A stretch of 64,000 bases of DNA from an uncultured Naasia sp. (GTDB lineage: Bacteria; Actinomycetota; Actinomycetes; Actinomycetales; Microbacteriaceae): positions 62,001 through 126,000 of the forward strand of contig CAJYYA010000018.1 of NCBI GenBank assembly GCA_913778905.1, given 5' to 3'. The notes below the pieces were generated by a model that was given only the letters and a program-made list of their open reading frames with translations, made no database searches and was not told the origin of the DNA. Each line of letters opens with the position of its first letter. The stretch's first letter is position 1. The translations under genes and the position numbers were made by a program. Below are positions 1 through 64,000 of this stretch, in pieces.

Positions 1-189
1 GACGTCGGGCACGTCGGCGATGAGGTCGAGCATGACCTGTCCGATGAGCGGAGCGACCCGGTGGTCGAGGCTGACGCGGCGCATGTCGACGTAATACGTC
101 GCTTTCTTGCCACTCGTCAGCGTGAAATCGCCGTGGAACACGGCATCGGAGGAGATGTACTCGATCAGCTTCTGGCGCGCATCCGTCAC
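1..189 (-). CDS. pyrE: Orotate phosphoribosyltransferase, N-terminal part (3' end outside window)
   Basis: This is the first 63 codons of a gene reading leftwards out of the window. The translation begins MTDARQKLIEYIS and contains the segment FTLTSGKKATYYVDMRR, typical of the N-terminus of PyrE, which joins orotate and PRPP to give orotidine 5'-phosphate in pyrimidine synthesis. The GTG at 189 was chosen because it leads directly into the conserved start; an in-frame GTG at 198 would add three residues. The PRPP-binding loop and the C-terminus are not visible, so the call rests on the N-terminal signature. It is divergent from the exonuclease III gene. Confidence 0.82.
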   Translation of the reverse strand, partial: MTDARQKLIEYISSDAVFHGDFTLTSGKKATYYVDMRRVSLDHRVAPLIGQVMLDLIADVPDV

Positions 190-292
190 GCCGTCCACCC
201 TACTTTCGTACGGGTGTTCCGGCCCAATGAGACCGTTCCGGCGTACCAACTGAGCCGGAATACCCTCACAAGCGGTCGGTATCGTGGTCGTC

Positions 293-1129
293 ATGCGTGT
301 CGCCACCTGGAACGTCAATTCGATCCGAGCCCGAGTGGGACGCGTCACCGACTGGCTGGTCAAAGCGGACGTCGACGTGCTGGCGATGCAGGAGATCAAG
401 TGCAAGCCGGAGCAGTTCCCGGTCGACGCGTTCGAAGCCGCCGGGTACGAGCTCGAGATCCACGGAGCGAACCAGTGGAACGGCGTCGCCTTCGCGAGCC
501 GACTCCCGATGGAGGATGCGCGGCGGGAGTTCACGGAGATCCCTCGCTTCGGTAAGCCGGGAGCCGACGGCCTGTCGCCGGTCGAATGCCGAGCCCTCGC
601 GGTGACCATCGAGGGTGTGCGGCTCTGGAGCCTCTACGTTCCGAACGGGCGCGCCCTGGACGACCCGCACTACACATACAAGCTGGAGTGGCTCGACCGT
701 CTCGCCGCCGACACCCGCGCGTGGATCGCCGCGAACCCCGAGACTCCGCTCGCGCTGATGGGCGACTGGAACATCGCCCCCTTCGACTACGACGTCTGGG
801 ATATCGACGTGTTCGAGGGATCGACTCACGTTTCGGAGCCCGAACGCGAGCGATTCCGCGCCTTCGAGGCGCTGGGGCTGTCGGATGTTGCGCGCGAGCG
901 GGTGCCGGACGGGTACACCTATTGGGACTACAAACAGCTGCGCTTCCCGCGTAACGAGGGCATGCGCATCGATTTCATCATGGGCACGCGGTCGTTCGAC
1001 GACCTCATCGTCGACGCCCGCATCGAGCGCAACGAGCGCAAGGGCGAGACCCCGAGCGACCACGTCCCCGTCGTCGTGGACCTCGACCTCGAGACCGCCC
1101 TCGACGACGACCGCCCGATGATCTTCTGA
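293..1129 (+). CDS. xth: Exodeoxyribonuclease III (AP endonuclease)
   Basis: A 278-residue member of the exonuclease III/AP endonuclease family, which cleaves abasic sites and removes 3' blocking groups in base excision repair. The hallmarks are in order: MRVATWNVNSIRAR at the N-terminus, the metal-binding Glu in MQEIKC (about residue 34), LYVPNGR, GDWNIAP, a DFIMGT segment and the catalytic SDHVPVVVDL near the end. The length is normal for bacterial Xth. ATG at 293 fits the family start; a GTG at 284 would add three residues. No clear Shine-Dalgarno site is visible, so a short leader is possible. It appears monocistronic. Confidence 0.93.
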   Translation: MRVATWNVNSIRARVGRVTDWLVKADVDVLAMQEIKCKPEQFPVDAFEAAGYELEIHGANQWNGVAFASRLPMEDARREFTEIPRFGKPGADGLSPVECRALAVTIEGVRLWSLYVPNGRALDDPHYTYKLEWLDRLAADTRAWIAANPETPLALMGDWNIAPFDYDVWDIDVFEGSTHVSEPERERFRAFEALGLSDVARERVPDGYTYWDYKQLRFPRNEGMRIDFIMGTRSFDDLIVDARIERNERKGETPSDHVPVVVDLDLETALDDDRPMIF

Positions 1130-1151
1130 TCGCTCTCGCGACGGCGGCCGA

Positions 1152-1690
1152 TCATCGATCGAGCTGGCGGAGGAACCGGTCCGGGTCGGCGAGGAATGAG
1201 CGCCACTGCCTCACCATCTCGAGATCGGCCCATTCGGAGCACCGAACGCCCCACGCCCCGACCTCGTAAATGGTCGCGCCGGGCAGCGCCGCGAGGATCG
1301 GCGAGTGGGTCGACAGGAGGCCTGGGCACCGGGCTCCGCGGCCAGCTCGCTCACCCTGCTGACGAGCGCGAGGCAGCCGGTGACCGACAAAGCCGACTCA
1401 GGCTCGTCGAGTACCCACAGCCCCGCGCCTCGGAACCGATCATTGACGAGTTCGATGAAGGATTAGCCGTGCGACATCTCATGGAGGACCGGCTCAGGCC
1501 GTAGCCCGGGATTGCGTTCCAGGTAGGTGTAGAGCCCGTGCATGGCCTCGGCTCTGAGGAAGTAGCCGCGGCGCGAGGCGCCGGGGCCGCGCTCGAACGC
1601 AACGACTCATGGACGGGTGATTCGGAGTCGCGCGTGCGGGCCAGAGCCGCCGATCCATTTCGTTGTCTCCATCTTCTCGAACCCGCCGGA
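1152..1690 (-). pseudogene. Decayed AAA/ABC-like ATPase remnant
   Basis: Read on the minus strand, this stretch encodes pieces of one ATPase in different frames. Recognisable parts are TTKWIGGSGPHARLRITRP, then a stop, then AMHGLYTYLERNPG...LHEMSHG, an in-frame TAG just after SHG, then SFIELVND, the Walker B-like LWVLDEPESALS, and after a further shift LLSTHSPILAALPGATIYEV, ending at a TGA at 1154. These are the second half of a small P-loop ATPase common in actinobacteria (Walker B, signature region, H-loop). The in-frame stop and at least one frameshift mean it cannot make the full protein. No intact Walker A was found, so the 5' part may be lost. Confidence 0.75.
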
Positions 1691-1767
1691 CGGGCAGCCG
1701 CGACATGGCTTCCACACCGCCAGTCCGCCGGACCACATCCGCTACCTGCGCTCAGCAGGAACAACAA

Positions 1768-1810
1768 CGCCCCAGCAGGAACGAATCGCGGGATTCGTCC
1801 TGCTGGGGCG
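1768..1810 (-). terminator. Intrinsic terminator of the nrd operon
   Basis: A long hairpin lies 26 bases past the nrdF stop codon. Bases 1768-1787 pair with 1792-1810, about 19 base pairs with a single bulged base and a GCGG loop. GC-rich stems without a long T-run are usual for terminators in this group. It can also stop transcription coming from the left. Confidence 0.85.
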
Positions 1811-1835
1811 TCGAAGTTACTGCTGAACGCGAGGG

Positions 1836-2819
<984 letters not shown>

Positions 2820-2857
2820 TCAGTGAGCTTCGGTGAGCGGGTATGTCGGGCTACAGG

Positions 2858-5002
2858 TCAGAGCATGCAGCTGACGCAGCCGTCGACCTCGGTGCCTTCG
2901 AGAGCGAGCTGACGGATACGCACGTAGTAGATGGTCTTGATGCCCTTCTTCCATGCGTAGATCTGGGCCTTGTTCACGTCGCGCGTGGTGGCGGTGTCCT
3001 TGAAGAACAGCGTCAGCGAGAGACCCTGGTCGACGTGCTGCGTCGCCGCGGCGTAGGTGTCGATGATCTTCTCGGGGCCGATCTCGTAGGCGTCCTGGTA
3101 GTACTCCAGGTTGTCGTTCGTCATGAACGGCGCCGGGTAGTAGACGCGGCCGAGCTTGCCTTCCTTGCGGATCTCGATCTTCGACGCGATCGGGTGGATC
3201 GACGACGTCGAGTTGTTGATGTAGCTGATCGACCCGGTGGGCGGCACTGCCTGCAGGTTCTGGTTGTAGATACCGTGCTCCATGATGCTCTGCTTGAGCT
3301 CGGCCCAGTCGGCCTGGGTCGGGACCTCGATGCCGGCGGTCTCGAAGAGCTCCGCGACACGGGCCGTCGCCGGCTTCCACTCCTGCTCGGTGTACTTGTC
3401 GAAGAAGACACCCGACGCGTACTCGGAGTTCTCGAAGCCCTCGAACGTCTCACCGGTCTCGATCGAGATCTTGTTCGACGAACGCAGCGCGTGGAACAGC
3501 ACCGAATAGAAGTAGATGTTCGTGAAGTCGATGCCCTCCTCGCTGCCGTAGTGGATGCGCTCGCGGGCGAGGTAACCGTGCAGGTTCATCTGGCCGAGGC
3601 CGATGGCGTGCGTGCGCGAGTTGCCGAAGGCGACCGAGGGAACGGCCTTGATGTCGCTCGCGACCGACACGGCGGTGAGGGCGCGGATCGCCACGTCGAC
3701 CGTCTTGCCGAGGTCGCCGCCGTCCATCGCCAGGGCGATGTTCATCGAGCCGAGGTTGCAGGAGATGTCCTTGCCGATCTCCTTGTAGCCCAGGTCCTCG
3801 TCGAGGGTCGACGGGGTGTTGACCTGGAGGATCTCGGAGCACAGGTTCGACATGTTGATGCGACCGGCGATCGGGTTGGCCTTGTTGACCGTGTCCTCGA
3901 ACACGACGTAGGGGTAGCCCGACTCGAACTGCAGCTCGGCGAGGGTCTGGAAGAACTCTCGCGCGTTGATCTTGGTCTTGCGGATGTTCGGGTTGTCGAC
4001 CATCTCGCGGTACTTCTCGGTCACCGAGATGTCGGCGAACGGCTTGCCGTAGATGCGCTCGACGTCGTACGGGGAGAAGAGATACATCGCCTCGTTGTTC
4101 TTGGCGAGTTCGAACGTGATGTCGGGGATCACGACGCCCAGCGAGAGGGTCTTGATGCGGATCTTCTCGTCGGCGTTCTCGCGCTTGGTGTCGAGGAACC
4201 GCATGATGTCGGGGTGGTGCGCCGACAGGTAGACCGCACCGGCACCCTGACGGGCGCCGAGCTGGTTGGCGTAGGAGAAGGAGTCCTCCAGGAGCTTCAT
4301 CACGGGGATGACACCGGACGACTGGTTCTCGATCTTCTTGATCGGGGCGCCGTACTCGCGGATGTTGCTGAGCAGGAGGGCCACGCCACCGCCACGCTTG
4401 GAGAGCTGCAGGGCGGAGTTGATGCCGCGGCCGATCGACTCCATGTCGTCTTCGAGACGCAGGAGGAAGCAGGAGACGAGTTCGCCGCGCTGAGCCTTGC
4501 CCGCGTTGAGGAACGTCGGGGTCGCCGGCTGGAAGCGGCCGGACACCATCTCGTCGACGATCTGCTCGGCGAGGGCCTCGTTGCCGACCGCGAGGGTCAG
4601 AGCCGTCATGACCACGCGGTCTTCGAAGCGCTCCAGGTAGCGGCTGCCGTCGAACGTCTTGAGCGTGTAGCTCGTGTAGTACTTGAACGCGCCGAGGAAG
4701 GTCGGGAAGCGGAACTTCGCGGCGTAGGCGCGGTCGTTCAGCGACGCGATGAAGTCGAACGAGTACTGGTCGATGACCTGGGGCTCGTAGTAGTTGTTCT
4801 CGACGAGGTAGTCGAGACGCTCCTTCAGGCTGTGGAAGAAAACCGTGTTCTGGTTGACGTGCTGGAGGAAGTACTGGCGCGCGGCCTGACGGTCGGCGTC
4901 GAACTGGATCTTCCCGTCGGCGTCGTACAGGTTCAGCATCGCGTTCAGCGTGTGGTAATCCAGCTGAACGGGTGCCACCGTCGCGGGAAGAGTCGCAGTC
5001 AC
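2858..5002 (-). CDS. nrdE: Class Ib ribonucleoside-diphosphate reductase alpha subunit
   Basis: The catalytic subunit of class Ib ribonucleotide reductase, 714 residues from the GTG at 5002. This start was chosen because the protein then begins [20 protein letters not shown], as in relatives, and the GTG overlaps the nrdI stop by four bases (GTGA). A longer open frame to 5086 lies inside nrdI and is rejected. Motifs include [18 protein letters not shown], the NLCSEI active-site Cys region, [18 protein letters not shown] and the C-terminal redox pair CVSCML, which receives electrons from NrdH. The protein reduces NDPs to dNDPs together with NrdF. Confidence 0.96.
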
Positions 5003-5400
5003 AGGGTCTCCAATCCGTCCCGCACGACGCGCACGTCGTCGGGAGTTCCGAAAAGTTCGAAGCGGTACATGTGCGGCACCTTGCATTTCGCGGCGACGAT
5101 GTCGCCCGCGATGCCGTAGGTCGCACCGAAGTTCGTGTTGCCGGCGCCGATGACACCTTTGATGAGCGAGCGGTTGCTCGGCTCGTTCAGGAATCGGATC
5201 ACCTGCTTGGGTACGGCTCCGTTGCCGTTGCCGCTCCCGTAGGTCGGCACGATGAGCACATACGGCTCGGTCACCATGAGCGGCGCATCGCGCGAATAGA
5301 TCGGGATGCGCCGCGCGGGGAGGTCGAGCTTCTCGACGAACCGGTGGGTGTTCCCGGACGTACTGGAGAAGTAGACGACCCCTGTCATGGCAGAGCTCAC
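4999..5400 (-). CDS. nrdI: NrdI flavodoxin-like protein
   Basis: A 133-residue flavodoxin-like protein needed to assemble the oxidised dimanganese-tyrosyl radical cofactor of NrdF. The FMN-binding pattern is clear: [18 protein letters not shown] near the start, [17 protein letters not shown] in the middle and [18 protein letters not shown] further on. It sits between nrdH and nrdE with four-base overlaps at both ends, so the three genes are translationally coupled. GTG at 5400 overlaps the nrdH stop; an ATG at 5388 is a possible shorter start. Confidence 0.95.
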
Positions 5401-5630
5401 GCGAGCTTCGCGGAGAGCTCCTCGATGCGGTCGGGGCGGAAGCCGCTCCAGTGACCGTCGTCGGTCACGACGACGGGAGCCTGCATGTAGCCGAGCTCCT
5501 TGACCGTCTGAAGTGCCGTCTCATCGACCGAGACATCGAAGATCTCGTACTCGATGCCCTTCTTGTCGAGGGCGCGGTAGGTGGCCGTGCACTGAACGCA
5601 GGACGGCTTGCTGTAGATGGTGATTGCCAT
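5397..5630 (-). CDS. nrdH: Glutaredoxin-like NrdH redoxin
   Basis: A 77-residue glutaredoxin-like electron donor for NrdE. It has the redox motif CVQC (residues 10-13) in the context [16 protein letters not shown] and the conserved [17 protein letters not shown] segment near the C-terminus that sets NrdH apart from ordinary glutaredoxins. It is the first gene of the nrdHIEF operon, and the upstream region holds two NrdR-box-like sites. The ATG at 5630 is the natural start. Confidence 0.96.
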
Positions 5631-5783
5631 GATCGTTGCCTCTCTCCCCTTGCTTCCCCGCCGCTGCAGCGTCGCCGATCCCGCCCCTCGAGAGGAACGG
5701 AAACCTGCTTTCGATACAACAACGGGTCTGATGCTTTTGTGCCCGAGGCTGCCCTCGGACTGCGGCCCCCCGGCCGCAGATCG

Positions 5784-5831
5784 ATACTACATATGCGGCC
5801 TGGGAACTCGAGCGACCACTAGATGATGGGT
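5784..5831 (-). promoter_or_regulatory. Paired NrdR-box-like sites upstream of nrdH
   Basis: Two imperfect copies of the NrdR box (consensus acaCwAtATaTwGtgt) occur at 5784-5799 (ATACTACATATGCGGC) and 5816-5831 (CCACTAGATGATGGGT). By eye each matches the 16-base consensus at about 10 positions. Their centres are 32 bp apart, three helical turns, the spacing known for NrdR operator pairs. They lie about 155-200 bases upstream of nrdH. NrdR is the nucleotide-sensing repressor of nrd genes; its own gene is not in this window. Confidence 0.5.
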
Positions 5832-5952
5832 TAGGCGTGTCGCCCTTACACAGGGCCATGTGGAACGAAGATGGCGCGACATCAGGCGTTTCTCCAATGT
5901 GTGGACAGGCTCCTCCACAGGCACCGATATCTGTGGAGTCGGACGGTTCGGC

Positions 5953-5982
5953 GTGTCGGACACTACGGGCCACCTCCGACAC
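5953..5982 (+). promoter_or_regulatory. Inverted repeat upstream of the 6068 gene
   Basis: GTGTCGGA at 5953-5960 is the exact complement of TCCGACAC at 5975-5982 (8-bp arms, 14-base spacer). It lies about 85 bases before the ATG at 6068, in the 437-base gap between nrdH and that gene. It could be an operator or an RNA hairpin in a leader. No regulator is recognised for it. Confidence 0.3.
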
Positions 5983-6067
5983 GACACGGAGGGGTCCGTC
6001 GGGTCGTTCCAATACGGCGCCAATGCGACTCGTAGACGATTGATGCTCACCGAAGAGAGGTACACCC

Positions 6068-6877
6068 GTGAGCACGCTCAACCGCTTCATCTCCCTCGCC
6101 CAGAAGGCACTCGAGAAGGCCGGCGACAGCTCGTCCCACCAGACCCCCCACCGTGGATCGTCCGCGCAGAGCCCGGCCGGCGGTTCCGGACACGGCGACT
6201 GGCGGGACGTGGTGCGCTCCGCCGCGGACCGCATCACGGGGGACTCGCGGCCCGCCACGAGCACCCCCGCGCCGGCATCCCCGCAGGCGGGGGCATCGCA
6301 GGCCCCGACCTCGTCGGTGCAGAGCGCGACGGACAGAGCCGCGATCGCCCGCTACGACTACCTCCTGCAGACAGCGGAGCCCGGTCAGCTCGAGCAGGTC
6401 CACCGCGACGCATTCGAGCGACTCACGCCCGAGCAGCGGCAGCAGGTCGCCGCTCGACTCCGCGCCGAGCTGCCGCCGAACGAGCAGCCGGTCACCGATT
6501 CGCCCGAGCAGCTGGCTCGCACAGCGACTCGGGGCGAGGCTCGTCAGCCCGGGTTCCTCAAGAAGGTTTTCGTGAGCGGAGGTGCACGGACCGCCGGTGC
6601 CGCCGGCGCCGGGATGGCCGCCGGCCTGGGGATCGGCGCGGCCGGCGGGCTGCTCGCGGCCGTCGCCGGCGGGGCGGTGCTGAGCAGCGTCGCCGCCCCG
6701 CTGCTCGCGCAGGCCACCGACCTCGGAGTCGACTTCGACCAGTTCGCGGGAGGTTTCGACGAGTTCACCGGAGGTGCCGGCGACCTCATGAGCTCGGCGA
6801 GCGAACAGGTCTCCGGACTGGGTGAGGGTTTCGAGTTCCCGGGCCTCGGCGATCTCGGCGGCTTCTTCGACCGCTGA
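6068..6877 (+). CDS. Hypothetical Ala/Gly-rich protein with a hydrophobic C-terminal segment
   Basis: A 269-residue protein without a recognised function. Residues 1-25 form a short amphipathic helix (MSTLNRFISLAQKALEKAG). Residues 26-95 are Ser/Thr/Pro/Ala-rich and probably disordered. Residues 95-155 are helical and charged, with a DYLLQTAEPGQLEQVHRDAF stretch and many Gln/Glu. After PGFLKKVF comes a glycine/alanine-rich hydrophobic region (about 175-220) that could insert in a membrane as a hairpin, and the tail is rich in Asp, Gly and Phe. The ATG is preceded by GAAGAGAGG at 6053, a good ribosome site. Similar actinobacterial proteins are sometimes labelled cation-transporting ATPase, but no ATPase motif is present here. 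Confidence 0.7.
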   Translation: MSTLNRFISLAQKALEKAGDSSSHQTPHRGSSAQSPAGGSGHGDWRDVVRSAADRITGDSRPATSTPAPASPQAGASQAPTSSVQSATDRAAIARYDYLLQTAEPGQLEQVHRDAFERLTPEQRQQVAARLRAELPPNEQPVTDSPEQLARTATRGEARQPGFLKKVFVSGGARTAGAAGAGMAAGLGIGAAGGLLAAVAGGAVLSSVAAPLLAQATDLGVDFDQFAGGFDEFTGGAGDLMSSASEQVSGLGEGFEFPGLGDLGGFFDR

Positions 6878-6960
6878 CCCAGCGCCCCAATGAGAGGGCT
6901 CGGGGCAAGATCATCCTTCCGGATGGTGTGTCGGCGACCGAGGTCGGGCATCCTCGACGG

Positions 6961-7368
6961 GTGACCATGCTCCAGCTCGCCCGCTCAGGCGCTGTGACCT
7001 CGACCAGGGCGCTCTCCCGATGGGACGACACCCGCCTGAGCGCCTACATCGAGTTCACCTCTCGCGAGCTCACGGTCACCGTCATCAACCTCAGCAGCGA
7101 GGCTGTCGGCGTTCGCGACAGCGGCATCGTCTTCGGGCGCCGTCGACCGCCGAAGGAGCTGGTGGTGACCCCCGCCGACCGTCAGGCGCCCTCGAGCGGT
7201 CAGGTCGTCGGAGCCGGCGATTCGTTCGTGTGCGCACGAGTCCCCGTCGACGTACTGCGAACCGTGATCAGTCGGTTCCGATTGAAGCCGTCGCGCATGC
7301 GCGGGCGCGTCACCCTCGACGACGGGCGGGTCATCGTCTCGAAGTGCCTGCGCATCAGCACCCGCTGA
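6961..7368 (+). CDS. Hypothetical protein, beta-rich
   Basis: A small protein of about 136 residues that I do not recognise. The composition suggests a soluble beta-rich domain: alternating hydrophobic segments such as YIEFTSRELTVTVINLSS and RVTLDDGRVIVSKCLRIST, with several Arg residues and no signal peptide or membrane helix. Its wording resembles immunoglobulin-like or PilZ-like beta barrels, but no diagnostic motif is visible. The start is uncertain: GTG at 6928, GTG at 6961 and ATG at 6967 are all in frame and none has a convincing ribosome site. It is convergent with the phosphatase gene that ends at 7388. Confidence 0.5.
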   Translation: MTMLQLARSGAVTSTRALSRWDDTRLSAYIEFTSRELTVTVINLSSEAVGVRDSGIVFGRRRPPKELVVTPADRQAPSSGQVVGAGDSFVCARVPVDVLRTVISRFRLKPSRMRGRVTLDDGRVIVSKCLRISTR

Positions 7369-7387
7369 CGACCGCCGACGCACCAGG

Positions 7388-8803
7388 TCACGCCACGCGA
7401 CCCGGCCCGCGTCCCTGGAACGGCGCGTCGGCCGCCGTCGCGACCGACGGACGCTCGAGAGCGACGACGGTGACGTCGTCTTCGTGGGCGGCCGCATCGG
7501 CCAGCTCGCGGATGCGGTCGACCACGTCGTCCACGCCGCGGAATCCGGGCGCCAACGCCACGTCGACCGCCCCGTCCAACGATGCGACCGTGCCGTCGAA
7601 CAGGTCGAGCACGCCGTCGCTGAAGATCAGCAGGCGGTCGCCGGGCTCCAGGGTGTACTCACGCACCGCCCAGCTGTTGTCGACGTCCAGGCCCAGTGGG
7701 AGGTTCACCGAGCTGATGCGCTCCCGGCTGCCGTCGTGGCGCACGATGACAGCGAGACCGTGGCCCGCGTCCAGGACGGTGAGGACGTTCGTGGAACGCT
7801 CGAGGTAGGCATGGAAGAGGGTGACGAACGAACCGTTGCGCACCAGGTCGTCGCCGAGCGACTCGATGACGGTCACGACGTCCGCCACGGGATCGCCATG
7901 GCGAGCCACCCGCAGACCGGCTCGGACCGTGGCCCCGAGCATCGCCGCACCGACCCCCTTGCCCATCACGTCGCCGACCGTGATCACGAGATGCTCGGAA
8001 TCCGACTGCCAGTCGAAGAAGTCGCCGCTGAGGGACTTGCTGGGTACGCAGGCTCCCGCGATGGGGAACTGGGCTCCCGTCGGACGCTGCACCGGGAACA
8101 GCGCCTGCTGCACCTGCATGCCCTCGCTCATCTCGAGCGCTGACGTCTTCGCGGTGGCTCTGAGCCGCGACTCGAGCTCGGCATGACTGATGGCCACCAT
8201 CCCGAACGACACGGTGATGAGGGATATCTCGGTCACCAGGGTGGCGAACGCCTCGGACGCCACCGCGTTCAGGACCTCGCCCGCCGACGGGCCGATGATG
8301 TGGATGACGAAGCGAGCGGCGTAGTAGACGGCGAGGACGGACGCGGCGGCGAGCAGCGACCACCTCACGCGAGAGAACTGCGCCTCCACCTTCCAGACCT
8401 CGCGTGCGGTGAGGGCGAAGAGCACCGCGAAGGTGGCGTACCGCACGGTGGCACCGGCCGTGACGTCGGACGCGGGGTCGTCGACCGCTGTCGCCACCGC
8501 CACCAGCAGTCCGGGGGCGATGAAGGCCCACACGCTCAGTCGGCGCAGTCGAAGAGAGCGGGCCGCGCACCAGGCGAAACCGAGGCCCACGGCGGAGAGA
8601 GCGTCACCCACAGGGAGTGCGACCGCCTGCGCGGGAGTCCCTTGAAGGATGTAGACCGCCCCGCCCGCCATGAGGAACAGCAGCGCGAGGGTCCAGAACA
8701 GGCTGTAATGCGAACCGGTCACCCGGTAGCTCGTGTAGAAGAGGACGGCCGAGACCAGCGCCGTGAGGGCGAAGACGACCTGCAGGGTCAAGGGGTCCAG
8801 CAC
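7388..8803 (-). CDS. Membrane PP2C (SpoIIE/RsbU-type) serine/threonine phosphatase, copy 1
   Basis: A 471-residue protein with an N-terminal membrane region (about residues 1-215, six or seven hydrophobic helices), a short linker helix and a C-terminal SpoIIE-type PP2C domain (about 240-460). The catalytic signatures are present: LSGDFFDW with its metal-binding Asp, VITVGDVMGKGVGAAM, VLDAGHGLAVIV, GDRLLIFSDGVLDLF and a final HEDDVTVVALERP. Such enzymes dephosphorylate anti-sigma-factor antagonists (STAS proteins) or related targets in stress signalling. No STAS, RsbW-like kinase or sigma gene lies nearby. It is a close paralogue of the next gene upstream, 72 bases away, and the pair likely arose by tandem duplication. 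Confidence 0.88.
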   Translation of the reverse strand: MLDPLTLQVVFALTALVSAVLFYTSYRVTGSHYSLFWTLALLFLMAGGAVYILQGTPAQAVALPVGDALSAVGLGFAWCAARSLRLRRLSVWAFIAPGLLVAVATAVDDPASDVTAGATVRYATFAVLFALTAREVWKVEAQFSRVRWSLLAAASVLAVYYAARFVIHIIGPSAGEVLNAVASEAFATLVTEISLITVSFGMVAISHAELESRLRATAKTSALEMSEGMQVQQALFPVQRPTGAQFPIAGACVPSKSLSGDFFDWQSDSEHLVITVGDVMGKGVGAAMLGATVRAGLRVARHGDPVADVVTVIESLGDDLVRNGSFVTLFHAYLERSTNVLTVLDAGHGLAVIVRHDGSRERISSVNLPLGLDVDNSWAVREYTLEPGDRLLIFSDGVLDLFDGTVASLDGAVDVALAPGFRGVDDVVDRIRELADAAAHEDDVTVVALERPSVATAADAPFQGRGPGRVA

Positions 8804-8875
8804 CTACGCGCCTCCTCGTTTCGACCTGGAGTACGAAAGCGCACCACCTGCGGCAGGGACGATTATCGCAGTCGG

Positions 8876-10267
8876 TTACCGAACCGAGCGCTCCCGCGCG
8901 GGGGTGAGCGGCCGCTCGAGAGCGACGACCGTGACGTCGTCCTCGTGTGCGCCGGCATCCGCGATCTCGCGGATCCGATCGACGGCCTCATCCATGGTCG
9001 TCAGACCGGGAGCGAGTGCGACATCGGCAGCCCGCTGCAGAGAGCCGAGCGAGCCGTCGAACAGCTCCAGCACGCCATCGCTGAAGACCAGCAGGCGATC
9101 GCCCGGCCCCAGTTCGTAATTGCGCACGGTCCATTCGTTCTCCAGACCGAGCCCCAACGGGAGATTGACGGAGCTGATCTGCTCCCTGGTCCCGTCGTGT
9201 CGGGCGATGAGGGCGAGGCCGTGGCCGGCGTCGAGAACGGTGAGGGTGCTCGACGCGCGGTCGAGGTAGGCGTGGAACAGGGTGACGAAGGACCCGTTTC
9301 TGACGAGGTCGTCCCCCAGCGTCTCCATGACCTTCTCGACGTCGGTACCGGGCCCTCCCGAACGCACGGCGCGAAGACCCGCACGAACTGTGGCGCCGAG
9401 CATCGCCGCGCCGACACCTTTGCCCATCACATCGCCGACCGTGATCACGAGGTGAGCGTCGTCGGCGTTCCAGTCGAAGAAGTCCCCGCTCAGCGACTTG
9501 CTGGGCACGCAGGCGCCCGAGACCGGGTACTGCACTCCGTCCAGCCGGTGGAACGGGAGGAGGGCCTGTTGCACCTGGGCGCCCTGACTCAACTCGAGGG
9601 CCGACAGTCTCTCGCGGGAGCGCAACTGCTCCTCCGCGTCGCTGTGGCTCAGGGCCGCGATGGAGAACGACACCATGACCAGCGTCAGGATGATCACGAA
9701 CGTCGTCGTGGTGTCGGTCGCGACGACCGCGAGCGGACTCGTCGCGACCGGGTCGACGACGAGTTCGAGGAGGCGGAGGCCGAAGAAGACGGTCAGGATC
9801 ACGGAGGCCACCAGAAGGGGCCGCTTCACCCGCCGATACCGCGCATCCGCGAGTTGGAGATCCCAAATGGACATCGCGGTGATGGCGAACCCGGTCGCAT
9901 AGCGGGTGACGGCCCCGGGCTCCTGTTCCCCGGCGAGCTCCTGGACCACCGTCACGATCGCGATGACCGGCGGCAGCACGAAGAAGATCCAACGCGGCAG
10001 CCGCCGGTTGCGGAGGCTCCTGGCCCCCTCGAGCGCCCAGACGAGACCGAGCACGATGATCAAGTCACCGAGCGGCACGGCGATGGGTCCGACAGGAAGG
10101 TCGACGAGGACGTACAGCGTCGCACCGCCCACCTGGCAGGAGAGCGCCACGGTCCAGCAGAGACTGAGCCGCGAGCGGGTTCCGCGATAGGCGGAGAAGA
10201 AGAGAACGAGCAGCAGGATCGCCACGGCCGCGTAGGCGAGCCGAAGCGTCGTGATGTCGAGCCCCAC
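8876..10267 (-). CDS. Membrane PP2C (SpoIIE/RsbU-type) serine/threonine phosphatase, copy 2
   Basis: A 463-residue paralogue of the gene at 7388-8803 with the same plan: N-terminal multi-helix membrane domain, linker, and SpoIIE phosphatase domain with GACVPSKSLSGDFFDW, VITVGDVMGKGVGAAM, DAGHGLALIARHDG and GDRLLVFSDGVLELF. The phosphatase halves are nearly identical in long stretches, while the membrane halves are much more diverged, so the two may sense different signals but act on the same or similar targets. The GTG at 10267 was chosen because it aligns with the start of copy 1 and is preceded by an AGGGGGCAGG ribosome site; an ATG at 10306 would add 13 residues. Confidence 0.87.
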   Translation of the reverse strand: MGLDITTLRLAYAAVAILLLVLFFSAYRGTRSRLSLCWTVALSCQVGGATLYVLVDLPVGPIAVPLGDLIIVLGLVWALEGARSLRNRRLPRWIFFVLPPVIAIVTVVQELAGEQEPGAVTRYATGFAITAMSIWDLQLADARYRRVKRPLLVASVILTVFFGLRLLELVVDPVATSPLAVVATDTTTTFVIILTLVMVSFSIAALSHSDAEEQLRSRERLSALELSQGAQVQQALLPFHRLDGVQYPVSGACVPSKSLSGDFFDWNADDAHLVITVGDVMGKGVGAAMLGATVRAGLRAVRSGGPGTDVEKVMETLGDDLVRNGSFVTLFHAYLDRASSTLTVLDAGHGLALIARHDGTREQISSVNLPLGLGLENEWTVRNYELGPGDRLLVFSDGVLELFDGSLGSLQRAADVALAPGLTTMDEAVDRIREIADAGAHEDDVTVVALERPLTPARERSVR

Positions 10268-10421
10268 GCCCTGCCCCCTCGCCCACGAGCCCCCGTCTGA
10301 GGGCACGTCAAACGATTATGAGGCTCGCTCGACGGCCCGGTGTCACACGCACCCGCATATCGGTGTCGAGTCGTGGCTCACGGTCGGCCCGGAGACGTCC
10401 GTCGCCGGATTCGTTCCTCCG

Positions 10422-12119
<1,698 letters not shown>

Positions 12120-12159
12120 GGAGTCGATCCTTTCATCGACGCACGCGGACGCGTCCCGG

Positions 12160-12291
12160 TCAGCGGCGGCGGCGACCGCCGTTCTCGGTGGCCAGCGGCT
12201 TGAGGTTGAGCTTCTCGCGCACCTTCGGGTTACGGAGGATCTTCTGCACGACCGGGATGAGCACGGGCAGGAACTTGAGGTAGCGGAACAT
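12160..12291 (-). CDS. Small basic protein (43 aa)
   Basis: A 43-residue open frame beginning MFRYLKFLPVLIPVVQKI, followed by LRNPKVREKLNLKP and ending in GGRRRR. The first 18 residues are a hydrophobic helix and the tail is strongly basic. A GAAGAGAG ribosome site precedes the ATG at 12291. It is probably a small membrane-associated protein; similar short proteins occur in Microbacteriaceae, but I know of no assigned role. It is 40 bases upstream of the ABC-F gene on the same strand and may be cotranscribed. Confidence 0.6.
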   Translation of the reverse strand: MFRYLKFLPVLIPVVQKILRNPKVREKLNLKPLATENGGRRRR

Positions 12292-12449
12292 GATGACTCT
12301 CTTCGTCGGGGGGATGTCCTGGTATTTCGCGGAGGGTTCCTCATCTCGGCGAGTCGCCCAGTCTGAGCCACCTCTCCGGGTGTCTGCTGGGCAGAACGCG
12401 ACCGAGCGGTGAGCGTAGGCTGGCGATCCCCGGCGAAACGGAGTGAGCG

Positions 12450-13148
12450 ATGGGCCTTCCGCGGCCATTCCTCCGCTCGATAGGGGGTGTCACGGTCGCG
12501 ATCCGGACGGATCTGAACGAGGCCGAGTCCGCATCGTTGCGGGCACGGATGAGCGGCGCCGACCTGCTCGCTCTCGATGACCGCCCGACGGCGCGGCGTG
12601 CCGGATTCCTCACCGGGCGCGACCTCATCCGTGAGGTGGTCGATGCAGCCGCAGGAGTTTCGGGGAATCATCTCGACGACGGGCCGTGCGGTTCCCCGCG
12701 CATCGATGCGGTGTGCCGTGACTGCGGCGGTCCGCACGGGCCGGTCCGAGTCGAGGGCTACCGGGTATCGGTGTCCCATTCGGGCGGAGTGACGGCGGTG
12801 GCCGTCGTGTCGGACGAGGACGCACGAGTCACGGGGATCGAGGGGATCGGGCTGGATCTCGAGTCCGCCACGGCCGGTCTGGAGAAGGCGGACGCCATCC
12901 GTGCCCTTCTGGCGGTGCCCGATCTCTCGGACGAGCAGACCCTCCGCCGGTGGACCGAGGTCGAAGCCGTGGTCAAGGCGGATGGACGCGGACTGCGAGT
13001 GTCTCCGGATGCCGTGCGAGTCGCGGATGCCGAAGGTGGACGGATCGCGCGGATCGCGAATCGGCCGGGGGTCGTGTTCGAGGTGTTGACGGTGGACGTC
13101 GGGCCCGGATTCGCCGCAGCGCTGGCGGTGGCGCGGCGGAAGAGCTGA
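12450..13148 (+). CDS. 4'-phosphopantetheinyl transferase (Sfp/Gsp-type)
   Basis: A 232-residue enzyme that moves the phosphopantetheine arm of CoA to a serine of carrier proteins. It has the CRDCGGPHG motif (Cys-X2-Cys-X3-His-Gly) near residue 92, VSVSHSGG at about 109, the Mg-binding GIGLDLES at about 131 and RRWTEVEAVVKADGRGLRV at about 172, matching the P, ID and WxxKEA-type motifs of the Sfp class. The usual Trp-X-X-Lys-Glu is replaced by WTEVEAVVKA, a common actinobacterial form. The likely substrate is the carrier domain of the Pls-type synthetase encoded 1.4-5 kb downstream on the opposite strand. GGAGTGAG precedes the ATG. Confidence 0.88.
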   Translation: MGLPRPFLRSIGGVTVAIRTDLNEAESASLRARMSGADLLALDDRPTARRAGFLTGRDLIREVVDAAAGVSGNHLDDGPCGSPRIDAVCRDCGGPHGPVRVEGYRVSVSHSGGVTAVAVVSDEDARVTGIEGIGLDLESATAGLEKADAIRALLAVPDLSDEQTLRRWTEVEAVVKADGRGLRVSPDAVRVADAEGGRIARIANRPGVVFEVLTVDVGPGFAAALAVARRKS

Positions 13149-13155
13149 ACCCGGG

Positions 13156-13260
13156 CCTTCATTTCGGTTCGCTCAATGGGCGGGCGGGCTGACCCTGGTG
13201 CCCTTCATTTCGCTCTGCTCGATGGGCGGGCCCGCCCGTTGAGCGCAGCGAAACGCAGGG
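13156..13260. repeat. Dispersed palindromic repeat, two to three copies
   Basis: Copies of a 30-base intergenic repeat sit between the convergent transferase and peptidase genes. One copy is at 13156-13185, a second at 13201-13230, and 13231-13260 is its inverted partner, so 13201-13260 can fold into one long hairpin. The core is TCGCTCAATGGGCGGG or, inverted, CCCGCCCGTTGAGCG followed by CAGCGAAACGCAGGG. The same family occurs at 21726-21778 and 55829-56095. Here it may also act as a two-way terminator. Confidence 0.85.
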
Positions 13261-13273
13261 ACCGAAGAACGCG

Positions 13274-14596
13274 CTAAGGCGCCGTCGGGAACGGCGGGAG
13301 GGCCGTCTCGCGGAGCCACGTGCGCTCGAAGCCGTCGACATCCGCCATGCCCGCCTCGCGGAGGAGAATGAGGAAGTCCTCCGTCGTCACCGTCTCGAAA
13401 CGGAAGCGGGCGGTCCAGCGGTGCAGGAGGTCCCGGAATCCGTCGTCGCCCAGCGCCAGGTGGACGGCGTGCAGCGCGACGGCTCCCCTCTTGTAGACGC
13501 GGTCATCGAACATCGACGCAGGCCCCGGGTCACCGAGCACGAGGTCCTGCGGCTGACGTGCCAGCCCGCGGTGGAACACCCGGGCCGAGGTCCCGACCGT
13601 CTTGACGCCCTCCGCGTCGAACCAGAGCCACTCGCTGTAGCAGGCGAAGCCCTCGTTGAGCCAGATGTCGCTCCAGCGCCGCAGACCCACGCTGTTCCCG
13701 AACCACTGGTGGGCCAGCTCGTGCGCCACGAGACGCTCGCTCCCGTTCTGACCGTCCATGTGATTGGCGCCGAAGATCGCAAGGCTCTGCGCCTCGAGCG
13801 GGATCTCCAGCGCATCCTCGGTGACGACCAGGCCGAACGCGGCGAACGGATACGGGCCGAACCACTCCTGGAACACCGCCATCATGCGCGGAAGCGCGGC
13901 GAGGTCATGGCGCGCCCGACGCGCGAGAGCCGCCGGATGACTGATCCTGCCCGGGACGCCGTCGAGATCGACCTCGACATCCGTATAGCGACCGACTTGC
14001 ACGGTCGCGAGATAGGTGCTCGTCGGCTCCGGCTGCTCGAAGACGCTCACGAGACGCCCACCGCGGCGGTCCGCAGAGACGCGCCGGCCGTTGGCGACGG
14101 CGCGGTAGTCGGCGTCGGTCGTGACGGCGATCCGGAACGTCGACTTGTGGTCGGGCCGGTCGTTGCAGGGGAACCAGGTCGAGGATCCGGACGGCTGCGA
14201 CGCGACGAGCGCGCCATCGGACAGTTCCTCCCAGCCGAGCATCCCCCACGGGGACCGGCGGGGAACGGGGGCGCCGGAGTAGTCGACGACGACCTGGACG
14301 GTCGACCCGGCGGCGAGCGCCGACGACGGAGTCAACGTCAGTTTGTGAGCTGAGCGGGTCACGCGCGCGCGGCGGCCGTCGATGGTCGCGCGCTCGACAC
14401 GGAATCCCGACAGATCGAGCACGAGAGCCTTCGCATCCCGGATGACGCGGATGGTCAGCTCAGCGGTCGCGCGGAGCTTGTTCCCCGCGACGCGGTAGTC
14501 GAGCGACAGGTCGTAGGCGGTGACGGCGTAGTCGTCGCTGCCCTGCTGCGGCAGGTAGGGGTCGGGGAACTCGGTCGGTGCTTCTGTCATCGTCAT
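13274..14596 (-). CDS. M1 family zinc metallopeptidase (aminopeptidase N-like)
   Basis: A 440-residue M1 metallopeptidase. The Zn-binding signature is complete: HELAH at about residue 291, followed 18 residues later by the Glu of NEGFACYSEW (HEXXH-X18-E). The N-terminal beta domain (YDLSLDYRVAGNKLRATAEL) is present; the large C-terminal helical domain of full-length aminopeptidase N is missing, as in many short actinobacterial M1 enzymes. There is no signal peptide, so it is probably cytoplasmic or membrane-associated through partners. The ATG at 14596 overlaps the synthetase stop (ATGA), so the two are translationally coupled. In epsilon-polylysine producers an aminopeptidase of the HEXXH type degrades the polymer; a similar protective role here is an inference. 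Confidence 0.9.
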   Translation of the reverse strand: MTMTEAPTEFPDPYLPQQGSDDYAVTAYDLSLDYRVAGNKLRATAELTIRVIRDAKALVLDLSGFRVERATIDGRRARVTRSAHKLTLTPSSALAAGSTVQVVVDYSGAPVPRRSPWGMLGWEELSDGALVASQPSGSSTWFPCNDRPDHKSTFRIAVTTDADYRAVANGRRVSADRRGGRLVSVFEQPEPTSTYLATVQVGRYTDVEVDLDGVPGRISHPAALARRARHDLAALPRMMAVFQEWFGPYPFAAFGLVVTEDALEIPLEAQSLAIFGANHMDGQNGSERLVAHELAHQWFGNSVGLRRWSDIWLNEGFACYSEWLWFDAEGVKTVGTSARVFHRGLARQPQDLVLGDPGPASMFDDRVYKRGAVALHAVHLALGDDGFRDLLHRWTARFRFETVTTEDFLILLREAGMADVDGFERTWLRETALPPFPTAP

Positions 14597-17500
14597 TTCG
14601 CCAGCGGCATCCGGTACTCCGACACCCGCACCTCGCGCCAGGGTCCGATGGGGTTGCCGCTCCAGCGGGATCCATCCGGAACGACCTCCCCGCGGATGAC
14701 GAGCGACGCCGGTCCGACCGTGGCGCCCGCTCCGATGGTCGCGGCCGGGAGGACGATGCTGTGCGGGCCGAGCGTCGCCCCCTGCTCGAGATGGACGGAT
14801 CCGAGCGCCATGACACGGTCGTGGAAGAGATGTGTCTGCACGACGCACCCCCTGTTCACGGTCGCGGCCCCGTCGATCCGGACCAGATCGGCCTCGGGGA
14901 GCCAGTAGGTCTCGCACCATACCCCCTCGCCGATGCGCGCCCCCAGTGAGCGGAGCCACCACACGAGCGCCGGGGTGCCCCCCGCCCGCGCGGCGAACCA
15001 CGGCGCGGCCAGCATCTCGATGAAGGTGTCCGCCACCTCGTTGCGCCAGATGAACGACGACCAGAGCGGATGCTCGGACTCGCGGATGCGCCCGATGAGC
15101 GTCCACTTCGCCGCGGTCGCGACCAGAGCGGCGACCGCTCCGGCGAGCACCAGCAACGGCCCGCCGAGCAGATAGCCGAGCGCAGGCGAGATCTCCAGCA
15201 ACGCGATCAGGACGAGCCCGACCGCCACCCCGAGCGCGCAGGAGAGGAAGACGGGGACCAGGCGGCAGATCTCCCAGAGAGAGCGCTGGACCTTGAGCCG
15301 CACGGGCGGGGAGAAGGTGAGGGCCGCATCGACCTCCGCGGGCGCGCGGCGCAGGCGGACCGGGGGCGATCCCATCCACGAGGACCCCGGCTTGGACTTC
15401 ACAGGAGCTGCGGACAGCACGGCGACCAGACCGTCGCGCGGCACGACGTGACCGGCACCCGTCATGCCGGAGTTGCCGACGAATGCACGTTTGCCGACCT
15501 CGGCCCGGGCGAGCCGGACGTAGCCGCCGCCGAGATCGTAGGAGGCGACGAGCGTGTCGTCCGCGAGGAAGGCGCCGTCCTTCACCGTCGTCATGGCCGG
15601 GATGAGAAGCACGGTCGAGGCCTCGACGCCCCTGCCGATATCGGCACCGAGCAGGCGCAGCCACAGCGGCGTCGCGATGCTCGCGTAGAGGGGGAAGAGC
15701 AGCGCGCGGGCCATGTCGAGCACCCGCTCGGTCATCCAGACCTGCCAGCCGATCCGACTGCGGACCGGGTGGACGCCTTCGCGGAGCCCGATCCCCAGCA
15801 GGCGGACGACCAGCACCACGAGACCCACGATGACGACACCGGCGACCAGCGCAGCGGGAACGAGCGCTGCGAAGACGGGACCCCACAGCTCGCTCGCGGA
15901 TCGCGCGTCGCCGATGGCGGCGAGCAGGACGAGCACTCCGGCGAGGAGGCCGAGGACGGGGATGGCGGCGATGCCGATCGAAGCGGCACCGTAGGCGACG
16001 AGCCAGCCGCGGGCCCGCGGCGGGCGCTCCTTGGGCCACCACTGCTCGACGGAACCGACGCGCGATGCCGGGGATCCCGCCCAGCTCTGGTCGGCCTTGA
16101 CGCGGCCGAACACGGAAGAACCGGGAGCGATCGACGCGCGCTTCCCGATCCGGGTGCCGGGCAGGAGGGTCGAGCGGGCACCGACGCGGGCATCCGCGCC
16201 GATGCGCACGGCGCCCACCCGCACGGTGTCGCCGTCGATCCAGTACCCCGAGAGGTCCACCTCGGGCTCGATCGAGGCGCGGGGCCCGATGCTGAGCATC
16301 CCCGTGATGGGCGGGAGGGTGTGCAGGTCGACGTCGTCGCTGATACGGGCGCCGAGCGCGCGGGCGTAGTAGAGGATCCAGGGCGCACCCGACAGCGAGG
16401 AGGCGCCGATGCTCTCGGCGATGCGCTCCGCGGTCCAGATGCGCAGGTGGACGGATCCGCCGCGCGGGTAGTCGCCGGGCCGCACCCCGCGGAGGAGCAG
16501 GCGGGCGGCCACCGCGCTGAGGGCCATACGGCCGGGAGGAGTCGCGAGCAGGATGAGCGCCGGGACGAGAACTGCCAGAGAGACCGACGGCAGCACGGTC
16601 ACCGTACCGAAGGCGGCGAGGATCGACCCGGGTGCCAGAAGCAGAGTGGCCCAGCGAGCGCCGTCGATCGAGCGCACGACGACGCTGATGATCGTCTGGA
16701 GGATGCGGCTCCCCACCGGTACGGGCGCGGCGCGATGCTCGGTGGTGTCGGCGCGTTCCACCTCGGTGCGGGAGCGCAGGTAGTCGAGCATCGCGCCGAA
16801 GCGGGGGTGCGCGTAGATCTCGGCGACCGCGAACTCGCCGTCGCGAGCGCGCAGACGCGCGACCAGGAGCGCAGCCGACAGCGATCCGCCGCCGAGGTCG
16901 AAGAAGTTGGCACTGCGATCCGAGACGGGGAGACCCAGCACAGCGCTCCACTGCTCGCGAAGCCACACCTCGTCTTCGGCCAGGCCGTCCGAGGCGTCGT
17001 CGTCGGCGACCCCCGTGAGCGGCCAGGGCAGCGCCCCCTTGTCGACCTTGCCGGAGCTGCGGGTCGGCAGATCGTCCACGAGGGCGAGAACCGGGACCAG
17101 CGCAGCGGGCAGCTCCTCCCGGAGGCGCGCGAGGGCGGCCGCCCTGTCGAACCCTTCTCCGGGAACGAGGTAGGCGACGAGAACGGGGCTCCCCGCGGCC
17201 GAGGTACGCACGGCGACCGTCGCCGCGGTGACGTTCGGCAGCACGAAGAGTGCGGCCTCGATCTCACCCAGCTCGATCCGACGACCGCCGACTTTGACCT
17301 GGTCGTCGGCACGCCCCATGAAGACGAGACCCGCGCCGTCGTAGCGGACGAGGTCGCCGCTGCGGTAGGCCCGGGCCCACCCCACGCTCTCCAGGGGCGC
17401 GTACTTCTCGGCATCCTTCTCGGGGTCGAGATAGCGGCCGAGGCCGACGCCGCCGATGACGAGCTCGCCGACCTGGCCTTCCTCCACCGGGTTGCCGTCG

Positions 17501-18516
17501 GCGTCGACGACGACGAGTTCCCACCCGTCGAGCGGAAGGCCGATCCTCACCGGCTCGCCCGCGCGCATCTGGGCCCCGCAGGCGACGACCGTCGCCTCGG
17601 TCGGACCGTACGTGTTCCAGAGCTCGCGGTCGGGCGTCGCGAGGCGGGCGACGAGGTCCGGCGGGCAGGCCTCACCGCCGAAGATCAGCAGACGCACGTT
17701 GTCGAGGGCGTCCGCCGGCCACAGGCTGGCGAGGGTCGGCACCGTCGACACGACGTTGATGCGACGGGTGGTGAGCCATGGGCCGAGATCGACACCGCTC
17801 TTGACGAGCGCGCGTGGAGCCGGGACCAGGCAGGCACCGTGACCCCACGCCAACCACATCTCCTCGCAGGAGGCGTCGAATCCGACCGACAGGCCCGCCA
17901 GAACGCGGTCGCCGGGGCCGAGCGGAGCCTCCTGGAGAAACATACGCGCTTCGGCATCGACGAACGCGGCGGCCGACCGATGCGTGATGGCGACGCCCTT
18001 GGGGGTACCCGTCGAGCCCGAGGTGAAGATGATCCAGGCGTCGTCGCCGGGGCTGGGATCGCCGCTGCGTTCATCGGCCTCGACGGTTCTCGCCCCCGTC
18101 TCGCGGGGCGCGTAGGAGCCGGATCCGCCGAGCACACCGTCCACGTCGGCCGTGTCGAAGACGAGTCGGGCGCGCTCGTCCGGGTCGTCCACGTCGACCG
18201 GGACGTAGGCCCCGCCGGCGAACAGCACCGACAGGATCCCGAGGTAGAGCTCGCGCTGCCCCGAGGCCAGGCGCACCCCGACGCGCGATCCGGGTCGGAC
18301 CCCCGCGTCTCGGAGAACGGCGGCTCGCTTCTCCACCTCGACGATCAGCTCGCGATAGCTCAGGGCACCGCGCTCGTCTTCCAGCGCCGACGACTCGGGG
18401 TGCAGGCGTGAGGTCTCTCGGAGGATGTCCACGAGGGTGCGCGGTTCCGGAGTCGGACCTGCGACGAGAATCGAACCCACTTCTTCCCCTTCGGAGCCGG
18501 CGTCGATCGGCCCCAC
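14593..18516 (-). CDS. Pls/PosA-type single-module non-ribosomal peptide synthetase with membrane C-terminus
   Basis: A 1307-residue protein with an adenylation domain (about 25-510: FTSGSTGTPKGVAITH, NTYGPTEATVVACG, YRSGDLVRYDG, GRADDQVKVGGRRIELGEIE), a carrier domain with the phosphopantetheine Ser in FFDLGGGSLSAALLV (about 540), and a C-terminal half with several membrane helices interleaved with left-handed beta-helix (hexapeptide) acyltransferase-like repeats. There is no condensation or thioesterase domain. This plan is that of epsilon-poly-L-lysine synthetase and its relatives, which build isopeptide homopolymers or short oligomers of one amino acid at the membrane. The substrate cannot be read confidently by eye. 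GTG at 18516 is preceded by AAGGTGA. It pairs with the M1 peptidase downstream and the carrier-protein transferase facing it. Confidence 0.88.
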   Translation of the reverse strand: MGPIDAGSEGEEVGSILVAGPTPEPRTLVDILRETSRLHPESSALEDERGALSYRELIVEVEKRAAVLRDAGVRPGSRVGVRLASGQRELYLGILSVLFAGGAYVPVDVDDPDERARLVFDTADVDGVLGGSGSYAPRETGARTVEADERSGDPSPGDDAWIIFTSGSTGTPKGVAITHRSAAAFVDAEARMFLQEAPLGPGDRVLAGLSVGFDASCEEMWLAWGHGACLVPAPRALVKSGVDLGPWLTTRRINVVSTVPTLASLWPADALDNVRLLIFGGEACPPDLVARLATPDRELWNTYGPTEATVVACGAQMRAGEPVRIGLPLDGWELVVVDADGNPVEEGQVGELVIGGVGLGRYLDPEKDAEKYAPLESVGWARAYRSGDLVRYDGAGLVFMGRADDQVKVGGRRIELGEIEAALFVLPNVTAATVAVRTSAAGSPVLVAYLVPGEGFDRAAALARLREELPAALVPVLALVDDLPTRSSGKVDKGALPWPLTGVADDDASDGLAEDEVWLREQWSAVLGLPVSDRSANFFDLGGGSLSAALLVARLRARDGEFAVAEIYAHPRFGAMLDYLRSRTEVERADTTEHRAAPVPVGSRILQTIISVVVRSIDGARWATLLLAPGSILAAFGTVTVLPSVSLAVLVPALILLATPPGRMALSAVAARLLLRGVRPGDYPRGGSVHLRIWTAERIAESIGASSLSGAPWILYYARALGARISDDVDLHTLPPITGMLSIGPRASIEPEVDLSGYWIDGDTVRVGAVRIGADARVGARSTLLPGTRIGKRASIAPGSSVFGRVKADQSWAGSPASRVGSVEQWWPKERPPRARGWLVAYGAASIGIAAIPVLGLLAGVLVLLAAIGDARSASELWGPVFAALVPAALVAGVVIVGLVVLVVRLLGIGLREGVHPVRSRIGWQVWMTERVLDMARALLFPLYASIATPLWLRLLGADIGRGVEASTVLLIPAMTTVKDGAFLADDTLVASYDLGGGYVRLARAEVGKRAFVGNSGMTGAGHVVPRDGLVAVLSAAPVKSKPGSSWMGSPPVRLRRAPAEVDAALTFSPPVRLKVQRSLWEICRLVPVFLSCALGVAVGLVLIALLEISPALGYLLGGPLLVLAGAVAALVATAAKWTLIGRIRESEHPLWSSFIWRNEVADTFIEMLAAPWFAARAGGTPALVWWLRSLGARIGEGVWCETYWLPEADLVRIDGAATVNRGCVVQTHLFHDRVMALGSVHLEQGATLGPHSIVLPAATIGAGATVGPASLVIRGEVVPDGSRWSGNPIGPWREVRVSEYRMPLAK

Positions 18517-18588
18517 GAGTCGGTCACCTTATCGAAACCAGGAGAACGGCGGATTAACCGGGCCCGGCTCGTGCGCCGGAGACGGCGC

Positions 18589-19515
18589 TCATGAGGTGAT
18601 CAGCGCGATGGCGAGCAGGACGGGAAGCGAGCCGAAGGTGGTGATCAAGACCGTGTCGCGCGCGACCGTCTCCCCGATGCCGTAGCGCTGGGCGTAGTTG
18701 AAGACGTTCTGGGCGCTCGGGAGTGCGGCGAGCACGACGGCGGCCCGCAGCAGCTCGCCGTCGAGACCCAGGAGGGTCGCGACGCCCCAGGCGACGAGCG
18801 GCATCATCGCCAGCTTCACGAACGAGGCGACCACCACATCGCGACGGCCCGAGCCCGCGGCGAGCGGCCGACGACCGTGCAGGGAGATGCCGAACCCGAC
18901 GAGGACGACCGGCACGGCGGCGGCCCCGATGATGCGCAGCGGTTCGATAACCGGGTCAGGCAGTTCGAGGCCCGTGAGCGACACGAGCACACCGAGCACG
19001 GAGGCGATGATCAGGGGGTTGCGGATCGGGCCGAGCAGGATCCTCGTGAACGAGGTCGATCCGGTCGTCGCGATGTCGAGCAGGGTCAGCGCCACCGGGG
19101 CCAGGACCAAGAGCTGGAAGAGCAGGACGGGCGCCGAAAGCGCGGGGTCGCCGAAGACGTATACCGCCACCGGAATGCCGATGTTGTTGGCGTTGACGTA
19201 TCCCGCGGCGAGCGAGCCGATGACGGTTTCGCCGAGGCGGCGTCGGAACACGAAGACGGCTATCAGGGCGAAGATCGCGATCGAGACGAGGGACGAGACG
19301 GCCCCGACGCCCAGTGACAGGGAGAAGAGGACGTGGATGTCCGCTCCGGCGAGCACCGTGAACAGAAGACACGGGGACAGGACGAAGAAGACGAGGCGGG
19401 AGAGCACATAGGGCGCCCCGTCACCGAGGATCCGAGCCCGCCCCACGAGATAGCCGACAGCGATGATCGCCGCGATGATCGCGAACCCCGTCAGCACACC
19501 GCCCATTCGGCCCAT
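18589..19515 (-). CDS. AEC family transporter (auxin efflux carrier-like permease)
   Basis: A 308-residue membrane protein with about ten hydrophobic helices and no soluble domain. The start (VLTGFAIIAAIIAVGYLVGR) and the two halves separated by a short hydrophilic loop fit the AEC family, which exports or imports organic acids and related small molecules. RILGDGAPYVLSRLVFFVLSPC and a late ALPSAQNVFNYAQRYG segment are typical. The substrate is not predictable. Two ATGs (19515 and 19506) are possible starts. It lies downstream of a strong terminator and just after the Pls-type synthetase start on the same strand, so it could be cotranscribed into that operon. Confidence 0.85.
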   Translation of the reverse strand: MGRMGGVLTGFAIIAAIIAVGYLVGRARILGDGAPYVLSRLVFFVLSPCLLFTVLAGADIHVLFSLSLGVGAVSSLVSIAIFALIAVFVFRRRLGETVIGSLAAGYVNANNIGIPVAVYVFGDPALSAPVLLFQLLVLAPVALTLLDIATTGSTSFTRILLGPIRNPLIIASVLGVLVSLTGLELPDPVIEPLRIIGAAAVPVVLVGFGISLHGRRPLAAGSGRRDVVVASFVKLAMMPLVAWGVATLLGLDGELLRAAVVLAALPSAQNVFNYAQRYGIGETVARDTVLITTFGSLPVLLAIALITS

Positions 19516-19594
19516 TCTGCCGGGCGGACCGCAGGCACGCCGAAGCGGCTCCGCCCATCACAGCCCTTCCCAGATCCGACTTCTCGACTTCGCA

Positions 19595-19628
19595 GAAGGC
19601 CCCACGACTCTCAAGTCGTGGGGCCTTC
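19595..19628. terminator. Perfect 15-bp hairpin terminator
   Basis: GAAGGCCCCACGACT at 19595-19609 pairs perfectly with 19614-19628 across a CTCA loop. It lies 52 bases past the stop of the secreted glycosidase-like gene and ends the six-gene carbohydrate operon, insulating the AEC transporter gene. Confidence 0.9.
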
Positions 19629-19679
19629 CGTGAAGCGGCCCTCCGTGTCGTTCTGCTCAGTGGGCGTCCCGTCACCTCG

Positions 19680-21698
19680 TCAGGAGGTCAGGATGGCGAA
19701 GCCCTCCTTCGGGAGGTCGATGCGGGTCTCGCCCGACACCTGCTTCTCCTGGACGAGCTTGCCGTCGCGGTCGTAGACCCGGAGCGATCCGTTCGTTCCG
19801 GCCTCGCCGATGGTCGACTTCTGCTTTCCGCTCGTGCTGTTGCGGACCAGCTCGGTGCGCCCGTCGCCGCCGACCACCACGCGCGAGACGACCGGGCGGA
19901 CCAAGAGGTTGTCGACCTTCGTCTCGCCGCGCTGCCCCTCGACCGTCACGCTGTCCGCTTTCGCGGGCACGGTCTTCTTGAGCAGCTGCGGCAGCAGAGC
20001 GCCGGACGCCTCGGTGATGCCCTTCGAGCCGACCTCGCTGCGGAGGTTGTCGAGCGGCTTCCTGCCCTGCGCCCACTTGCTGTGCGGGGTCTCGGCTGTT
20101 CCCTTCTCGACCTGCCAGATGACGGGTTCGATCAGACGCTCGAGGTTCGACGAGCCGATGCCGATGGTGGCCTGCTGCTTCTTCGTAAGCGAGAGGTACG
20201 ACCCGCTCCACGACGACTCGCCCGTCCAGCTCGACTCGGGCGTCACGACCGTGCCGCCCTGGGCTGTCTCGGCCTCGACGACCTCGAGCCCGACGCGGCT
20301 CTTCTGAGTCGCCACGGCCTGTGCGCGCTCGGCCACGGCGGGGTTGTCGTCCAGGGCGATCATGGCGAGGAGCCCGTGGATCGTGCTCTCGGCTCCGCTG
20401 TTCCGGTTGACGGATCCGTCCGCCTGCACACCGTCGAAGGTCACACCGGTCGCCGGGTCGTAGACGGGGGCTCCGCTGCGATTGAGGCCGAAGAACCACG
20501 CGGCCTGCAGGCCCGCCAGATCCGTGTAAGCCGACGAGCCGGTGGCCTCCGACAGGGCGATGGAGTTCTGGAGACGGGAGTCCGCGCCGTAGGCGATCTG
20601 CACGCGCTCGGTCGGACTCGGGTACCACCCGTTGTCGGGGCCGCCCGCCGTGAGGAGCTCGGCGGAGAAGCGGATCGTGTCGACGACGGCGGGCTCGCGG
20701 AGACGCTTGTCGCCCAGCGCGACGGAGGCTTCGGTGAGACCGGCACCCATCTGCGACGACCAGGCGTGCCACATGGAACGCGACTCGGCCCACGGCAGGA
20801 TCGCGCCATAGGGCCACGAGGTCGTGTCGCCCTTCGTGGTGGTCCGTGCGAACTCGTTGACACCCTGCGCGAGCTTCGCGGTGGTGTCGCGCACCCCGGC
20901 GTCATCCGGTGCCGCCTCGACGTAGGCGGAGAGACCGAGGAGCGCTTCGGATGTGGCATCCGCGCCGTTGACGATCAGCCAAGAGGGCACATCGACACCG
21001 TCGGCCTTCACGTACTGGCCGTAGGTGTCGAGCACCTCGCGGTTCACGGCGCCGACGCTGAGCTGCACGCGGTCCCGCAGGAACGCGGCGAACTCGGGAT
21101 CGTCCTCCTTGAAGGCCGCGTAGCCCTCGCCCAGCGCCCACAGGGTGCGGGCGAGCCAGTAGCTCTCCGCCGAGTCGCTGGGGTCAGGGAGCTCGACGGG
21201 TTCGGCGCTCGGGTTGAGGTCACCGTCGGGCTGCATCCACAACACGACATTGCCGGCATCCTCGCCGTCCGTGGTCTGGAAGTACGCGAGCGCGCGAAGA
21301 GTCTCGTAGGCGTTGCGGCGGCTGTCCTCCGATCCGGTCTGCTGCCAGTGGCGCAGGTAGACGACAGCCGCGCGGGAGATGTCGTCGGTGTTGTACGCGC
21401 CCTGCTCGTAGTCGCCGGTGGCAGGATCGAGCCTGCCGCCGCCGACGCGCTCGAAGGCGCCGCCGTCACGGGCGTCCGCGTAGGTCCACGGCATGACGAG
21501 ATCGGGCTCCTCCGCGAGGCGGTAGGTGGTGTGCCCCGGCTCGCCCTTGACGGTGGCGGTGTCGAGCAGGAAGTCCAGGTGAGCGGTGTTGGCCAGGGGG
21601 GTCGCCGCCTGGGCGGGGGCGGCGCCGAGCGCGAGACCCGTCACCACCAGCGTTGATGCAGCGAGCGCCGCGGTCGTGCGTCTGAGCGTGTTCGTCAT
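19680..21698 (-). CDS. Secreted glycosidase-like protein, probably (alpha/alpha)6 barrel
   Basis: A 672-residue exported protein and the last gene of the LacI-controlled operon. Residues 1-32 are a signal peptide ending APAQAA. The next 420 residues alternate helices with motifs such as YNTDDISRAAVVYLRHWQQ, ESYWLARTLWALGEGY and WHAWSSQMGAGLTEASVALG, the look of six-hairpin glycosidases. The last 200 residues are beta-rich and likely an accessory domain. No catalytic family can be named with certainty. The ATG at 21698 is preceded by AAGGAG; an ATG at 21737 would add 13 residues before the signal peptide. With GH130 and the ABC importer it suggests outside cleavage of a glycan before uptake. 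Confidence 0.75.
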   Translation of the reverse strand: MTNTLRRTTAALAASTLVVTGLALGAAPAQAATPLANTAHLDFLLDTATVKGEPGHTTYRLAEEPDLVMPWTYADARDGGAFERVGGGRLDPATGDYEQGAYNTDDISRAAVVYLRHWQQTGSEDSRRNAYETLRALAYFQTTDGEDAGNVVLWMQPDGDLNPSAEPVELPDPSDSAESYWLARTLWALGEGYAAFKEDDPEFAAFLRDRVQLSVGAVNREVLDTYGQYVKADGVDVPSWLIVNGADATSEALLGLSAYVEAAPDDAGVRDTTAKLAQGVNEFARTTTKGDTTSWPYGAILPWAESRSMWHAWSSQMGAGLTEASVALGDKRLREPAVVDTIRFSAELLTAGGPDNGWYPSPTERVQIAYGADSRLQNSIALSEATGSSAYTDLAGLQAAWFFGLNRSGAPVYDPATGVTFDGVQADGSVNRNSGAESTIHGLLAMIALDDNPAVAERAQAVATQKSRVGLEVVEAETAQGGTVVTPESSWTGESSWSGSYLSLTKKQQATIGIGSSNLERLIEPVIWQVEKGTAETPHSKWAQGRKPLDNLRSEVGSKGITEASGALLPQLLKKTVPAKADSVTVEGQRGETKVDNLLVRPVVSRVVVGGDGRTELVRNSTSGKQKSTIGEAGTNGSLRVYDRDGKLVQEKQVSGETRIDLPKEGFAILTS

Positions 21699-21725
21699 CG
21701 AACTCTCCTTGTGTTCTCTTGGTAT

Positions 21726-21778
21726 CGCTTCGCTCAACGGGCGAGAGGCCCGCCCGTTGAGCGAAGCGAAACGCAGGG
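21726..21778. repeat. Dispersed palindromic repeat forming an 18-bp hairpin
   Basis: CGCTTCGCTCAACGGGCG at 21726-21743 is perfectly complementary to 21751-21768 with a 7-base loop; the right arm continues to 21778 (AACGCAGGG). It is a member of the same family as 13156-13260. It sits between GH130 and the last gene of the operon, so it may stabilise upstream mRNA or lower expression of the downstream gene. Confidence 0.85.
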
Positions 21779-21784
21779 CCGGGG

Positions 21785-22876
21785 TCAGGGGGTGGTGCGG
21801 ATGAGGCGGGCGGCGCCGATCTTCGAGTCGGCCATGCCGTAGAAGACGAAGTGCTCTCCGTCGATCTCCTCGATCGCGGTGGGGAAGACGACGTTGGGCA
21901 CGATGCCGCTGCGCTCCTCCTCCGTCTCAGGCGCGAGCAGCGGCTCGGACGTGCGGGCGATGACCTTCGACGGGTCGTCGCCGTCGAGCAGGATGGCGCC
22001 GGCCGCGTAGTTGACCTTCTGCTGCTGCGCGAACGCGTTGTCGATCACCCCGGTGACGCCGTGGTGGATGAGCAGCCAGCCCTCGGGAACGCGCAGCGGG
22101 GCGGGGCCGCCGCCGATCTTGACCTCCTCGAAGGCGAACTCGGGGCCCGCGAGGAAGCGGTGGCGCGTCCAGCGGGTGAGGTTCGCCAGGTCGCGTTCGA
22201 CGTCCTCGACCGGCACGTAGCTGAGCCAGATGCTCTGCCGCACGTCCTCGGTTCCGGCGGGCACGCGGACGCCCTCACCGGGGCGGGTCTCGCCGAGGTC
22301 CCACATGGGTCGGTGGAGCACGGCGAAGCAGCGGGTGCCGTCGGGTGCGGTGACCACCTCGGGGAAGAACACCGTGTCCTTGTTGTGGAACAGGCCGAGG
22401 TCGATGTCGAGCGCATCGTCGTACGCGAAGGTGACGGGGCCGAGGCGCTCCCAGTTCCGCAGATCCTTCGAGACGGCGAGCGCCGTGCGGGGGCCGAGCG
22501 GTCCGTAGGCGACGTAGGTCATGACGTGCAGGCCGAGCGCGTCGATGTACGTGACGCGGGGATCCTCGACACCGGCATTGTTCGCGCCGCGTTCGAAGCC
22601 GCGGTCGGGGGCCAGGACGACGCCTTCCCGCTCGATGCCGACGGGCACTCCGTTCTCGACGACGACCTTGGCGAGGCCGACGCGCGAGACGTTGCCGGCT
22701 GACACGAGGCGGGGCAGCAGGTACAGCTCGCCGTCGGGTCCGCGGCCGCTGGCCGGGTTGAGCACGCCCTCGGCTTCGAGGTCGGAACCCTCCAGAGGCT
22801 CCATGATGACGCCCACCCGCTCGAGGCGGTAGGGGACGGCGGTCGCGGTGGGGGTGGCGGTGGTGGTGTGGGTCAT
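21785..22876 (-). CDS. GH130 family glycoside phosphorylase/hydrolase-like protein
   Basis: A 363-residue cytoplasmic five-bladed beta-propeller enzyme of family GH130, whose members phosphorolyse or hydrolyse beta-mannosides. The start LNPASGRGPDGELYLLPRL, GVEDPRVTYID with the proposed catalytic Asp, NKDTVFFPEVV and GWLLIHHGVTG match the family. GH130 phosphorylases use a pair of Arg residues and a His to bind phosphate; I did not resolve all of these here, so phosphorylase versus hydrolase is open. The ATG at 22876 lies two bases after the permease stop, with GAAAGG inside the end of the permease gene. It would act on the oligosaccharide imported by the ABC system. Confidence 0.87.
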   Translation of the reverse strand: MTHTTTATPTATAVPYRLERVGVIMEPLEGSDLEAEGVLNPASGRGPDGELYLLPRLVSAGNVSRVGLAKVVVENGVPVGIEREGVVLAPDRGFERGANNAGVEDPRVTYIDALGLHVMTYVAYGPLGPRTALAVSKDLRNWERLGPVTFAYDDALDIDLGLFHNKDTVFFPEVVTAPDGTRCFAVLHRPMWDLGETRPGEGVRVPAGTEDVRQSIWLSYVPVEDVERDLANLTRWTRHRFLAGPEFAFEEVKIGGGPAPLRVPEGWLLIHHGVTGVIDNAFAQQQKVNYAAGAILLDGDDPSKVIARTSEPLLAPETEEERSGIVPNVVFPTAIEEIDGEHFVFYGMADSKIGAARLIRTTP

Positions 22877-22878
22877 TT

Positions 22879-23796
22879 CTAGCCTTTCACTCCTGATCCG
22901 AGATCGGTCGAGACGAAGTAGCGCTGGAACACGATGAACAGCACGACGACGGGGGCCGCGAGCACGACGGCGCCCGCGAGAATGGCCCCGAACGGGTTGT
23001 CCGTGGAGGACGCGACGTTCGAGATGTAGTTGGCGAGCGACACGGCGAGCGGCTGCAGCGACGCGTCTTTCGTGATGAGGAACGGCCAGAGGAACTCGTT
23101 CCAGGGGCCGATGAAGGTGAGCAGCACGGCGGTCACGAGCGCCGGACGCACCAGCGGCAGGGCAACGCTCCACAGCAGCCGCAGCTCTCCGGCGCCGTCG
23201 ATCCGCGCCGCCTCGAACAGCTCCTTCGGCAGCTGCAGGAAGTACTGGCGGAAGATGATGACGGCCGTCGAATTGATCGCGAACGGCAGGATCATGCCCA
23301 GATGGCTGTCGGCGAGACCGTAGTCGCGAGCGATCAGCACGTAGAGCGGGATCTGCAGCAGCTGAAACGGAATCACCTGCACCAGCAGCGCGAGCGCGAA
23401 CACCGCGTTGCGGCCACGCCATTGCAACATGGCGAGGGCGTATCCGGCGAGCACGCCGAACACCACGGTGCAGAGCAGCACTCCCCCGGTGAAGATGCCC
23501 GAGTTCACGAGCCCTGAGAGCAGGTTGATGCGCTCATTGACGTTCGTGTAGTTCTCCACCGTCAGATTGCCCGGGCTGGGCAGCGCGCCGGCGAGCGAGG
23601 GGTCGGGATCCGTCTGCAGCGAGCCCACGATCATGTAATAGAACGGGAACAGGAAGACCAGCGCCCCGAGGCCCAGGACGACGCCGCGCAGGATGACCTG
23701 GAAGCGGGACATGCCGCTCGGCCGACGGCGTCGGGCCTGCCGAGGCGTAGCCGTCGTGGCGGGAGCGAGCTTCTGCGACACGGTCTCGGCGCTCAT
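22879..23796 (-). CDS. ABC sugar transporter permease (MalG-type)
   Basis: A 305-residue inner-membrane permease of a carbohydrate importer. It has a basic N-terminal tail, six membrane helices and the cytoplasmic EAA loop FEAARIDGAGELRLLWSVALP that contacts the ATPase. The typical MalG C-terminus (FIVFQRYFVSTDLGSGVKG) is present. The ATG at 23796 overlaps the stop of the partner permease by four bases. No ATP-binding subunit is encoded here, so it must share one, such as an MsiK/MalK-like ATPase, encoded elsewhere, as is usual in actinobacteria. Confidence 0.94.
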   Translation of the reverse strand: MSAETVSQKLAPATTATPRQARRRRPSGMSRFQVILRGVVLGLGALVFLFPFYYMIVGSLQTDPDPSLAGALPSPGNLTVENYTNVNERINLLSGLVNSGIFTGGVLLCTVVFGVLAGYALAMLQWRGRNAVFALALLVQVIPFQLLQIPLYVLIARDYGLADSHLGMILPFAINSTAVIIFRQYFLQLPKELFEAARIDGAGELRLLWSVALPLVRPALVTAVLLTFIGPWNEFLWPFLITKDASLQPLAVSLANYISNVASSTDNPFGAILAGAVVLAAPVVVLFIVFQRYFVSTDLGSGVKG

Positions 23797-24755
23797 GAGT
23801 TCCTCTCCCCGGCGAAGCGGTTCTGCAGGTAGGCGATGATCAGGACCCCGATGACCAGGACGACGCCGATCGCGGACGCCACATCCGGCTGGCCCTGCTG
23901 GATGCCCAGCTGGTACATGAGGAGCACGGGAGAGGCGGACGCGCCGTTGGGCCCGCCTCCGCCCGTGAGCAGATAGGGCTCGGTGAAGAGGTTCGCGCCC
24001 GTGACGGTGGAGACGAGCAGCACCAGCAGGGTCGCGGGGCGCACGCCGGGAACCGTGATCGAGAAGAACTGGCGGATCTTGCCGGCCCCGTCGGTCGAGG
24101 CCGACTCGTACAGCTCCTTCGGCACGTTCTGCAGCGCTGCGAGGTAGAGCAGGATGTAGAAGCCGAGCTGTTTCCAGGTCACGTAGATCGCGATGATCGG
24201 CATGGCCAACTGCTCGTTGATGAGCCAGGAGGGGCTCGGCGCGAGCGGTCCGAGGATCGAGTTGACGAGTCCGTTGTTGTTGAACAGGAACAGCCAGACG
24301 CCGACGACCGCGACGCTCGCGGTGATGTACGGGACGTAGAAGCTGACCCGCAGGAACGTGCGGAGATGCACGACCTTGTCGAGCGCCGCCGCGAGCACGA
24401 GCGCCAGGACCACGGTGAGCGGCACATTGATGATCAGGAAGATCGCGATGTTGCCGAACGATCGGATGACCTGGGGGTTGGAGAACGCGGTGACGAAGTT
24501 GTCGAACCCCACGAACGGACGGTCGACCTGCACACCGGGGGCGGCGAAGAAGTAGTCGTGGAACGCGATGTAGACCGAGTACCCGACGGGGAAGGCGAAC
24601 ACCGCGAGGACGAAGATCAGGTACGGGCTGCCGAAGAGGAGCCCAAGCGGCTGGGGGCCGAAGATCCGGCGTCCCCACGAGCGCTTCGGGGTGCCCCCCG
24701 GGGCTCCGGCGCGCTGGGGCGCCGAAGCCTCGGGGGAGCTGACGAGGGCGGTCAT
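23793..24755 (-). CDS. ABC sugar transporter permease (MalF-type)
   Basis: A 320-residue inner-membrane permease, partner of the downstream one. After a basic N-terminal segment (PKRSWGRRIFGPQ) come six membrane helices and the EAA loop YESASTDGAGKIRQFFSITVPG. It follows the binding-protein gene by eight bases and overlaps the second permease by four. Together they form the channel of a class I (CUT1) oligosaccharide importer. Confidence 0.94.
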   Translation of the reverse strand: MTALVSSPEASAPQRAGAPGGTPKRSWGRRIFGPQPLGLLFGSPYLIFVLAVFAFPVGYSVYIAFHDYFFAAPGVQVDRPFVGFDNFVTAFSNPQVIRSFGNIAIFLIINVPLTVVLALVLAAALDKVVHLRTFLRVSFYVPYITASVAVVGVWLFLFNNNGLVNSILGPLAPSPSWLINEQLAMPIIAIYVTWKQLGFYILLYLAALQNVPKELYESASTDGAGKIRQFFSITVPGVRPATLLVLLVSTVTGANLFTEPYLLTGGGGPNGASASPVLLMYQLGIQQGQPDVASAIGVVLVIGVLIIAYLQNRFAGERNS

Positions 24756-24762
24756 GACGGAC

Positions 24763-26061
24763 CTACTTGGTGGCGGCCAGGCCGGTGACGGTCTGCGCGG
24801 CCCCGTCGAGGGCGGACTTCACGTCGCCCTCGCCGAAGATGACGGTCTTGCCCCAGGCGTCGCGGATGGCCTGCAGCATCTGCACCGTGTTGGGTCCGCT
24901 CGGCACCTCGATGGTGCGCGAGGCCTGGGCGCCGAAGGTCTCGTATGCCGGGTTGGCCGAGAAGTAGTCGGCGTAGGTCGTCTGCAGATCGGTGCGCAGC
25001 GGCATCTGTCCGGTGGTCTCGAGCAGAGCCCCGTCCTGCTCCTGGCTGGTGGCGAACTTCAGGACATCCCACGCGGTGCCTTTGTTCTCGCATGCGGTGT
25101 AGAGGCCGACGTTCTTCGCGTCGCTGAAGGTCCACGTCTCGTCGGCGGGCGTGCCGTTCGGCGTGGGGACCGGTACCGAGCCCCAGTTCAGGTCCTTGTA
25201 GACCGAGATGGCCCAGGGACCGACGATCGCCATGGCCGAGTTGCCCGCGGCGAATGAGTCGCCCTGGTACTGCTCCCGGCCCGCGAGACCCTTGTCGTAG
25301 AGGTTCTTCCAGAACTCGCCGACCTCGACTCCCGCGTCGTCCGCGAAGGTGGCCTTGCCGTCCTCCACGAGTCCGGTACCGCCGGTCGCCGCGGCGTACA
25401 GAGGCATGAAGTCGAACTGGGTCTGGAAGAACTCGCTCGTGGGGGCCGGCTGGATCGCGACGGGCGCGACGCCCGCGTCGACGAGCTTCTGCGAGGTCGC
25501 GGTGAACTCGTCGTAGGTCGAGAGCTGCGGGTTCTCCGGGTCGAGGCCCGCCTTCGCGAACATGTCCTTGTTGTAGAAGATCATGACGGGGTTGCTCTTC
25601 CACGGCATCTGGTAGTACTGCCCGTCGGCGTTCTGGTACTGGCTCGCGAGGTCGCCGCTGCGGCTCTCGATGTACTCCTTGCCGTCGGGGAAGCTCGACA
25701 GGTCGACGAGTCCACCCTGGCGCTCGAACTGGCCGACCGCGCTCGGAGCGGTGTTGAAGACGAGACACGGGGCGTTGCCGGCTGTGATGGCCGCGCCGAT
25801 CACCTCTTCGCTGCTCTTGCCGGCCGGGATCTCCTGGCCGGTGATCTGCTGGTCGGGGTTGGCGGCGTTCCAGGCCTCGACCATGGCCTTGCCCCACTGC
25901 ACCTCCTGCTCGTTGTTCGAGTACCAGATGGTGATGGGGCCCTTGGCCGTGAGATCGGTCGAGGCGGCGCCTCCGCCCGAGCAGGCGGTCAGGGCCATGG
26001 CCGCGATCGCGGCGATCCCTACTCCTGCGAGCCGGCGGCGGTGCTTGGCGAGATACGTCAT
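24763..26061 (-). CDS. ABC sugar-binding lipoprotein
   Basis: A 432-residue extracellular solute-binding protein (family 1). Residues 1-26 are a lipoprotein signal (AGVGIAAIAAMALTAC, lipobox LTAC with the modified Cys at about 26) followed by a Gly-rich linker. The mature part starts GPITIWYSNNEQEVQWGKAM, a family signature, and contains KSNPVMIFYNKDMFAKAGLD. It captures a carbohydrate for the two permeases. The ATG at 26061 is preceded by GAAGGAGA; an ATG at 26115 would give a non-lipoprotein extension. It is the first structural gene after the repressor. Confidence 0.95.
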   Translation of the reverse strand: MTYLAKHRRRLAGVGIAAIAAMALTACSGGGAASTDLTAKGPITIWYSNNEQEVQWGKAMVEAWNAANPDQQITGQEIPAGKSSEEVIGAAITAGNAPCLVFNTAPSAVGQFERQGGLVDLSSFPDGKEYIESRSGDLASQYQNADGQYYQMPWKSNPVMIFYNKDMFAKAGLDPENPQLSTYDEFTATSQKLVDAGVAPVAIQPAPTSEFFQTQFDFMPLYAAATGGTGLVEDGKATFADDAGVEVGEFWKNLYDKGLAGREQYQGDSFAAGNSAMAIVGPWAISVYKDLNWGSVPVPTPNGTPADETWTFSDAKNVGLYTACENKGTAWDVLKFATSQEQDGALLETTGQMPLRTDLQTTYADYFSANPAYETFGAQASRTIEVPSGPNTVQMLQAIRDAWGKTVIFGEGDVKSALDGAAQTVTGLAATK

Positions 26062-26111
26062 CGTGTTCTCCTTCTTCGGGTGGGCGTCCGCAGCTGCGAA
26101 CGGACGGGTGA

Positions 26112-27125
26112 TCACGGCCGCGGCGGCGCGGTCGACTTGCGGACGACGAGCCCGGCGGGCTCGAGGTCGACATCTGGGGCGGAGCCGTTCTCGATCAGAT
26201 CGAGGAGAGCTCCGGCTGCGGCCTCGCCCCAGCGCGCAGGACGGGTCCGGGCCGAGGTGAGGGCGGGGAAGACGTGGGCGGCGATGTCCGAGTCATCGAA
26301 CCCCGTCACCGAGAGGTCGTCGGGGAGACGCAGTCCACGGGAGTGGGCGATTCCCATGCCCGCGATCGCCATGGGATCGTTTGCGAACACGATCGCGGTC
26401 GGCGGCACCGATGCGTCGAGGAGGTGCTCCGTCGCCTCGGCGCCGCGTCCGGCGCTGAAATCGGTCTCCACGACACGGTCGCCGCTGATCCCTGCCGCTT
26501 TGCACGCCGCGACGAAGGCGGCGCGGCGGCGTGCTCCGTGGAGGAGGTGCGTCGGTCCGGCGACGTGAGCGATGTCACGGTGGCCCGCTTCGACCAGGTG
26601 CGCGACCGCCTGGGTGATGCCGTCGGTGTCGTCCATGACGACCGCGGGCGCGACCGACCCGGCGACGCGTCCCAACGTGACGGCCGGAAGCCCGAGGTCG
26701 GTGAGCAGTGCAGGGCGGGGGTCGTCCTCCCGGAGATCGGTCACCAGCACTCCGTCGACCCGGCGATCGGCGGCCAGCGTGCGATAAGACGCGGCCTCCG
26801 CCTCCACCGACTCGACGAAGCTCAGCACGAGCACGAGTCCTCGCTCGGACAGCACGCGTTCGACCCCTGCGATGAACGACGGGAAGAACGGGTCGGCCGC
26901 TATGACCTGGGGGTCGCGGGCCATCACGAGACCCACCGCGTAGGAGCGGTTGGTCGAGAGCGACCGGGCCGACACGCTGCGGCTGTAGCCGATGCGGGAT
27001 GCGACCTCGAGGATGCGGTCTCGCGTCTCGTGCGACACACCGGGGCGGTCGTTCAAGGCGAACGACACCAGAGTCTTGCTGACTCGTGCCTCTCGGGCCA
27101 CGTCGAGAATCGTCGGCTTGCGCAT
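26112..27125 (-). CDS. LacI family transcriptional repressor of the carbohydrate operon
   Basis: A 337-residue LacI/GalR regulator. The N-terminal helix-turn-helix reads PTILDVAREARVSKTLVSFA, followed by the hinge helix region GYSRSVSARSLSTNRSY, and then the periplasmic-binding-like sugar-sensor domain (VGLVMARDPQVIAADPFFPS onwards, VTGFDDSDIAAHVFPALT). It heads a six-gene operon and is separated from the binding-protein gene by 50 bases. A 14-bp palindrome overlaps its own predicted promoter, so it probably represses itself and the whole operon until the sugar binds. ATG at 27125 is chosen; GTG at 27128 is equally possible. Confidence 0.94.
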   Translation of the reverse strand: MRKPTILDVAREARVSKTLVSFALNDRPGVSHETRDRILEVASRIGYSRSVSARSLSTNRSYAVGLVMARDPQVIAADPFFPSFIAGVERVLSERGLVLVLSFVESVEAEAASYRTLAADRRVDGVLVTDLREDDPRPALLTDLGLPAVTLGRVAGSVAPAVVMDDTDGITQAVAHLVEAGHRDIAHVAGPTHLLHGARRRAAFVAACKAAGISGDRVVETDFSAGRGAEATEHLLDASVPPTAIVFANDPMAIAGMGIAHSRGLRLPDDLSVTGFDDSDIAAHVFPALTSARTRPARWGEAAAGALLDLIENGSAPDVDLEPAGLVVRKSTAPPRP

Positions 27126-27190
27126 CACTCACCTCGTTCCCGTCGTCGTCGATCAGATCCGCGTCGCTCCCATCGCGACCGTCTCACCAG

Positions 27191-27219
27191 CCTAAACCGG
27201 TTTAGAGGAAACTACGCAA
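27191..27219 (-). promoter_or_regulatory. Promoter of the LacI operon with overlapping LacI operator
   Basis: The perfect palindrome CTAAACCGGTTTAG occupies 27192-27205 and has the central CG step typical of LacI-family operators. On the minus strand a -35 TTGCGT (27219-27214) and -10 TTTAGG (27196-27191) are separated by 17 bases, so the operator covers the -10 and part of the spacer. Repressor binding there would block RNA polymerase. It is about 70 bases upstream of the lacI start. Confidence 0.75.
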
Positions 27220-27603
27220 GCGACCTGGTGTCCACCTGAGAAGAATCGGGCACCCCCCATTCGGGGTGTGAGCCTCGACAACCGACAGACCGAGCTGTCT
27301 ACCTATGAATAGTCCCCAGGTGGGTAGGTCGTACCCCTCCAGGCCCGTCAAATGCCAGGGAAAAGCCGACGACCCACGCCCGCAATGTACCCCGTTTCAA
27401 CCTGAGGATGGCCCAAAACCGCTGGATTTACGGGGTTGAATCACCGCGCATCTGCACGGGTAGACAGTTCTGTCACCCCCACACTGGGGACACCGCTTCC
27501 GTTGTCCTCATTTCGACGGACACGTACGTTGATCTCAGAGCAACCGGGGTACAGCCGGTAGCCACCCCCACCACTGCGCTGGAGCGCGAAAGGATTTTTT
27601 GAG
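27220..27603 (+). promoter_or_regulatory. Gene-free leader/promoter region of the SipW operon
   Basis: No gene is seen in these 384 bases. A plausible promoter for the downstream operon is -35 TTGTCC (27502-27507), 17-base spacer and -10 TACGTT (27525-27530), leaving a leader of roughly 65 bases. Other structure: GGGTA-N5-TACCC inverted repeat at 27323-27337, a small CACCCC/GGGGTG hairpin near 27249-27268, and ACCCCGT (27389-27395) with its inverse ACGGGGT about 40 bases later. A GAAAGGA ribosome site at 27588-27594 is followed by a T6 run before the ATG. Confidence 0.45.
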
Positions 27604-28173
27604 ATGAACAAGTTCCTCACCGGTGCCATCGCCACCGCCGCCGGAGTCGCTCTGCTGATGGGCGGCGCGGGCACCTTCGCCTACTGGAACTCCTCGGCGA
27701 CCCCCGCCGCCTCGACCATCACGGCCGGCAATCTGGCCGTCGCCGACTCCGGCTCGGCCGCGGTCTGGAAGTCGGGCAACACCGTCATCAACCCCGCCAC
27801 CTACAAGGCGGTTCCCGGTGACGTCCTCACCTACACGAAGACCATGAACATCACCGCGACCGGCGACAACCTCGTCGCGACCCTCGGTCTCACCCCCGGC
27901 TCGATCGCCGGCGCCACCAGCGGCGCCGCCGACGTGGCTCTGGCCAACGCCCTCACCCAGAGCGCCGTGCTGACCGCCACCGGCACGGGCATCACCCCCG
28001 TCACCGGCTCGCCCAACACCTACACCGTCGCCGCCGGCACCGCCGGTGTCTCGCAGGCCGTCACCGTCACCGTCACCGTCACCTTCCCCAAGGGCACGGC
28101 CGGGCAGTACAACGACGCCAAGACCGGCGCCGTCAACCTCAGCGGCCTGGCCGTCACGCTGACGCAGAACTGA
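27604..28173 (+). CDS. SipW-dependent alternate-signal exported protein (TasA/CalY-like)
   Basis: A 189-residue exported protein and first gene of a five-gene operon. The N-terminus has the alternate signal seen in SipW substrates: hydrophobic stretch ATAAGVALLMGGAGTFAYW, then NSSATPAASTITAGNL, where cleavage by SipW is expected near the A-T-P region. The mature part is Ala/Gly/Thr/Val-rich beta sandwich, with a repeated TVTVTVTVTF strand near the C-terminus, and lacks Cys. TasA and CalY relatives polymerise into extracellular fibres; it is the likely major structural protein here, helped by a good ribosome site and a hairpin after the gene that would favour it over later genes. Fibre formation is inferred from the family. 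Confidence 0.85.
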   Translation: MNKFLTGAIATAAGVALLMGGAGTFAYWNSSATPAASTITAGNLAVADSGSAAVWKSGNTVINPATYKAVPGDVLTYTKTMNITATGDNLVATLGLTPGSIAGATSGAADVALANALTQSAVLTATGTGITPVTGSPNTYTVAAGTAGVSQAVTVTVTVTFPKGTAGQYNDAKTGAVNLSGLAVTLTQN

Positions 28174-28178
28174 TCCCC

Positions 28179-28207
28179 CGGCGGCCCGGCCCCCCGCGCG
28201 GCCGCCG
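28179..28207 (+). terminator. Hairpin between first and second SipW-operon genes (possible attenuator)
   Basis: CGGCGGCC at 28179-28186 pairs with 28200-28207 across a 13-base GC-rich loop, six bases past the stop codon. There is no T-run. It may partly terminate transcription or protect the upstream message, giving more of the first protein than of the later ones. Confidence 0.45.
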
Positions 28208-28266
28208 AGACTTCAGTCGCGCAGCTCCAGCGCACAGCGAGTAGGAACGGGAGAGGAGACGAGACG

Positions 28267-28830
28267 ATGACCGCACAGCAGAGCCGCAAGGCCCTCCGCC
28301 GCGCGGAGCGTCGCCGTCGCCTCTCCCGTTCCCTCCTCCTCACCGCCGGCGCCGTCATCGCCGCCACCGTCATCGCCCTCGGCGGAGTCGGCGGCACCTA
28401 CGCTCTCTGGTCCAAGGCCTCCCCCGCCATGTCGACCACCACCCTGACGGCGGGAACGGCCTCGATGTCCGTCTCCCAGCCGGACGCCTTCTCCCTGCTC
28501 GCCCCGGGTCGTACGGTCTCCCGGCCGTTCACGATCACGAACACGGGTGACACCGATGTGCAGGCCCAGGTCTCCACCGCCGGCTTCTCCGGAACCCTCG
28601 CCACCGTCGCGACGGTCCAGATCACCGACTCGCCCACCTGCGGTGCCGGAAACGTCGTCTGGTCGCGGACCCCCTCGACGCGGTCGAACGACGGCACGGT
28701 CATCGCCACGGTGCGGAAGGGCCAGAGCAAGACCCTGTGCATGAACATCGCCATCGACTCGGCCGCTCCGGCATCGACCGAGGGCACCACCATGACCAAC
28801 TCCCTGTCGATCGTGGGAGTCCAGCCGTGA
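28267..28830 (+). CDS. Second alternate-signal exported protein (SipW substrate-like)
   Basis: A 187-residue protein with a very basic N-terminus (SRKALRRAERRRRLSR), a hydrophobic helix and the alternate-signal motif ALGGVGGTYALWSKA, followed by a secreted beta-sandwich. The mature part has the DUF11-like or TasA-like pattern GRTVSRPFTITNTGDTDVQAQV and two Cys residues that could pair. It is likely a minor or accessory subunit of the surface structure. It is preceded by GGAGAGGAG and its stop overlaps the next GTG start (GTGA). Confidence 0.8.
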   Translation: MTAQQSRKALRRAERRRRLSRSLLLTAGAVIAATVIALGGVGGTYALWSKASPAMSTTTLTAGTASMSVSQPDAFSLLAPGRTVSRPFTITNTGDTDVQAQVSTAGFSGTLATVATVQITDSPTCGAGNVVWSRTPSTRSNDGTVIATVRKGQSKTLCMNIAIDSAAPASTEGTTMTNSLSIVGVQP

Positions 28831-29519
28831 TCCACCGCCGGCTCGCGCTCCTCGCCACGACGGTCCTCTTCGCCACCGCAACCATCGCCGCCGCACCCGC
28901 CGCGACGGCATCGAACGCACCCGGAAGCGGCCAGACCCTCGTGAGCCTCGACGGTCTCACCTTCTCTCAGGCCCCGGAGGGGTCGCTCTTCGATCCGGCG
29001 ACCCGGGTCGTCCCGGGAGACGCACTCACGGGCACGCTCTGGGTTCAGAACGACTCGACCGGGTACGCCCGCCTGACCCTCGCCGTCACCGATCAGTCGG
29101 GATCCACCGATCTCCTGAATGCGCTGCGCATCGTGCACACCCCGAACGAGTGGCTACCGGTCGCAGCCTCGACCGGTCAGTGTGATGAGATGACGATCGG
29201 TGAGCAGCTCGATCCCGGCGCGGTCACCCGCGTGGATCTCACGCTCCTGATCGACGATGCCCTCGCCGGTCGCACTGCGCAGAACAGCGCGGGCGCCTTC
29301 GCCGTGCGCGCCGTCCTCAGCGATCCCGTCGCGCCGGTTCCGGACGCCTGCGCGTCCTCCACCGTCGTGTCGGGAACCCCGGGAGCCGCCCCTCGCTCGT
29401 CGTCGATCGCGTCGACCGGCGTGGTCGTCGCAGCGCCGCTCGCCGCAGCAGGGGGCGCGATCCTCCTCGGGGTCCTTCTCGGCGCCCGTCGCCGCCGTCG
29501 CGCGGAGCAGGTCCGATGA
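28827..29519 (+). CDS. Secreted surface protein with LPXTG-like C-terminal anchor
   Basis: A 230-residue protein starting at the GTG at 28827, which overlaps the preceding stop. A classical signal peptide (residues 1-29, ending AATAS) leads into a beta-rich domain with the phrase GDALTGTLWVQNDSTGYARL. The C-terminus has the order expected of a sortase substrate: IASTG (about residue 197), a hydrophobic helix and a final RRRRRAEQVR tail. IASTG is close to the LAXTG motif used by class E sortases. It is not an alternate-signal protein itself and may tie the SipW-exported subunits to the wall. No sortase gene is in the window. Confidence 0.72.
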   Translation: MIHRRLALLATTVLFATATIAAAPAATASNAPGSGQTLVSLDGLTFSQAPEGSLFDPATRVVPGDALTGTLWVQNDSTGYARLTLAVTDQSGSTDLLNALRIVHTPNEWLPVAASTGQCDEMTIGEQLDPGAVTRVDLTLLIDDALAGRTAQNSAGAFAVRAVLSDPVAPVPDACASSTVVSGTPGAAPRSSSIASTGVVVAAPLAAAGGAILLGVLLGARRRRRAEQVR

Positions 29520-30250
29520 GCGCCGCCTCGCCCATCGTCGACTCCCCGCGTCGCGCCGCGCGCCTCGCCGCCGAGAAGCAGGGAAAGACGCGGTCGAAGC
29601 GCGGATCCGACCGTCCCTCGACTCAGGAGAGCGACCTGCGTCAGCTCCTCCGCGCGCTCGGAACCGGCATCGCCGGCGCGCTCTTCGCCATGGTCCTCGC
29701 CGTCGCGGCGCTCGTCATCGTCGTTCCGATGGCCGTCGGCGGCCAGGCCCTCACGGTGCTCACCAACTCCATGGCCCCGGGCATGCCGCCGGGGACACTT
29801 GCCATCATGAAGCCGACGCCGATCGACGACATCAAGGTGGGCGACGTCATGACCTACCAGATCCGTTCCGGCGACCCGGCCGTCGTGAGTCACCGCGTGG
29901 TGTCCCGCTCCATCTCGACCGACGGCGAGACCACGTTCATCACACGCGGCGACAACAACGACCTGGACGACGCGAACCCGGTCACCGCGGTGCAGATCCG
30001 CGGCACCGTCTGGTACTCGATCCCTCTGCTCGGCTGGGTCAATTCCGCCCTCACCGGTGGGATGCGCACCTGGATCGTCCCCATCGTGGTCGCCATCTGC
30101 TTTGGCTACGGCGCCTGGGCGTTCACCTCCGGGTTCCGCGAACGCCGTCGGGCCGCGCGTGATTCCGCACGCCCGCGGAAGACACATGGACGTCGTTCGA
30201 GTGCACGCGCGACGGAGGCCCTGACCGACGCGGCCGGAGAGCGCCGATGA
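29516..30250 (+). CDS. sipW: SipW-type (ER/archaeal-type) signal peptidase I
   Basis: A 244-residue membrane signal peptidase. The catalytic Ser is in LTNSMAPGMPPG (about residue 84) and the second catalytic residue is His in VVSHRVVSR (about 125) instead of the Lys of ordinary bacterial enzymes; this Ser-His dyad defines the SipW/ER type. ITRGDNNDLDDANPV is the conserved box that follows. There are two membrane helices, one before and one after the catalytic domain. It overlaps both neighbours by four bases and most likely cleaves the alternate-signal proteins of the same operon. Confidence 0.92.
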   Translation: MSAASPIVDSPRRAARLAAEKQGKTRSKRGSDRPSTQESDLRQLLRALGTGIAGALFAMVLAVAALVIVVPMAVGGQALTVLTNSMAPGMPPGTLAIMKPTPIDDIKVGDVMTYQIRSGDPAVVSHRVVSRSISTDGETTFITRGDNNDLDDANPVTAVQIRGTVWYSIPLLGWVNSALTGGMRTWIVPIVVAICFGYGAWAFTSGFRERRRAARDSARPRKTHGRRSSARATEALTDAAGERR

Positions 30251-31527
30251 CCGAACACCGTCGGCCTCGCGGTCCGCGCAGGGCTCCGCGCATCGCCGTC
30301 GCGTGGGGTATCTCCGTGTTCCTGCTCCTCACCGGGGCAACCGCGGCCAATGCCGCCTGGACCACCGCCACCACCACCATCACGCCCGCAGCTTCGGGCG
30401 GGACGGTGGACGCGACTTTCGGGGGCAGCGCTCCGGGCCCGATCACCTGGACCTCCGCGTCGCACTCCACGACCGTCCCCGTCGCACTCAACAACACCGG
30501 GTCGCTCGACGCGGACTGGTCGTACACCCTCAGCTCGTCGTCTGCCGCCGCGTCCGCGACCACCTTCACCAGCTGGGTGCTCTCCCCCGGCGAGCAGTGC
30601 ACGTCCGCGTCGACCCCGCACGATCAGGTCACGTCGACGGCTTCGGCACCCGTCGCCCTCACCGGCCACTTCGCGAGCGGCGCATCCGTCGACGTCTGCA
30701 CCCGCGCCGCGATCACCGATGCAGGCCAGGTCACCTACGGTGGCCAAACGCTCGTAGTCACCGTCGCGCTTCAAGACTCGGTGGGCTCCTGGACGGGCGG
30801 CCAGAGCTTCGACGTCTCGGTCGCGATCGCGGACGACCGCGCACCCAGCATCCCGACCGTCACGCTCGACCGCGTCAGCGGCTACAGCACCCGGGTCAAC
30901 TGGACCCCTTCGACCGACAACGTCGGAGTCACCGGATATCGCATCTACCGCAACGGCACTCAGGTGGCTCAGGTCGACGCGAACGCCACGCAGTGGACCG
31001 ACGCGACCCTCGCGAACAGCACGACCTACACCTGGGCCGTCGAGGCCTTCGACGCCGCCGGGAACGTCGCCCGCAGTCCAGGGGTGCAAGCCCGCACCCT
31101 GTCGATCGTGTCGAATGCGAAGTACGCGATCTACTACCCCAACGGCAACCGCTGCGTCGATGCCAGCGGTGCGGGAAGAGACATCGGGACGAACATCATC
31201 ATCTGGGATTGCAGCTACGCCGCGAACCAACTGTGGACGATGCGCCCGACCGGCGATGGCAGCTACCAGCTCGAATCCGTCAACTCCACGAACACGGCGA
31301 TCGGCTCGCCGAGCAGAAACCTGAGCCAGCAGTTGCAGCTGTCCGGCAAGTCCACGCCGTCGACCCGCTGGTCGTTCAACGCGGACGGCAACGGCTACCG
31401 CCTGACGAACGACTCGAACCAGATGTGCATGGACGTCTACGGCATGGGAACCGCGAACAACACCGCGGTCACCCAGTACACGTGCCTCGGGAACGCGGCG
31501 CAGTTCTTCCAGCTGCAGAAGCGATGA
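30247..31527 (+). CDS. Exported fibronectin type III - ricin B lectin protein
   Basis: A 426-residue protein, last in the operon. Residues 1-37 are a basic start and hydrophobic segment ending TAANAAWTT, followed by a TasA-like beta domain (to about 195) with TVPVALNNTGSLDADWSY. Then come a fibronectin type III domain (about 197-290: PTVTLDRVSGYSTRVNWTPS) and a C-terminal ricin-type beta-trefoil (about 295-426) with the repeated QxW-type signatures NQLWTMRP, TRWSFNAD and AQFFQLQ. The trefoil suggests carbohydrate binding. It may be the tip adhesin of the SipW-dependent structure; this is inference from operon position and domains. Confidence 0.82.
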   Translation: MTEHRRPRGPRRAPRIAVAWGISVFLLLTGATAANAAWTTATTTITPAASGGTVDATFGGSAPGPITWTSASHSTTVPVALNNTGSLDADWSYTLSSSSAAASATTFTSWVLSPGEQCTSASTPHDQVTSTASAPVALTGHFASGASVDVCTRAAITDAGQVTYGGQTLVVTVALQDSVGSWTGGQSFDVSVAIADDRAPSIPTVTLDRVSGYSTRVNWTPSTDNVGVTGYRIYRNGTQVAQVDANATQWTDATLANSTTYTWAVEAFDAAGNVARSPGVQARTLSIVSNAKYAIYYPNGNRCVDASGAGRDIGTNIIIWDCSYAANQLWTMRPTGDGSYQLESVNSTNTAIGSPSRNLSQQLQLSGKSTPSTRWSFNADGNGYRLTNDSNQMCMDVYGMGTANNTAVTQYTCLGNAAQFFQLQKR

Positions 31528-31584
31528 CCCGACCGGGCGGCCTCCACCGCGCTGACGTCGAAAGCCGTGCGCCGATGGTTCACC

Positions 31585-31607
31585 GGCCGGTACCGAGCCG
31601 ACCGGCC
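31585..31607. terminator. Short hairpin between convergent operons
   Basis: GGCCGGT at 31585-31591 pairs with ACCGGCC at 31601-31607 across nine bases. It lies between the end of the SipW operon and the stop of the deacetylase gene and could serve both. Confidence 0.4.
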
Positions 31608-31636
31608 CGGCTGCTCACCGAGCCCGGCCCGCCCGT

Positions 31637-33208
31637 TCAGCCGCGGGACTTGATGACGCGCGACTTCGCGGCCGAGGTACCCGCGACGACCTGATCGACG
31701 GTCACGAGCGTGAAGCCACGGGACAGCGTCCCGTCGAGGATCTGCGGCACCAGTCGAGCCGTGACCGCCTGGATGTCGTGCATCAGGACGATGCCGCCGG
31801 GCTTCGGCTGGTCGATGGCACGCGACAGGTAGGTGGCGTCGTCCGGCTGCTGCCAGTCGAGTGTGTCCACGCTCCACAGCACGGCCGGTCGCCCCACCGC
31901 GGCGAGAACCCGGTCGTTGTAGGCGCCATAGGGCGGACGGAAGGTCTTCGGCGCGGCGACGCCGGCGTTCTTGATCGCCGCGTCATCGCGCCCCATCTGG
32001 CCGCGGATCTCCTCGTCGCTCTTCGTGGTCAGATCCGGGTGGTTCCAGGTGTGATTGCCGATCTGGTGGCCCTCGTCGGACTCCCTCTTCACCAACTCGG
32101 GGAAGTTCACGACATTGACGCCCTGCACGAAGAATGTCGCCGCCGCTCGGCGCGCCTTCAGTTCGTCGAGGATCCCCGCCGTGTGAACGCTGGGGCCGTC
32201 ATCGAAGGTGAGCGCCAGACAGGCGAAAAGGTTGCAGTCGATGTCCTCCTGGCCACGCCAGGGAGCCGCCGGGGGAGCGAAGGCCGCGCCGGACGACAGC
32301 ACTGCGCGCATGCCGCGGCCGTTCGCCGAGAGGACGCCGTCCGCATGCTGAGGGGCCATGCGCATGACCAGGGGTCGCTCGGCGGGCACGCGGCCGAGGT
32401 CCTCGAGTTCGGGCAGCGTGAAACCGGCCGCGAGCGTGACGTCGAGCGATCCGTCCGCCTCGAGCGCGATGTCCGTCACAGCGGAGTCGAAGCGAGCGTC
32501 GTCCCACTGGGAGAAGTCCTCCTGCGGAGCGTCTTCGAAGGCTCCGGCCTCGATTCGAAGAGACGAGACCACATCCGTCAGCAGCTCCGTGTGAGCCGAC
32601 GCGTCGATCAGGTCGCGACCGCTCATGACGACACCGTTGGCGGAGTCTGCGTAGACGGTCTCCTCAGTGTCCGAGGTGACTCCGCCGTCTTTCGCCGTCA
32701 CGGTCCGCAGGGTCTGCACCAGCACCGAACCGACCGCGGCCCGGATCTCGCACGTCATGACCACGATGGGCCCGGCCGTCTGGGGAGCGAGGACGGGATC
32801 CGCCAGGAGTTCCGATGCCGGTCGCGTCGTCGATCCCTCGATGCAGCCACGCTGATCCGCGTTGAGTTTGGGAGCGTCGGCACGGGGTACGTAAGCAACG
32901 CCGCTCACTCCCGCGTGCGCATCGAGAGCCCGGCGCGCCCGGTCGCGGAGAGCACTGTTGAGCGCAGCGGCACCCGGGATCTCAGCCCAGCGGAGGGCGG
33001 AGGGAGAGCCTTCGGCGGCGGAGTAGAGCAGGCGCACGTCGATACCGCCCGACTTCGCCGGTGCGGCTGCCGAGACCGTGGTCACCGCCATCAGCGGGGA
33101 GTCGGCGGAGGGCGGCTCCCACCCCGCGGTGACGGGCGCAGCGCATCCCGTGAGCACACCCGCGACGACCACCAGGACAGACACGGCGAGGGGACGACGG
33201 CCGGTCAC
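31637..33208 (-). CDS. Polysaccharide deacetylase (NodB) lipoprotein
   Basis: A 523-residue lipoprotein: GTG start at 33208, signal helix and lipobox LTGC (Cys at about 21). The first 300 residues form a domain without a known name, beta-rich with paired Cys. The C-terminal NodB domain (about 330-510) has the metal and catalytic motifs TFDDGPS, IGNHTWNHPDL, RPPYGAYND, LWSVDTLDW and LMHD, so it should remove acetyl groups from a wall or surface polysaccharide outside the cell. The start overlaps the upstream stop (GTGA), so the two genes form a pair. It is convergent with the SipW operon. Confidence 0.9.
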   Translation of the reverse strand: MTGRRPLAVSVLVVVAGVLTGCAAPVTAGWEPPSADSPLMAVTTVSAAAPAKSGGIDVRLLYSAAEGSPSALRWAEIPGAAALNSALRDRARRALDAHAGVSGVAYVPRADAPKLNADQRGCIEGSTTRPASELLADPVLAPQTAGPIVVMTCEIRAAVGSVLVQTLRTVTAKDGGVTSDTEETVYADSANGVVMSGRDLIDASAHTELLTDVVSSLRIEAGAFEDAPQEDFSQWDDARFDSAVTDIALEADGSLDVTLAAGFTLPELEDLGRVPAERPLVMRMAPQHADGVLSANGRGMRAVLSSGAAFAPPAAPWRGQEDIDCNLFACLALTFDDGPSVHTAGILDELKARRAAATFFVQGVNVVNFPELVKRESDEGHQIGNHTWNHPDLTTKSDEEIRGQMGRDDAAIKNAGVAAPKTFRPPYGAYNDRVLAAVGRPAVLWSVDTLDWQQPDDATYLSRAIDQPKPGGIVLMHDIQAVTARLVPQILDGTLSRGFTLVTVDQVVAGTSAAKSRVIKSRG

Positions 33209-33804
33209 GGTGTTCCACCGAGCGAACCCACGATCGACGCGGTCAGGGGTCGGTAGCGGTCGACGTCGCCGGACGCGGTGCGAGCGATCATGACGACGGA
33301 CGTGCCATCGGGCCGCTCGAGCCCGATCAGCGTTTTGGTCGTGTCGCCGTCGACGATGTCCCTGTGACGGGCGACCACGCCTCCCGTCGAGCGCTCGCTC
33401 TTCCAGAATGTCGCAGCATCGCCGGTCGATGCACCGCCGGCGGCACGATCGAGAGCTTCCTGCAGCACGGTCCCCGAGGGCAGGAGCGTCACGTCGAGCG
33501 TGTAGCGGCCATCCGGCGAGACCAGCGAAGCCGCATCGGCGGGCGGCATGACGCCGAGCCGGGTCCACGATGTTCCGACGGGCAGGTCGAGCGACTGCGA
33601 CCCGGCCTGCAAGTGGACGGTCGAGTCTTCGGCGTACGTCGTCGCCGGGAACGTGGCGAGCGGGCCGATCAGCAGGATGACTGCGGTGGCCGCAAGGAGC
33701 CCCGCGGTGGCGGCGGACACGCCGACCCAGACGAGAGCGCGACGAGATCGGCGGCGCCGTCTCGGCCGCAGCAACTCCACCCCCGTGGTCGCTGACTCGA
33801 TCAC
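33205..33804 (-). CDS. Hypothetical single-pass membrane protein, partner of the deacetylase
   Basis: A protein of about 199 residues from the GTG at 33804 (start uncertain; in-frame ATG upstream at 33894 runs into an inverted-repeat promoter region). It has a very basic segment (RPRRRRRSRRALVW), one membrane helix and an extracellular domain of about 140 residues rich in Thr, Asp and Gly with alternating strands (YTLDVTLLPSGTVLQEAL, TKTLIGLERPDGTSVVMIA). No family is recognised. It overlaps the deacetylase gene by four bases, so the two are probably made together and may interact at the cell surface. Confidence 0.7.
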   Translation of the reverse strand: MIESATTGVELLRPRRRRRSRRALVWVGVSAATAGLLAATAVILLIGPLATFPATTYAEDSTVHLQAGSQSLDLPVGTSWTRLGVMPPADAASLVSPDGRYTLDVTLLPSGTVLQEALDRAAGGASTGDAATFWKSERSTGGVVARHRDIVDGDTTKTLIGLERPDGTSVVMIARTASGDVDRYRPLTASIVGSLGGTP

Positions 33805-33845
33805 GAGCCGAACGTATACGGCGGGCACGCCAAAAGCGAGCATCC

Positions 33846-33885
33846 GCGCACATATATCGTGCGCGCCGCGCATCTTTTCGATGCG
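33846..33885. promoter_or_regulatory. Two tandem inverted repeats in a divergent promoter region
   Basis: GCGCAC at 33846-33851 with GTGCGC at 33859-33864 (7-base spacer ATATATC), then CGCATC at 33869-33874 with GATGCG at 33880-33885 (5-base spacer). Both lie between the divergent deacetylase-pair and DUF6421 genes. They could be operators shared by both directions. The region also holds AT-rich stretches suitable for promoters. Confidence 0.35.
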
Positions 33886-34003
33886 TCGACGCAACCCTTT
33901 TGGGTCGGTACTCGATCTATGGTCGCCGGTAGGGCGCTACTTGCCGCGCCCCAGCCCGGTTTTGTCAGGGCTTTCACACCCAGAGACCTCAGAGGAGGCG
34001 AGC

Positions 34004-35377
34004 ATGACGCAGGCGCAGACAACGGCCACCATCATCGGCGAACCCGAGGTCGTCGAAGACTCCCTCCCCCTGGCCTGGAACGATTTGGCCGACGCGGTGG
34101 CACGAATTCAGCCCCTCCAGAACCGGGACGGGTCTCTGAACGACCCGACCCGCCTCGACGAGGCACGCGCCGCCGTCGCGGACATCGTCGACGCCATCGG
34201 CGAGATGGCCGGTCTCTTCCCGCACGACGAGTCCTATCTCGCCGCGGTGCGTCGCGACTTCCAGCGGTGGAGCGACGAGGGTCTCGGTGTGCCCGACTTC
34301 CTCGATTCCCTACTGGAGTTCCAGCCGCAGCAGCGTCGCGAGAACGGGCTGCGCCACCTCGTCGTCTTCCCGATGACCACCCAGAACGGCAGCAGCTCGC
34401 GACTCGTCGAGGCCGTCATCGTCGAGGTCGTCTGGCCGGAGTTCATCGCATCGTTGGAGGCGGATCCGTATACGAACGCCCTCTTCGTGCCGATCCGCTT
34501 CGTCGCGTTCACGGCCGGCTACGACACCGACTCGGCCGTGCTCTTCCCCGAGACGGTCGCGATGCGCGAGATCCCGCCCTTCACCTGGGGTGCGATCTTC
34601 GCCGACCGCGAGGCGGCCCGCTACCGCCGGGTGACGGCCAAGGCGGCTGAGATCACCAAGCTCGAGCTGCCGGAGGGCGCCCGCCGGCTGCTCGACGACC
34701 AGCGGCTGACGGAGGAGACCTTCGTCATGTGGGACCTCATCCACGACCGCACCCACATGCGCGGTGATCTGCCGTTCGACCCGTTCATGATCAAGCAGCG
34801 GATGCCCTACTTCCTCTACTCGCTGGAGGAGCTGCGGTGCGACCTGACCGCGTTCCGCGAATGCGTCAAGATGGTCCGCGCAGAGGAGACCGACGCGCTG
34901 ACCCGTGACCGTGCCGCTCTAGTGCAGTTCGCCATCCTCTTCGATCGGCTGTTCCGTTTCCCGCTCACCGGATCGCGCGTACGCAACTACGATGGGCTCG
35001 GCGGTCAGCTGCTGTTCGCCTGGCTGCATCAGAAGCACGTGCTGCACTGGACCGACACATCCCTCGCATTCGACTGGGAGGCGCTCCCCGACGCGGTCGT
35101 CGAACTGGGCGAGGCGATCGACGAGCTGTACTGGCGTTCGATCGACCGCCCGAAGACGGCGCACTGGCTCGCCGCGTACGAACTGGTCCGCAGCGTGCTC
35201 GAGCCGCACCCCGCGTCGAAGTGGGCGCGCGGTCTGCCGGACGAGATCCTCGCCGGCGCACCCAAGGGCTACACGGACGCGATCCTGGACGACGAGTTCC
35301 CGCTGTCGATGTTCTACGAGGCCCTCTCGAAGAAGCTCCGCCCCACCATCGATTCGACGACAGGCATCACCCCCTAG
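34004..35377 (+). CDS. DUF6421 family protein
   Basis: A 457-residue cytoplasmic protein of a family I recognise only as DUF6421, found in actinobacteria. It has no signal peptide or membrane segment, is rich in acidic residues and has conserved-looking phrases such as DLIHDRTHMRGDLPFDPFMI, MPYFLYSLEELRCDLTAF and LLFAWLHQKHVLHWTD. The clustered His and Glu residues around 247-262 would suit metal binding, but no enzyme class is evident. The ATG at 34004 has an AGAGGAGG ribosome site. Its TAG stop forms the left tip of an inverted-repeat element. Confidence 0.85.
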   Translation: MTQAQTTATIIGEPEVVEDSLPLAWNDLADAVARIQPLQNRDGSLNDPTRLDEARAAVADIVDAIGEMAGLFPHDESYLAAVRRDFQRWSDEGLGVPDFLDSLLEFQPQQRRENGLRHLVVFPMTTQNGSSSRLVEAVIVEVVWPEFIASLEADPYTNALFVPIRFVAFTAGYDTDSAVLFPETVAMREIPPFTWGAIFADREAARYRRVTAKAAEITKLELPEGARRLLDDQRLTEETFVMWDLIHDRTHMRGDLPFDPFMIKQRMPYFLYSLEELRCDLTAFRECVKMVRAEETDALTRDRAALVQFAILFDRLFRFPLTGSRVRNYDGLGGQLLFAWLHQKHVLHWTDTSLAFDWEALPDAVVELGEAIDELYWRSIDRPKTAHWLAAYELVRSVLEPHPASKWARGLPDEILAGAPKGYTDAILDDEFPLSMFYEALSKKLRPTIDSTTGITP

Positions 35378-35669
35378 ATCGGATATTCCGGCAGAGACCG
35401 CACGTTCCGGCTAGTACATCTCGCCGGAACGTGCGGTCTTGTGCGCGGTGCCGCCGCTTGGCAGTCTCGAGGCGGTCAGGGACGAGACCCGCAAGGAGCG
35501 ACGATGGCACCCATCCGAATCCGTTCAGCAAGCACGAAGGTGGCGGTCTGCGTCGTCGGTTCGGCAGTCGCGCAGGCCCACCGACCCTCGCGATCCGACG
35601 TCGCATGACCGCACGTTCCGGCGGATCGCACTAGCCGGAACGTGCGGTTTCTGCCGGAATATCCGATCT
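35376..35669. repeat. 294-bp element with 63-bp inverted arms, each containing a hairpin
   Basis: Bases 35376-35438 and 35607-35669 are inverted copies of each other. The outer 40 bases differ at one position, and the remaining differences lie in a 7-base loop. Each arm folds on its own: 35396-35411 with 35423-35438 (16 bp) and 35607-35622 with 35634-35648 (15 bp), so the 14-mer CCGCACGTTCCGGC occurs four times. The 168-base core has no known gene. The arms reach into the stop codons of two convergent genes (TAG at 35375-35377, TCA at 35669-35671). The design recalls REP doublets (REPINs) or a MITE; it should also terminate transcription both ways. Confidence 0.9.
35504..35608 (+). CDS. Possible 34-aa ORF inside the inverted-repeat element
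   Basis: An ATG at 35504, preceded by AAGGAG at 35493-35498 with good spacing, opens a 34-codon frame starting MAPIRIRSASTKVAVCVVGS and ending at TGA 35606-35608 at the edge of the right arm. The peptide is basic with a short hydrophobic run. It may be chance, but the ribosome site is as good as those of real genes nearby. Confidence 0.25.
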   Translation: MAPIRIRSASTKVAVCVVGSAVAQAHRPSRSDVA

Positions 35670-36268
35670 CAGGAGCCTACGGATTCGCCGAAGCCGCTGC
35701 CGCTCTTGCCGGTGGAGCCGAAGCCACCGGTGAGCGGAGCACGAGAACCCGTCGCAGCGCCCGCCGGCGCGGGGCTGTACACGTCCGGCTGCAAGTGGGA
35801 GCCCGGTGCGGCGAAGGCACCGCCGGTAACCGGGGTCCACGAGCTGACCCGTGACGACCCCCATCGGGTGCCGGGGAAGAGGATCGGACCGAGCCAGGCG
35901 TGGCCGTAGTGGCCCCGATAGTGGCTCGACTCCTCGCAGAGCTCCTCGGGCGTCTCTCCGATGCTCTCGCCCTGCGACTTCAGCTTCTCGATCTGCTCCG
36001 TCACATCGGCGATGCAGTCCTCTTTCGAGTCGTACTCCGGCCGCAGCGCACCCTCCGGCATCACGTACTGCTTGCCGTCAGCACCGTCGAGCACGACGCC
36101 CTCCTTCGGAGGCGTGCACCCGGACAGCGCCAGCGTCGCCCCGGCGATCGAGGCGACGGCAGCGACGCGGAGCGCGCCGTCGCGCCGGGCCTTCCGCCGC
36201 TCCTCGGAGGCGATGCCGGTGAGTTCCAAGGATCGCGTCCGCGGTCGGGTGCTCTCAGGAGCGGTCAT
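35669..36268 (-). CDS. Lipoprotein-like hypothetical protein (YgiB/DUF1190-like)
   Basis: A 199-residue protein with an N-terminal basic region, a hydrophobic helix and a lipobox-like LALSGC (Cys at about 51), placed unusually far from the start. The mature part has regularly spaced Cys (DCIADV, LCEESS) and ends in a Gly/Ser/Pro-rich low-complexity tail. E. coli YgiB has a similar plan and is paired with an ATP-grasp enzyme (YgiC); this gene overlaps such an enzyme gene by four bases. The match is by layout and Cys pattern only, so the family is an inference. Its stop codon is formed at the tip of the inverted-repeat element. Confidence 0.65.
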   Translation of the reverse strand: MTAPESTRPRTRSLELTGIASEERRKARRDGALRVAAVASIAGATLALSGCTPPKEGVVLDGADGKQYVMPEGALRPEYDSKEDCIADVTEQIEKLKSQGESIGETPEELCEESSHYRGHYGHAWLGPILFPGTRWGSSRVSSWTPVTGGAFAAPGSHLQPDVYSPAPAGAATGSRAPLTGGFGSTGKSGSGFGESVGS

Positions 36269-37461
36269 CGGGGGTCCTCGATGTAGTGGGGAACGAACTC
36301 GGCGAGGTCCCCGGTGATGGGGCCGCTGGTCTCGCGGAGATCGATTCCGGCGGGGGTGTCGCCGACGATCCAGCTGCCGATCACCGCGGTCTTGCCGGGG
36401 ATGTCCGCGAACCTCGCCTGCTGCTGGAAGACGAAGCCCTCATCGCCGTAGCGGCCGCCTTCGGCCGCGACGAGCTCCCCCTTGGCCGAGAACAGCGTCA
36501 CGTTGGCGCCTTCCCGTCCGAGACGCGGCTTGCTCACGTAGGGCCTGCCTCCGAGCGGGGCCGCCGACGTGAACGCGGGCAGGAGATGGGGGTGGTTCGG
36601 GAAGAGCTCCCACAGCACGACGAGCAGCTGCTTGTTGCTCAGCAGCAGCTTCCATGCGGGTTCCACCCACTGCGTCGACTGGCGGTGCAACAGCGCGTAG
36701 GCACCGAACTGCTCGTCCGCCATCCACTCCCACGGGTACAGCTTGAAGATGTGGTCGATGCGGTCTCCGTCCTTGTCGAGGAAGACGCCGGCATCCATGC
36801 TCCAGCTGATGTCCTCGACGAAGACGAGTTTCGGATCGAAGCCCGCCGCGCGGGCCGTCTCGGCCATGTAGGCGACGGTGTCGAAGTCCTCGACGATGAG
36901 CTCGCCGTCCCCCGCGTCGTGCAGGGACGCGAGGTGCAGGCGGGCGCCCTCCGGCAGTCCCCAGCGCTCGGTGCGGATGTGCTGCCACTGCTCGATGAGC
37001 AGCTCGTGGAGTCCGTTGAACTGGTCGGCGCCCTCGCCCCGCGTCTCGACGAGCCACTGCCACTGCGCCGCGGCGGTCTCGACGAGTGAGGTGGGGGTAT
37101 CGGCGTTGAACTCGAGCAGCTTCACCGTGTCGACGCCGTCGTAGGCGAGATCGAATCGGCCGTAGACCGTGGGGTCGTCCTCATCCCACGACTCGGCGAT
37201 CATGTCGTGGAAGCGCGGCTGGATGCCGAACTCCGCGAAACGCCTCTCGCGGACGATGTGCTCGACCGCATCCATGCACCGGTCGAACAGTTCCTTCGTC
37301 GCCCGCTCGAGGAGCTCGATCTCGCTCGAGCGGAAGGCGTAGGCAGCGGACTCGTTCCAGTACGGACGTCCGTCCTCGGATTCGAGGTCGTAGAAGCTGA
37401 AGCCGATCTCGTCGAGCCTGGCGCGCCAGTCCGGGCGGGGTGTCTGCGCAACCCGTTTCAC
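36265..37461 (-). CDS. Glutathionylspermidine synthase family ATP-grasp protein
   Basis: A 398-residue protein of the C-terminal ATP-grasp (synthetase) domain type of glutathionylspermidine synthase, like E. coli YgiC/YjfC. Family features are KLLEFNADTPTSLVE, VFVEDISWSMDAGVFLDKDG, IFKLYPWEWMADEQFGAY, PLGGRPYVSKPRLGREGANV and the end PHYIED. The amidase domain of the bifunctional enzyme is absent. The real substrate in actinobacteria is unknown; it should form an amide bond using ATP. It is translationally coupled to the lipoprotein gene downstream and divergent from the aldolase gene. Confidence 0.9.
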   Translation of the reverse strand: MKRVAQTPRPDWRARLDEIGFSFYDLESEDGRPYWNESAAYAFRSSEIELLERATKELFDRCMDAVEHIVRERRFAEFGIQPRFHDMIAESWDEDDPTVYGRFDLAYDGVDTVKLLEFNADTPTSLVETAAAQWQWLVETRGEGADQFNGLHELLIEQWQHIRTERWGLPEGARLHLASLHDAGDGELIVEDFDTVAYMAETARAAGFDPKLVFVEDISWSMDAGVFLDKDGDRIDHIFKLYPWEWMADEQFGAYALLHRQSTQWVEPAWKLLLSNKQLLVVLWELFPNHPHLLPAFTSAAPLGGRPYVSKPRLGREGANVTLFSAKGELVAAEGGRYGDEGFVFQQQARFADIPGKTAVIGSWIVGDTPAGIDLRETSGPITGDLAEFVPHYIEDPR

Positions 37462-37527
37462 CGTCCAACCCTCACGCGCGTCACACTACCCGCGGGAGGC
37501 CGTCCTGCGGGGTGTGAGGATGGACGG

Positions 37528-38577
37528 GTGAGACTCCACGACGCCGAACTCCGCACCTTCGCCTCCGACAACTACGCGGGGGTGCACCCCGAGGTGCTGG
37601 CCGCTCTGGCTGAGGCCAATGGCGGGCACCAGATCGCGTATGGCGAGGATCAATACACGGCGAAGCTCGGCGAGGTCGTCCGGGACGAGTTCGGCGCGTC
37701 GGCCGAGGTCTACCCCGTATTCAACGGCACGGGAGCGAATGTCGTGTCGCTCACCGCGATGATGCCCCGCTGGGGCGCGGTCATCGCCGCATCGACCGCG
37801 CACATCAACACCGACGAGGGCGGGGCGCCCGAGCGGGTCAGCGGCCTCAAGCTGCTGACGGTCCCGACTCCCGACGGCAAGCTCACACCCGGCCTGATCG
37901 CGACGGAGGCGTGGGGCTGGGGCGACGAGCACCGCGCACAGCCTCTGGCCGTGAGCATCACGCAGACCACCGAGCTCGGCACCCTCTACACGCCCGCCGA
38001 GGTGCGCGCGATCGCCGACTACGCCCACGACAAGGGCATGGCCCTCCACATGGACGGAGCCCGCATCTGGAACGCGGCCGCAGCGCTGGGCGAGCCCCTC
38101 CGTGCCTTCACGAGCGACGCCGGTGTCGACGTGCTCTCCCTCGGAGGCACCAAGAACGGCCTGCTCGGCGCCGAAGCCATCGTGGCGATCGACCCGAGCC
38201 GCATCGACGGTCTGCTCTACCTGCGCAAGCTCAGCATGCAGCTCTCGAGCAAGATGCGCTTCGCGAGCGCCCAGCTCCTGACCCTCTTCGAGAACGGCCT
38301 CGGTATCCGTTCGGCGGCCCACGCCAACGCCATGGCGACACGTCTCCGTTCCGCGCTCGAAGGAATCGAGGGCCTCGGGTTCAGCCAGGACACCGCCGCC
38401 AATGCGGTCTTCGCCGTCCTCGACAACGCGGCCGCCGACCGGATCCGTGAGAAGTTCCGCTTCTACGACTGGGACCGGGCCCGCGGCGAGGTCCGCTGGA
38501 TGTGCGCCTTCGACACCACGGAGGCCGACGTCGACGCCTTCGCGGCCGCTGTGCGCGAGGAGCTCGGGCGGAGCTGA
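37528..38577 (+). CDS. Threonine aldolase family PLP enzyme
   Basis: A 349-residue PLP-dependent enzyme of the beta-eliminating lyase/threonine aldolase family. It begins LHDAELRTFASDNYAGVHPEV, has the substrate-binding AYGEDQYTAKL, GGAPERVSGLKL, the PLP phosphate/Asp segment MDGARIWNAAAALG and the Schiff-base Lys in LSLGGTKNGLLGAEA (about residue 211). It likely cleaves L-threonine or L-allo-threonine to glycine and acetaldehyde. GTG at 37528 is the start that fits the family. Confidence 0.9.
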   Translation: MRLHDAELRTFASDNYAGVHPEVLAALAEANGGHQIAYGEDQYTAKLGEVVRDEFGASAEVYPVFNGTGANVVSLTAMMPRWGAVIAASTAHINTDEGGAPERVSGLKLLTVPTPDGKLTPGLIATEAWGWGDEHRAQPLAVSITQTTELGTLYTPAEVRAIADYAHDKGMALHMDGARIWNAAAALGEPLRAFTSDAGVDVLSLGGTKNGLLGAEAIVAIDPSRIDGLLYLRKLSMQLSSKMRFASAQLLTLFENGLGIRSAAHANAMATRLRSALEGIEGLGFSQDTAANAVFAVLDNAAADRIREKFRFYDWDRARGEVRWMCAFDTTEADVDAFAAAVREELGRS

Positions 38578-38578
38578 T

Positions 38579-38728
38579 CGACCCCCGTTCTGGGAGAGAC
38601 GCGCGCGAGGCGAAGCCGACAGGATGTGATTCCGGGGGACGACAACTTCCTTCCTCCAGACGGCGGACCGTTCGGGGGAGCAGGTCGCCGCGGTCGGTCT
38701 CTCGTCGCTCTCCCGTTCGGGGACTCTC
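38579..38728 (+). promoter_or_regulatory. Leader region with motifs shared with 39569-39717
   Basis: Two blocks are repeated before the first two lipoprotein genes. Block a is CGACCCCCGTTCTGGGAGAG and a few more bases (38579-38605; copy at 39569-39595). Block b, from TCGCTCTCCCGTTCG to beyond the ATG (38705-38737; copy at 39694-39726). GGGAGAG in block a (38592-38598) is complementary to CTCTCCC in block b (38708-38714), so the leader could fold over about 110 bases and mask the ribosome site. The intervening sequence is not conserved. Confidence 0.5.
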
Positions 38729-39538
38729 ATGGCTCGTCCGCTGGCTCTTCCGGTTCTCGTCGCGCTCGCTCTCGTAATGACTGCGACGGGCTGTTCCGCC
38801 GGATCGTCGCCGACGGTCAGCGTCTCGGCGTCGTGCAACGTCGCTCGTACCGGGCTCACGGCGATGGTCCCGCTGTTCGACTCGCCCGCTATCGCATTCG
38901 GTCAGCGCGAAGACCAGCCCCTCGACGACGTCACGGCGGCCGAGCTGACCGAGCGCGCCAAGGCTCTCGGCGACAGGCTGGGCGACGGGGAGGTGGGAGT
39001 GGCCTACCGCGGTGTCGAGACGGCACTCATCGGTTTCGCCGACTCCATCTCTGCTGAAGGTAACTCACCCGAGCTCGTCGATTCAGCGCGGCAGCGCGTC
39101 GACTCTGCTGCGGGCGACATCATCGCTCTGTGCGTCGTGAACACGACGACCCCCGACGTGACGACCTCGAAGGTCGCCACCTCGACGACCCCGCGCGTCC
39201 CCATCCGAGGCTTGCACGGGGAGGGCGACAACACCACCGATCTGCTTCCCGCCGTCGAAGTGGGACAGACCCGTTCGGGAACGATGTTCGACACTCATAA
39301 CGGAACGGAAGGCACGTGGACCGTCCGGCTCGAGCGGGTCACGGCGTCCATCAATCCGCTCACCTGGGGACGCGATTATGTGATCCGACTGGACGCCGGG
39401 TTGCCGGGTGCGTACACGTTCGTCGATGGGAACGGTGAGGAGTACCTCCTTTTCGTCGCCTGGGCGCCGAGCGAGCGTTCGCTCTACTTCAACAGCGATG
39501 ACCCTCGCCTGACCGTCATCGGCATGGAAACGGAGTGA
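38729..39538 (+). CDS. Tandem lipoprotein family, member 1
   Basis: A 269-residue lipoprotein of a family I do not recognise. Signal peptide with lipobox MTATGC (Cys at 22). Then a helical domain of about 100 residues bounded by two Cys (SCNVARTGLTAM ... DIIALC) with EDQPLDDVTAAELTERAKAL. A Thr/Ser linker leads to a beta-rich C-terminal domain: GDNTTDLLPAVEVGQTRSG, EGTWTVRLERVTAS, WGRDYVIRLDAG, and the end SLYFNSDDPRLTVI. It should sit on the outer face of the membrane. It is the first of a tandem series and shares its leader with member 2. Confidence 0.8.
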   Translation: MARPLALPVLVALALVMTATGCSAGSSPTVSVSASCNVARTGLTAMVPLFDSPAIAFGQREDQPLDDVTAAELTERAKALGDRLGDGEVGVAYRGVETALIGFADSISAEGNSPELVDSARQRVDSAAGDIIALCVVNTTTPDVTTSKVATSTTPRVPIRGLHGEGDNTTDLLPAVEVGQTRSGTMFDTHNGTEGTWTVRLERVTASINPLTWGRDYVIRLDAGLPGAYTFVDGNGEEYLLFVAWAPSERSLYFNSDDPRLTVIGMETE

Positions 39539-39568
39539 CGGCCGGCACCCAGCCACCGGCACGCCAAG

Positions 39569-39717
39569 CGACCCCCGTTCTGGGAGAGACGCGCGGGCGC
39601 CGAAGCTGACACGCTGTCATCCGGCGGTTCGAGTTCTTCGCATCCGCTGGTGACGGGTCGCTTGGGGGAGCGAGTCGTCTGGTAGCCATCTAGTCGCTCT
39701 CCCGTTCGAGGACACTC
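39569..39717 (+). promoter_or_regulatory. Second copy of the lipoprotein leader
   Basis: Blocks a (39569-39595) and b (39694-39726, running into the gene) match those at 38579 and 38705. GGGAGAG and CTCTCCC are again complementary, so the potential pairing is kept although the sequence between has diverged. That suggests the elements are selected, or that the duplication is recent. Confidence 0.5.
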
Positions 39718-40530
39718 ATGGCTCGTAAGTCTTCTCTCGCCGCTCTCGTCGCGGCCTCTGCACTCATCGCGACGGTGGCAGGCTGCGCCGCCGGGGCGTC
39801 GACGACCACGGACGTCGCGGCATCGTGCAACGCCGCCCGCACCGGGCTCACCGCGATGGTGTCGCTGCTCGACTCGCCTGACATCGCGTACGACGAAAGG
39901 GAGGATCAGCCTCTCGACGTCACCACCGCGGCCGATATCACCGACGGCGCGAAGGCGCTCGGAGAGAAGCTCGGCACCGGAGAGGTGGGTGCCGCCTACG
40001 GCAGCGTCGAGAAGGCGCTCGTCGGTTACGCCCAGACCATCTCCGCCGATGGCAACTCCGCCGCCGACATCGTCTCGGCACGCCGGGGAGTGGACACCGC
40101 CGCCGGCGATCTCATCGCCCTCTGCTCCGCCAACACCACGGCGCCCAGCGTGTCCGCGGCGAAGGTCGCCACCTCGACGACAGCTCGCACCCCGATCCGC
40201 GGCGAGAACTGGGAGGGCGACAACACCACCGATCTCATTCCCGCGATCGAGGTCGGCGAGGTGCGTTCCGGCACGATGTTCGATTCGGCCGACGGTCGGG
40301 AAGGAACGTGGACCGTCCGCCTCGAACGGGTCCAGGCATCCGTCAACCCGCTGACCTGGGGCCGCGACTACGTGATCCGCCTGCACACCGACCTGCCGGG
40401 GGTCTACCAGTTCTGGGACGGGAACGGCGAGCGGTACTCCCTGTCCGCGGCATTCACACCCTGCGATCGCTCGCTCTACTACAACAGCGACGAACCGCGG
40501 TTGACCGCCATCAACCTGGTCACCACGTAA
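39718..40530 (+). CDS. Tandem lipoprotein family, member 2
   Basis: A 270-residue lipoprotein closely related to member 1. The lipobox is TVAGC (Cys at about 22) and the same two-domain layout follows, with SCNAARTGLTAMVSLLDSP, EDQPLDVTTAADITDGAKAL, WEGDNTTDLIPAIEVGEVRS, and the end RSLYYNSDEPRLTAINL. Identity to member 1 is high across both domains, more so in the C-terminal one. Tandem duplication with its leader is clear. Confidence 0.8.
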   Translation: MARKSSLAALVAASALIATVAGCAAGASTTTDVAASCNAARTGLTAMVSLLDSPDIAYDEREDQPLDVTTAADITDGAKALGEKLGTGEVGAAYGSVEKALVGYAQTISADGNSAADIVSARRGVDTAAGDLIALCSANTTAPSVSAAKVATSTTARTPIRGENWEGDNTTDLIPAIEVGEVRSGTMFDSADGREGTWTVRLERVQASVNPLTWGRDYVIRLHTDLPGVYQFWDGNGERYSLSAAFTPCDRSLYYNSDEPRLTAINLVTT

Positions 40531-40575
40531 CCGGCACCGCAGCCGCGATCACCGACTTCCCACCGGAGCGAACCC

Positions 40576-41370
40576 ATGCCTCGTCTTCTGCCCATCCTCG
40601 CCGCGACCGCACTCGCCGCGCTCGCCCTCTCGGGCTGCGCCACGACCTCCGTGTCGTCCACCTTTTCCACGACGGCCTCATGCAACGTCGCCCGCACCCA
40701 GATGGAGGCGCTCGGAGGCCTCGTCGGCAGCTCCTCGACGGCAACGGGACCTTCCGAGGACCAGCCGCTCGACCTGACGACGGCGACCGAGATCCGCGAC
40801 AGCTCCGATCGGCTCGCCGAGCGACTGGGCGATGGAGCCGTCTCCGCGGCGTATGCGCCTGTGCACAGCGCACTGCGCACCCTCGCCGACGCCATCGCCG
40901 CCGAACCGAACTCGTCCGACGACATCGCCTCAGCAACCGCCGCGGTGGACGGCGCAGGTGCCGATCTCATGACGCTCTGCGCTTCGCACACGACGGCTCC
41001 CGACGGACTCACCGCTCGCGCCTCGGTCATCTCGAACCCGTTCGAGTTTCCGGCGAACGGAGGCAACACCCGTGACATCTCCCCCCATCTCGCCGTGGGA
41101 AGCGAGACCTCCGGGGGAATAGTGAACCCGGACAGCGGCAACTACGGATCGTGGACGATGTCTCTGGAGAAGGCCGAGTCGTCGGTCTGGGCGGCCGCGA
41201 GCTGGGGTAAGGACTACGTCTTGCGGTTCCGTACCGATATGAAGGGCGACTACAGCTTCGGCGATGAGAGCGGCGATGTGTACGGCATCATGATCTTCGC
41301 GACCTGGCACGAGCACACCCTCTACTTCAACAGCGACGCACCCGCCATCAGGCGGATCCACCTCGCGTGA
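40576..41370 (+). CDS. Tandem lipoprotein family, member 3 (diverged)
   Basis: A 264-residue lipoprotein; lipobox LALSGC (Cys at about 21). It keeps the N-terminal helical Cys-bounded domain (SCNVARTQMEALGG, EDQPLDLTTATEIRDSSDRL, ADLMTLC) and the C-terminal beta domain (GSWTMSLEKAESSVWAAASW, HTLYFNSDAPAIRRI), but differs clearly from members 1 and 2. It lacks the shared leader; 45 bases separate it from member 2, so it is probably read from the same transcript. Its TGA overlaps the GTG of member 4. Confidence 0.78.
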   Translation: MPRLLPILAATALAALALSGCATTSVSSTFSTTASCNVARTQMEALGGLVGSSSTATGPSEDQPLDLTTATEIRDSSDRLAERLGDGAVSAAYAPVHSALRTLADAIAAEPNSSDDIASATAAVDGAGADLMTLCASHTTAPDGLTARASVISNPFEFPANGGNTRDISPHLAVGSETSGGIVNPDSGNYGSWTMSLEKAESSVWAAASWGKDYVLRFRTDMKGDYSFGDESGDVYGIMIFATWHEHTLYFNSDAPAIRRIHLA

Positions 41371-41846
41371 GACGCTCACTCATCGTCACGACCGGCTGCA
41401 TCGTCATCCTGCTGTCGACAGGATGCGCGACGGCGTCGTCGCCCACAACGGCGTCGAATGTTTCGAAGGTCGCCGTCGGGGCTCCGCCTGCCACCCCACG
41501 TACCCCTTATGCCGCGCAGGGGGACGAGGACGGCGACAACGCCACCGACTTCGTCCCGAGCATCCAGGTCGGCGAGACTCGCGAGGGCACGATCTACGAG
41601 CAGGACACCGGGCAGGAAGGCACCTGGACGCTGACCCTGGAGCGTTCGCACGCGCCGTTCTGGGTCGCCGCCGCGTGGGGTAGGGATTACGCCCTCACGC
41701 TGACCACCGACACGATGGGCTTCTTCCGCTTCCGGGACGCCGCGGGGGACGAGTACTCGCTGTGGGTCCATGTGACCAACGACGAGCACACGCTCTACTA
41801 CAACAGCGAGGCTCCCGAAATCACGGGACTCACGCAGACCAGCTGA
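41367..41846 (+). CDS. Tandem lipoprotein family, member 4 (C-terminal domain only)
   Basis: A 159-residue lipoprotein beginning at GTG 41367 inside the member 3 stop. The signal peptide and lipobox (LLSTGC) are intact, but the N-terminal helical Cys domain is missing; only the linker and beta domain remain (EDGDNATDFVPSIQVGETRE, TWTLTLERSHAPFWVAAAWG, HTLYYNSEAPEITGL). So the beta domain can stand alone as a lipoprotein. Its close spacing to member 3 suggests they work together. Confidence 0.75.
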   Translation: MRRSLIVTTGCIVILLSTGCATASSPTTASNVSKVAVGAPPATPRTPYAAQGDEDGDNATDFVPSIQVGETREGTIYEQDTGQEGTWTLTLERSHAPFWVAAAWGRDYALTLTTDTMGFFRFRDAAGDEYSLWVHVTNDEHTLYYNSEAPEITGLTQTS

Positions 41847-41858
41847 GAACTGGGTGCT

Positions 41859-41951
41859 CTCGACCTGTCGGTCCTGCGTTTCGGAGGCGAGCACAAGCTC
41901 TACTACGACAGCTCGGCCCCGGAGATCACGCGTCTCAGCTGCGCGCGCTGA
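41859..41951 (+). pseudogene. Fragment of a fifth family member
   Basis: Reading the frame that ends at TGA 41949-41951 gives GEHKLYYDSSAPEITRLSCA, matching the last residues of member 4 (EHTLYYNSEAPEITGL). Only about 30 codons are left, with no start, so it is the tail of a lost tandem copy. Confidence 0.7.
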
Positions 41952-42045
41952 GCTGTGCGACTGCCTGCTCCGAGTGCGCTGAGCGGCGCGTGCATGGTGA
42001 CCGGGAACCCGGTGGACCCGGACGTCTTGTGTCTAGCGTCGGGAC

Positions 42046-42384
42046 ATGCGTTCTCGTCCCCTCCTCCTCGTCCCCGTCGTCCTCTCGGCCGCGCTCCTGG
42101 CCGGTTGCACGGGCCAGAATGCTCAGCCGCAGGGCGGCCAGACCCCCGAGGCCGCCGACGATGCTGCGGTCCTCGTGGCGTTGAGGGAGATCGACCCCGG
42201 CCTCGACACCCAGGATTCGATCGTCGACGCTCAAGAGATCTGCGCCGACTTCGACAGCAAGGCGGATGCGGAGACCATCGACGAGCACGCCCGTGAGCTG
42301 TTCAGCGACCAGGCCGAGAATCAGCTCACGATCGAGCAGGCCCAGCAGATCGTCCGAACCCTCGCGTCCAATTACTGCGTGTGA
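42046..42384 (+). CDS. Small lipoprotein, DUF732-like
   Basis: A 112-residue lipoprotein with lipobox LLAGC (Cys at about 21) and a short Gln-rich linker. The domain (about 40-112) reads VLVALREIDPGLDTQDSIVD, ICADFDSKADAETI and ends QQIVRTLASNYCV; two Cys at ICADF and YCV could pair. This pattern resembles DUF732, a small helical domain common in secreted actinobacterial proteins. It is unrelated in sequence to the preceding tandem family. Confidence 0.75.
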   Translation: MRSRPLLLVPVVLSAALLAGCTGQNAQPQGGQTPEAADDAAVLVALREIDPGLDTQDSIVDAQEICADFDSKADAETIDEHARELFSDQAENQLTIEQAQQIVRTLASNYCV

Positions 42385-42454
42385 CCCGGCCCGCAGGCGG
42401 CTCGGCGGCCGGTAGCACCCCGGACTCTCGGCCCGGGTTCTCGGTCGACCAGCG

Positions 42455-43357
42455 TCATTCGCCCTTCTTCCGCAGGGCCGAGTAGCGGGCTCGGGCGCGG
42501 GATTCCGCGTCTTCCGCACTGCTCAGCGCGTCAGCCGCGTCGTCCGATTCCGATGCGGCCGAGCGGAGGGCCGCCGATGCACGCGTGAACTCATCCTCCA
42601 CCTCGTCGAGTCGAGCGCGCAGATCGTCGCGTTCTGAGCGCAGGTCGTCGCGTGTTCGTTGGGCCTCTTCGCGGGACGAGGTCGCCCGCTGGGCGCGCTC
42701 GCGTGCGGCCTCCAGCTCCGCCTTCGCCTCGTCGAACTCGCGGCGACGCCCCTCCAGCTCCTCCTTGCGACGCCGGGCCTCCGCGACCTCGTCGGTCTGC
42801 GATGGCCGTACCGACTTCTTGCCTGATGATGAAGGCCGGTTTCGGGGGGTATCTCCGCCCGCGACGGCGCCATCCAGGTCGACGGCGTCGAACCCGTTCG
42901 GCTCGAGCGAGCGGACCAGGCGTCCCGTTCGCACCGCGTCGGATGCCGCCGCGTCGGCGAGCGCCGCCTGCAAGGTCTGCTCGATCTCGTCGCGGATGGA
43001 CGGGCCGACCTTCTGGCCGTGGTCGTCGGCGAGCGCGACGGCCTGCTTCGCGACCTGGGCCACCAGTCGCCGGCGCTGCTCGCCGAGGCTTCGGAGCGCG
43101 TCCGGGTCGAGGTCTTCCTGGGCTTCGCGGAGCGACTCCCCCAGGGCGACGAGCGAATCGACCACGTCGACGCTCTCACGAGCGAGCAGGTTCACGACCC
43201 AGGCCGCCGTGGACGGTTTGGGGAAGGCCCCGATGGCGGTGGCGCCGGCCCGGTCGCCCTCTTCCCGTGCCGCCGCGGCCGCCTCTTTCCGACGCGCGAC
43301 GAAGTCACCGAGCGGCGCTCCGTAGAGCTGCTCGGCGACCTCGTCCAGGTCTCTCAT
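42455..43357 (-). CDS. Hypothetical coiled-coil protein
   Basis: A 300-residue soluble protein common in actinobacteria but without a known role. The N-terminal 150 residues are helical with the conserved-looking phrase FPKPSTAAWVVNLLARE and LGEQRRRLVAQVAKQAVALA. A Ser/Pro-rich linker of about 30 residues follows (around 165-195), then a long coiled coil (about 195-300) of Glu/Arg/Ala heptads. Such proteins usually act as scaffolds or DNA-associated factors, but nothing here shows that. It lies 51 bases downstream of clpB on the same strand and may be cotranscribed. Confidence 0.75.
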   Translation of the reverse strand: MRDLDEVAEQLYGAPLGDFVARRKEAAAAAREEGDRAGATAIGAFPKPSTAAWVVNLLARESVDVVDSLVALGESLREAQEDLDPDALRSLGEQRRRLVAQVAKQAVALADDHGQKVGPSIRDEIEQTLQAALADAAASDAVRTGRLVRSLEPNGFDAVDLDGAVAGGDTPRNRPSSSGKKSVRPSQTDEVAEARRRKEELEGRRREFDEAKAELEAARERAQRATSSREEAQRTRDDLRSERDDLRARLDEVEDEFTRASAALRSAASESDDAADALSSAEDAESRARARYSALRKKGE

Positions 43358-43408
43358 CTGCGGATCATCCGCCCCATAAGCTCGCCCGGCGATCGCGCAC
43401 GGTCACCG

Positions 43409-45577
43409 TCAGTCGTCGGTGAGCTCGAATTTGTCGACGAACAGCGCGTCTCCGGACGGGGCGACGTCGACGCGGACGGTGTCGCCATCCCGGACCTCCC
43501 CGCCGAGGAGGGCACGGGCCAGCCGGTCGTCGATCTCGCGCTGCATGAGGCGGCGCAGCGGTCGGGCGCCGTACACCGGGTCGTAGCCGCGCTCGGCGAG
43601 CCAGGCGCGGGCGTTCGGCGTGACGGCCAGCGCGAGGCGACGATCCGCCAGGCGCCGCTCGAGCCGGTCGATGTAGAGCGAGACGATCGAGCCGAGGTCG
43701 TCGGTCGTGAGCGTCTGGAACACCACGATGTCGTCGAGGCGGTTGACGAACTCGGGCTTGAACGCCTGGCGCACGATGGCCTGGACGCCCTCCTCGCGCT
43801 GGGCGAGGGTCAACGACTGGTCGGTCAGGTACTGGCTGCCCAGGTTCGAGGTCATGATGACGATGGTGTTGCGGAAGTCGACCGTGCGGCCCTGACCATC
43901 GGTCAGGCGGCCGTCGTCGAGCACCTGCAGCAGGATGTCGAACACCTCGGGGTGTGCCTTCTCGACCTCGTCGAGCAGGATCACCGAGTACGGACGACGG
44001 CGCACCGCTTCGGTCAGCTGGCCGCCCTGCTCGTACCCGACGTATCCGGGAGGAGCTCCGACCAGGCGCGAGACGGCGAACTTCTCGCTGTACTCGCTCA
44101 TGTCGATGCGGATCATGGCGCGCTCGTCGTCGAAGAGGAACTCGGCGAGCGCCCTCGCCAGCTCGGTCTTGCCGACACCGGTGGGGCCGAGGAAGAGGAA
44201 GGATCCGGTGGGCCGGTCGGGATCCGAGATCCCCGCCCGAGTGCGCCGCACCGCGTCGGCGACGGCGGCCACCGCGCGGCGCTGCCCGATGAGGCGCTTG
44301 CCCAGTTCGGCTTCGAGCGCGAGCAGCTTCTCGGTCTCGCCCTGGAGCAGGCGGCCCATGGGGATGCCCGTCCAGGCGGCCACGACGGCGGCGATGTCCT
44401 CGTCGGTCACCTGGTCGTTGACCATGCGCTCCTCGCCGGGCTGCGCTTCGGCCTCTTCGGCAGCCGCCAGGTCGGCGACGATCACGGGGATCTCCCCGTA
44501 GAGCAGGCGAGACGCCTCTTCGAGGTTGCCCTCGCGCTGCGCCCGCTCGGCGCGGATGCGCAGCTGGTCGACCTTCTCCTTGAGGTTTCCGACGCGGTTC
44601 AGGTCGGCACGCTCCTTCTCCCAACGAACTTCGAGCCCGTGGAGGCGTTCTTGCCGCTCGGCGAGGTCGGCGCGGAGACGCTCGAGTCGGGCGCGCGAGG
44701 CGTCGTCCTTCTCGCGCTTGAGAGCGAGCTCCTCCAGCTTGAGGCGGTCGACCGAACGCCGCAGCTCGTCGATCTCGACGGGCGCGGAGTCGATCTCCAT
44801 GCGGAGGCGGGATGCGGCTTCGTCGATGAGGTCGATGGCCTTGTCGGGCAGCTGGCGGGACTGGATGTAGCGGTTCGACAGCGATGCCGCCGCGACGAGA
44901 GCCGAGTCGGCGATGGCGACCTTGTGGTGCGCTTCGTAGCGCTCCTTCAGCCCACGCAGGATCGCGACCGTGTCCTCCACGCTCGGCTCGCCGACGTACA
45001 CCTGCTGGAAGCGGCGTTCGAGGGCCGCGTCCTTCTCGATGTACTGGCGGTATTCGTCGAGCGTCGTCGCACCGATCATGCGCAGCTCACCGCGCGCGAG
45101 CATGGGCTTGAGCATGTTGGCGGCGGCGACGGAGCCCTCTCCCCCGCCGGCACCCATGAGCGTGTGCAGCTCGTCGATGAACGTGATGACGCGGCCGTCG
45201 GAGTCGTTGATCTCCTGCAGGACGGCCTTGAGCCGCTCCTCGAACTCGCCGCGATACTTCGCGCCGGCCACGAGGGCCGCGAGGTCGAGCGAGACGAGCT
45301 GCTTGTCCTTCAGAGAGTCGGCGACGTCGCCCGCGACGATGCGCTGGGCGAGGCCCTCGACGACGGCGGTCTTGCCGACGCCGGGCTCACCGATCAAGAC
45401 CGGGTTGTTCTTGGTGCGGCGGGTCAGCACCTGGCTGACGCGGCGGATCTCGGCGTCGCGGCCGATGACCGGGTCGAGCTTGCCGGCGCGGGCGATCGCC
45501 GTGAGGTTGATGCCGTACTGCTCGAGTGCCGTCTTGGCCTTCTCTTCGCTCCCGGGAGCGCCTTGCATTCGTGCCAT
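43409..45577 (-). CDS. clpB: ClpB-type disaggregase lacking the N-terminal domain
   Basis: A 722-residue Hsp100 ATPase. AAA module 1 has [13 protein letters not shown] (about 64) and [16 protein letters not shown]; the middle coiled-coil domain follows (about 265-390, [38 protein letters not shown]); AAA module 2 has [16 protein letters not shown] (about 460), [14 protein letters not shown] and SNLGSQYL. It lacks the IGL/F tripeptide loop of ClpA/ClpC/ClpX, and the full middle domain marks it as ClpB. The usual 140-residue N domain is missing: the protein starts [20 protein letters not shown]. It disaggregates stress-denatured proteins with DnaK. A GAGGAGG ribosome site and a HAIR operator lie upstream. 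Confidence 0.93.
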
Positions 45578-45620
45578 TGCTACCTCCTCATGGTGCGAGT
45601 GGCGGTGGGTAAGAAGTCAG

Positions 45621-45641
45621 GTTGAGTCAACCTGACTCAAG
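45621..45641 (-). promoter_or_regulatory. HAIR element (HspR operator) upstream of clpB
   Basis: On the clpB strand the sequence reads CTTGAGT-N7-ACTCAAC, one base off the perfect HAIR inverted repeat CTTGAGT-N7-ACTCAAG. It lies 44 bases before the clpB ATG, next to a TAAACT -10-like sequence. HspR, with DnaK as corepressor, should silence clpB until heat shock or misfolded protein removes it. Confidence 0.9.
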
Positions 45642-45695
45642 TTTACGCCCGCCGAGTCTCCTGGACCAGAGGAAGCCGATTCTTCAGGCTCGCCC

Positions 45696-46223
45696 TCAGC
45701 GAACCCCCATGCCGACGTCCAGCAGTCCGGACTGCAACCAACCCAGCCAGTCGAGCACGTCGCCGACCGGCCCCCGGTCCCGAGGGCCGTCCTCGTCGTC
45801 CTCGCGACCCACCCCGAGGCGTTCGGCCAATCCGAGCCGCATGTCGTTGAGTGCGAGAAGCCACCGCTGGGTGCCGTCGTCGTCGAGCACGACCTCGATC
45901 CCCGGCGACGGACGCGTGCGATGGCGCGGAACCGCCTCGCCGCTCGGCGTTTGGAGGTCGGCCGCGACCGCGCGCAGGCGGAGCTGTTTGCCCTCGGCGA
46001 TGCGCGCTGCGGTGTGAGCGGCGAACTCCTCGGCCGCATCGTCCTCGGCGTCGTCGTAGGCATGAGGAAGGAGTCGGGAGAGGACGTCGTCGTCATTCCG
46101 TCGGTCGACGAAGTCGAGGGTCTCGTCGAGCCCGCTCGCGAGGCTTTCAAGCACGGAGACCTCGTCTCGCGTGAATGTGCGTGCGACGAGGCCGTTCTCG
46201 CCCTTACTCCAACCGACGCTCAT
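45696..46223 (-). CDS. DUF2017 family protein
   Basis: A 175-residue protein of family DUF2017, found beside clpS in many actinobacteria. It is soluble and acidic (DNDDAEDDAAEEFAAHTAARI-like composition), ending VLDWLGWLQSGLLDVGMG. Role unknown; the steady link with ClpS suggests a part in N-end-rule proteolysis or its control. The ATG at 46223 overlaps the clpS stop by four bases. Confidence 0.88.
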   Translation of the reverse strand: MSVGWSKGENGLVARTFTRDEVSVLESLASGLDETLDFVDRRNDDDVLSRLLPHAYDDAEDDAAEEFAAHTAARIAEGKQLRLRAVAADLQTPSGEAVPRHRTRPSPGIEVVLDDDGTQRWLLALNDMRLGLAERLGVGREDDEDGPRDRGPVGDVLDWLGWLQSGLLDVGMGVR

Positions 46224-46504
46224 GAGTCGTCCCGCTGCAGGGTCGCGAGGAGGCCGTAGCCGTGCATGGCCTCGACGTGACGCTCCATGGTCTCGCGGAC
46301 GCCCGTCGCGACGATCGCGCGGCCTTCGGTGTGGACCTGCATCATGAGGTGCTCGGCGCGGGCGGTCGTCATCCCGAAATAGCTGGTGAACACCCAGGTG
46401 ACGTAGGTCATGAGGTTGACCGGGTCGTCCCAGACGACGACGCGCCAGGGCGAGCCGAGGCTGAGCTGCTCGTCGAGCCGGGTCAGCTCCTGCACATCGG
46501 TCAC
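46220..46504 (-). CDS. clpS: ATP-dependent Clp protease adaptor ClpS
   Basis: A 94-residue ClpS, the adaptor that delivers N-end-rule substrates to ClpA/ClpC. The signature WRVVVWDDPVNLMTYVTWVF near residue 20 carries the Asp and Asn/Met residues of the N-degron pocket, and VHTEGRAIVATGVRETMERH is the second conserved block. The flexible N-terminal tail is short (about 17 residues). It is the first gene of a two-gene unit with DUF2017; the ClpC partner is not in the window. Confidence 0.94.
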   Translation of the reverse strand: MTDVQELTRLDEQLSLGSPWRVVVWDDPVNLMTYVTWVFTSYFGMTTARAEHLMMQVHTEGRAIVATGVRETMERHVEAMHGYGLLATLQRDDS

Positions 46505-46580
46505 GAGTCCAGCTTGGCATCACTCCCCGGGTGTCCCGCCGGATACGCGGTATTCAGGTGGGGCACGCATACTCGCGTTC

Positions 46581-47123
46581 GTGACTCGTGCGCTCCTGAT
46601 CATCGACATCCAGCTCGACTACTTCCCCGGCGGGGCGTTCCCCCTCGTTGGACCGGAGAAGGCCGCCGAGGCGGCCGGCCGCGTACTCGAATCGTTCCGA
46701 GCATCCGGCGAGCGGGTCGTCCACATCTTCCACACCTCGACCGAGCCGGACGCCGGATTCTTCCGCCCCGGCTCGCCCGGCGTGGGGATCCACCCGTCGG
46801 TCGCGCCCGCCGAGGGCGAGACGGTGCTCGAGAAGCACGAGCCGAACAGCTTCCTCGGCACCGGTCTGCTCGAAATCCTCCGCGACGCCGACGTCACCGA
46901 ACTGGTGGTCGTCGGGATGATGAGCAGCATGTGCGTCGACTCGACGGTCCGCGCGGCGTCCGAGCTCGGCTTCGCCGTGACGGTGGTCGCCGACGCCTGC
47001 GCGGCCCCCGACCTCACCTTCGGTGGCACCACCACCGACGGCCGCACGGTGCACGCCTCGTTCATGGCGGCCCTCGACGGCAGCTTCGCGACCGTCACCA
47101 CGAGTAGAGAGCTAGCGGGATAG
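46581..47123 (+). CDS. Isochorismatase/nicotinamidase-like cysteine hydrolase
   Basis: A 180-residue cysteine hydrolase of the isochorismatase superfamily. The catalytic Asp is in LLIIDIQLDYFPGG, the Lys in LEKHEPNSFLGT and the nucleophilic Cys in VVGMMSSMCVDSTVRAA, preceded by the cis-peptide pair typical of the family. Substrates in this family include isochorismate, nicotinamide and carbamates; which one applies here is not visible. GTG at 46581 matches the family start. Confidence 0.9.
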   Translation: MTRALLIIDIQLDYFPGGAFPLVGPEKAAEAAGRVLESFRASGERVVHIFHTSTEPDAGFFRPGSPGVGIHPSVAPAEGETVLEKHEPNSFLGTGLLEILRDADVTELVVVGMMSSMCVDSTVRAASELGFAVTVVADACAAPDLTFGGTTTDGRTVHASFMAALDGSFATVTTSRELAG

Positions 47124-47150
47124 CAAAACCACGAACGAGGAACTCACGGT

Positions 47151-47384
47151 ATGACGAAACGAGAAAAGGTCGCAGTGACTTTCTGCGCGGCAATGGCGCT
47201 TGGCTTCCTCGTCGCTTTGCTCTTTCCGGCGGTTCGGGAGGGAACGGCGTCAAGTGGGATCACGGGGGCTTTCGGAGTCCCAGTGTGGACCATCGCAGCC
47301 GCGGGCTTCACCGCGTTCTCAGCCCTAATAGTTCTCGCGTTCGCGAATGTTCGACGCCGCAGAAATGGGCGCCCCCCGCTCTAG
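47151..47384 (+). CDS. Small two-helix membrane protein
   Basis: A 77-residue protein: a basic start (MTKREKV), a hydrophobic helix (AVTFCAAMALGFLVALLF), a short outer loop, a second helix (VWTIAAAGFTAFSALIVLAF) and a basic tail RRRRNGRPPL. Function unknown. It marks the left edge of the accessory region, where coding becomes less regular. Confidence 0.6.
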   Translation: MTKREKVAVTFCAAMALGFLVALLFPAVREGTASSGITGAFGVPVWTIAAAGFTAFSALIVLAFANVRRRRNGRPPL

Positions 47385-47464
47385 CCCGCACCGTCGGGTC
47401 GGACGTCACACCTCGCAGACCGAGCCAAGACGCTCGTAACAGGGAAATCGGATGCCACTCGGCG

Positions 47465-47794
47465 CTAGTCGCGGGAGTCGGAGGCGTCCGACTCGCCTAG
47501 CCGGTTGCGATGCCGCGCGCCGCGTTTCACACTCAGGGCAGCTTCCGCGAGATGGACGAGAGGCCCCGCGGCACCCAGGAGGGCTCCGTAGAAAGCGAAA
47601 GCCAAGAACCAGGGAGTCGACTGCGTGACAACGAAAGCGCTTCCCCAAGGCTTTTCGAACCTGAAGGTGCACTCGACCCCGAAAGGCACGAGGGAAATCT
47701 CGCCGCAGCCGTCCACCAAAGTGCCTACGTCGGGGAAGGTGGTCTTCGCCTCTTCAGCCTGCTTCTCAGTGCACGCGGTGGCTGGCGAGCGCAT
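47465..47794 (-). CDS. Hypothetical membrane protein, possibly 5'-truncated
   Basis: About 109 residues from ATG 47794, starting MRSPATACTEKQAEEAKTTF and including SLVPFGVECTFRFEKPWGSA, with one C-terminal membrane helix (STPWFLAFAFYGALLGAAGP). Just upstream in another frame the same strand encodes a perfect-looking membrane helix (LVLVVLAALLAVIFLGPSAG), which suggests that a frameshift near 47795 broke a longer protein with two helices and a Cys-containing outer domain. Role unknown. Confidence 0.55.
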   Translation of the reverse strand: MRSPATACTEKQAEEAKTTFPDVGTLVDGCGEISLVPFGVECTFRFEKPWGSAFVVTQSTPWFLAFAFYGALLGAAGPLVHLAEAALSVKRGARHRNRLGESDASDSRD

Positions 47795-47816
47795 CCCGCT
47801 GAAGGTCCCAGAAAGA

Positions 47817-48300
47817 TCACGGCCAGCAAGGCCGCCAGAACAACAAGAACCAGCGTCGGTGCCAGTCGACCGTGAGCGGGCTGGCGAGCTCGGCCGGGTC
47901 GCCGGCTTCCGCATCGATCAGGTCGGTCTGGGCGATATCGAAGACAGACACAGGGGAGAAGTGGGTACGGCGCTGTTCCTCCTCCTGCCTCGTCTTGGGA
48001 TTCTCGACCGTCTCACAGACCTCGCGCCCGCCGAAGATGCGGATGCCGCGCTCACCCTTTCGGACCTGCCAGTTGAGCGCTTGCCAGGTCCGATAACCCG
48101 GCGGCCTGAGACGCCTCCGGGGCCTGTCCGAGGATCAGGAGCAGGTTGGTCAGGCTGTAGCGGTGGAACGCGCGAGAGAAGTCCAGGAACCGAATCCACG
48201 CCTCCGACTCGCGAAGCGCCCCGATCTGCAAGGCAATGGTGTAGTGCAGCTGCTCAGCCTCCACGCGACGCTGCTCGGGGGTTTTGACGGTGCGTGCCAT
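47817..48300 (-). pseudogene. ArdC-like (DUF1738) N-terminal domain protein, frameshifted
   Basis: From ATG 48300 the frame gives EQLHYTIALQIGALRESEAW and FSRAFHRYSLTNLLLILGQA, the start of the ssDNA-binding N-terminal domain of ArdC-type antirestriction proteins. Near 48094-48100 the reading frame shifts by one base: the continuing frame reads YRTWQALNWQVRKGERGIRI, the classical next block, and runs on to a stop at 47817. The C-terminal metalloprotease domain is missing. So it is a damaged or truncated copy; ArdC genes usually travel on plasmids and conjugative elements. Confidence 0.7.
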
Positions 48301-48445
48301 CTCGGCAAATCTCTCGGGAAACCGGTGTTCCCTGATCTCTCCCTCCACGTTTCTTTGCCGTGAAGGCGATGAAATCGCCGCTAGAGAGGACGCCCGTAGT
48401 GCAACCCCGCGGGGGCGGTGGGGAGAGGGTTTCGGCGCGAAATAA

Positions 48446-48824
48446 GGGAGCGCAGCGACCGCGTGCCGAAAGTCTCGGGGGAGACGACGGCGGAATGCCG
48501 TTTGCGCGGAGGGTGGCAGAACGTATGCTGCCGAAGGCTTCATGGCGAAGAAACGAGCGCCGCGGGCGCGAGCAGCCGGCCGTGCACCGGACGTCCATCA
48601 CAGCCCGCCGGGCTGACTTGTGTTGTCGCGAGGGTTGCCAACCGCGGCCTCAATTGGAGTTGGTCAAGCTAACTTGCGGCAGTGCTCCATCCAATCATTG
48701 AAGAGATCGGGGTTTTTGGGTTGACCATGGAAGACCCTGGTGGCTGCGAAGATCGCGGCGGCGACGGGATCCACGAAGTACCCGCCCGGAGCATGAGCGA
48801 ATCCCGCGATAACCGCACGGTGAT
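48446..48824. repeat. Direct repeat, copy A (about 375 bp)
   Basis: Copy A of a duplicated block shared with 49311-49690 in the same orientation. It holds the last 50 codons of the immunity-like gene 48664-49188 and about 220 bases of its 3' flank. Copies are offset by 865-868 bases and differ by scattered substitutions and small indels, so the event is not recent. Confidence 0.85.
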
Positions 48825-49188
48825 AACTCGGGTCCTTCTTCCCCTTGGTAAGAAGCTGCCACTCGAGGTTGCTTTCCTCATTCTCTAGGGATACCCCCAG
48901 AAAGAGACCTATATCGGCACCAACGGCGTACCAGAGGCTTCGCATCTGATTTGGGGCGTCTTGAGAGGGTTGAACATTGGACAAGTAGAAATCACCCAAG
49001 CTCCGCAGGTCCTCTGCGGCGGTCGTCATTCTCAGCCCGTTCCGTCTGAGCAATTCTTCGAGAACGCCGACCCTTTCCGCGCGCTTCGCCATAAGGTAAT
49101 CGAAGTTCTCGAGGGCCTCTTTCCGTGACATCTCACGGTTGGGCTTCGCCACCGGAGGTGTGATCGGATAATAGTTGCCCCACTCCAT
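48664..49188 (-). CDS. Immunity-like protein
   Basis: A 174-residue soluble protein starting at ATG 49188, which overlaps the stop of the toxin-tip fragment upstream (TGATG). Phrases such as MRSLWYAVGADIGLFLGVSL and LLTKGKKDPSYHRAVIAGFA resemble a family of small actinobacterial proteins that lie downstream of polymorphic toxin C-terminal domains. No signal peptide or membrane helix. The function as an antidote is inferred from position and coupling. GGGAGAAC is a good ribosome site. Its last 50 residues are duplicated at 49532-49681. Confidence 0.65.
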   Translation of the reverse strand: MEWGNYYPITPPVAKPNREMSRKEALENFDYLMAKRAERVGVLEELLRRNGLRMTTAAEDLRSLGDFYLSNVQPSQDAPNQMRSLWYAVGADIGLFLGVSLENEESNLEWQLLTKGKKDPSYHRAVIAGFAHAPGGYFVDPVAAAIFAATRVFHGQPKNPDLFNDWMEHCRKLA

Positions 49189-49310
49189 CAATAGTTCTCC
49201 CTGATGCTAATCCCGGCGTTCTCCAACGCCTCGCGCAGCGGCCCAGTAAGTCCAGCTTTCCCAGTGATGGGACTTCGACCAAACTGCCACATCACTTGTG
49301 AAACACCGAA
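49188..49310 (-). pseudogene. C-terminal tip of a lost polymorphic toxin
   Basis: The frame ending at TGA 49190-49188 gives VSQVMWQFGRSPITGKAGLT, then GPLREALENAGISIRENY, and stops one base into the immunity-like gene. Upstream the frame enters the duplicated block and loses sense, so only about 40 codons of the toxin C-terminus are left. Toxin-tip fragments directly before immunity genes are typical of polymorphic toxin loci. Confidence 0.55.
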
Positions 49311-49690
49311 GGAAGCGCAGCGACCGCGCGCCGGAAGCCTCGGAGGAGCCGAGGGCGAAACGCCATTCACGCGTAGGGTGGCCGGACGTATGCTGCCCAA
49401 GGCTTCACGGCAAAGAAGCGAGCGCCGAAGGCGCAAGTGAGGAACCGGCCGCGCGGTGGACGTCCATCACAGCCCTCAGGGCTGATCCTGTTGCCGCGAG
49501 GATTGCCAATCACGGCCTCAATTGGCGTTGATCAAGCTAACTTGCGGCATTGCTCCATCCAATCATTGAAGAGATTAGCGTTCTTGGATTGACCATGGAA
49601 GACCCTGGTGGCTGCGAAGATCGCGGCGGCGAGGGGATCCACCAAGTACCCGCCCGGAGCACGAGTCAAACCGGCCATGACGCACGGCGG
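49311..49690. repeat. Direct repeat, copy B (about 375 bp)
   Basis: Copy B of the block at 48446-48824. It starts right after the stop of the immunity-like gene 49701-50000 and ends at the toxin-tip fragment, so the fragment and the full immunity gene 48664-49188 lie between the two copies. Recombination between copies would delete that cassette. Confidence 0.85.
49532..49681 (-). pseudogene. 3' fragment of a second immunity-like gene copy
   Basis: The translation VMAGLTRAPGGYLVDPLAAA and onwards to NDWMEQCRKLA matches the last 50 residues of the gene at 48664-49188 with few changes. No start or N-terminus remains; it is part of direct repeat copy B. Confidence 0.75.
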
Positions 49691-49700
49691 CAGCTCGGGT

Positions 49701-50000
49701 CTAGGATCCGGTGACGCGCGAACCCGCACCGTTATATGGAAACTGCTCTAGGAATCTGCGAGCTGCGAGCAAGCCGTCTGTGATGAGTTCATCTCGAAAA
49801 TCCGGGTACTCGTCCCACTGCGCCGCGACGCCTACAAAACTGCTCACCTCAGAGAGGTATCGCTGATTCGTCATAGTAGACAGGCGCCACACTTGAAAGC
49901 ACCCGTCGATCGGTTCGATAGTGGCGCGCACCATTCCGTCCGCTATTCGACCCGTTTCTCTCATCATCTCATCTCGCGAGAGCAGCATGTCATCAGTCAT
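49701..50000 (-). CDS. Immunity-like protein of the truncated toxin
   Basis: A 99-residue soluble protein whose ATG (50000) lies inside the last codons of the toxin gene (8-base overlap), the tight coupling usual for toxin-immunity pairs. It begins MTDDMLLSRDEMMRETGRIA and has VWRLSTMTNQRYLSEVSSFV and DEYPDFRDELITDGLLAARR. The tail GAGSRVTGS reaches the edge of the direct repeat, so the original C-terminus may have been replaced. Function as an antidote is inferred. Confidence 0.6.
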   Translation of the reverse strand: MTDDMLLSRDEMMRETGRIADGMVRATIEPIDGCFQVWRLSTMTNQRYLSEVSSFVGVAAQWDEYPDFRDELITDGLLAARRFLEQFPYNGAGSRVTGS

Positions 50001-50823
50001 TAGCGACGAAACCCTTCTCTGCCAGCGGGAACTTAGTCTTGAAGTCGAAGCGCTCACCCGTAGTAACGCGTTCTACCCAATGGGTCTCGAAGGTATCTCG
50101 GACACCTTTTCCTCCCCTATAAAGCGACGAGCCCATTTTGGCGTATTCACTCGCTTCGCCTCCGTACTGCTGTGCCGCGTGGCCGGCTCCTCGGAAGGGC
50201 GTGGTCGAACCTGAGCCAGCGAGTACCTTGCCAGGCTCTCCCATCTGCTGTTGGCTTGCGAGTTGCTTGCCAAGCCGAACTCCATTGGCAGCATTCTCGG
50301 CTCCGCGCGCTCCGACTTTGGTCGCGTCTCCGGCTGCGCTTGTGCCCCTCGAACTGGCATTGCTCGCGACCTGCGTGGCCTTGGGTCCGACTGCTTCCAT
50401 GGCCGATTTCGAGGAAGTAGCGACCGCACGTGCGGCGTTGCCGAAGGAGCCCTTGACGACGGCCGCTCCCACTCGCGCTATAGCGCTTCCCGCGGCACCA
50501 CCGACAAGGCCGGTCGCGCCGCCCATGAGGGTGTCGCCAGCTAGGGATGACCAGCTGAACTCTTGCTGACCGAAGGCAACCTTTGACAGGTTGGCTGCTG
50601 CGCCTCCCGCGGCTCCTCCGAGGACTGCGCAGCCGATGCTCCCTGCTCCTGCTGTGACGGCGAGGCAAGCGGCTGTGACGGCGATTCCGACTGCGAAGCC
50701 GATGATCTCGGCTTCATTCTTGTCGGCCCAGTCGCCGACGGCTTTGCCTGCCTTAGCGAGCGATTTACCGTCTTTTGCGCAACATGAACCGCCCCCTGCC
50801 GAAGCACAGGCTCCTAAGCGGAG
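49993..50823 (-). pseudogene. Polymorphic toxin, 5'-truncated (C-terminal domain intact)
   Basis: An open frame of 277 codons that follows a TGA at 50824-50826 and has no start codon before an internal ATG at 50526. It begins with Cys/Gly sequence, then a hydrophobic hairpin (EIIGFAVGIAVTAACLAVTA, SIGCAVLGGAAGGAAANLSK), a long Ala/Gly/Ser-rich linker, and the C-terminal toxin domain: AGHAAQQYGGEASEYAKMGS, THWVERVTTGERFDFKTKFP. That last block matches a toxin tip seen in polymorphic (often type VII-secreted) toxins. The trafficking N-terminus is lost, so it is probably not secreted; expression from the internal ATG cannot be excluded, which would explain why the immunity gene is kept. Confidence 0.65.
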
Positions 50824-50826
50824 TCA

Positions 50827-51355
50827 GTGAAGCAGGTAAGAAGGCGATGAGAAAGACTTTTTTATCTCATGCGTCACCGATTAGGGTCAAAGCCCAATAT
50901 GGCTCGACGTACACCCGGGTGGCGCCGAAGGGTGACTCGTCGCCACAGAACACGGACCTTCAGAGGGTTCGCGAGAGCCTCCAAACTAGCAATGCTTCAG
51001 CGGCTATTCGCTCGTCTCGTACCCCTTGGGATGCGAGACGACTAACAAGCCGAGCCCAGAGCGCGCAGACAAGGCCCTCTGGCGACGCTTCCAGACTTGT
51101 AACCATGTGTTGCAACGCTTGACATGGTTTGTTGACGACGGTCACGGTTTCGAGACAGATCGTGGGTGGGCATTTGGCGCGTCACGCAGACGGTGCTGAC
51201 CTGAAAGCCCGCCAACACCGCAAGCGCCAGACGACTGGCGGATCCGGACCGTTCGCGCTCTCGCCTCCGAACAGCGGGCGGCGACTTTCGAGGGAAGGTC
51301 ACAGACGCTTCGGCCATCCTGACGGCGTACAACCCGTTTGATCGAAGGAGATCGA
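50827..51355. other. Gene-free stretch between toxin remnant and acyl-CoA ligase
   Basis: About 530 bases with no convincing gene, RNA or repeat. Codon bias is weak in all frames and local AT content is higher than in the flanks, as expected of decaying mobile DNA at the edge of the island. The last 60 bases contain the ribosome site and probably the promoter of the ligase gene. Confidence 0.6.
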
Positions 51356-52942
51356 ATGATCAAGAGCCCGTACCCGGACCAGGCCATCCCGAGCCAGTCG
51401 GTGTTCGACTTCCTCTTCTCGGATCTGGCGGAGGAGGACGAGGGGCGTGGCGCGCTCATCGACGGCAGCGGCGATCAGGCGATCACGTTCGGGCAGCTCA
51501 AGTCCCAGATCGAGCTGCTGGCCGGGGCGCTTGCGGCGCGCGGGCTCGGCGCCGGTGACATCGTCGCCATTCACTGCCCGAACATCCCCGCGTTCGCCGT
51601 CGTCTTCCACGGCATCCTCCGCGCCGCCGCGACGGCGACCACGATCAACGTGCTCTACACCGCCGAGGAGATCGAGACCCAGCTGGAAGACTCCGGCGCG
51701 AAGGCGCTGTTCACCCTCACGCGGTTCGCCGACCACGCCCGCGAAGCCGCCGCGAACGCCGGCATCTCGGCGGAGAACGTCATCCACATCGACGGCGACG
51801 ATGAGACCTCGCTGCGCTCACTCCTAGCGGAGGGGCGGGAAGCGCCCGCGGTGCACATCGACCCGGCGACCCACGTCGCGGTCATCCCCTACTCGTCGGG
51901 AACCACCGGCTACCCCAAGGGCGTGCGCCTCAGCCATGCCAATATCGTGTCGAACGTCGTCCAGACCTACCCGGTGATCGACGTCACCAGCGACGATGTC
52001 GTCCTCGCGATCCTTCCGTTCTTCCACATCTACGGCATGACCGTGCTCCTCAACATCGCGCTGAAGAAGCGGGCCGCGCTGGTCACGATGGCGAAGTTCG
52101 ACCTCATCGAATACCTCACCATCACCCAGAACCACCGCTGCACGTATCTCTTCATCGCTCCCCCGGTCGCTGTCGCGCTGGCGAAGCACCCCCTCGTCGA
52201 CCAGTACGACCTCTCCTCCGTCCGGGCGGTCTTCTCCGGCGCGGCCCCTATCGACGCGGCGCTGATGAAGGCCGTCGGCGACCGCCTCGACGCCCGGGTC
52301 CGCCAGGGCTACGGCATGAGCGAGGCGAGCCCCGTCACTCACGTCCTCCCCGGTGACCGTGACGACCTCGACCTCGGATCGATCGGGTTCCCGATCGCGC
52401 AGACCGAGGTCAAGCTCATCGCACTCGAGACGGGTGACGAGATCGACGTGCCCGAATCGGGGAAGAGCGATCCCGGCGAGATCTGGGTGCGCGGACCGCA
52501 GGTGATGCTCGGCTACCTCGGCCGCGACGACGCCACGCGCGAAGTCATCGACGACGACGGCTTCCTCCACACGGGCGACGTCGCGGTGGTCGGCGCCAAG
52601 GGCGAGTTCTACATCGTCGATCGCCTGAAGGAGCTGATCAAGTACAAGGGCTACCAGGTCGCCCCGGCCGAACTCGAGGCGCTGCTCCTCACGCATCCCG
52701 ACATCACCGATGCGGCCGCGATCGGAGCCGCCGACGAGGACGGGCAGGAGATCCCGAAGGCCTACGTGGTGCGCAGGGAGGGGAGCTCGCTCGACGAGAA
52801 CGGCGTCATGGAGTTCGTCGCCGAAAGGGTCGCACCCCACAAGAAGGTGCGCGCCGTCGCGTTCATCGACGCGATCCCGAAGTCGACCGCCGGGAAGATC
52901 CTCCGGAAGGAGCTGCGCGCTCTCGAAGCATCGAGAAGCTGA
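51356..52942 (+). CDS. Acyl-CoA synthetase/4-coumarate-CoA ligase-like AMP-binding enzyme
   Basis: A 528-residue adenylate-forming ligase. The AMP-binding motifs are complete: IPYSSGTTGYPKGVRLSHAN (about 178), QGYGMSEASPVTH, FLHTGDVAVVGAKGEFYIVD and the catalytic Lys near the end in KSTAGKILRKELR. The hinge DRLKELIKYKGYQVAPAELE is typical of 4CL-like enzymes. It should activate a carboxylic acid (aromatic or medium-chain) to its CoA thioester; the exact acid is not predictable. GAAGGAG precedes the ATG at 51356. It is monocistronic. Confidence 0.9.
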   Translation: MIKSPYPDQAIPSQSVFDFLFSDLAEEDEGRGALIDGSGDQAITFGQLKSQIELLAGALAARGLGAGDIVAIHCPNIPAFAVVFHGILRAAATATTINVLYTAEEIETQLEDSGAKALFTLTRFADHAREAAANAGISAENVIHIDGDDETSLRSLLAEGREAPAVHIDPATHVAVIPYSSGTTGYPKGVRLSHANIVSNVVQTYPVIDVTSDDVVLAILPFFHIYGMTVLLNIALKKRAALVTMAKFDLIEYLTITQNHRCTYLFIAPPVAVALAKHPLVDQYDLSSVRAVFSGAAPIDAALMKAVGDRLDARVRQGYGMSEASPVTHVLPGDRDDLDLGSIGFPIAQTEVKLIALETGDEIDVPESGKSDPGEIWVRGPQVMLGYLGRDDATREVIDDDGFLHTGDVAVVGAKGEFYIVDRLKELIKYKGYQVAPAELEALLLTHPDITDAAAIGAADEDGQEIPKAYVVRREGSSLDENGVMEFVAERVAPHKKVRAVAFIDAIPKSTAGKILRKELRALEASRS

Positions 52943-52955
52943 AAGCAGCGGCCGA

Positions 52956-53681
52956 TCAGTGCCGGCGGTCGTCTCGGATGACCGCCGGCAGCTTCTTGTC
53001 GAGGACCACATAGACCACCGCGAGCACCACCGAGATCGCGAGGACGAGCAGCGAATTGCGGATCGAGTCCGGATAGCCGATCTTCGTCACGTTGAGGAAC
53101 GGATACGGGTACCACGACGTGACGGCACCGTGAATGAAGGTGTATCCGAGCCAGAGCACCGGCCAGATGAAGGCCAGTCCGAACGTCCGCCACCCCATCC
53201 GCGGTCGCGGCCCGAGGATGAGCCAGGCGAGCACCGTCGCCCACGGCGCGATGTAGTGGAATCCGATCGTGGCGGCGAGCGCCCAGCCCTCGAGGTGGAC
53301 GAGCGGGGCGAGGATCGTGTCGTAGACGATGCCCGTGATCGTGATGCCGAGGATCGCGTCGAGGCGGATGATCCTCCAGAACATTCCGTCGCGACGAGGG
53401 TTCACCATCAGGGCGATCGACGTGCCGAGGATGAACAGGTTGCTCTGAATGGTGAAGTAGCTGAAGAACCGGACGAGACGGGTGGCGAGGGAGGCTTCCG
53501 CTCCACTCGCTCCCGAGTTCGCATCCTGCCCACCCGTGAACAGCAGCGTGAGCTGGATGACGACGGAGATCGCCACGATCACCGCGATCGACCCGAAGAC
53601 CACCCGGGCAGCCGTGTCGGCCCCGGCCGGTGCGGCGGCGCGGTGTCCCCTCACCGCAGTCGCGGTCGTTGTTGCGCTCAT
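52956..53681 (-). CDS. Pr6Pr family membrane protein
   Basis: A 241-residue integral membrane protein with six or seven helices and the Pr6Pr/FAR-17a-like signatures LVRFFSYFTIQSNLFILGTS, YDTILAPLVHLEGWALAATI and FIHGAVTSWYPYPFLNVTKI. Family members are of unknown role in bacteria. It is convergent with the ligase gene (13 bases between stops). Confidence 0.85.
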   Translation of the reverse strand: MSATTTATAVRGHRAAAPAGADTAARVVFGSIAVIVAISVVIQLTLLFTGGQDANSGASGAEASLATRLVRFFSYFTIQSNLFILGTSIALMVNPRRDGMFWRIIRLDAILGITITGIVYDTILAPLVHLEGWALAATIGFHYIAPWATVLAWLILGPRPRMGWRTFGLAFIWPVLWLGYTFIHGAVTSWYPYPFLNVTKIGYPDSIRNSLLVLAISVVLAVVYVVLDKKLPAVIRDDRRH

Positions 53682-53890
53682 CGGATCCCCCCGGACTCCG
53701 AGCCGATCAGAAGGATCGGCACGTGATGCTCATATATTGGCGCACCGCATCGGACGAGCAACAGTGGCTTGCTACCCCACGATCTGGGCAGCCATTCTTT
53801 CGCTGCCGAAGAACGCGGGAAGACCCTCGACGGCCGGATGTTGATACACGTGGCGATATCCGCTGCCCCATCTAGTGAAAGCCGACCACT

Positions 53891-54793
53891 ATGCGCGCTG
53901 CCCGTTTCTACTCGTTCGGAGCCCCCGAAGTCCTCACCGTCGACGAGGCCCCCGAGCCCCACGCCGTTGAGGGGTCCGTCCGCGTCAAGGTGCAGGCCAC
54001 GAGCGTCAACCCCATCGACCTCTACGTCCGCATGGGTGCCCTGCAGCAGGTCTATCCCGTCGACCTGCCCGCGATTCCGGGCCGCGACGCCGTCGGCATC
54101 GTCGACGAGGTGGGCGCCGGCGTGACCGGTGTCGCCGTCGGCGACCGCGTCTTCGGTCTCGGCGGCATCAGCGACACGACCGCCGAGTACGCCGTGCTCA
54201 CCGCCTGGAGCGCAGCGCCCGAGGACTGGTCCACGGCTCAGGCCGCCGCGGCCGGGCTCGCGACCGCCACTGCAGCCGCGGTGATCGAGGCTCTGGGCGA
54301 CCTGTCCGGGAAGACCCTGCTCATCGAAGGCGCCTCGGGAGCTGTGGGCACCGCGGCCGCCTCTTTCGCCCTCGCCGCGGGCGCCACCGTCATCGGCACC
54401 GGCAGCGAGCGGAACCAGGCCCACCTCGAGGCGATGGGCGTCATCCCGACCACCTACGGCCCCGGCCTCGCGGACCGCGTCGCGGCACTCGCGCCCCAGG
54501 GCGTCGACGCCGCCTTCCACTCCGCACGCGCCGACTCCCTGCCCGCGCTCGTGAAGATCGTGGGCGACGCGAACAACGTCGTGACCGTCGTCGACAAGCA
54601 GACCGCTGCGGAGCTCGGCGCCCGCGGCGTCGACGCCCGCAACGACTCGGCACTCCTCGACCTCGGGGCCCGTCTCGGTCGTGAAGGTCGCTACACGCCC
54701 CGCGTCGACCGCGAGGTGCCGCTCGCGGACATCGCCGAGGCCCACCGCCTCGCCGGATCGGGTGCCGGGAAGGTCGTCGTCACCGTCGCCTGA
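53891..54793 (+). CDS. Zinc-independent NADP-dependent alcohol dehydrogenase/quinone oxidoreductase
   Basis: A 300-residue medium-chain dehydrogenase/reductase of the quinone oxidoreductase type. The N-terminal catalytic domain starts MRAARFYSFGAPEVLTVDEA with SVNPIDLYVRMG and PAIPGRDAVGIVDEVGAGV; the Rossmann NADP site is IEGASGAVGTAAASFALAAG (about 142). No structural or catalytic zinc ligands are evident. It probably reduces a quinone or enone using NADPH. Confidence 0.88.
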   Translation: MRAARFYSFGAPEVLTVDEAPEPHAVEGSVRVKVQATSVNPIDLYVRMGALQQVYPVDLPAIPGRDAVGIVDEVGAGVTGVAVGDRVFGLGGISDTTAEYAVLTAWSAAPEDWSTAQAAAAGLATATAAAVIEALGDLSGKTLLIEGASGAVGTAAASFALAAGATVIGTGSERNQAHLEAMGVIPTTYGPGLADRVAALAPQGVDAAFHSARADSLPALVKIVGDANNVVTVVDKQTAAELGARGVDARNDSALLDLGARLGREGRYTPRVDREVPLADIAEAHRLAGSGAGKVVVTVA

Positions 54794-54799
54794 CCTCCG

Positions 54800-55747
54800 T
54801 CAGAGCGCCGACACCGACGGACGCCCCGATCCCTCTCGAACGGATCGGGGCGTCCGCGCATCCGCCGGCCTGGGCGGGTACACCCACGTGACGAGTACCA
54901 CCGAGACGATCATCAGCAGGAACCACGACACGAGCTTCGCGGCCGAGACGGGCTCCCAGCCGTCGAGCTGATCAGGGTATGACCACGCGCCGGCCCAGGT
55001 CGCGATGTTCTCCGCCAGCCAGATGACGGTGGCGAGTCCGGCGAAGACGCCGAGAAGAGGCAGGCGGATGCTGCGCTCCAGTAGCCGCACCGTCATGACC
55101 GTGCGGCCCCAGAGCAGGACGACCGCGACGAGCAGCACCCAGCGGGCATCCGGCAGCCAGTGGTGCGCGAAGAAGTTGACGTAGATGCCCGCCGCGACGA
55201 TCACGGTCACCCACACCCGCGGGTAGCGGTCGAAGCGGAGATCGAAGAGCCGGTACACGCGCACCATGTACGACCCGACGGCCGCGTACATGAAGCCGCT
55301 GAACAGCGGAACCTGCGCGATCCGGAGGAACCCGTCGGCGTCGTAGCTCCAGGAACCGACATCGGTCTTGAAGAGCTCCATGAGCGTCCCGACGATGTGG
55401 AACATCACGATGACCCGCAGCTCGCGCCTGGTCTCGAGGCCGGTGACCACCATGGCGATCTGGATGAGGATCGCGGCCACCGTCAACAGGTCGTTGCTGG
55501 CGATGCCGAGGCCGTCGGGGTAGAAGACACGCGCCGCGACGATGGCGACCAGGAGGAGGAAACCGAACAGAGTCGCCCACGCCTGTTTGACGACGAAGGC
55601 GGCGAACTCGATGAGGAAGGTGCGCACGCCGCGGTTCCGAGCGGCCGCAAGCCGCCGACGGGCCCACGCGTCGAGGCGGGACTCGAGACCGGTCAGACCG
55701 AACCGGCGGCCGCCGAGTGCGTCAGCCCCGCTCCCCCACATCGCCAT
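54800..55747 (-). CDS. DUF817 family membrane protein
   Basis: A protein of about 315 residues with eight or so membrane helices. DUF817 phrases are strong: LIEFAAFVVKQAWATLFGFL, GTLMELFKTDVGSWSYDADG, VPLFSGFMYAAVGSYMVRVY and AGIYVNFFAHHWLPDARWVL. Function unknown; the regular His/Glu/Trp in the membrane suggests a transport or redox role, but that is guesswork. ATG at 55747 is chosen; ATGs at 55810 and 55807 would add a 21-residue polar tail. Confidence 0.8.
   Translation of the reverse strand: MAMWGSGADALGGRRFGLTGLESRLDAWARRRLAAARNRGVRTFLIEFAAFVVKQAWATLFGFLLLVAIVAARVFYPDGLGIASNDLLTVAAILIQIAMVVTGLETRRELRVIVMFHIVGTLMELFKTDVGSWSYDADGFLRIAQVPLFSGFMYAAVGSYMVRVYRLFDLRFDRYPRVWVTVIVAAGIYVNFFAHHWLPDARWVLLVAVVLLWGRTVMTVRLLERSIRLPLLGVFAGLATVIWLAENIATWAGAWSYPDQLDGWEPVSAAKLVSWFLLMIVSVVLVTWVYPPRPADARTPRSVREGSGRPSVSAL
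54819..54855. terminator. 14-bp hairpin terminator for the oxidoreductase gene
   Basis: GGACGCCCCGATCC at 54819-54832 pairs perfectly with 54842-54855 over a 9-base loop, 26 bases past the oxidoreductase stop. It lies inside the last codons of the convergent DUF817 gene, so it is a shared structure. Confidence 0.75.
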
Positions 55748-55828
55748 GGGTCCACGCTGGCACTCCTCGCGACTCCGCGGATCGTCCTGCGGGATGACCG
55801 TCGTCATCACCGGGTGTGAGCGGCGCGC

Positions 55829-56095
55829 CGCCCGTTGAGCGCAGCGAAACGCAGGGCACCTGCGCGGCCCCCTTCATTTCGCTTCGCTCAATGGGCGGGC
55901 GCCGGTCGTCGAGAAGGGAGCGGAACGACCCGCGAAACGATCACGACGCAGCGCTCACCCCGCCCGTTGAGCGTAGCGAAACGAAGGGGCGTGGACGATC
56001 AGCGCGGGGGTGGACGTCGTCCCTTCATTTCGCTGCGCTCAATGGGCGGGGCACCTGCTCTCAATGGGCGGGGCGCCTGCGCTCGATGGGCGGGC
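55829..56095. repeat. Cluster of dispersed palindromic repeats
   Basis: At least six members of the family also found at 13156-13260 and 21726-21778. Full copies: 55829-55856 (CGCCCGTTGAGCG orientation), 55871-55900 (opposite), 55961-55989 (first orientation) and 56021-56051 (opposite). Partial copies follow at 56058-56074 and 56079-56095 (core CAATGGGCGGGG or CGATGGGCGGGC). Adjacent members are inverted relative to each other, so the 350-base gap between DUF817 and the lamin-tail gene can form several hairpins. No gene is seen in it. Confidence 0.88.
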
Positions 56096-56159
56096 GACGG
56101 CAGTATCCGGGCGTGCGGATGCCCGGGGCGCCTCGCGGCGCACCCGGGCATCCGGTCGA

Positions 56160-59100
56160 TCAGACCGTGCGGCGTCGGCGCAGGACGAGCAGGCCCGCTC
56201 CGATGAGGAGCAGCACCCCACCACCGGCGATGAGGGCGATCACCTGACCGGGGCCGGTCGAGGCGAGGCCACCGAGCACCCCGCCCGCCGCAGCCTCGGC
56301 CGCACCTCCGCCAGTGCCTTCGTTCGATCCGGATCCGGGTGCACCCGACCCTCCGTCGGATCCGTCACTCGCTCCCCCGTCGCCGGGCTCATCGGTCCCC
56401 GGCAGGTCCGTTCCGGGCTCACCCGTCCCCGGATCGCCGGTCCCCGGGCCTTCACCGGCCACGAAGGTGATCGATCGGATCTCCGACCACGCCGTCGCGC
56501 CGTACGGATCGACGGACTTCACGAACCAGGAGTGCTCGCCGAGCCCGGGCGACCACGTCGCGGTCGGCTCCGAACCACTCTCCAGATCCTGGTAGGACGC
56601 GATCTCCTCGGTCGTGAACACGTCGGCGCGGAAGGCATCCGCAGCCAGCGTCTTCGTCACCGGCACGATTCCGGCCTGCGCGTAGGGGATCTCGAACTGC
56701 TGGTGCTGCAACTCGAGGCTCGGATCCTCCGAGTTGTACTGCTTCAGGTAGTCCGAATAGGTGCGCACCAGGATCTTCCGGCCCTCGTTGTCGAAGTGCA
56801 GAAGTCGCATGAACCCCTCGCCGCCGTTCGGCAGCCCCTGGTAGTCGAAGAGCATCTGCGTGACGGTGCGGTCAGGCGTTCCGTCACCGTCGTCGTCGAA
56901 CTGGTCGAGGCGCGTGTAGGCGTCGTGGTAGTGGCCCGAGCTGACGAACCGCACGTTCGGATTGGTCGCGACGACCTCGTCGTAGATGCGCTGCGGGATC
57001 GGCCCGAGACCACCCGTGGTGAGCATGTACTCATGCAGGTTCAGGAACGCGATGCGCTCCGGGTACTTCGCGAGCACCTCGTTCAGCCACGCGATCTGCT
57101 CGTCGCCCGGCGCCCATCCCATGTAGATCATCAGGAAGTCGACACCACCCGCGGTGATGAGGTCGTAGTGACCGCGGTTGTCGAGATGGCTACCGCCGTA
57201 CCAGGGGTTGCCCGCGAAGCGCTGCTCGCCGAAGTAACGGCTGTAGTCGCTGTAGTCGTTCGTCTGCTGATCGACGTCGTGGTTGCCCGCCAGCACCCCG
57301 TAGGGCAGCCCGGCCTCGTCGAGAGTGCGATAGGTCGGATCCGCCCGCAGCCACTGCGCCTCATCCTTGGACTGATCCACGATGTCGCCCGTGTGCATCA
57401 GGTACTGCAGGTTGAGGTCGTCGCGCTCGCCCAGCAGGAACTTGTGGATGGACGTCTGCCGGTCGTAGATGGACTCGCTCGCGTTGTAGTACTGCGTGTC
57501 CGACTCCCAGGCCAGCGTGAAGTCGTAGTCGCTTCGCGCCACATCGCCCGGGTGGTGGGGTGTCACGGCGCTGTCACGCGTGGAACGGTCGTCACCGGCA
57601 AAGCCCTCGCTGTGCTGGACGAGCACGGTGATCCGGCCGTCCTTCGCATAGTCGGCGGCGGGGACGAACGCCTCGAGCGAGAAGTCCGTGGCTGCGCCTC
57701 CGGTCGTCAGCTCGCGGTCGACTTCGGTCCACCTGTCGGCGGCGGGATCGAGCACGTACATGAGGACCTTGGCACCTGCATTCGCCGATCCGTCCCAGTG
57801 CAGACGGACGGATGACCCGTCGACCGCTCCCGCCGGGACGTCGACCCGGAACAGCTGGTAGGGCAGCTTGGAGTCGCTCGAGGTCTCGACGGCCGAGCCG
57901 TCCAGACGGCCGAGCGCGGCGACCTGCGCCTCATCGGCGACGACGGCGTCGCCTCGAGCGACGTCGAGCGCGGTCGTCGCCGACCCGGTGGACGCCTCGA
58001 CCCCGGTGCCGGGGCGCAGCTCGTAGCCTCGCCCGAACGTCACGTCGAGCCGGTCGCCCGTGGGGTCGACCACCTTGGCCTTGAGCTCCGCAGACGGGGT
58101 GTCGATGGTCGCGCCGTCAGCGGGGGTGAGGAGCTCGTTGCCGGGCTCCTCCACGGGCGTCGTGAAACGCACCTCGCGAGTCGCGGTGTTGCCTGCGCGG
58201 TCCTTCGCGGTGAAGACCACCGTGTGCTCGGCCGCGGCGAGCGTGAGCGACGAGGTGGCGAAGGGCATCGTGATCGGCTGCCCGTCGAGCGTCGCCGTCA
58301 CTCCCCCGTCGAGCTGCGAGCCCGCGTCGACCGCGGTCGCGTCGATGGTGAACGCCCCCTGGTAGAGACGCTCCTCGAGTGCGGTCTCGATCGTCGGTGC
58401 CGTGTTGTCGACGACGACATCGGCCTCAGCGGAGCCGGACGTCGCGGATGCGGCCCGGACGGTGTGCACGCCATCGGCGACCGCGCGGGTGTCCCACTCC
58501 CCCGCGACGGCGGTGAACGCGTCATCGGGCACGGTGAAGGTGGCCTGGTAGTAGGCCTTCGCACTCGCTCCGTCGCCGACGGGGAGATAGACGTCCGGGT
58601 TGTAGCCCTCGGCCGGCCGCAACGTGCGTCCGTCGGGAAGGATCAGGCGCAGGTTCTTCGCGGAGAAGTCGTCGTTGTTCTCGTTCGGGTCGTCCTCGGG
58701 AGCCGCCTTGGTGCCCGAGTAGATGCGCACCGCGAAGGACTGGCCGGGCTCGACCCGGTCGAGAGGGATGTCGCTCGTGACGGTCTCGACCGCGCTGTAG
58801 AAGCCGCGGTCGAAGACGGTGAGGATGTCACCGGGCTGATCGTTGTCGACGAGCCGCACGCCGTTGCGGAAGTACGCATCGGTCGCCGTGGCCTCGAAAG
58901 CGAAGACCGGGGACCGCTCGAGCTCCGGTCGGGCGGCGAAGGGCGCCCCGTCGACGGTGAGCGCAAGCGACGAGGGGTAGTCGTCGCTCGCCGCGGAGAG
59001 CGTGGGGGTTCCGGCGACGAACTGCCCGTCGGTCACCGACAGGCGCACGTCGTCGACCGTCGCGGAACTCGTGACGGTCAGCACGCCCGTGTCCGTGCGG

Positions 59101-61199
59101 TTCGTGCCATCCGACGCGATGATGCGGTAGCGGTACTCGCTCTTGCCGACGGTGTCGACGGCCGGCACGCTGACCCGGAACTCGCCGTTCGCATCCGGGA
59201 CGAGGTTGCGCACGACCGGCGTCGTGTCGATGTCGTTGGACACCTCGAGCGTGACGGTGCGGACCTCTCGGTCGTCGCTCGCGGCGGCGACGAAGTCCAG
59301 GGCCTCGCCGGGGACGAAGGCGGCAGCCGTGCGGGTCGCGATGGTGGGCGCGACCGCATCGGGCGTCACCGCCTCGAGCGACGCGTTCACCTGCTCGTCG
59401 CTGACTCGACCGGGCGTCGGCGTCCCCGCGCCCTGCAGCGCCTGTCGGGTCTGCTCGTCGCCGTTCACGCCGTACCGGATCGACTGGTTGGCCACCACGT
59501 CCCGCACTCCGGCGAGGTTGTAATAGGCGCGATTCACCGAGTGCTCGGTGTTGGTCATGATCTCGATCCCACGGGCCGAACCGTTGGCCATTCCGCCCGA
59601 GTAGATCTCGAGGAGGTCCGTTCCGAGGGTGAGCGAGCTGCCGAACTGGGCGTTGAAGTCGGCGGCGGTGAGCGCGTTGTTCGCGCCGTTCTTGATCCAG
59701 AGGACGACGGTCCCGCCTGCGGGGATGCTCGCCTCTCGGGGCGTGGACGGCCACAGTGCGGTGTTGCTGTTCGACAGGTCGTCGAGCGGGTACAAATAGC
59801 GGATCGTGAAGTCCTCCCACCTGACAGCCGCGTCGGTGGCGTTGTAGACCTCGATGAACTCGTAGCCGTCACTCGCGCCGACGTTGACGCTGTCCGGCAG
59901 CAACTCGGTCACCTGCAGGTCGGCCGTCGCCAACTCCGCATCGGAGGGACGCTGGAGCCGACTCTGCAGCGCCTCGGGAGCGACGACACCGGGCGTCGGC
60001 GCGGACTTGGTGCGCAGCGCGGGCATCGACAGCACACCGCGGGTGTCGGGCAGGCGGAAGTCGTTGCCCTGGTTGGCCGCAACGGTCCCGGGAGCGTAGT
60101 AGGACCAGCCGACCGTGCGCTCGGCGGAGTCCACGATACGGATACCGCGACCACCGCCGTTGGACAGGCCGGCCTGACCCGATACCCGCACGATCGGATA
60201 CTTCGAGGCGGCGTCGCCGAAGAAGGTGCGGAAGTCCGTCTCGGTGAATGCTGCGGAGACCGCGTAGTCGATCCAGAAGACCGTCACGCCGCCGGCGGCG
60301 ATGGTCGTACCGGCCGGCACGGTCAGGGCGACGTCCTGAGCGCGGTCGTCCGAGTCGACGTAGGTGTAGGCGAAACGGTAGCCGCCGGGACCGACGGTGA
60401 CGGCCTGGTCGGAGAGGTTCGCCACCTCGAAGAACTCGAAGCGATCGGTGCCCGTCGTATCGGGCAGGATCTCGGTCACCACGAGGGGCCAGTGATCACC
60501 CGCTCCCGCGGTGGGCGCTCCCGGAGAGGGGACCTGAGGGTCGGGCTGAGTCGTGACGACCGGCTGCAGCACGGCCGGGTCGATGATTCCGGGGGTGGGC
60601 GCACTCTTCGCTCGGAACTCCGCGTCGGTGCCCGAGCCGCTGGACGGGACCCCGAAATGCGCAGCGATGTTCTCCCCGACCTGCCCTGCGGCGTAGGACG
60701 ACTCGGAGATCTCCGACCCGTCCGCACCGACGATCCGGATGCCTCGGCCGCCGCCGTTCGCCATGCCTGATTGTCCGGTCACGCGAACGATGTCGTAACC
60801 GGGCGCCCCCTGCGGAAAGGCCGCTCGGAAGTCGGCCTGCGAGCGCGCGAAGCTGTCGATCGTGCCGGCGTCGTTGCGGTAGCTGAGCCAGAACACGGTG
60901 GAGGCGCCGGGGGCGATCACCGCGTTCGACTCACGGGTGAGGAACGGTGCGGCCGAGGTGCCCGTGTACTGGAAGCGGACACCTGCACCATCGAGGTCGA
61001 TGGGGGACGACGTGGTGTTCGTGACCTCGAAGAACTCGTACTCGTCGTCCCCTGTGGTGTCGGGCACGATCTCGGTGACCAGCAGGGAAGGCGCTGCGGC
61101 GGCGTGGGCAGAGGAAGCGGGCCCGAAGGCGAGGGGAGCTATCGCGAGCGCCGCGATGACAGCCATCGCGGGGGCGCTACGGAGGGAATATGAATGCAT
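56160..61199 (-). CDS. Large secreted lamin-tail domain / metallophosphoesterase surface protein
   Basis: A 1679-residue exported protein. Residues 1-35 are a signal peptide ending SSAHAAAA. Three lamin-tail domains begin at LLVTEIVPDTTG (about 39), LVVTEILPDTTG (about 240) and LQVTELLPDSVN (about 430), each with a Gly-rich SGQxGxxNGGGRGIRI-type motif. Then come Ig-like and bacterial surface beta domains (about 570-1220). A calcineurin-like metallophosphoesterase domain follows (about 1226-1500): ESDTQYY, LMHTGDIVDQSKDEAQW, GVLAGNHDVDQQTNDY, LNLHEYMLTTGG and SSGHYHDAYTRL give the metal ligands. After a Gly/Ser/Asp-rich spacer the C-terminus has LASTG, a hydrophobic helix and RRRRTV, a sortase (class E) signal. 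It is wall-anchored; the substrate is unknown, nucleotides or phosphoesters being likely. Confidence 0.88.
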   Translation of the reverse strand: MHSYSLRSAPAMAVIAALAIAPLAFGPASSAHAAAAPSLLVTEIVPDTTGDDEYEFFEVTNTTSSPIDLDGAGVRFQYTGTSAAPFLTRESNAVIAPGASTVFWLSYRNDAGTIDSFARSQADFRAAFPQGAPGYDIVRVTGQSGMANGGGRGIRIVGADGSEISESSYAAGQVGENIAAHFGVPSSGSGTDAEFRAKSAPTPGIIDPAVLQPVVTTQPDPQVPSPGAPTAGAGDHWPLVVTEILPDTTGTDRFEFFEVANLSDQAVTVGPGGYRFAYTYVDSDDRAQDVALTVPAGTTIAAGGVTVFWIDYAVSAAFTETDFRTFFGDAASKYPIVRVSGQAGLSNGGGRGIRIVDSAERTVGWSYYAPGTVAANQGNDFRLPDTRGVLSMPALRTKSAPTPGVVAPEALQSRLQRPSDAELATADLQVTELLPDSVNVGASDGYEFIEVYNATDAAVRWEDFTIRYLYPLDDLSNSNTALWPSTPREASIPAGGTVVLWIKNGANNALTAADFNAQFGSSLTLGTDLLEIYSGGMANGSARGIEIMTNTEHSVNRAYYNLAGVRDVVANQSIRYGVNGDEQTRQALQGAGTPTPGRVSDEQVNASLEAVTPDAVAPTIATRTAAAFVPGEALDFVAAASDDREVRTVTLEVSNDIDTTPVVRNLVPDANGEFRVSVPAVDTVGKSEYRYRIIASDGTNRTDTGVLTVTSSATVDDVRLSVTDGQFVAGTPTLSAASDDYPSSLALTVDGAPFAARPELERSPVFAFEATATDAYFRNGVRLVDNDQPGDILTVFDRGFYSAVETVTSDIPLDRVEPGQSFAVRIYSGTKAAPEDDPNENNDDFSAKNLRLILPDGRTLRPAEGYNPDVYLPVGDGASAKAYYQATFTVPDDAFTAVAGEWDTRAVADGVHTVRAASATSGSAEADVVVDNTAPTIETALEERLYQGAFTIDATAVDAGSQLDGGVTATLDGQPITMPFATSSLTLAAAEHTVVFTAKDRAGNTATREVRFTTPVEEPGNELLTPADGATIDTPSAELKAKVVDPTGDRLDVTFGRGYELRPGTGVEASTGSATTALDVARGDAVVADEAQVAALGRLDGSAVETSSDSKLPYQLFRVDVPAGAVDGSSVRLHWDGSANAGAKVLMYVLDPAADRWTEVDRELTTGGAATDFSLEAFVPAADYAKDGRITVLVQHSEGFAGDDRSTRDSAVTPHHPGDVARSDYDFTLAWESDTQYYNASESIYDRQTSIHKFLLGERDDLNLQYLMHTGDIVDQSKDEAQWLRADPTYRTLDEAGLPYGVLAGNHDVDQQTNDYSDYSRYFGEQRFAGNPWYGGSHLDNRGHYDLITAGGVDFLMIYMGWAPGDEQIAWLNEVLAKYPERIAFLNLHEYMLTTGGLGPIPQRIYDEVVATNPNVRFVSSGHYHDAYTRLDQFDDDGDGTPDRTVTQMLFDYQGLPNGGEGFMRLLHFDNEGRKILVRTYSDYLKQYNSEDPSLELQHQQFEIPYAQAGIVPVTKTLAADAFRADVFTTEEIASYQDLESGSEPTATWSPGLGEHSWFVKSVDPYGATAWSEIRSITFVAGEGPGTGDPGTGEPGTDLPGTDEPGDGGASDGSDGGSGAPGSGSNEGTGGGAAEAAAGGVLGGLASTGPGQVIALIAGGGVLLLIGAGLLVLRRRRTV

Positions 61200-61245
61200 C
61201 GAGAGGAGCGACTTTCTGATCGGGGAGCTCGACGACGCTAGAGAT

Positions 61246-61311
61246 CCGACATGTGTCGGGAGAGAACCGCAGGTGAACAGATGGCGTCCGACCTTGAATC
61301 GGATATATCCG
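61246..61311. promoter_or_regulatory. Palindromes in the divergent promoter region of the two surface genes
   Basis: CCGACATGTGTCGG at 61246-61259 (6-bp arms, 2-base spacer) and CGGATATATCCG at 61300-61311 (perfect 12-bp palindrome) lie in the 287-base gap between the divergent lamin-tail and GH43 genes. Both look like sites for dimeric regulators and may control both genes together. No regulator gene is adjacent. Confidence 0.4.
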
Positions 61312-61486
61312 CCGGAAGGAATGCCTCTGCATTCGGGGTACAGAAGAGACCGTCCGTGTTGTCCTCGATCCGGGGGCTTGTCGGCCTCCTGAGCGCCTTG
61401 TTAGCGTGAACATCGCCTCCCATCGACCGGTCGATCCGCTCGAGAAAGCAACCGGTGCAGCGACGCACCAGGAAGTCGGTACGACG

Positions 61487-64000
61487 ATGTCTCGCAGATC
61501 CGCCCGCCTCGGCCTGTCGGTCAGTGTCCTCACCCTCGCAGCGGTGCTCGTCGCACCCGCGGCGTACGCCGCTCCGCCGACGACTCCCGACCGGCCGACC
61601 TACGACCGCTTCCCCGCCGTGGCCGACCCGGGCCTCGGCGCTCCCGGCTACTTCTCGCCTTATTGGTTCGACGACACCGGGACTCACATCCAGGCGCACG
61701 GCGGCCAGATCGTCACCGGCCAGGAGAACGGCGAGCCCGTCTATTACTGGTACGGCGAAGACCGGTCGAACGACTACTACAACTCCCCCGGTGTCCACGT
61801 CTACAAGTCGTACGACGCCCTGAACTGGACGGACGAGGGTCTCGCCCTCAAGGCCGTGACCGAGCGGGATCAGCTCATGACGCCCGAGTTCGACGCCGTC
61901 TACGACACGGTCGACGACAACGGGACTGTGGACCAGGCCAAGGTCGACGACCTCTTCTACCACCTCAACTCACGCGCCACCGAGGCGGACGGCACCCGCC
62001 GCCTCAACGCCATCTTCGAACGCCCGAAGGTGCTCTACAACGACTCGACTCAGCAGTGGGTCATGTGGTGGCACTCCGACGGCAGCATCGAGCCGGGCGG
62101 CAGCAATTACGCGCGGTCGCTGGCCGCGGTCGCCGTGAGCGACAGCCCGACGGGCCCCTTCAAGCTCACCGGATCCTTCCGTCTCTACAACGAGACCAGC
62201 TACCGGACAGCGTGCAACATGCCGAGCGCCGTCCCCGGTCAGGCCCGCGACATGACGGTCTATAAGGACGACGACGGCAGCGCCTACGTCGTGTATTCGT
62301 CGGAGGAGAACCGAAGCCTCTACATCGCGAAGCTCAACGCCGAGTACACCAACGTCGACAAGACGACCACCGAGGATCCGATCGGGTTCCAATACTCCGA
62401 GAGCGGGCAGTATCCGAAGATCTTCGCCGACGGCACCGCCGGGGCACCGGTCAGCGGGCAGGACTTCACCATCGTCAAGCGCTGCGGCGTCCTCGAAGCC
62501 CCCGCCGTCTTCGAGCACGACGGCCGCTACAACGTCGTGGCCTCGGGTGCGACCGGATGGAACCCCAACCCCACCACCTACTACACGGCCGACTCGCTCC
62601 TCGGCACCTGGACACGAGGCGTCGAGAAGGGCGACCCCTACGAGAACGTGGCCTACAACCGGATCCCCGAGGGCGGCGACGGTCTCCTCGCCGTCGGCGA
62701 CCGTCGGGGCACGACTTTCGGATCGCAGCCGACCAACGTCCTGCCTGTGAACGCGGAGAAGGGTGAGTTCGTCTACATGGGCGACCGCTGGAACGAGGGC
62801 GCGGCCAACTCCACCTACGTCTGGCTGCCCATCGTCATCGGCGAGAACGGGCGTCTCGAGATGCGCAACCCCGCCGTCGAAGACCCCGATAAGTGGGGTT
62901 CCGGCTGGACGGAGGAGTACTGGAACACCCATGGCGCCGGCAAGTACCTCTGGAACGTCACGGACGCGAAGCTCCCCGCCAAGGTGCGCGCGAACACCGA
63001 CATCACCGCCCAGCTGCCGAAGACCGTGACCGTCCGGGCGAATGGAGTCGACCGTGAGACGGCCGTCACCTGGCCCACCACGTCGTTCTCGTCCACCGGT
63101 CAGCAGCGTGTCACGGGCGTCCTCGCCGGCGACTCCGACTTCACCCCCGGGCGCACCTTCTCACGCATGATCGACGTCGAGGCCTACGGCGCCGTGAACA
63201 TCGCTCCCCAGGCCACGGTCACCGCGTCGAGCCGCCAGGATCTCGCGCCGACCGTGATCGACGGCTCCACCGGCAAGGGATGGGACGACTGGGTCGGCGG
63301 GGGCAACTACCCGAAGAACAGCTCTCTGGCGTTCCGCTGGAGCGAGGCGCGTGTGCTCGACTCGGTGACGGTGACGACCTACAAGGACGGCTCCACCGCC
63401 ACGTGGCCGTCGCGTATCGGAGTCTCGTACCGCGCGGGCGACGGCGACTGGACGACCTCCAGCGTCAATGCAGCCGTGGAACAGAATGCGTCGGCCTCCG
63501 CCCCCGTCGTGAAGCTCGACGTGAGCGCTCTTCCGCCGACCACCGAACTGCGGCTCGATCTCAGCACGTCGACCTCGACCTGGCAGTCGATCTCGGAGGT
63601 GCAGATCGCGGGCTACACGGCGAACTCGGACACGCAGCTCACCGGTCTCACCGCGGGTGGTGTCAGCGTCCCCGGCTTCTCCCCCTCCGTCACCGATTAC
63701 ACGATCGGCGGGGCACCCGCGACGGTAGCCGCCACCGCGGCATCCGGTCGCGACGTCGAGGTGGTCCAGGCGACCGCCGACGACCGCACCGCGCTGGTCA
63801 CGGTGAGCGCGACGGACGGCGGCAAGACCGTCGCCGCTCGTGTCTACCGGATCTCGTTCACCGACACCTCCGGGGCCTGCCCGGCGGTTCAGAGTCCCTG
63901 GCGGTCCACCGCGTTCGGGACAGCGGCGGCGAATTTCTGCCAGACCGGAGCGGGTGCGTTCAGCATCTCGGATGCGGGCACCGGCGCGTGGACCGATAAG
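61487..64000 (+). CDS. Secreted GH43-type glycosidase with discoidin-like domain (3' end outside window)
   Basis: At least 838 residues. The signal peptide (residues 1-29) ends PAAYAAPP. The five-bladed propeller (about 30-480) shows GH43-type motifs: DDTGTHIQAHGGQI, VYYWYGEDRS, the Asp of DMTVYKDDDGSAYVVYSS and the proposed acid Glu of GVLEAPAVFEHDGRYN. It most resembles the galactan beta-1,3-galactosidase branch. Then come a bacterial Ig-like domain (about 485-560, AVTWPTTSFSSTGQQRV), an F5/8-type C (discoidin) domain (about 570-710, NIAPQATVTASSRQDLAPTV), and a cadherin-like strand-rich domain (about 715-800). AGGAAG precedes the ATG. It likely trims galactose-containing plant or microbial glycans. 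Confidence 0.82.
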   Translation, partial: MSRRSARLGLSVSVLTLAAVLVAPAAYAAPPTTPDRPTYDRFPAVADPGLGAPGYFSPYWFDDTGTHIQAHGGQIVTGQENGEPVYYWYGEDRSNDYYNSPGVHVYKSYDALNWTDEGLALKAVTERDQLMTPEFDAVYDTVDDNGTVDQAKVDDLFYHLNSRATEADGTRRLNAIFERPKVLYNDSTQQWVMWWHSDGSIEPGGSNYARSLAAVAVSDSPTGPFKLTGSFRLYNETSYRTACNMPSAVPGQARDMTVYKDDDGSAYVVYSSEENRSLYIAKLNAEYTNVDKTTTEDPIGFQYSESGQYPKIFADGTAGAPVSGQDFTIVKRCGVLEAPAVFEHDGRYNVVASGATGWNPNPTTYYTADSLLGTWTRGVEKGDPYENVAYNRIPEGGDGLLAVGDRRGTTFGSQPTNVLPVNAEKGEFVYMGDRWNEGAANSTYVWLPIVIGENGRLEMRNPAVEDPDKWGSGWTEEYWNTHGAGKYLWNVTDAKLPAKVRANTDITAQLPKTVTVRANGVDRETAVTWPTTSFSSTGQQRVTGVLAGDSDFTPGRTFSRMIDVEAYGAVNIAPQATVTASSRQDLAPTVIDGSTGKGWDDWVGGGNYPKNSSLAFRWSEARVLDSVTVTTYKDGSTATWPSRIGVSYRAGDGDWTTSSVNAAVEQNASASAPVVKLDVSALPPTTELRLDLSTSTSTWQSISEVQIAGYTANSDTQLTGLTAGGVSVPGFSPSVTDYTIGGAPATVAATAASGRDVEVVQATADDRTALVTVSATDGGKTVAARVYRISFTDTSGACPAVQSPWRSTAFGTAAANFCQTGAGAFSISDAGTGAWTDK

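What the first reader, a model, noticed from the sequence alone, without database searches (positions are those of the whole stretch)
27604..31527. Five-gene SipW operon that ends in a FnIII-ricin lectin
Two alternate-signal proteins, a surface protein with an IASTG tail, a Ser-His SipW peptidase and a lectin follow in one transcript; genes 2-5 overlap by four bases. Known TasA/CalY-SipW loci make extracellular fibres, and small alternate-signal exported proteins beside SipW are known in actinobacteria. The addition of a carbohydrate-binding beta-trefoil at the end and a possible sortase-linked partner suggests a fibre with an adhesive tip and a wall anchor. The domain assignments are from sequence; the assembled structure is inference.
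Basis: partly seen in the sequence, partly recalled or inferred. Interest (0 to 1): 0.68.

Follow-up and report, generated by a model that had tools for sequence, protein, structure and literature searches.

The report
SipW fibre operon with lectin subunit
An actinobacterium carries a five-gene set that probably builds a surface fibre with a sugar-binding subunit and a wall anchor; related bacteria keep the set and often swap the sugar-binding part.

Summary
Families hold: g1 TIGR04089, g2 camelysin-like, g4 Ser-His SipW-type peptidase, g5 FnIII plus ricin-type trefoil. Corrections: g5 is itself a third alternate-signal protein built on the two-cysteine domain of g2; g3 has a related domain by profile comparison, an ordinary signal and an IASTG tail, and the genome encodes a class E (LAxTG-type) sortase. 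The lectin is no oddity: 34 of 68 equivalent proteins (X, window included) in the family carry ricin domains, others LamG, CBM2, PKD or DUF11; 8 of 9 genomes of the genus have it beside sipW. The commonest order is g1-g2-X-g3-sipW (34 of 97); here X sits behind sipW. A strong hairpin follows g1 in most relatives tested (57 of 70). Best reading: a TasA/CalY-like surface fibre with an exchangeable carbohydrate-binding subunit and an anchored base. Fibre, tip position and sugar binding are inferred. New variant of a known kind.

The parts
27604..28173 (+). g1: alternate-signal exported protein, TIGR04089 (exp_by_SipW_III); proposed main fibre subunit; A-Y-W at residues 26-28
   Evidence: 132.5 bits, cut-off 60; A.W in 87 of 89 g1 relatives; A26 and W28 invariant in a 49-row alignment
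28179..28207 (+). hairpin after g1 (8-bp stem 28179-28186 / 28200-28207), no T run
   Evidence: z 0.45, not significant alone; gaps behind g1 in the loci have z <= -2 in 57 of 70 against 28 of 135 other same-strand gaps
28267..28830 (+). g2: alternate-signal, camelysin/CalY-like minor subunit; Cys125 and Cys158
   Evidence: PF12389 27.5 bits (cut-off 22.5); both cysteine columns invariant in 104 g2/X rows
28827..29519 (+). g3: ordinary signal, related beta-sandwich, C-terminal anchor; proposed base of the fibre
   Evidence: hhalign to the g2/X profile, probability 94.4, E 9e-8; model mean pLDDT 76.1; fold matches inconclusive
29406..29420 (+). IASTG sorting-type motif (residues 194-198) before a hydrophobic stretch and RRRRR
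   Evidence: class E sortase elsewhere in the genome
29516..30250 (+). g4: SipW-type signal peptidase, Ser85 / His126
   Evidence: TIGR02228 81.9 bits (cut-off 51.85), NF046067 59.6 (cut-off 190, not reached)
30247..31527 (+). g5 (X): alternate-signal protein with CalY-like domain, FnIII and beta-trefoil
   Evidence: (AlphaFold2 mean pLDDT 90.2)
30247..30366 (+). g5 alternate-type signal with A-A-W at residues 36-38
   Evidence: A36 and W38 in 90% or more of 68 X proteins; A.W in 55 of 57 X, 4 of 65 g3, 122 of 756 other genes; not found by model TIGR04088
30388..30837 (+). g5 N-terminal beta-sandwich (residues 48-197; Cys118, Cys151), shared with g2
30844..31089 (+). g5 fibronectin type III domain (residues 200-281)
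   Evidence: nearest solved sequence chitinase A1 1k85, E 3.2e-10
31102..31524 (+). g5 ricin-type beta-trefoil / CBM13-like domain (residues 286-426)
   Evidence: 1knl Z 22.5, rmsd 1.1, 125 aligned

Best explanation
The operon makes a surface-attached fibre of TasA/CalY-like subunits. g1, g2 and g5 are exported with alternate signals that SipW (g4) removes. g1 is the main subunit, g2 a minor subunit or adapter, and g5 a subunit of the same kind as g2 that displays an FnIII spacer and a carbohydrate-binding beta-trefoil, perhaps at the tip. g3 carries a related domain but an ordinary signal and a C-terminal anchor, and fixes the fibre to the wall through the genome's class E sortase, or to the membrane. 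Shown: genes, families, shared domain, signal motifs, conserved operon, sortase gene. Inferred: SipW cleavage of g1/g2/g5, polymerisation, subunit positions, sugar binding, anchoring.
For: Family matches over cut-off for g1, g2, g4, g5. A.W in residues 16-75 of 55 of 57 X and 87 of 89 g1 against 122 of 756 other genes. g2 and X share a domain with two cysteine columns invariant in 104 of 104 rows; 31 of 104 match camelysin PF12389 at E <= 0.01; g3 matches the g2/X profile by hhalign at 94.4%; g2/X and g1 match over 74 columns around the signal at 96.6%. The five PDB sequences matched by the g2/X profile at E <= 5 include AbpX (0.024) and TasA (0.088, 0.14). Order g1-g2-X-g3-sipW in 34 of 97 loci. 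Domains in X: ricin 34, fn3 17, LamG 2, CBM2 1 of 68. g3 tails: hydrophobic stretch plus basic residues in 62 of 65, an x-x-x-T/S-G motif in 42 of 65; class E sortase 243.4 bits, cut-off 160. Hairpin after g1 in relatives. Precedents: TasA fibres by donor strand, tapA-sipW-tasA in one operon (PMC9674648, passages); SipW-dependent BsaA filaments with a predicted terminator and read-through after bsaA (PMC7395162, passages).
Against: No fibre has been seen. g1 has no solved relative by sequence and is under the camelysin cut-off (17.7 of 22.5). The TasA matches of the g2/X profile are weak, and the best match is an unrelated-looking centrosomal protein (E 0.016). g5 alone has no Pfam match in its first domain and no TIGR04088 match; 5 of 68 X proteins have one. 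The window g3 matches no sorting model over a cut-off (LPXTG 13.3 of 15.9; no NCBIfam match at E <= 0.1); 23 of 65 g3 relatives have no motif. Half of the X proteins (34 of 68) have no ricin match. The window hairpin is not significant on its own. The beta lobe of the trefoil lacks the conserved Asp, by eye.
Confidence: 0.6

Rival explanations
1. Soluble matrix set: the SipW substrates are secreted separately as biofilm-matrix proteins; g5 cross-links polysaccharide by its trefoil and no ordered fibre or tip exists.
For: SipW loci of Bacillus and Clostridium make matrix proteins; 34 of 68 X proteins have no ricin match; 13 of 97 loci have g1-g2-X-sipW without a labelled g3.
Against: An anchored member (g3) with a domain related to g2/X and the conserved order suggest an assembled, attached structure; the Bacillus and Clostridium matrix proteins are themselves filaments.
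Confidence: 0.25
2. Polysaccharide-capture display: g5 is a CBM13-type module held at the cell surface to gather plant or fungal polysaccharide for uptake, next to a sugar ABC transporter operon.
For: The solved proteins nearest to the trefoil by sequence include xylanase and arabinofuranosidase CBM13-type modules; sugar-transport-like genes lie at 21785-27125 (named by eye).
Against: No enzyme in the operon; the neighbours differ in relatives (21 loci hold a glucan-phosphorylase-like gene instead), so the transporter is not part of the unit.
Confidence: 0.1
3. A camelysin-like metalloprotease system, as the Pfam name M73 says.
For: g2 matches PF12389 over its cut-off.
Against: The family name does not show activity; TasA, suggested to derive from camelysins, is structural (PMC9674648 passage). 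No zinc site was tested here.
Confidence: 0.03

Closest known systems
Bacillus subtilis tapA-sipW-tasA operon
   Same: SipW-type peptidase beside camelysin/TasA-like exported proteins; an accessory, possibly anchoring partner
   Different: Here the partner g3 has a sortase/membrane tail, a lectin-bearing subunit is present, and SipW is far from the Bacillus equivalog model (59.6 of 190 bits)
Clostridium perfringens sipW-bsaABCRSD
   Same: SipW-dependent filament protein, accessory secreted proteins, a predicted terminator with read-through behind the filament gene, a putative sortase gene nearby that polymerisation does not need (PMC7395162 passages)
   Different: No lectin and no anchored relative of the filament protein in the passages read; has its own two-component system
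Alternate-signal proteins TIGR04088/TIGR04089 beside SipW
   Same: g1 is a member over cut-off
   Different: These models do not catch g5; the linked lectin-bearing X and anchored g3 did not appear in the papers listed
Class E sortase LAxTG surface proteins
   Same: x-A-x-T-G motif, hydrophobic stretch, basic tail; class E sortase in the genome
   Different: Ile in place of Leu in the window (IASTG); 23 of 65 relatives have no motif
CBM13 / ricin-B trefoils (Streptomyces lividans xylanase domain 1knl)
   Same: Trefoil fold; alpha lobe CVD (Asp305), WDC and NQLW aligned
   Different: beta lobe degenerate; gamma lobe AAQFF in place of NQ-W, by eye

Membership tests
SipW-type (TIGR02228) signal peptidase | score over the family cut-off | tested here: met
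   81.9 bits, cut-off 51.85
SipW-type (TIGR02228) signal peptidase | Ser-His active pair | tested here: met
   Ser85, His126 in g4; in 103 SipW rows a His motif in 102 and a stricter Ser-Met pattern in 78
SipW-type (TIGR02228) signal peptidase | cleaves the neighbouring alternate-signal proteins | not testable with these tools
   needs a deletion strain
Bacillus SipW equivalog NF046067 | score over cut-off | tested here: not met
   59.6 of 190 bits
TIGR04089 exported protein (g1) | score over cut-off | tested here: met
   132.5 of 60 bits
Camelysin / TasA / CalY (PF12389) | score over the Pfam cut-off, g2 | tested here: met
   27.5 of 22.5 bits
Camelysin / TasA / CalY (PF12389) | score over the Pfam cut-off, g1 | tested here: not met
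   17.7 of 22.5 bits
Camelysin / TasA / CalY (PF12389) | g5 and g3 domains belong to the superfamily | tested here: inconclusive
   g5 first domain alone no Pfam match; joint g2/X profile reaches TasA at E 0.088 and 0.14; g3 model vs 8aur Z 7.8, rmsd 3.2, 126 aligned, tied with pilins and others
Camelysin / TasA / CalY (PF12389) | forms fibres | not testable with these tools
   needs microscopy
Ricin-type beta-trefoil lectin | score over cut-off and trefoil fold | tested here: met
   model matches trefoils, e.g. 3pg0 Z 25.6, rmsd 1.2, 136 aligned
Ricin-type beta-trefoil lectin | sugar binding | not testable with these tools
   alpha-lobe residues align with CBM13
Sortase-anchored surface protein (g3) | score over a sorting-signal model's cut-off | tested here: not met
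   LPXTG_anchor 13.3 of 15.9 bits; no NCBIfam match at E <= 0.1
Sortase-anchored surface protein (g3) | sorting motif, hydrophobic stretch, basic tail | tested here: met
   IASTG, hydropathy 2.34, 6 basic residues
Sortase-anchored surface protein (g3) | matching sortase in the genome | tested here: met
   class E sortase NF033747 243.4 of 160 bits

The most novel reading that the evidence does not exclude
Microbacteriaceae build a distinct kind of Gram-positive pilus: a SipW-processed TasA-like shaft with an exchangeable, often lectin-bearing tip subunit and a class E sortase-anchored base with a related domain, so that adhesion specificity evolves by swapping one gene of the operon.
Probability: 0.4. 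Interest if true: 0.72.

Novelty: new variant of a known kind. Interest (0 to 1): 0.56.

Why it matters
If right, a widespread actinobacterial family has a compact fibre system with base, shaft and swappable sugar-binding subunit that the family models used here do not name as such. It would explain why SipW loci outside Bacillus carry several substrates, and makes adhesion specificity in these bacteria testable gene by gene.

Tried and rejected
Solved-structure sequence search of g1 alone and of its 49-row alignment: one chance-level match each. Fold search of g3: many beta-sandwich proteins near Z 7-9, TasA among them, no decision. Consensus promoter and terminator scans of 27100-31700 found none. 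The protein search of plasmids with g5 found 17 records, none covering 80% of it; the ten listed are FnIII- or trefoil-length pieces. The idea that the lectin is a stray neighbour was rejected. That the g1-g2 gap holds a canonical terminator is not supported (TTTT in 11 of 70 gaps behind g1).

Possible horizontal origin: the window SipW groups with those of G168, G114, G236, G011, G205, G093 and G003/L113 (92/98, not a starred fork, bootstrap not settled) and not with its own genus; g1 identity is 60-67% to L036, L037, L038, L075 but 40-42% to the four same-genus rows in that alignment. Suggestive only.

Rows dropped and limits: X alignment 68 of 76 candidates (eight dropped by eye as other genes); g3 alignment 62 of 65; g2/X alignment 104 of 128; g1 alignment 49 of 89. 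Four of 101 loci had no SipW in the gene tiling and are left out of the order counts; in 10 of the 97 left only sipW was labelled in the run, partly through failures of my gene caller. Of 161 of 249 genomes with a SipW match only the 100 best non-own places were fetched. The named set (80 kept of 259) overlaps the unnamed one and is not added to it. The loci of other families were read with profiles trained on this family, so distant X proteins may be missed.
Full report
Observation. The window holds five + strand genes at 27604-28173, 28267-28830, 28827-29519 (GTG start), 29516-30250 and 30247-31527. Genes 2-5 overlap by exactly four bases each; genes 1 and 2 are 93 bases apart. Profile searches give g1 TIGR04089 (132.5 bits, cut-off 60) and TIGR04088; g2 camelysin PF12389 (27.5, cut-off 22.5); g3 nothing over a cut-off; g4 TIGR02228 (81.9, cut-off 51.85); g5 ricin-type trefoil and FnIII over cut-off. 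SipW has Ser85 and His126.

Organism. The window lies in a 3.2-Mb genome of 23 contigs. One same-genus genome, G232, has a contig of 1,527,026 bases, the length of NZ_JAFMSZ010000001.1 of Naasia sp. SYSU D00057, which holds the matching locus at the same place. So the window's genus is, by this inference, that of this Naasia strain.

Conservation of the operon. Of 249 genomes of the family, 161 have a SipW match. I fetched the 100 best non-own places and called genes with a codon-usage script. g1-like ORFs occur in 98 of 101 loci, window included. In 97 loci with SipW in the tiling, 34 have the order g1-g2-X-g3-sipW, 13 g1-g2-X-sipW, 8 g1-X-g3-sipW, and 10 have only sipW labelled; the rest are other orders. 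An X of 250 aa or more that matches a g5 or g2 profile lies behind sipW only in the window; but shorter g2-like genes lie behind it in L115, L117 and L118, and in L125 and L131 sipW comes first with an unlabelled 328-aa gene before g3. Among 79 named loci, SipW lies in 75 and the other four end at a contig end; 33 of 79 hold a ricin-matching gene, among them Cryobacterium, Frigoribacterium, Curtobacterium and Naasia, and also Rarobacter faecitabidus (L228), by recall outside the Microbacteriaceae; the Clavibacter and Microbacterium loci have X without ricin match. One, L224 of Cryobacterium sp. Y11, has g1-sipW-g2-X. In the order, TIGR04089 exceeds its cut-off in 33 of 248 genomes, some of this family; of 20 such loci from other families, 19 have SipW near g1 and the twentieth is cut at a contig end, one has a ricin-matching X (L149) and one an FnIII-matching X (L148). 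The lectin-bearing form is thus mainly, not only, a feature of this family.

What g5 is. X proteins, g5 among them, carry an alternate-type signal: A36 and W38 are kept in 90% or more of 68, and A.W occurs in residues 16-75 of 55 of 57 X, 87 of 89 g1 and 43 of 71 g2, but 4 of 65 g3 and 122 of 756 other genes. After the signal comes a domain shared with g2, with two cysteine columns invariant in 104 of 104 rows. The part behind it varies: RicinB_lectin_2 in 34 and Ricin_B in 34 of 68, fn3 in 17, DUF11 in 5, LamG in 2, PKD in 2, CBM2 in 1. All 9 held genomes of the genus have SipW; 8 have a ricin/FnIII X beside it (window, L042, L067, L109, L112, L135, L138, and L134 where X is in pieces), and the ninth (L137) has an X without ricin or FnIII match whose end looks LamG-like by eye. 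With my own profile 35 of 72 X match ricin against 3 of 741 other genes of the loci; 10 of the 72 had been counted as X because of a g5-profile match, and of the other 62 there are 29. The own genome has ricin matches at four places in all. The AlphaFold2 model of g5 is confident (mean pLDDT 90.2); its trefoil matches known trefoils (3pg0 Z 25.6, rmsd 1.2, 136 aligned; 1knl Z 22.5, rmsd 1.1, 125 aligned). Against the xylanase CBM13 the alpha lobe keeps CVD (Asp305), WDC and NQLW; the gamma lobe keeps CMDV and YTC but has AAQFF; the beta lobe is degenerate (by eye). One to two sugar sites are plausible; that these residues bind sugar is recalled knowledge of CBM13.

What g3 is. g3 relatives have a hydrophobic C-terminal stretch followed by basic residues in 62 of 65 and an x-x-x-T/S-G motif in 42 of 65, 26 of them with Ala in second place. 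At E <= 0.1, two NCBIfam LAxTG-type models match 23 and 20 of 62 g3 proteins and LPXTG_anchor 18, but none matches the window g3. The window tail is IASTG. The genome encodes a class E sortase (243.4 bits, cut-off 160) among three sortase matches; class E enzymes are reported to use LAXTG signals (PMC5148588, abstract and passages). The g3 domain is related to the g2/X domain by profile comparison (94.4%, E 9e-8). The g3 model (pLDDT 76.1) is a beta-sandwich; TasA 8aur appears at Z 7.8 but tied with pilins and others, which decides nothing alone.

Kinship to TasA. 31 of 104 g2/X domains match camelysin PF12389 at E <= 0.01. Their joint profile finds five PDB sequences at E <= 5: a CEP192 domain (0.016), AbpX (0.024), TasA (0.088 and 0.14) and an ammonia monooxygenase subunit (2.3). 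Weak but consistent. g1 and g2/X profiles match over 74 columns around the signal (96.6%).

Expression hint. The g1-g2 gap has a median of 104 bases (n 83). Gaps of 50-260 bases behind g1 hold a strong hairpin: z <= -2 in 57 of 70, against 28 of 135 other same-strand gaps; an unbroken stem of 8 or more in 60 of 70 against 45 of 135; TTTT in 11 of 70. Coding stretches as control gave 5 of 97. The window has an 8-bp stem there, but its folding energy is not unusual (z 0.45). In C. perfringens a predicted terminator with read-through follows bsaA, giving a short sipW-bsaA message (PMC7395162 passages). I infer that g1 is made in excess, as a shaft subunit would be.

Mechanism. By analogy with TasA, where the N-terminal strand of one subunit completes the next (PMC9674648 passages), I propose that g3 is the anchored base, g1 the shaft, g2 an adapter and g5 a subunit that presents the trefoil, possibly at the tip. 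Shown: genes, families, shared domains, signal motifs, conserved operon, sortase gene. Inferred: cleavage, polymerisation, positions, sugar binding, anchoring. Confidence 0.6 for the general reading, less for the tip.

Literature. Searches for SipW with actinobacteria and TasA, for the alternate-signal names, for SipW with Microbacteriaceae genera, for SipW with lectin, and for the model names listed no paper whose title or abstract start describes an actinobacterial SipW-lectin operon. The lists show 25 of 921 and 25 of 2,306 papers. I read passages of three papers and no whole paper, and the library lacks most subscription journals.

Verdict. New variant of a known kind: a SipW/TasA-type locus whose commonest form in this family includes an exchangeable, often lectin-bearing subunit and an anchored protein with a related domain.

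Noticed in passing
G000 contig C2 17438-17734 and around; L139 3193-7146: A second SipW locus in the same genome: an alternate-signal protein (TIGR04088 25 bits, cut-off 19), a SipW-like peptidase (43.3 bits, under the cut-off), a g3-like protein ending in LAETG, and a choice-of-anchor G protein (178.3 bits, cut-off 45) whose start also looks like an alternate signal by eye.
   Followed up: partly
window 28179-28207 and the gaps behind g1 in relatives: A strong hairpin behind the first SipW substrate in 57 of 70 gaps tested, mostly without a T run.
   Followed up: partly
21 loci, e.g. L034, L036, L039, L040, L045, L046, L049: In 21 fetched loci an about 850-aa protein, most beginning MKAIRRFTV, lies near the operon, often right behind sipW; I take it by recall for an alpha-glucan phosphorylase. 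Not so in the window.
   Followed up: no
L122, L123, L128, L129, L130, L132: A separate SipW subclass lies right behind a 428-aa protein that looks like adenylosuccinate synthetase by eye, with g1-like genes further downstream.
   Followed up: no
window 21785-27125 (-) and 31637-33208 (-): Flanks: sugar ABC transporter genes with a LacI-type regulator, and a polysaccharide-deacetylase-like protein, named by eye.
   Followed up: no
   Followed up: partly
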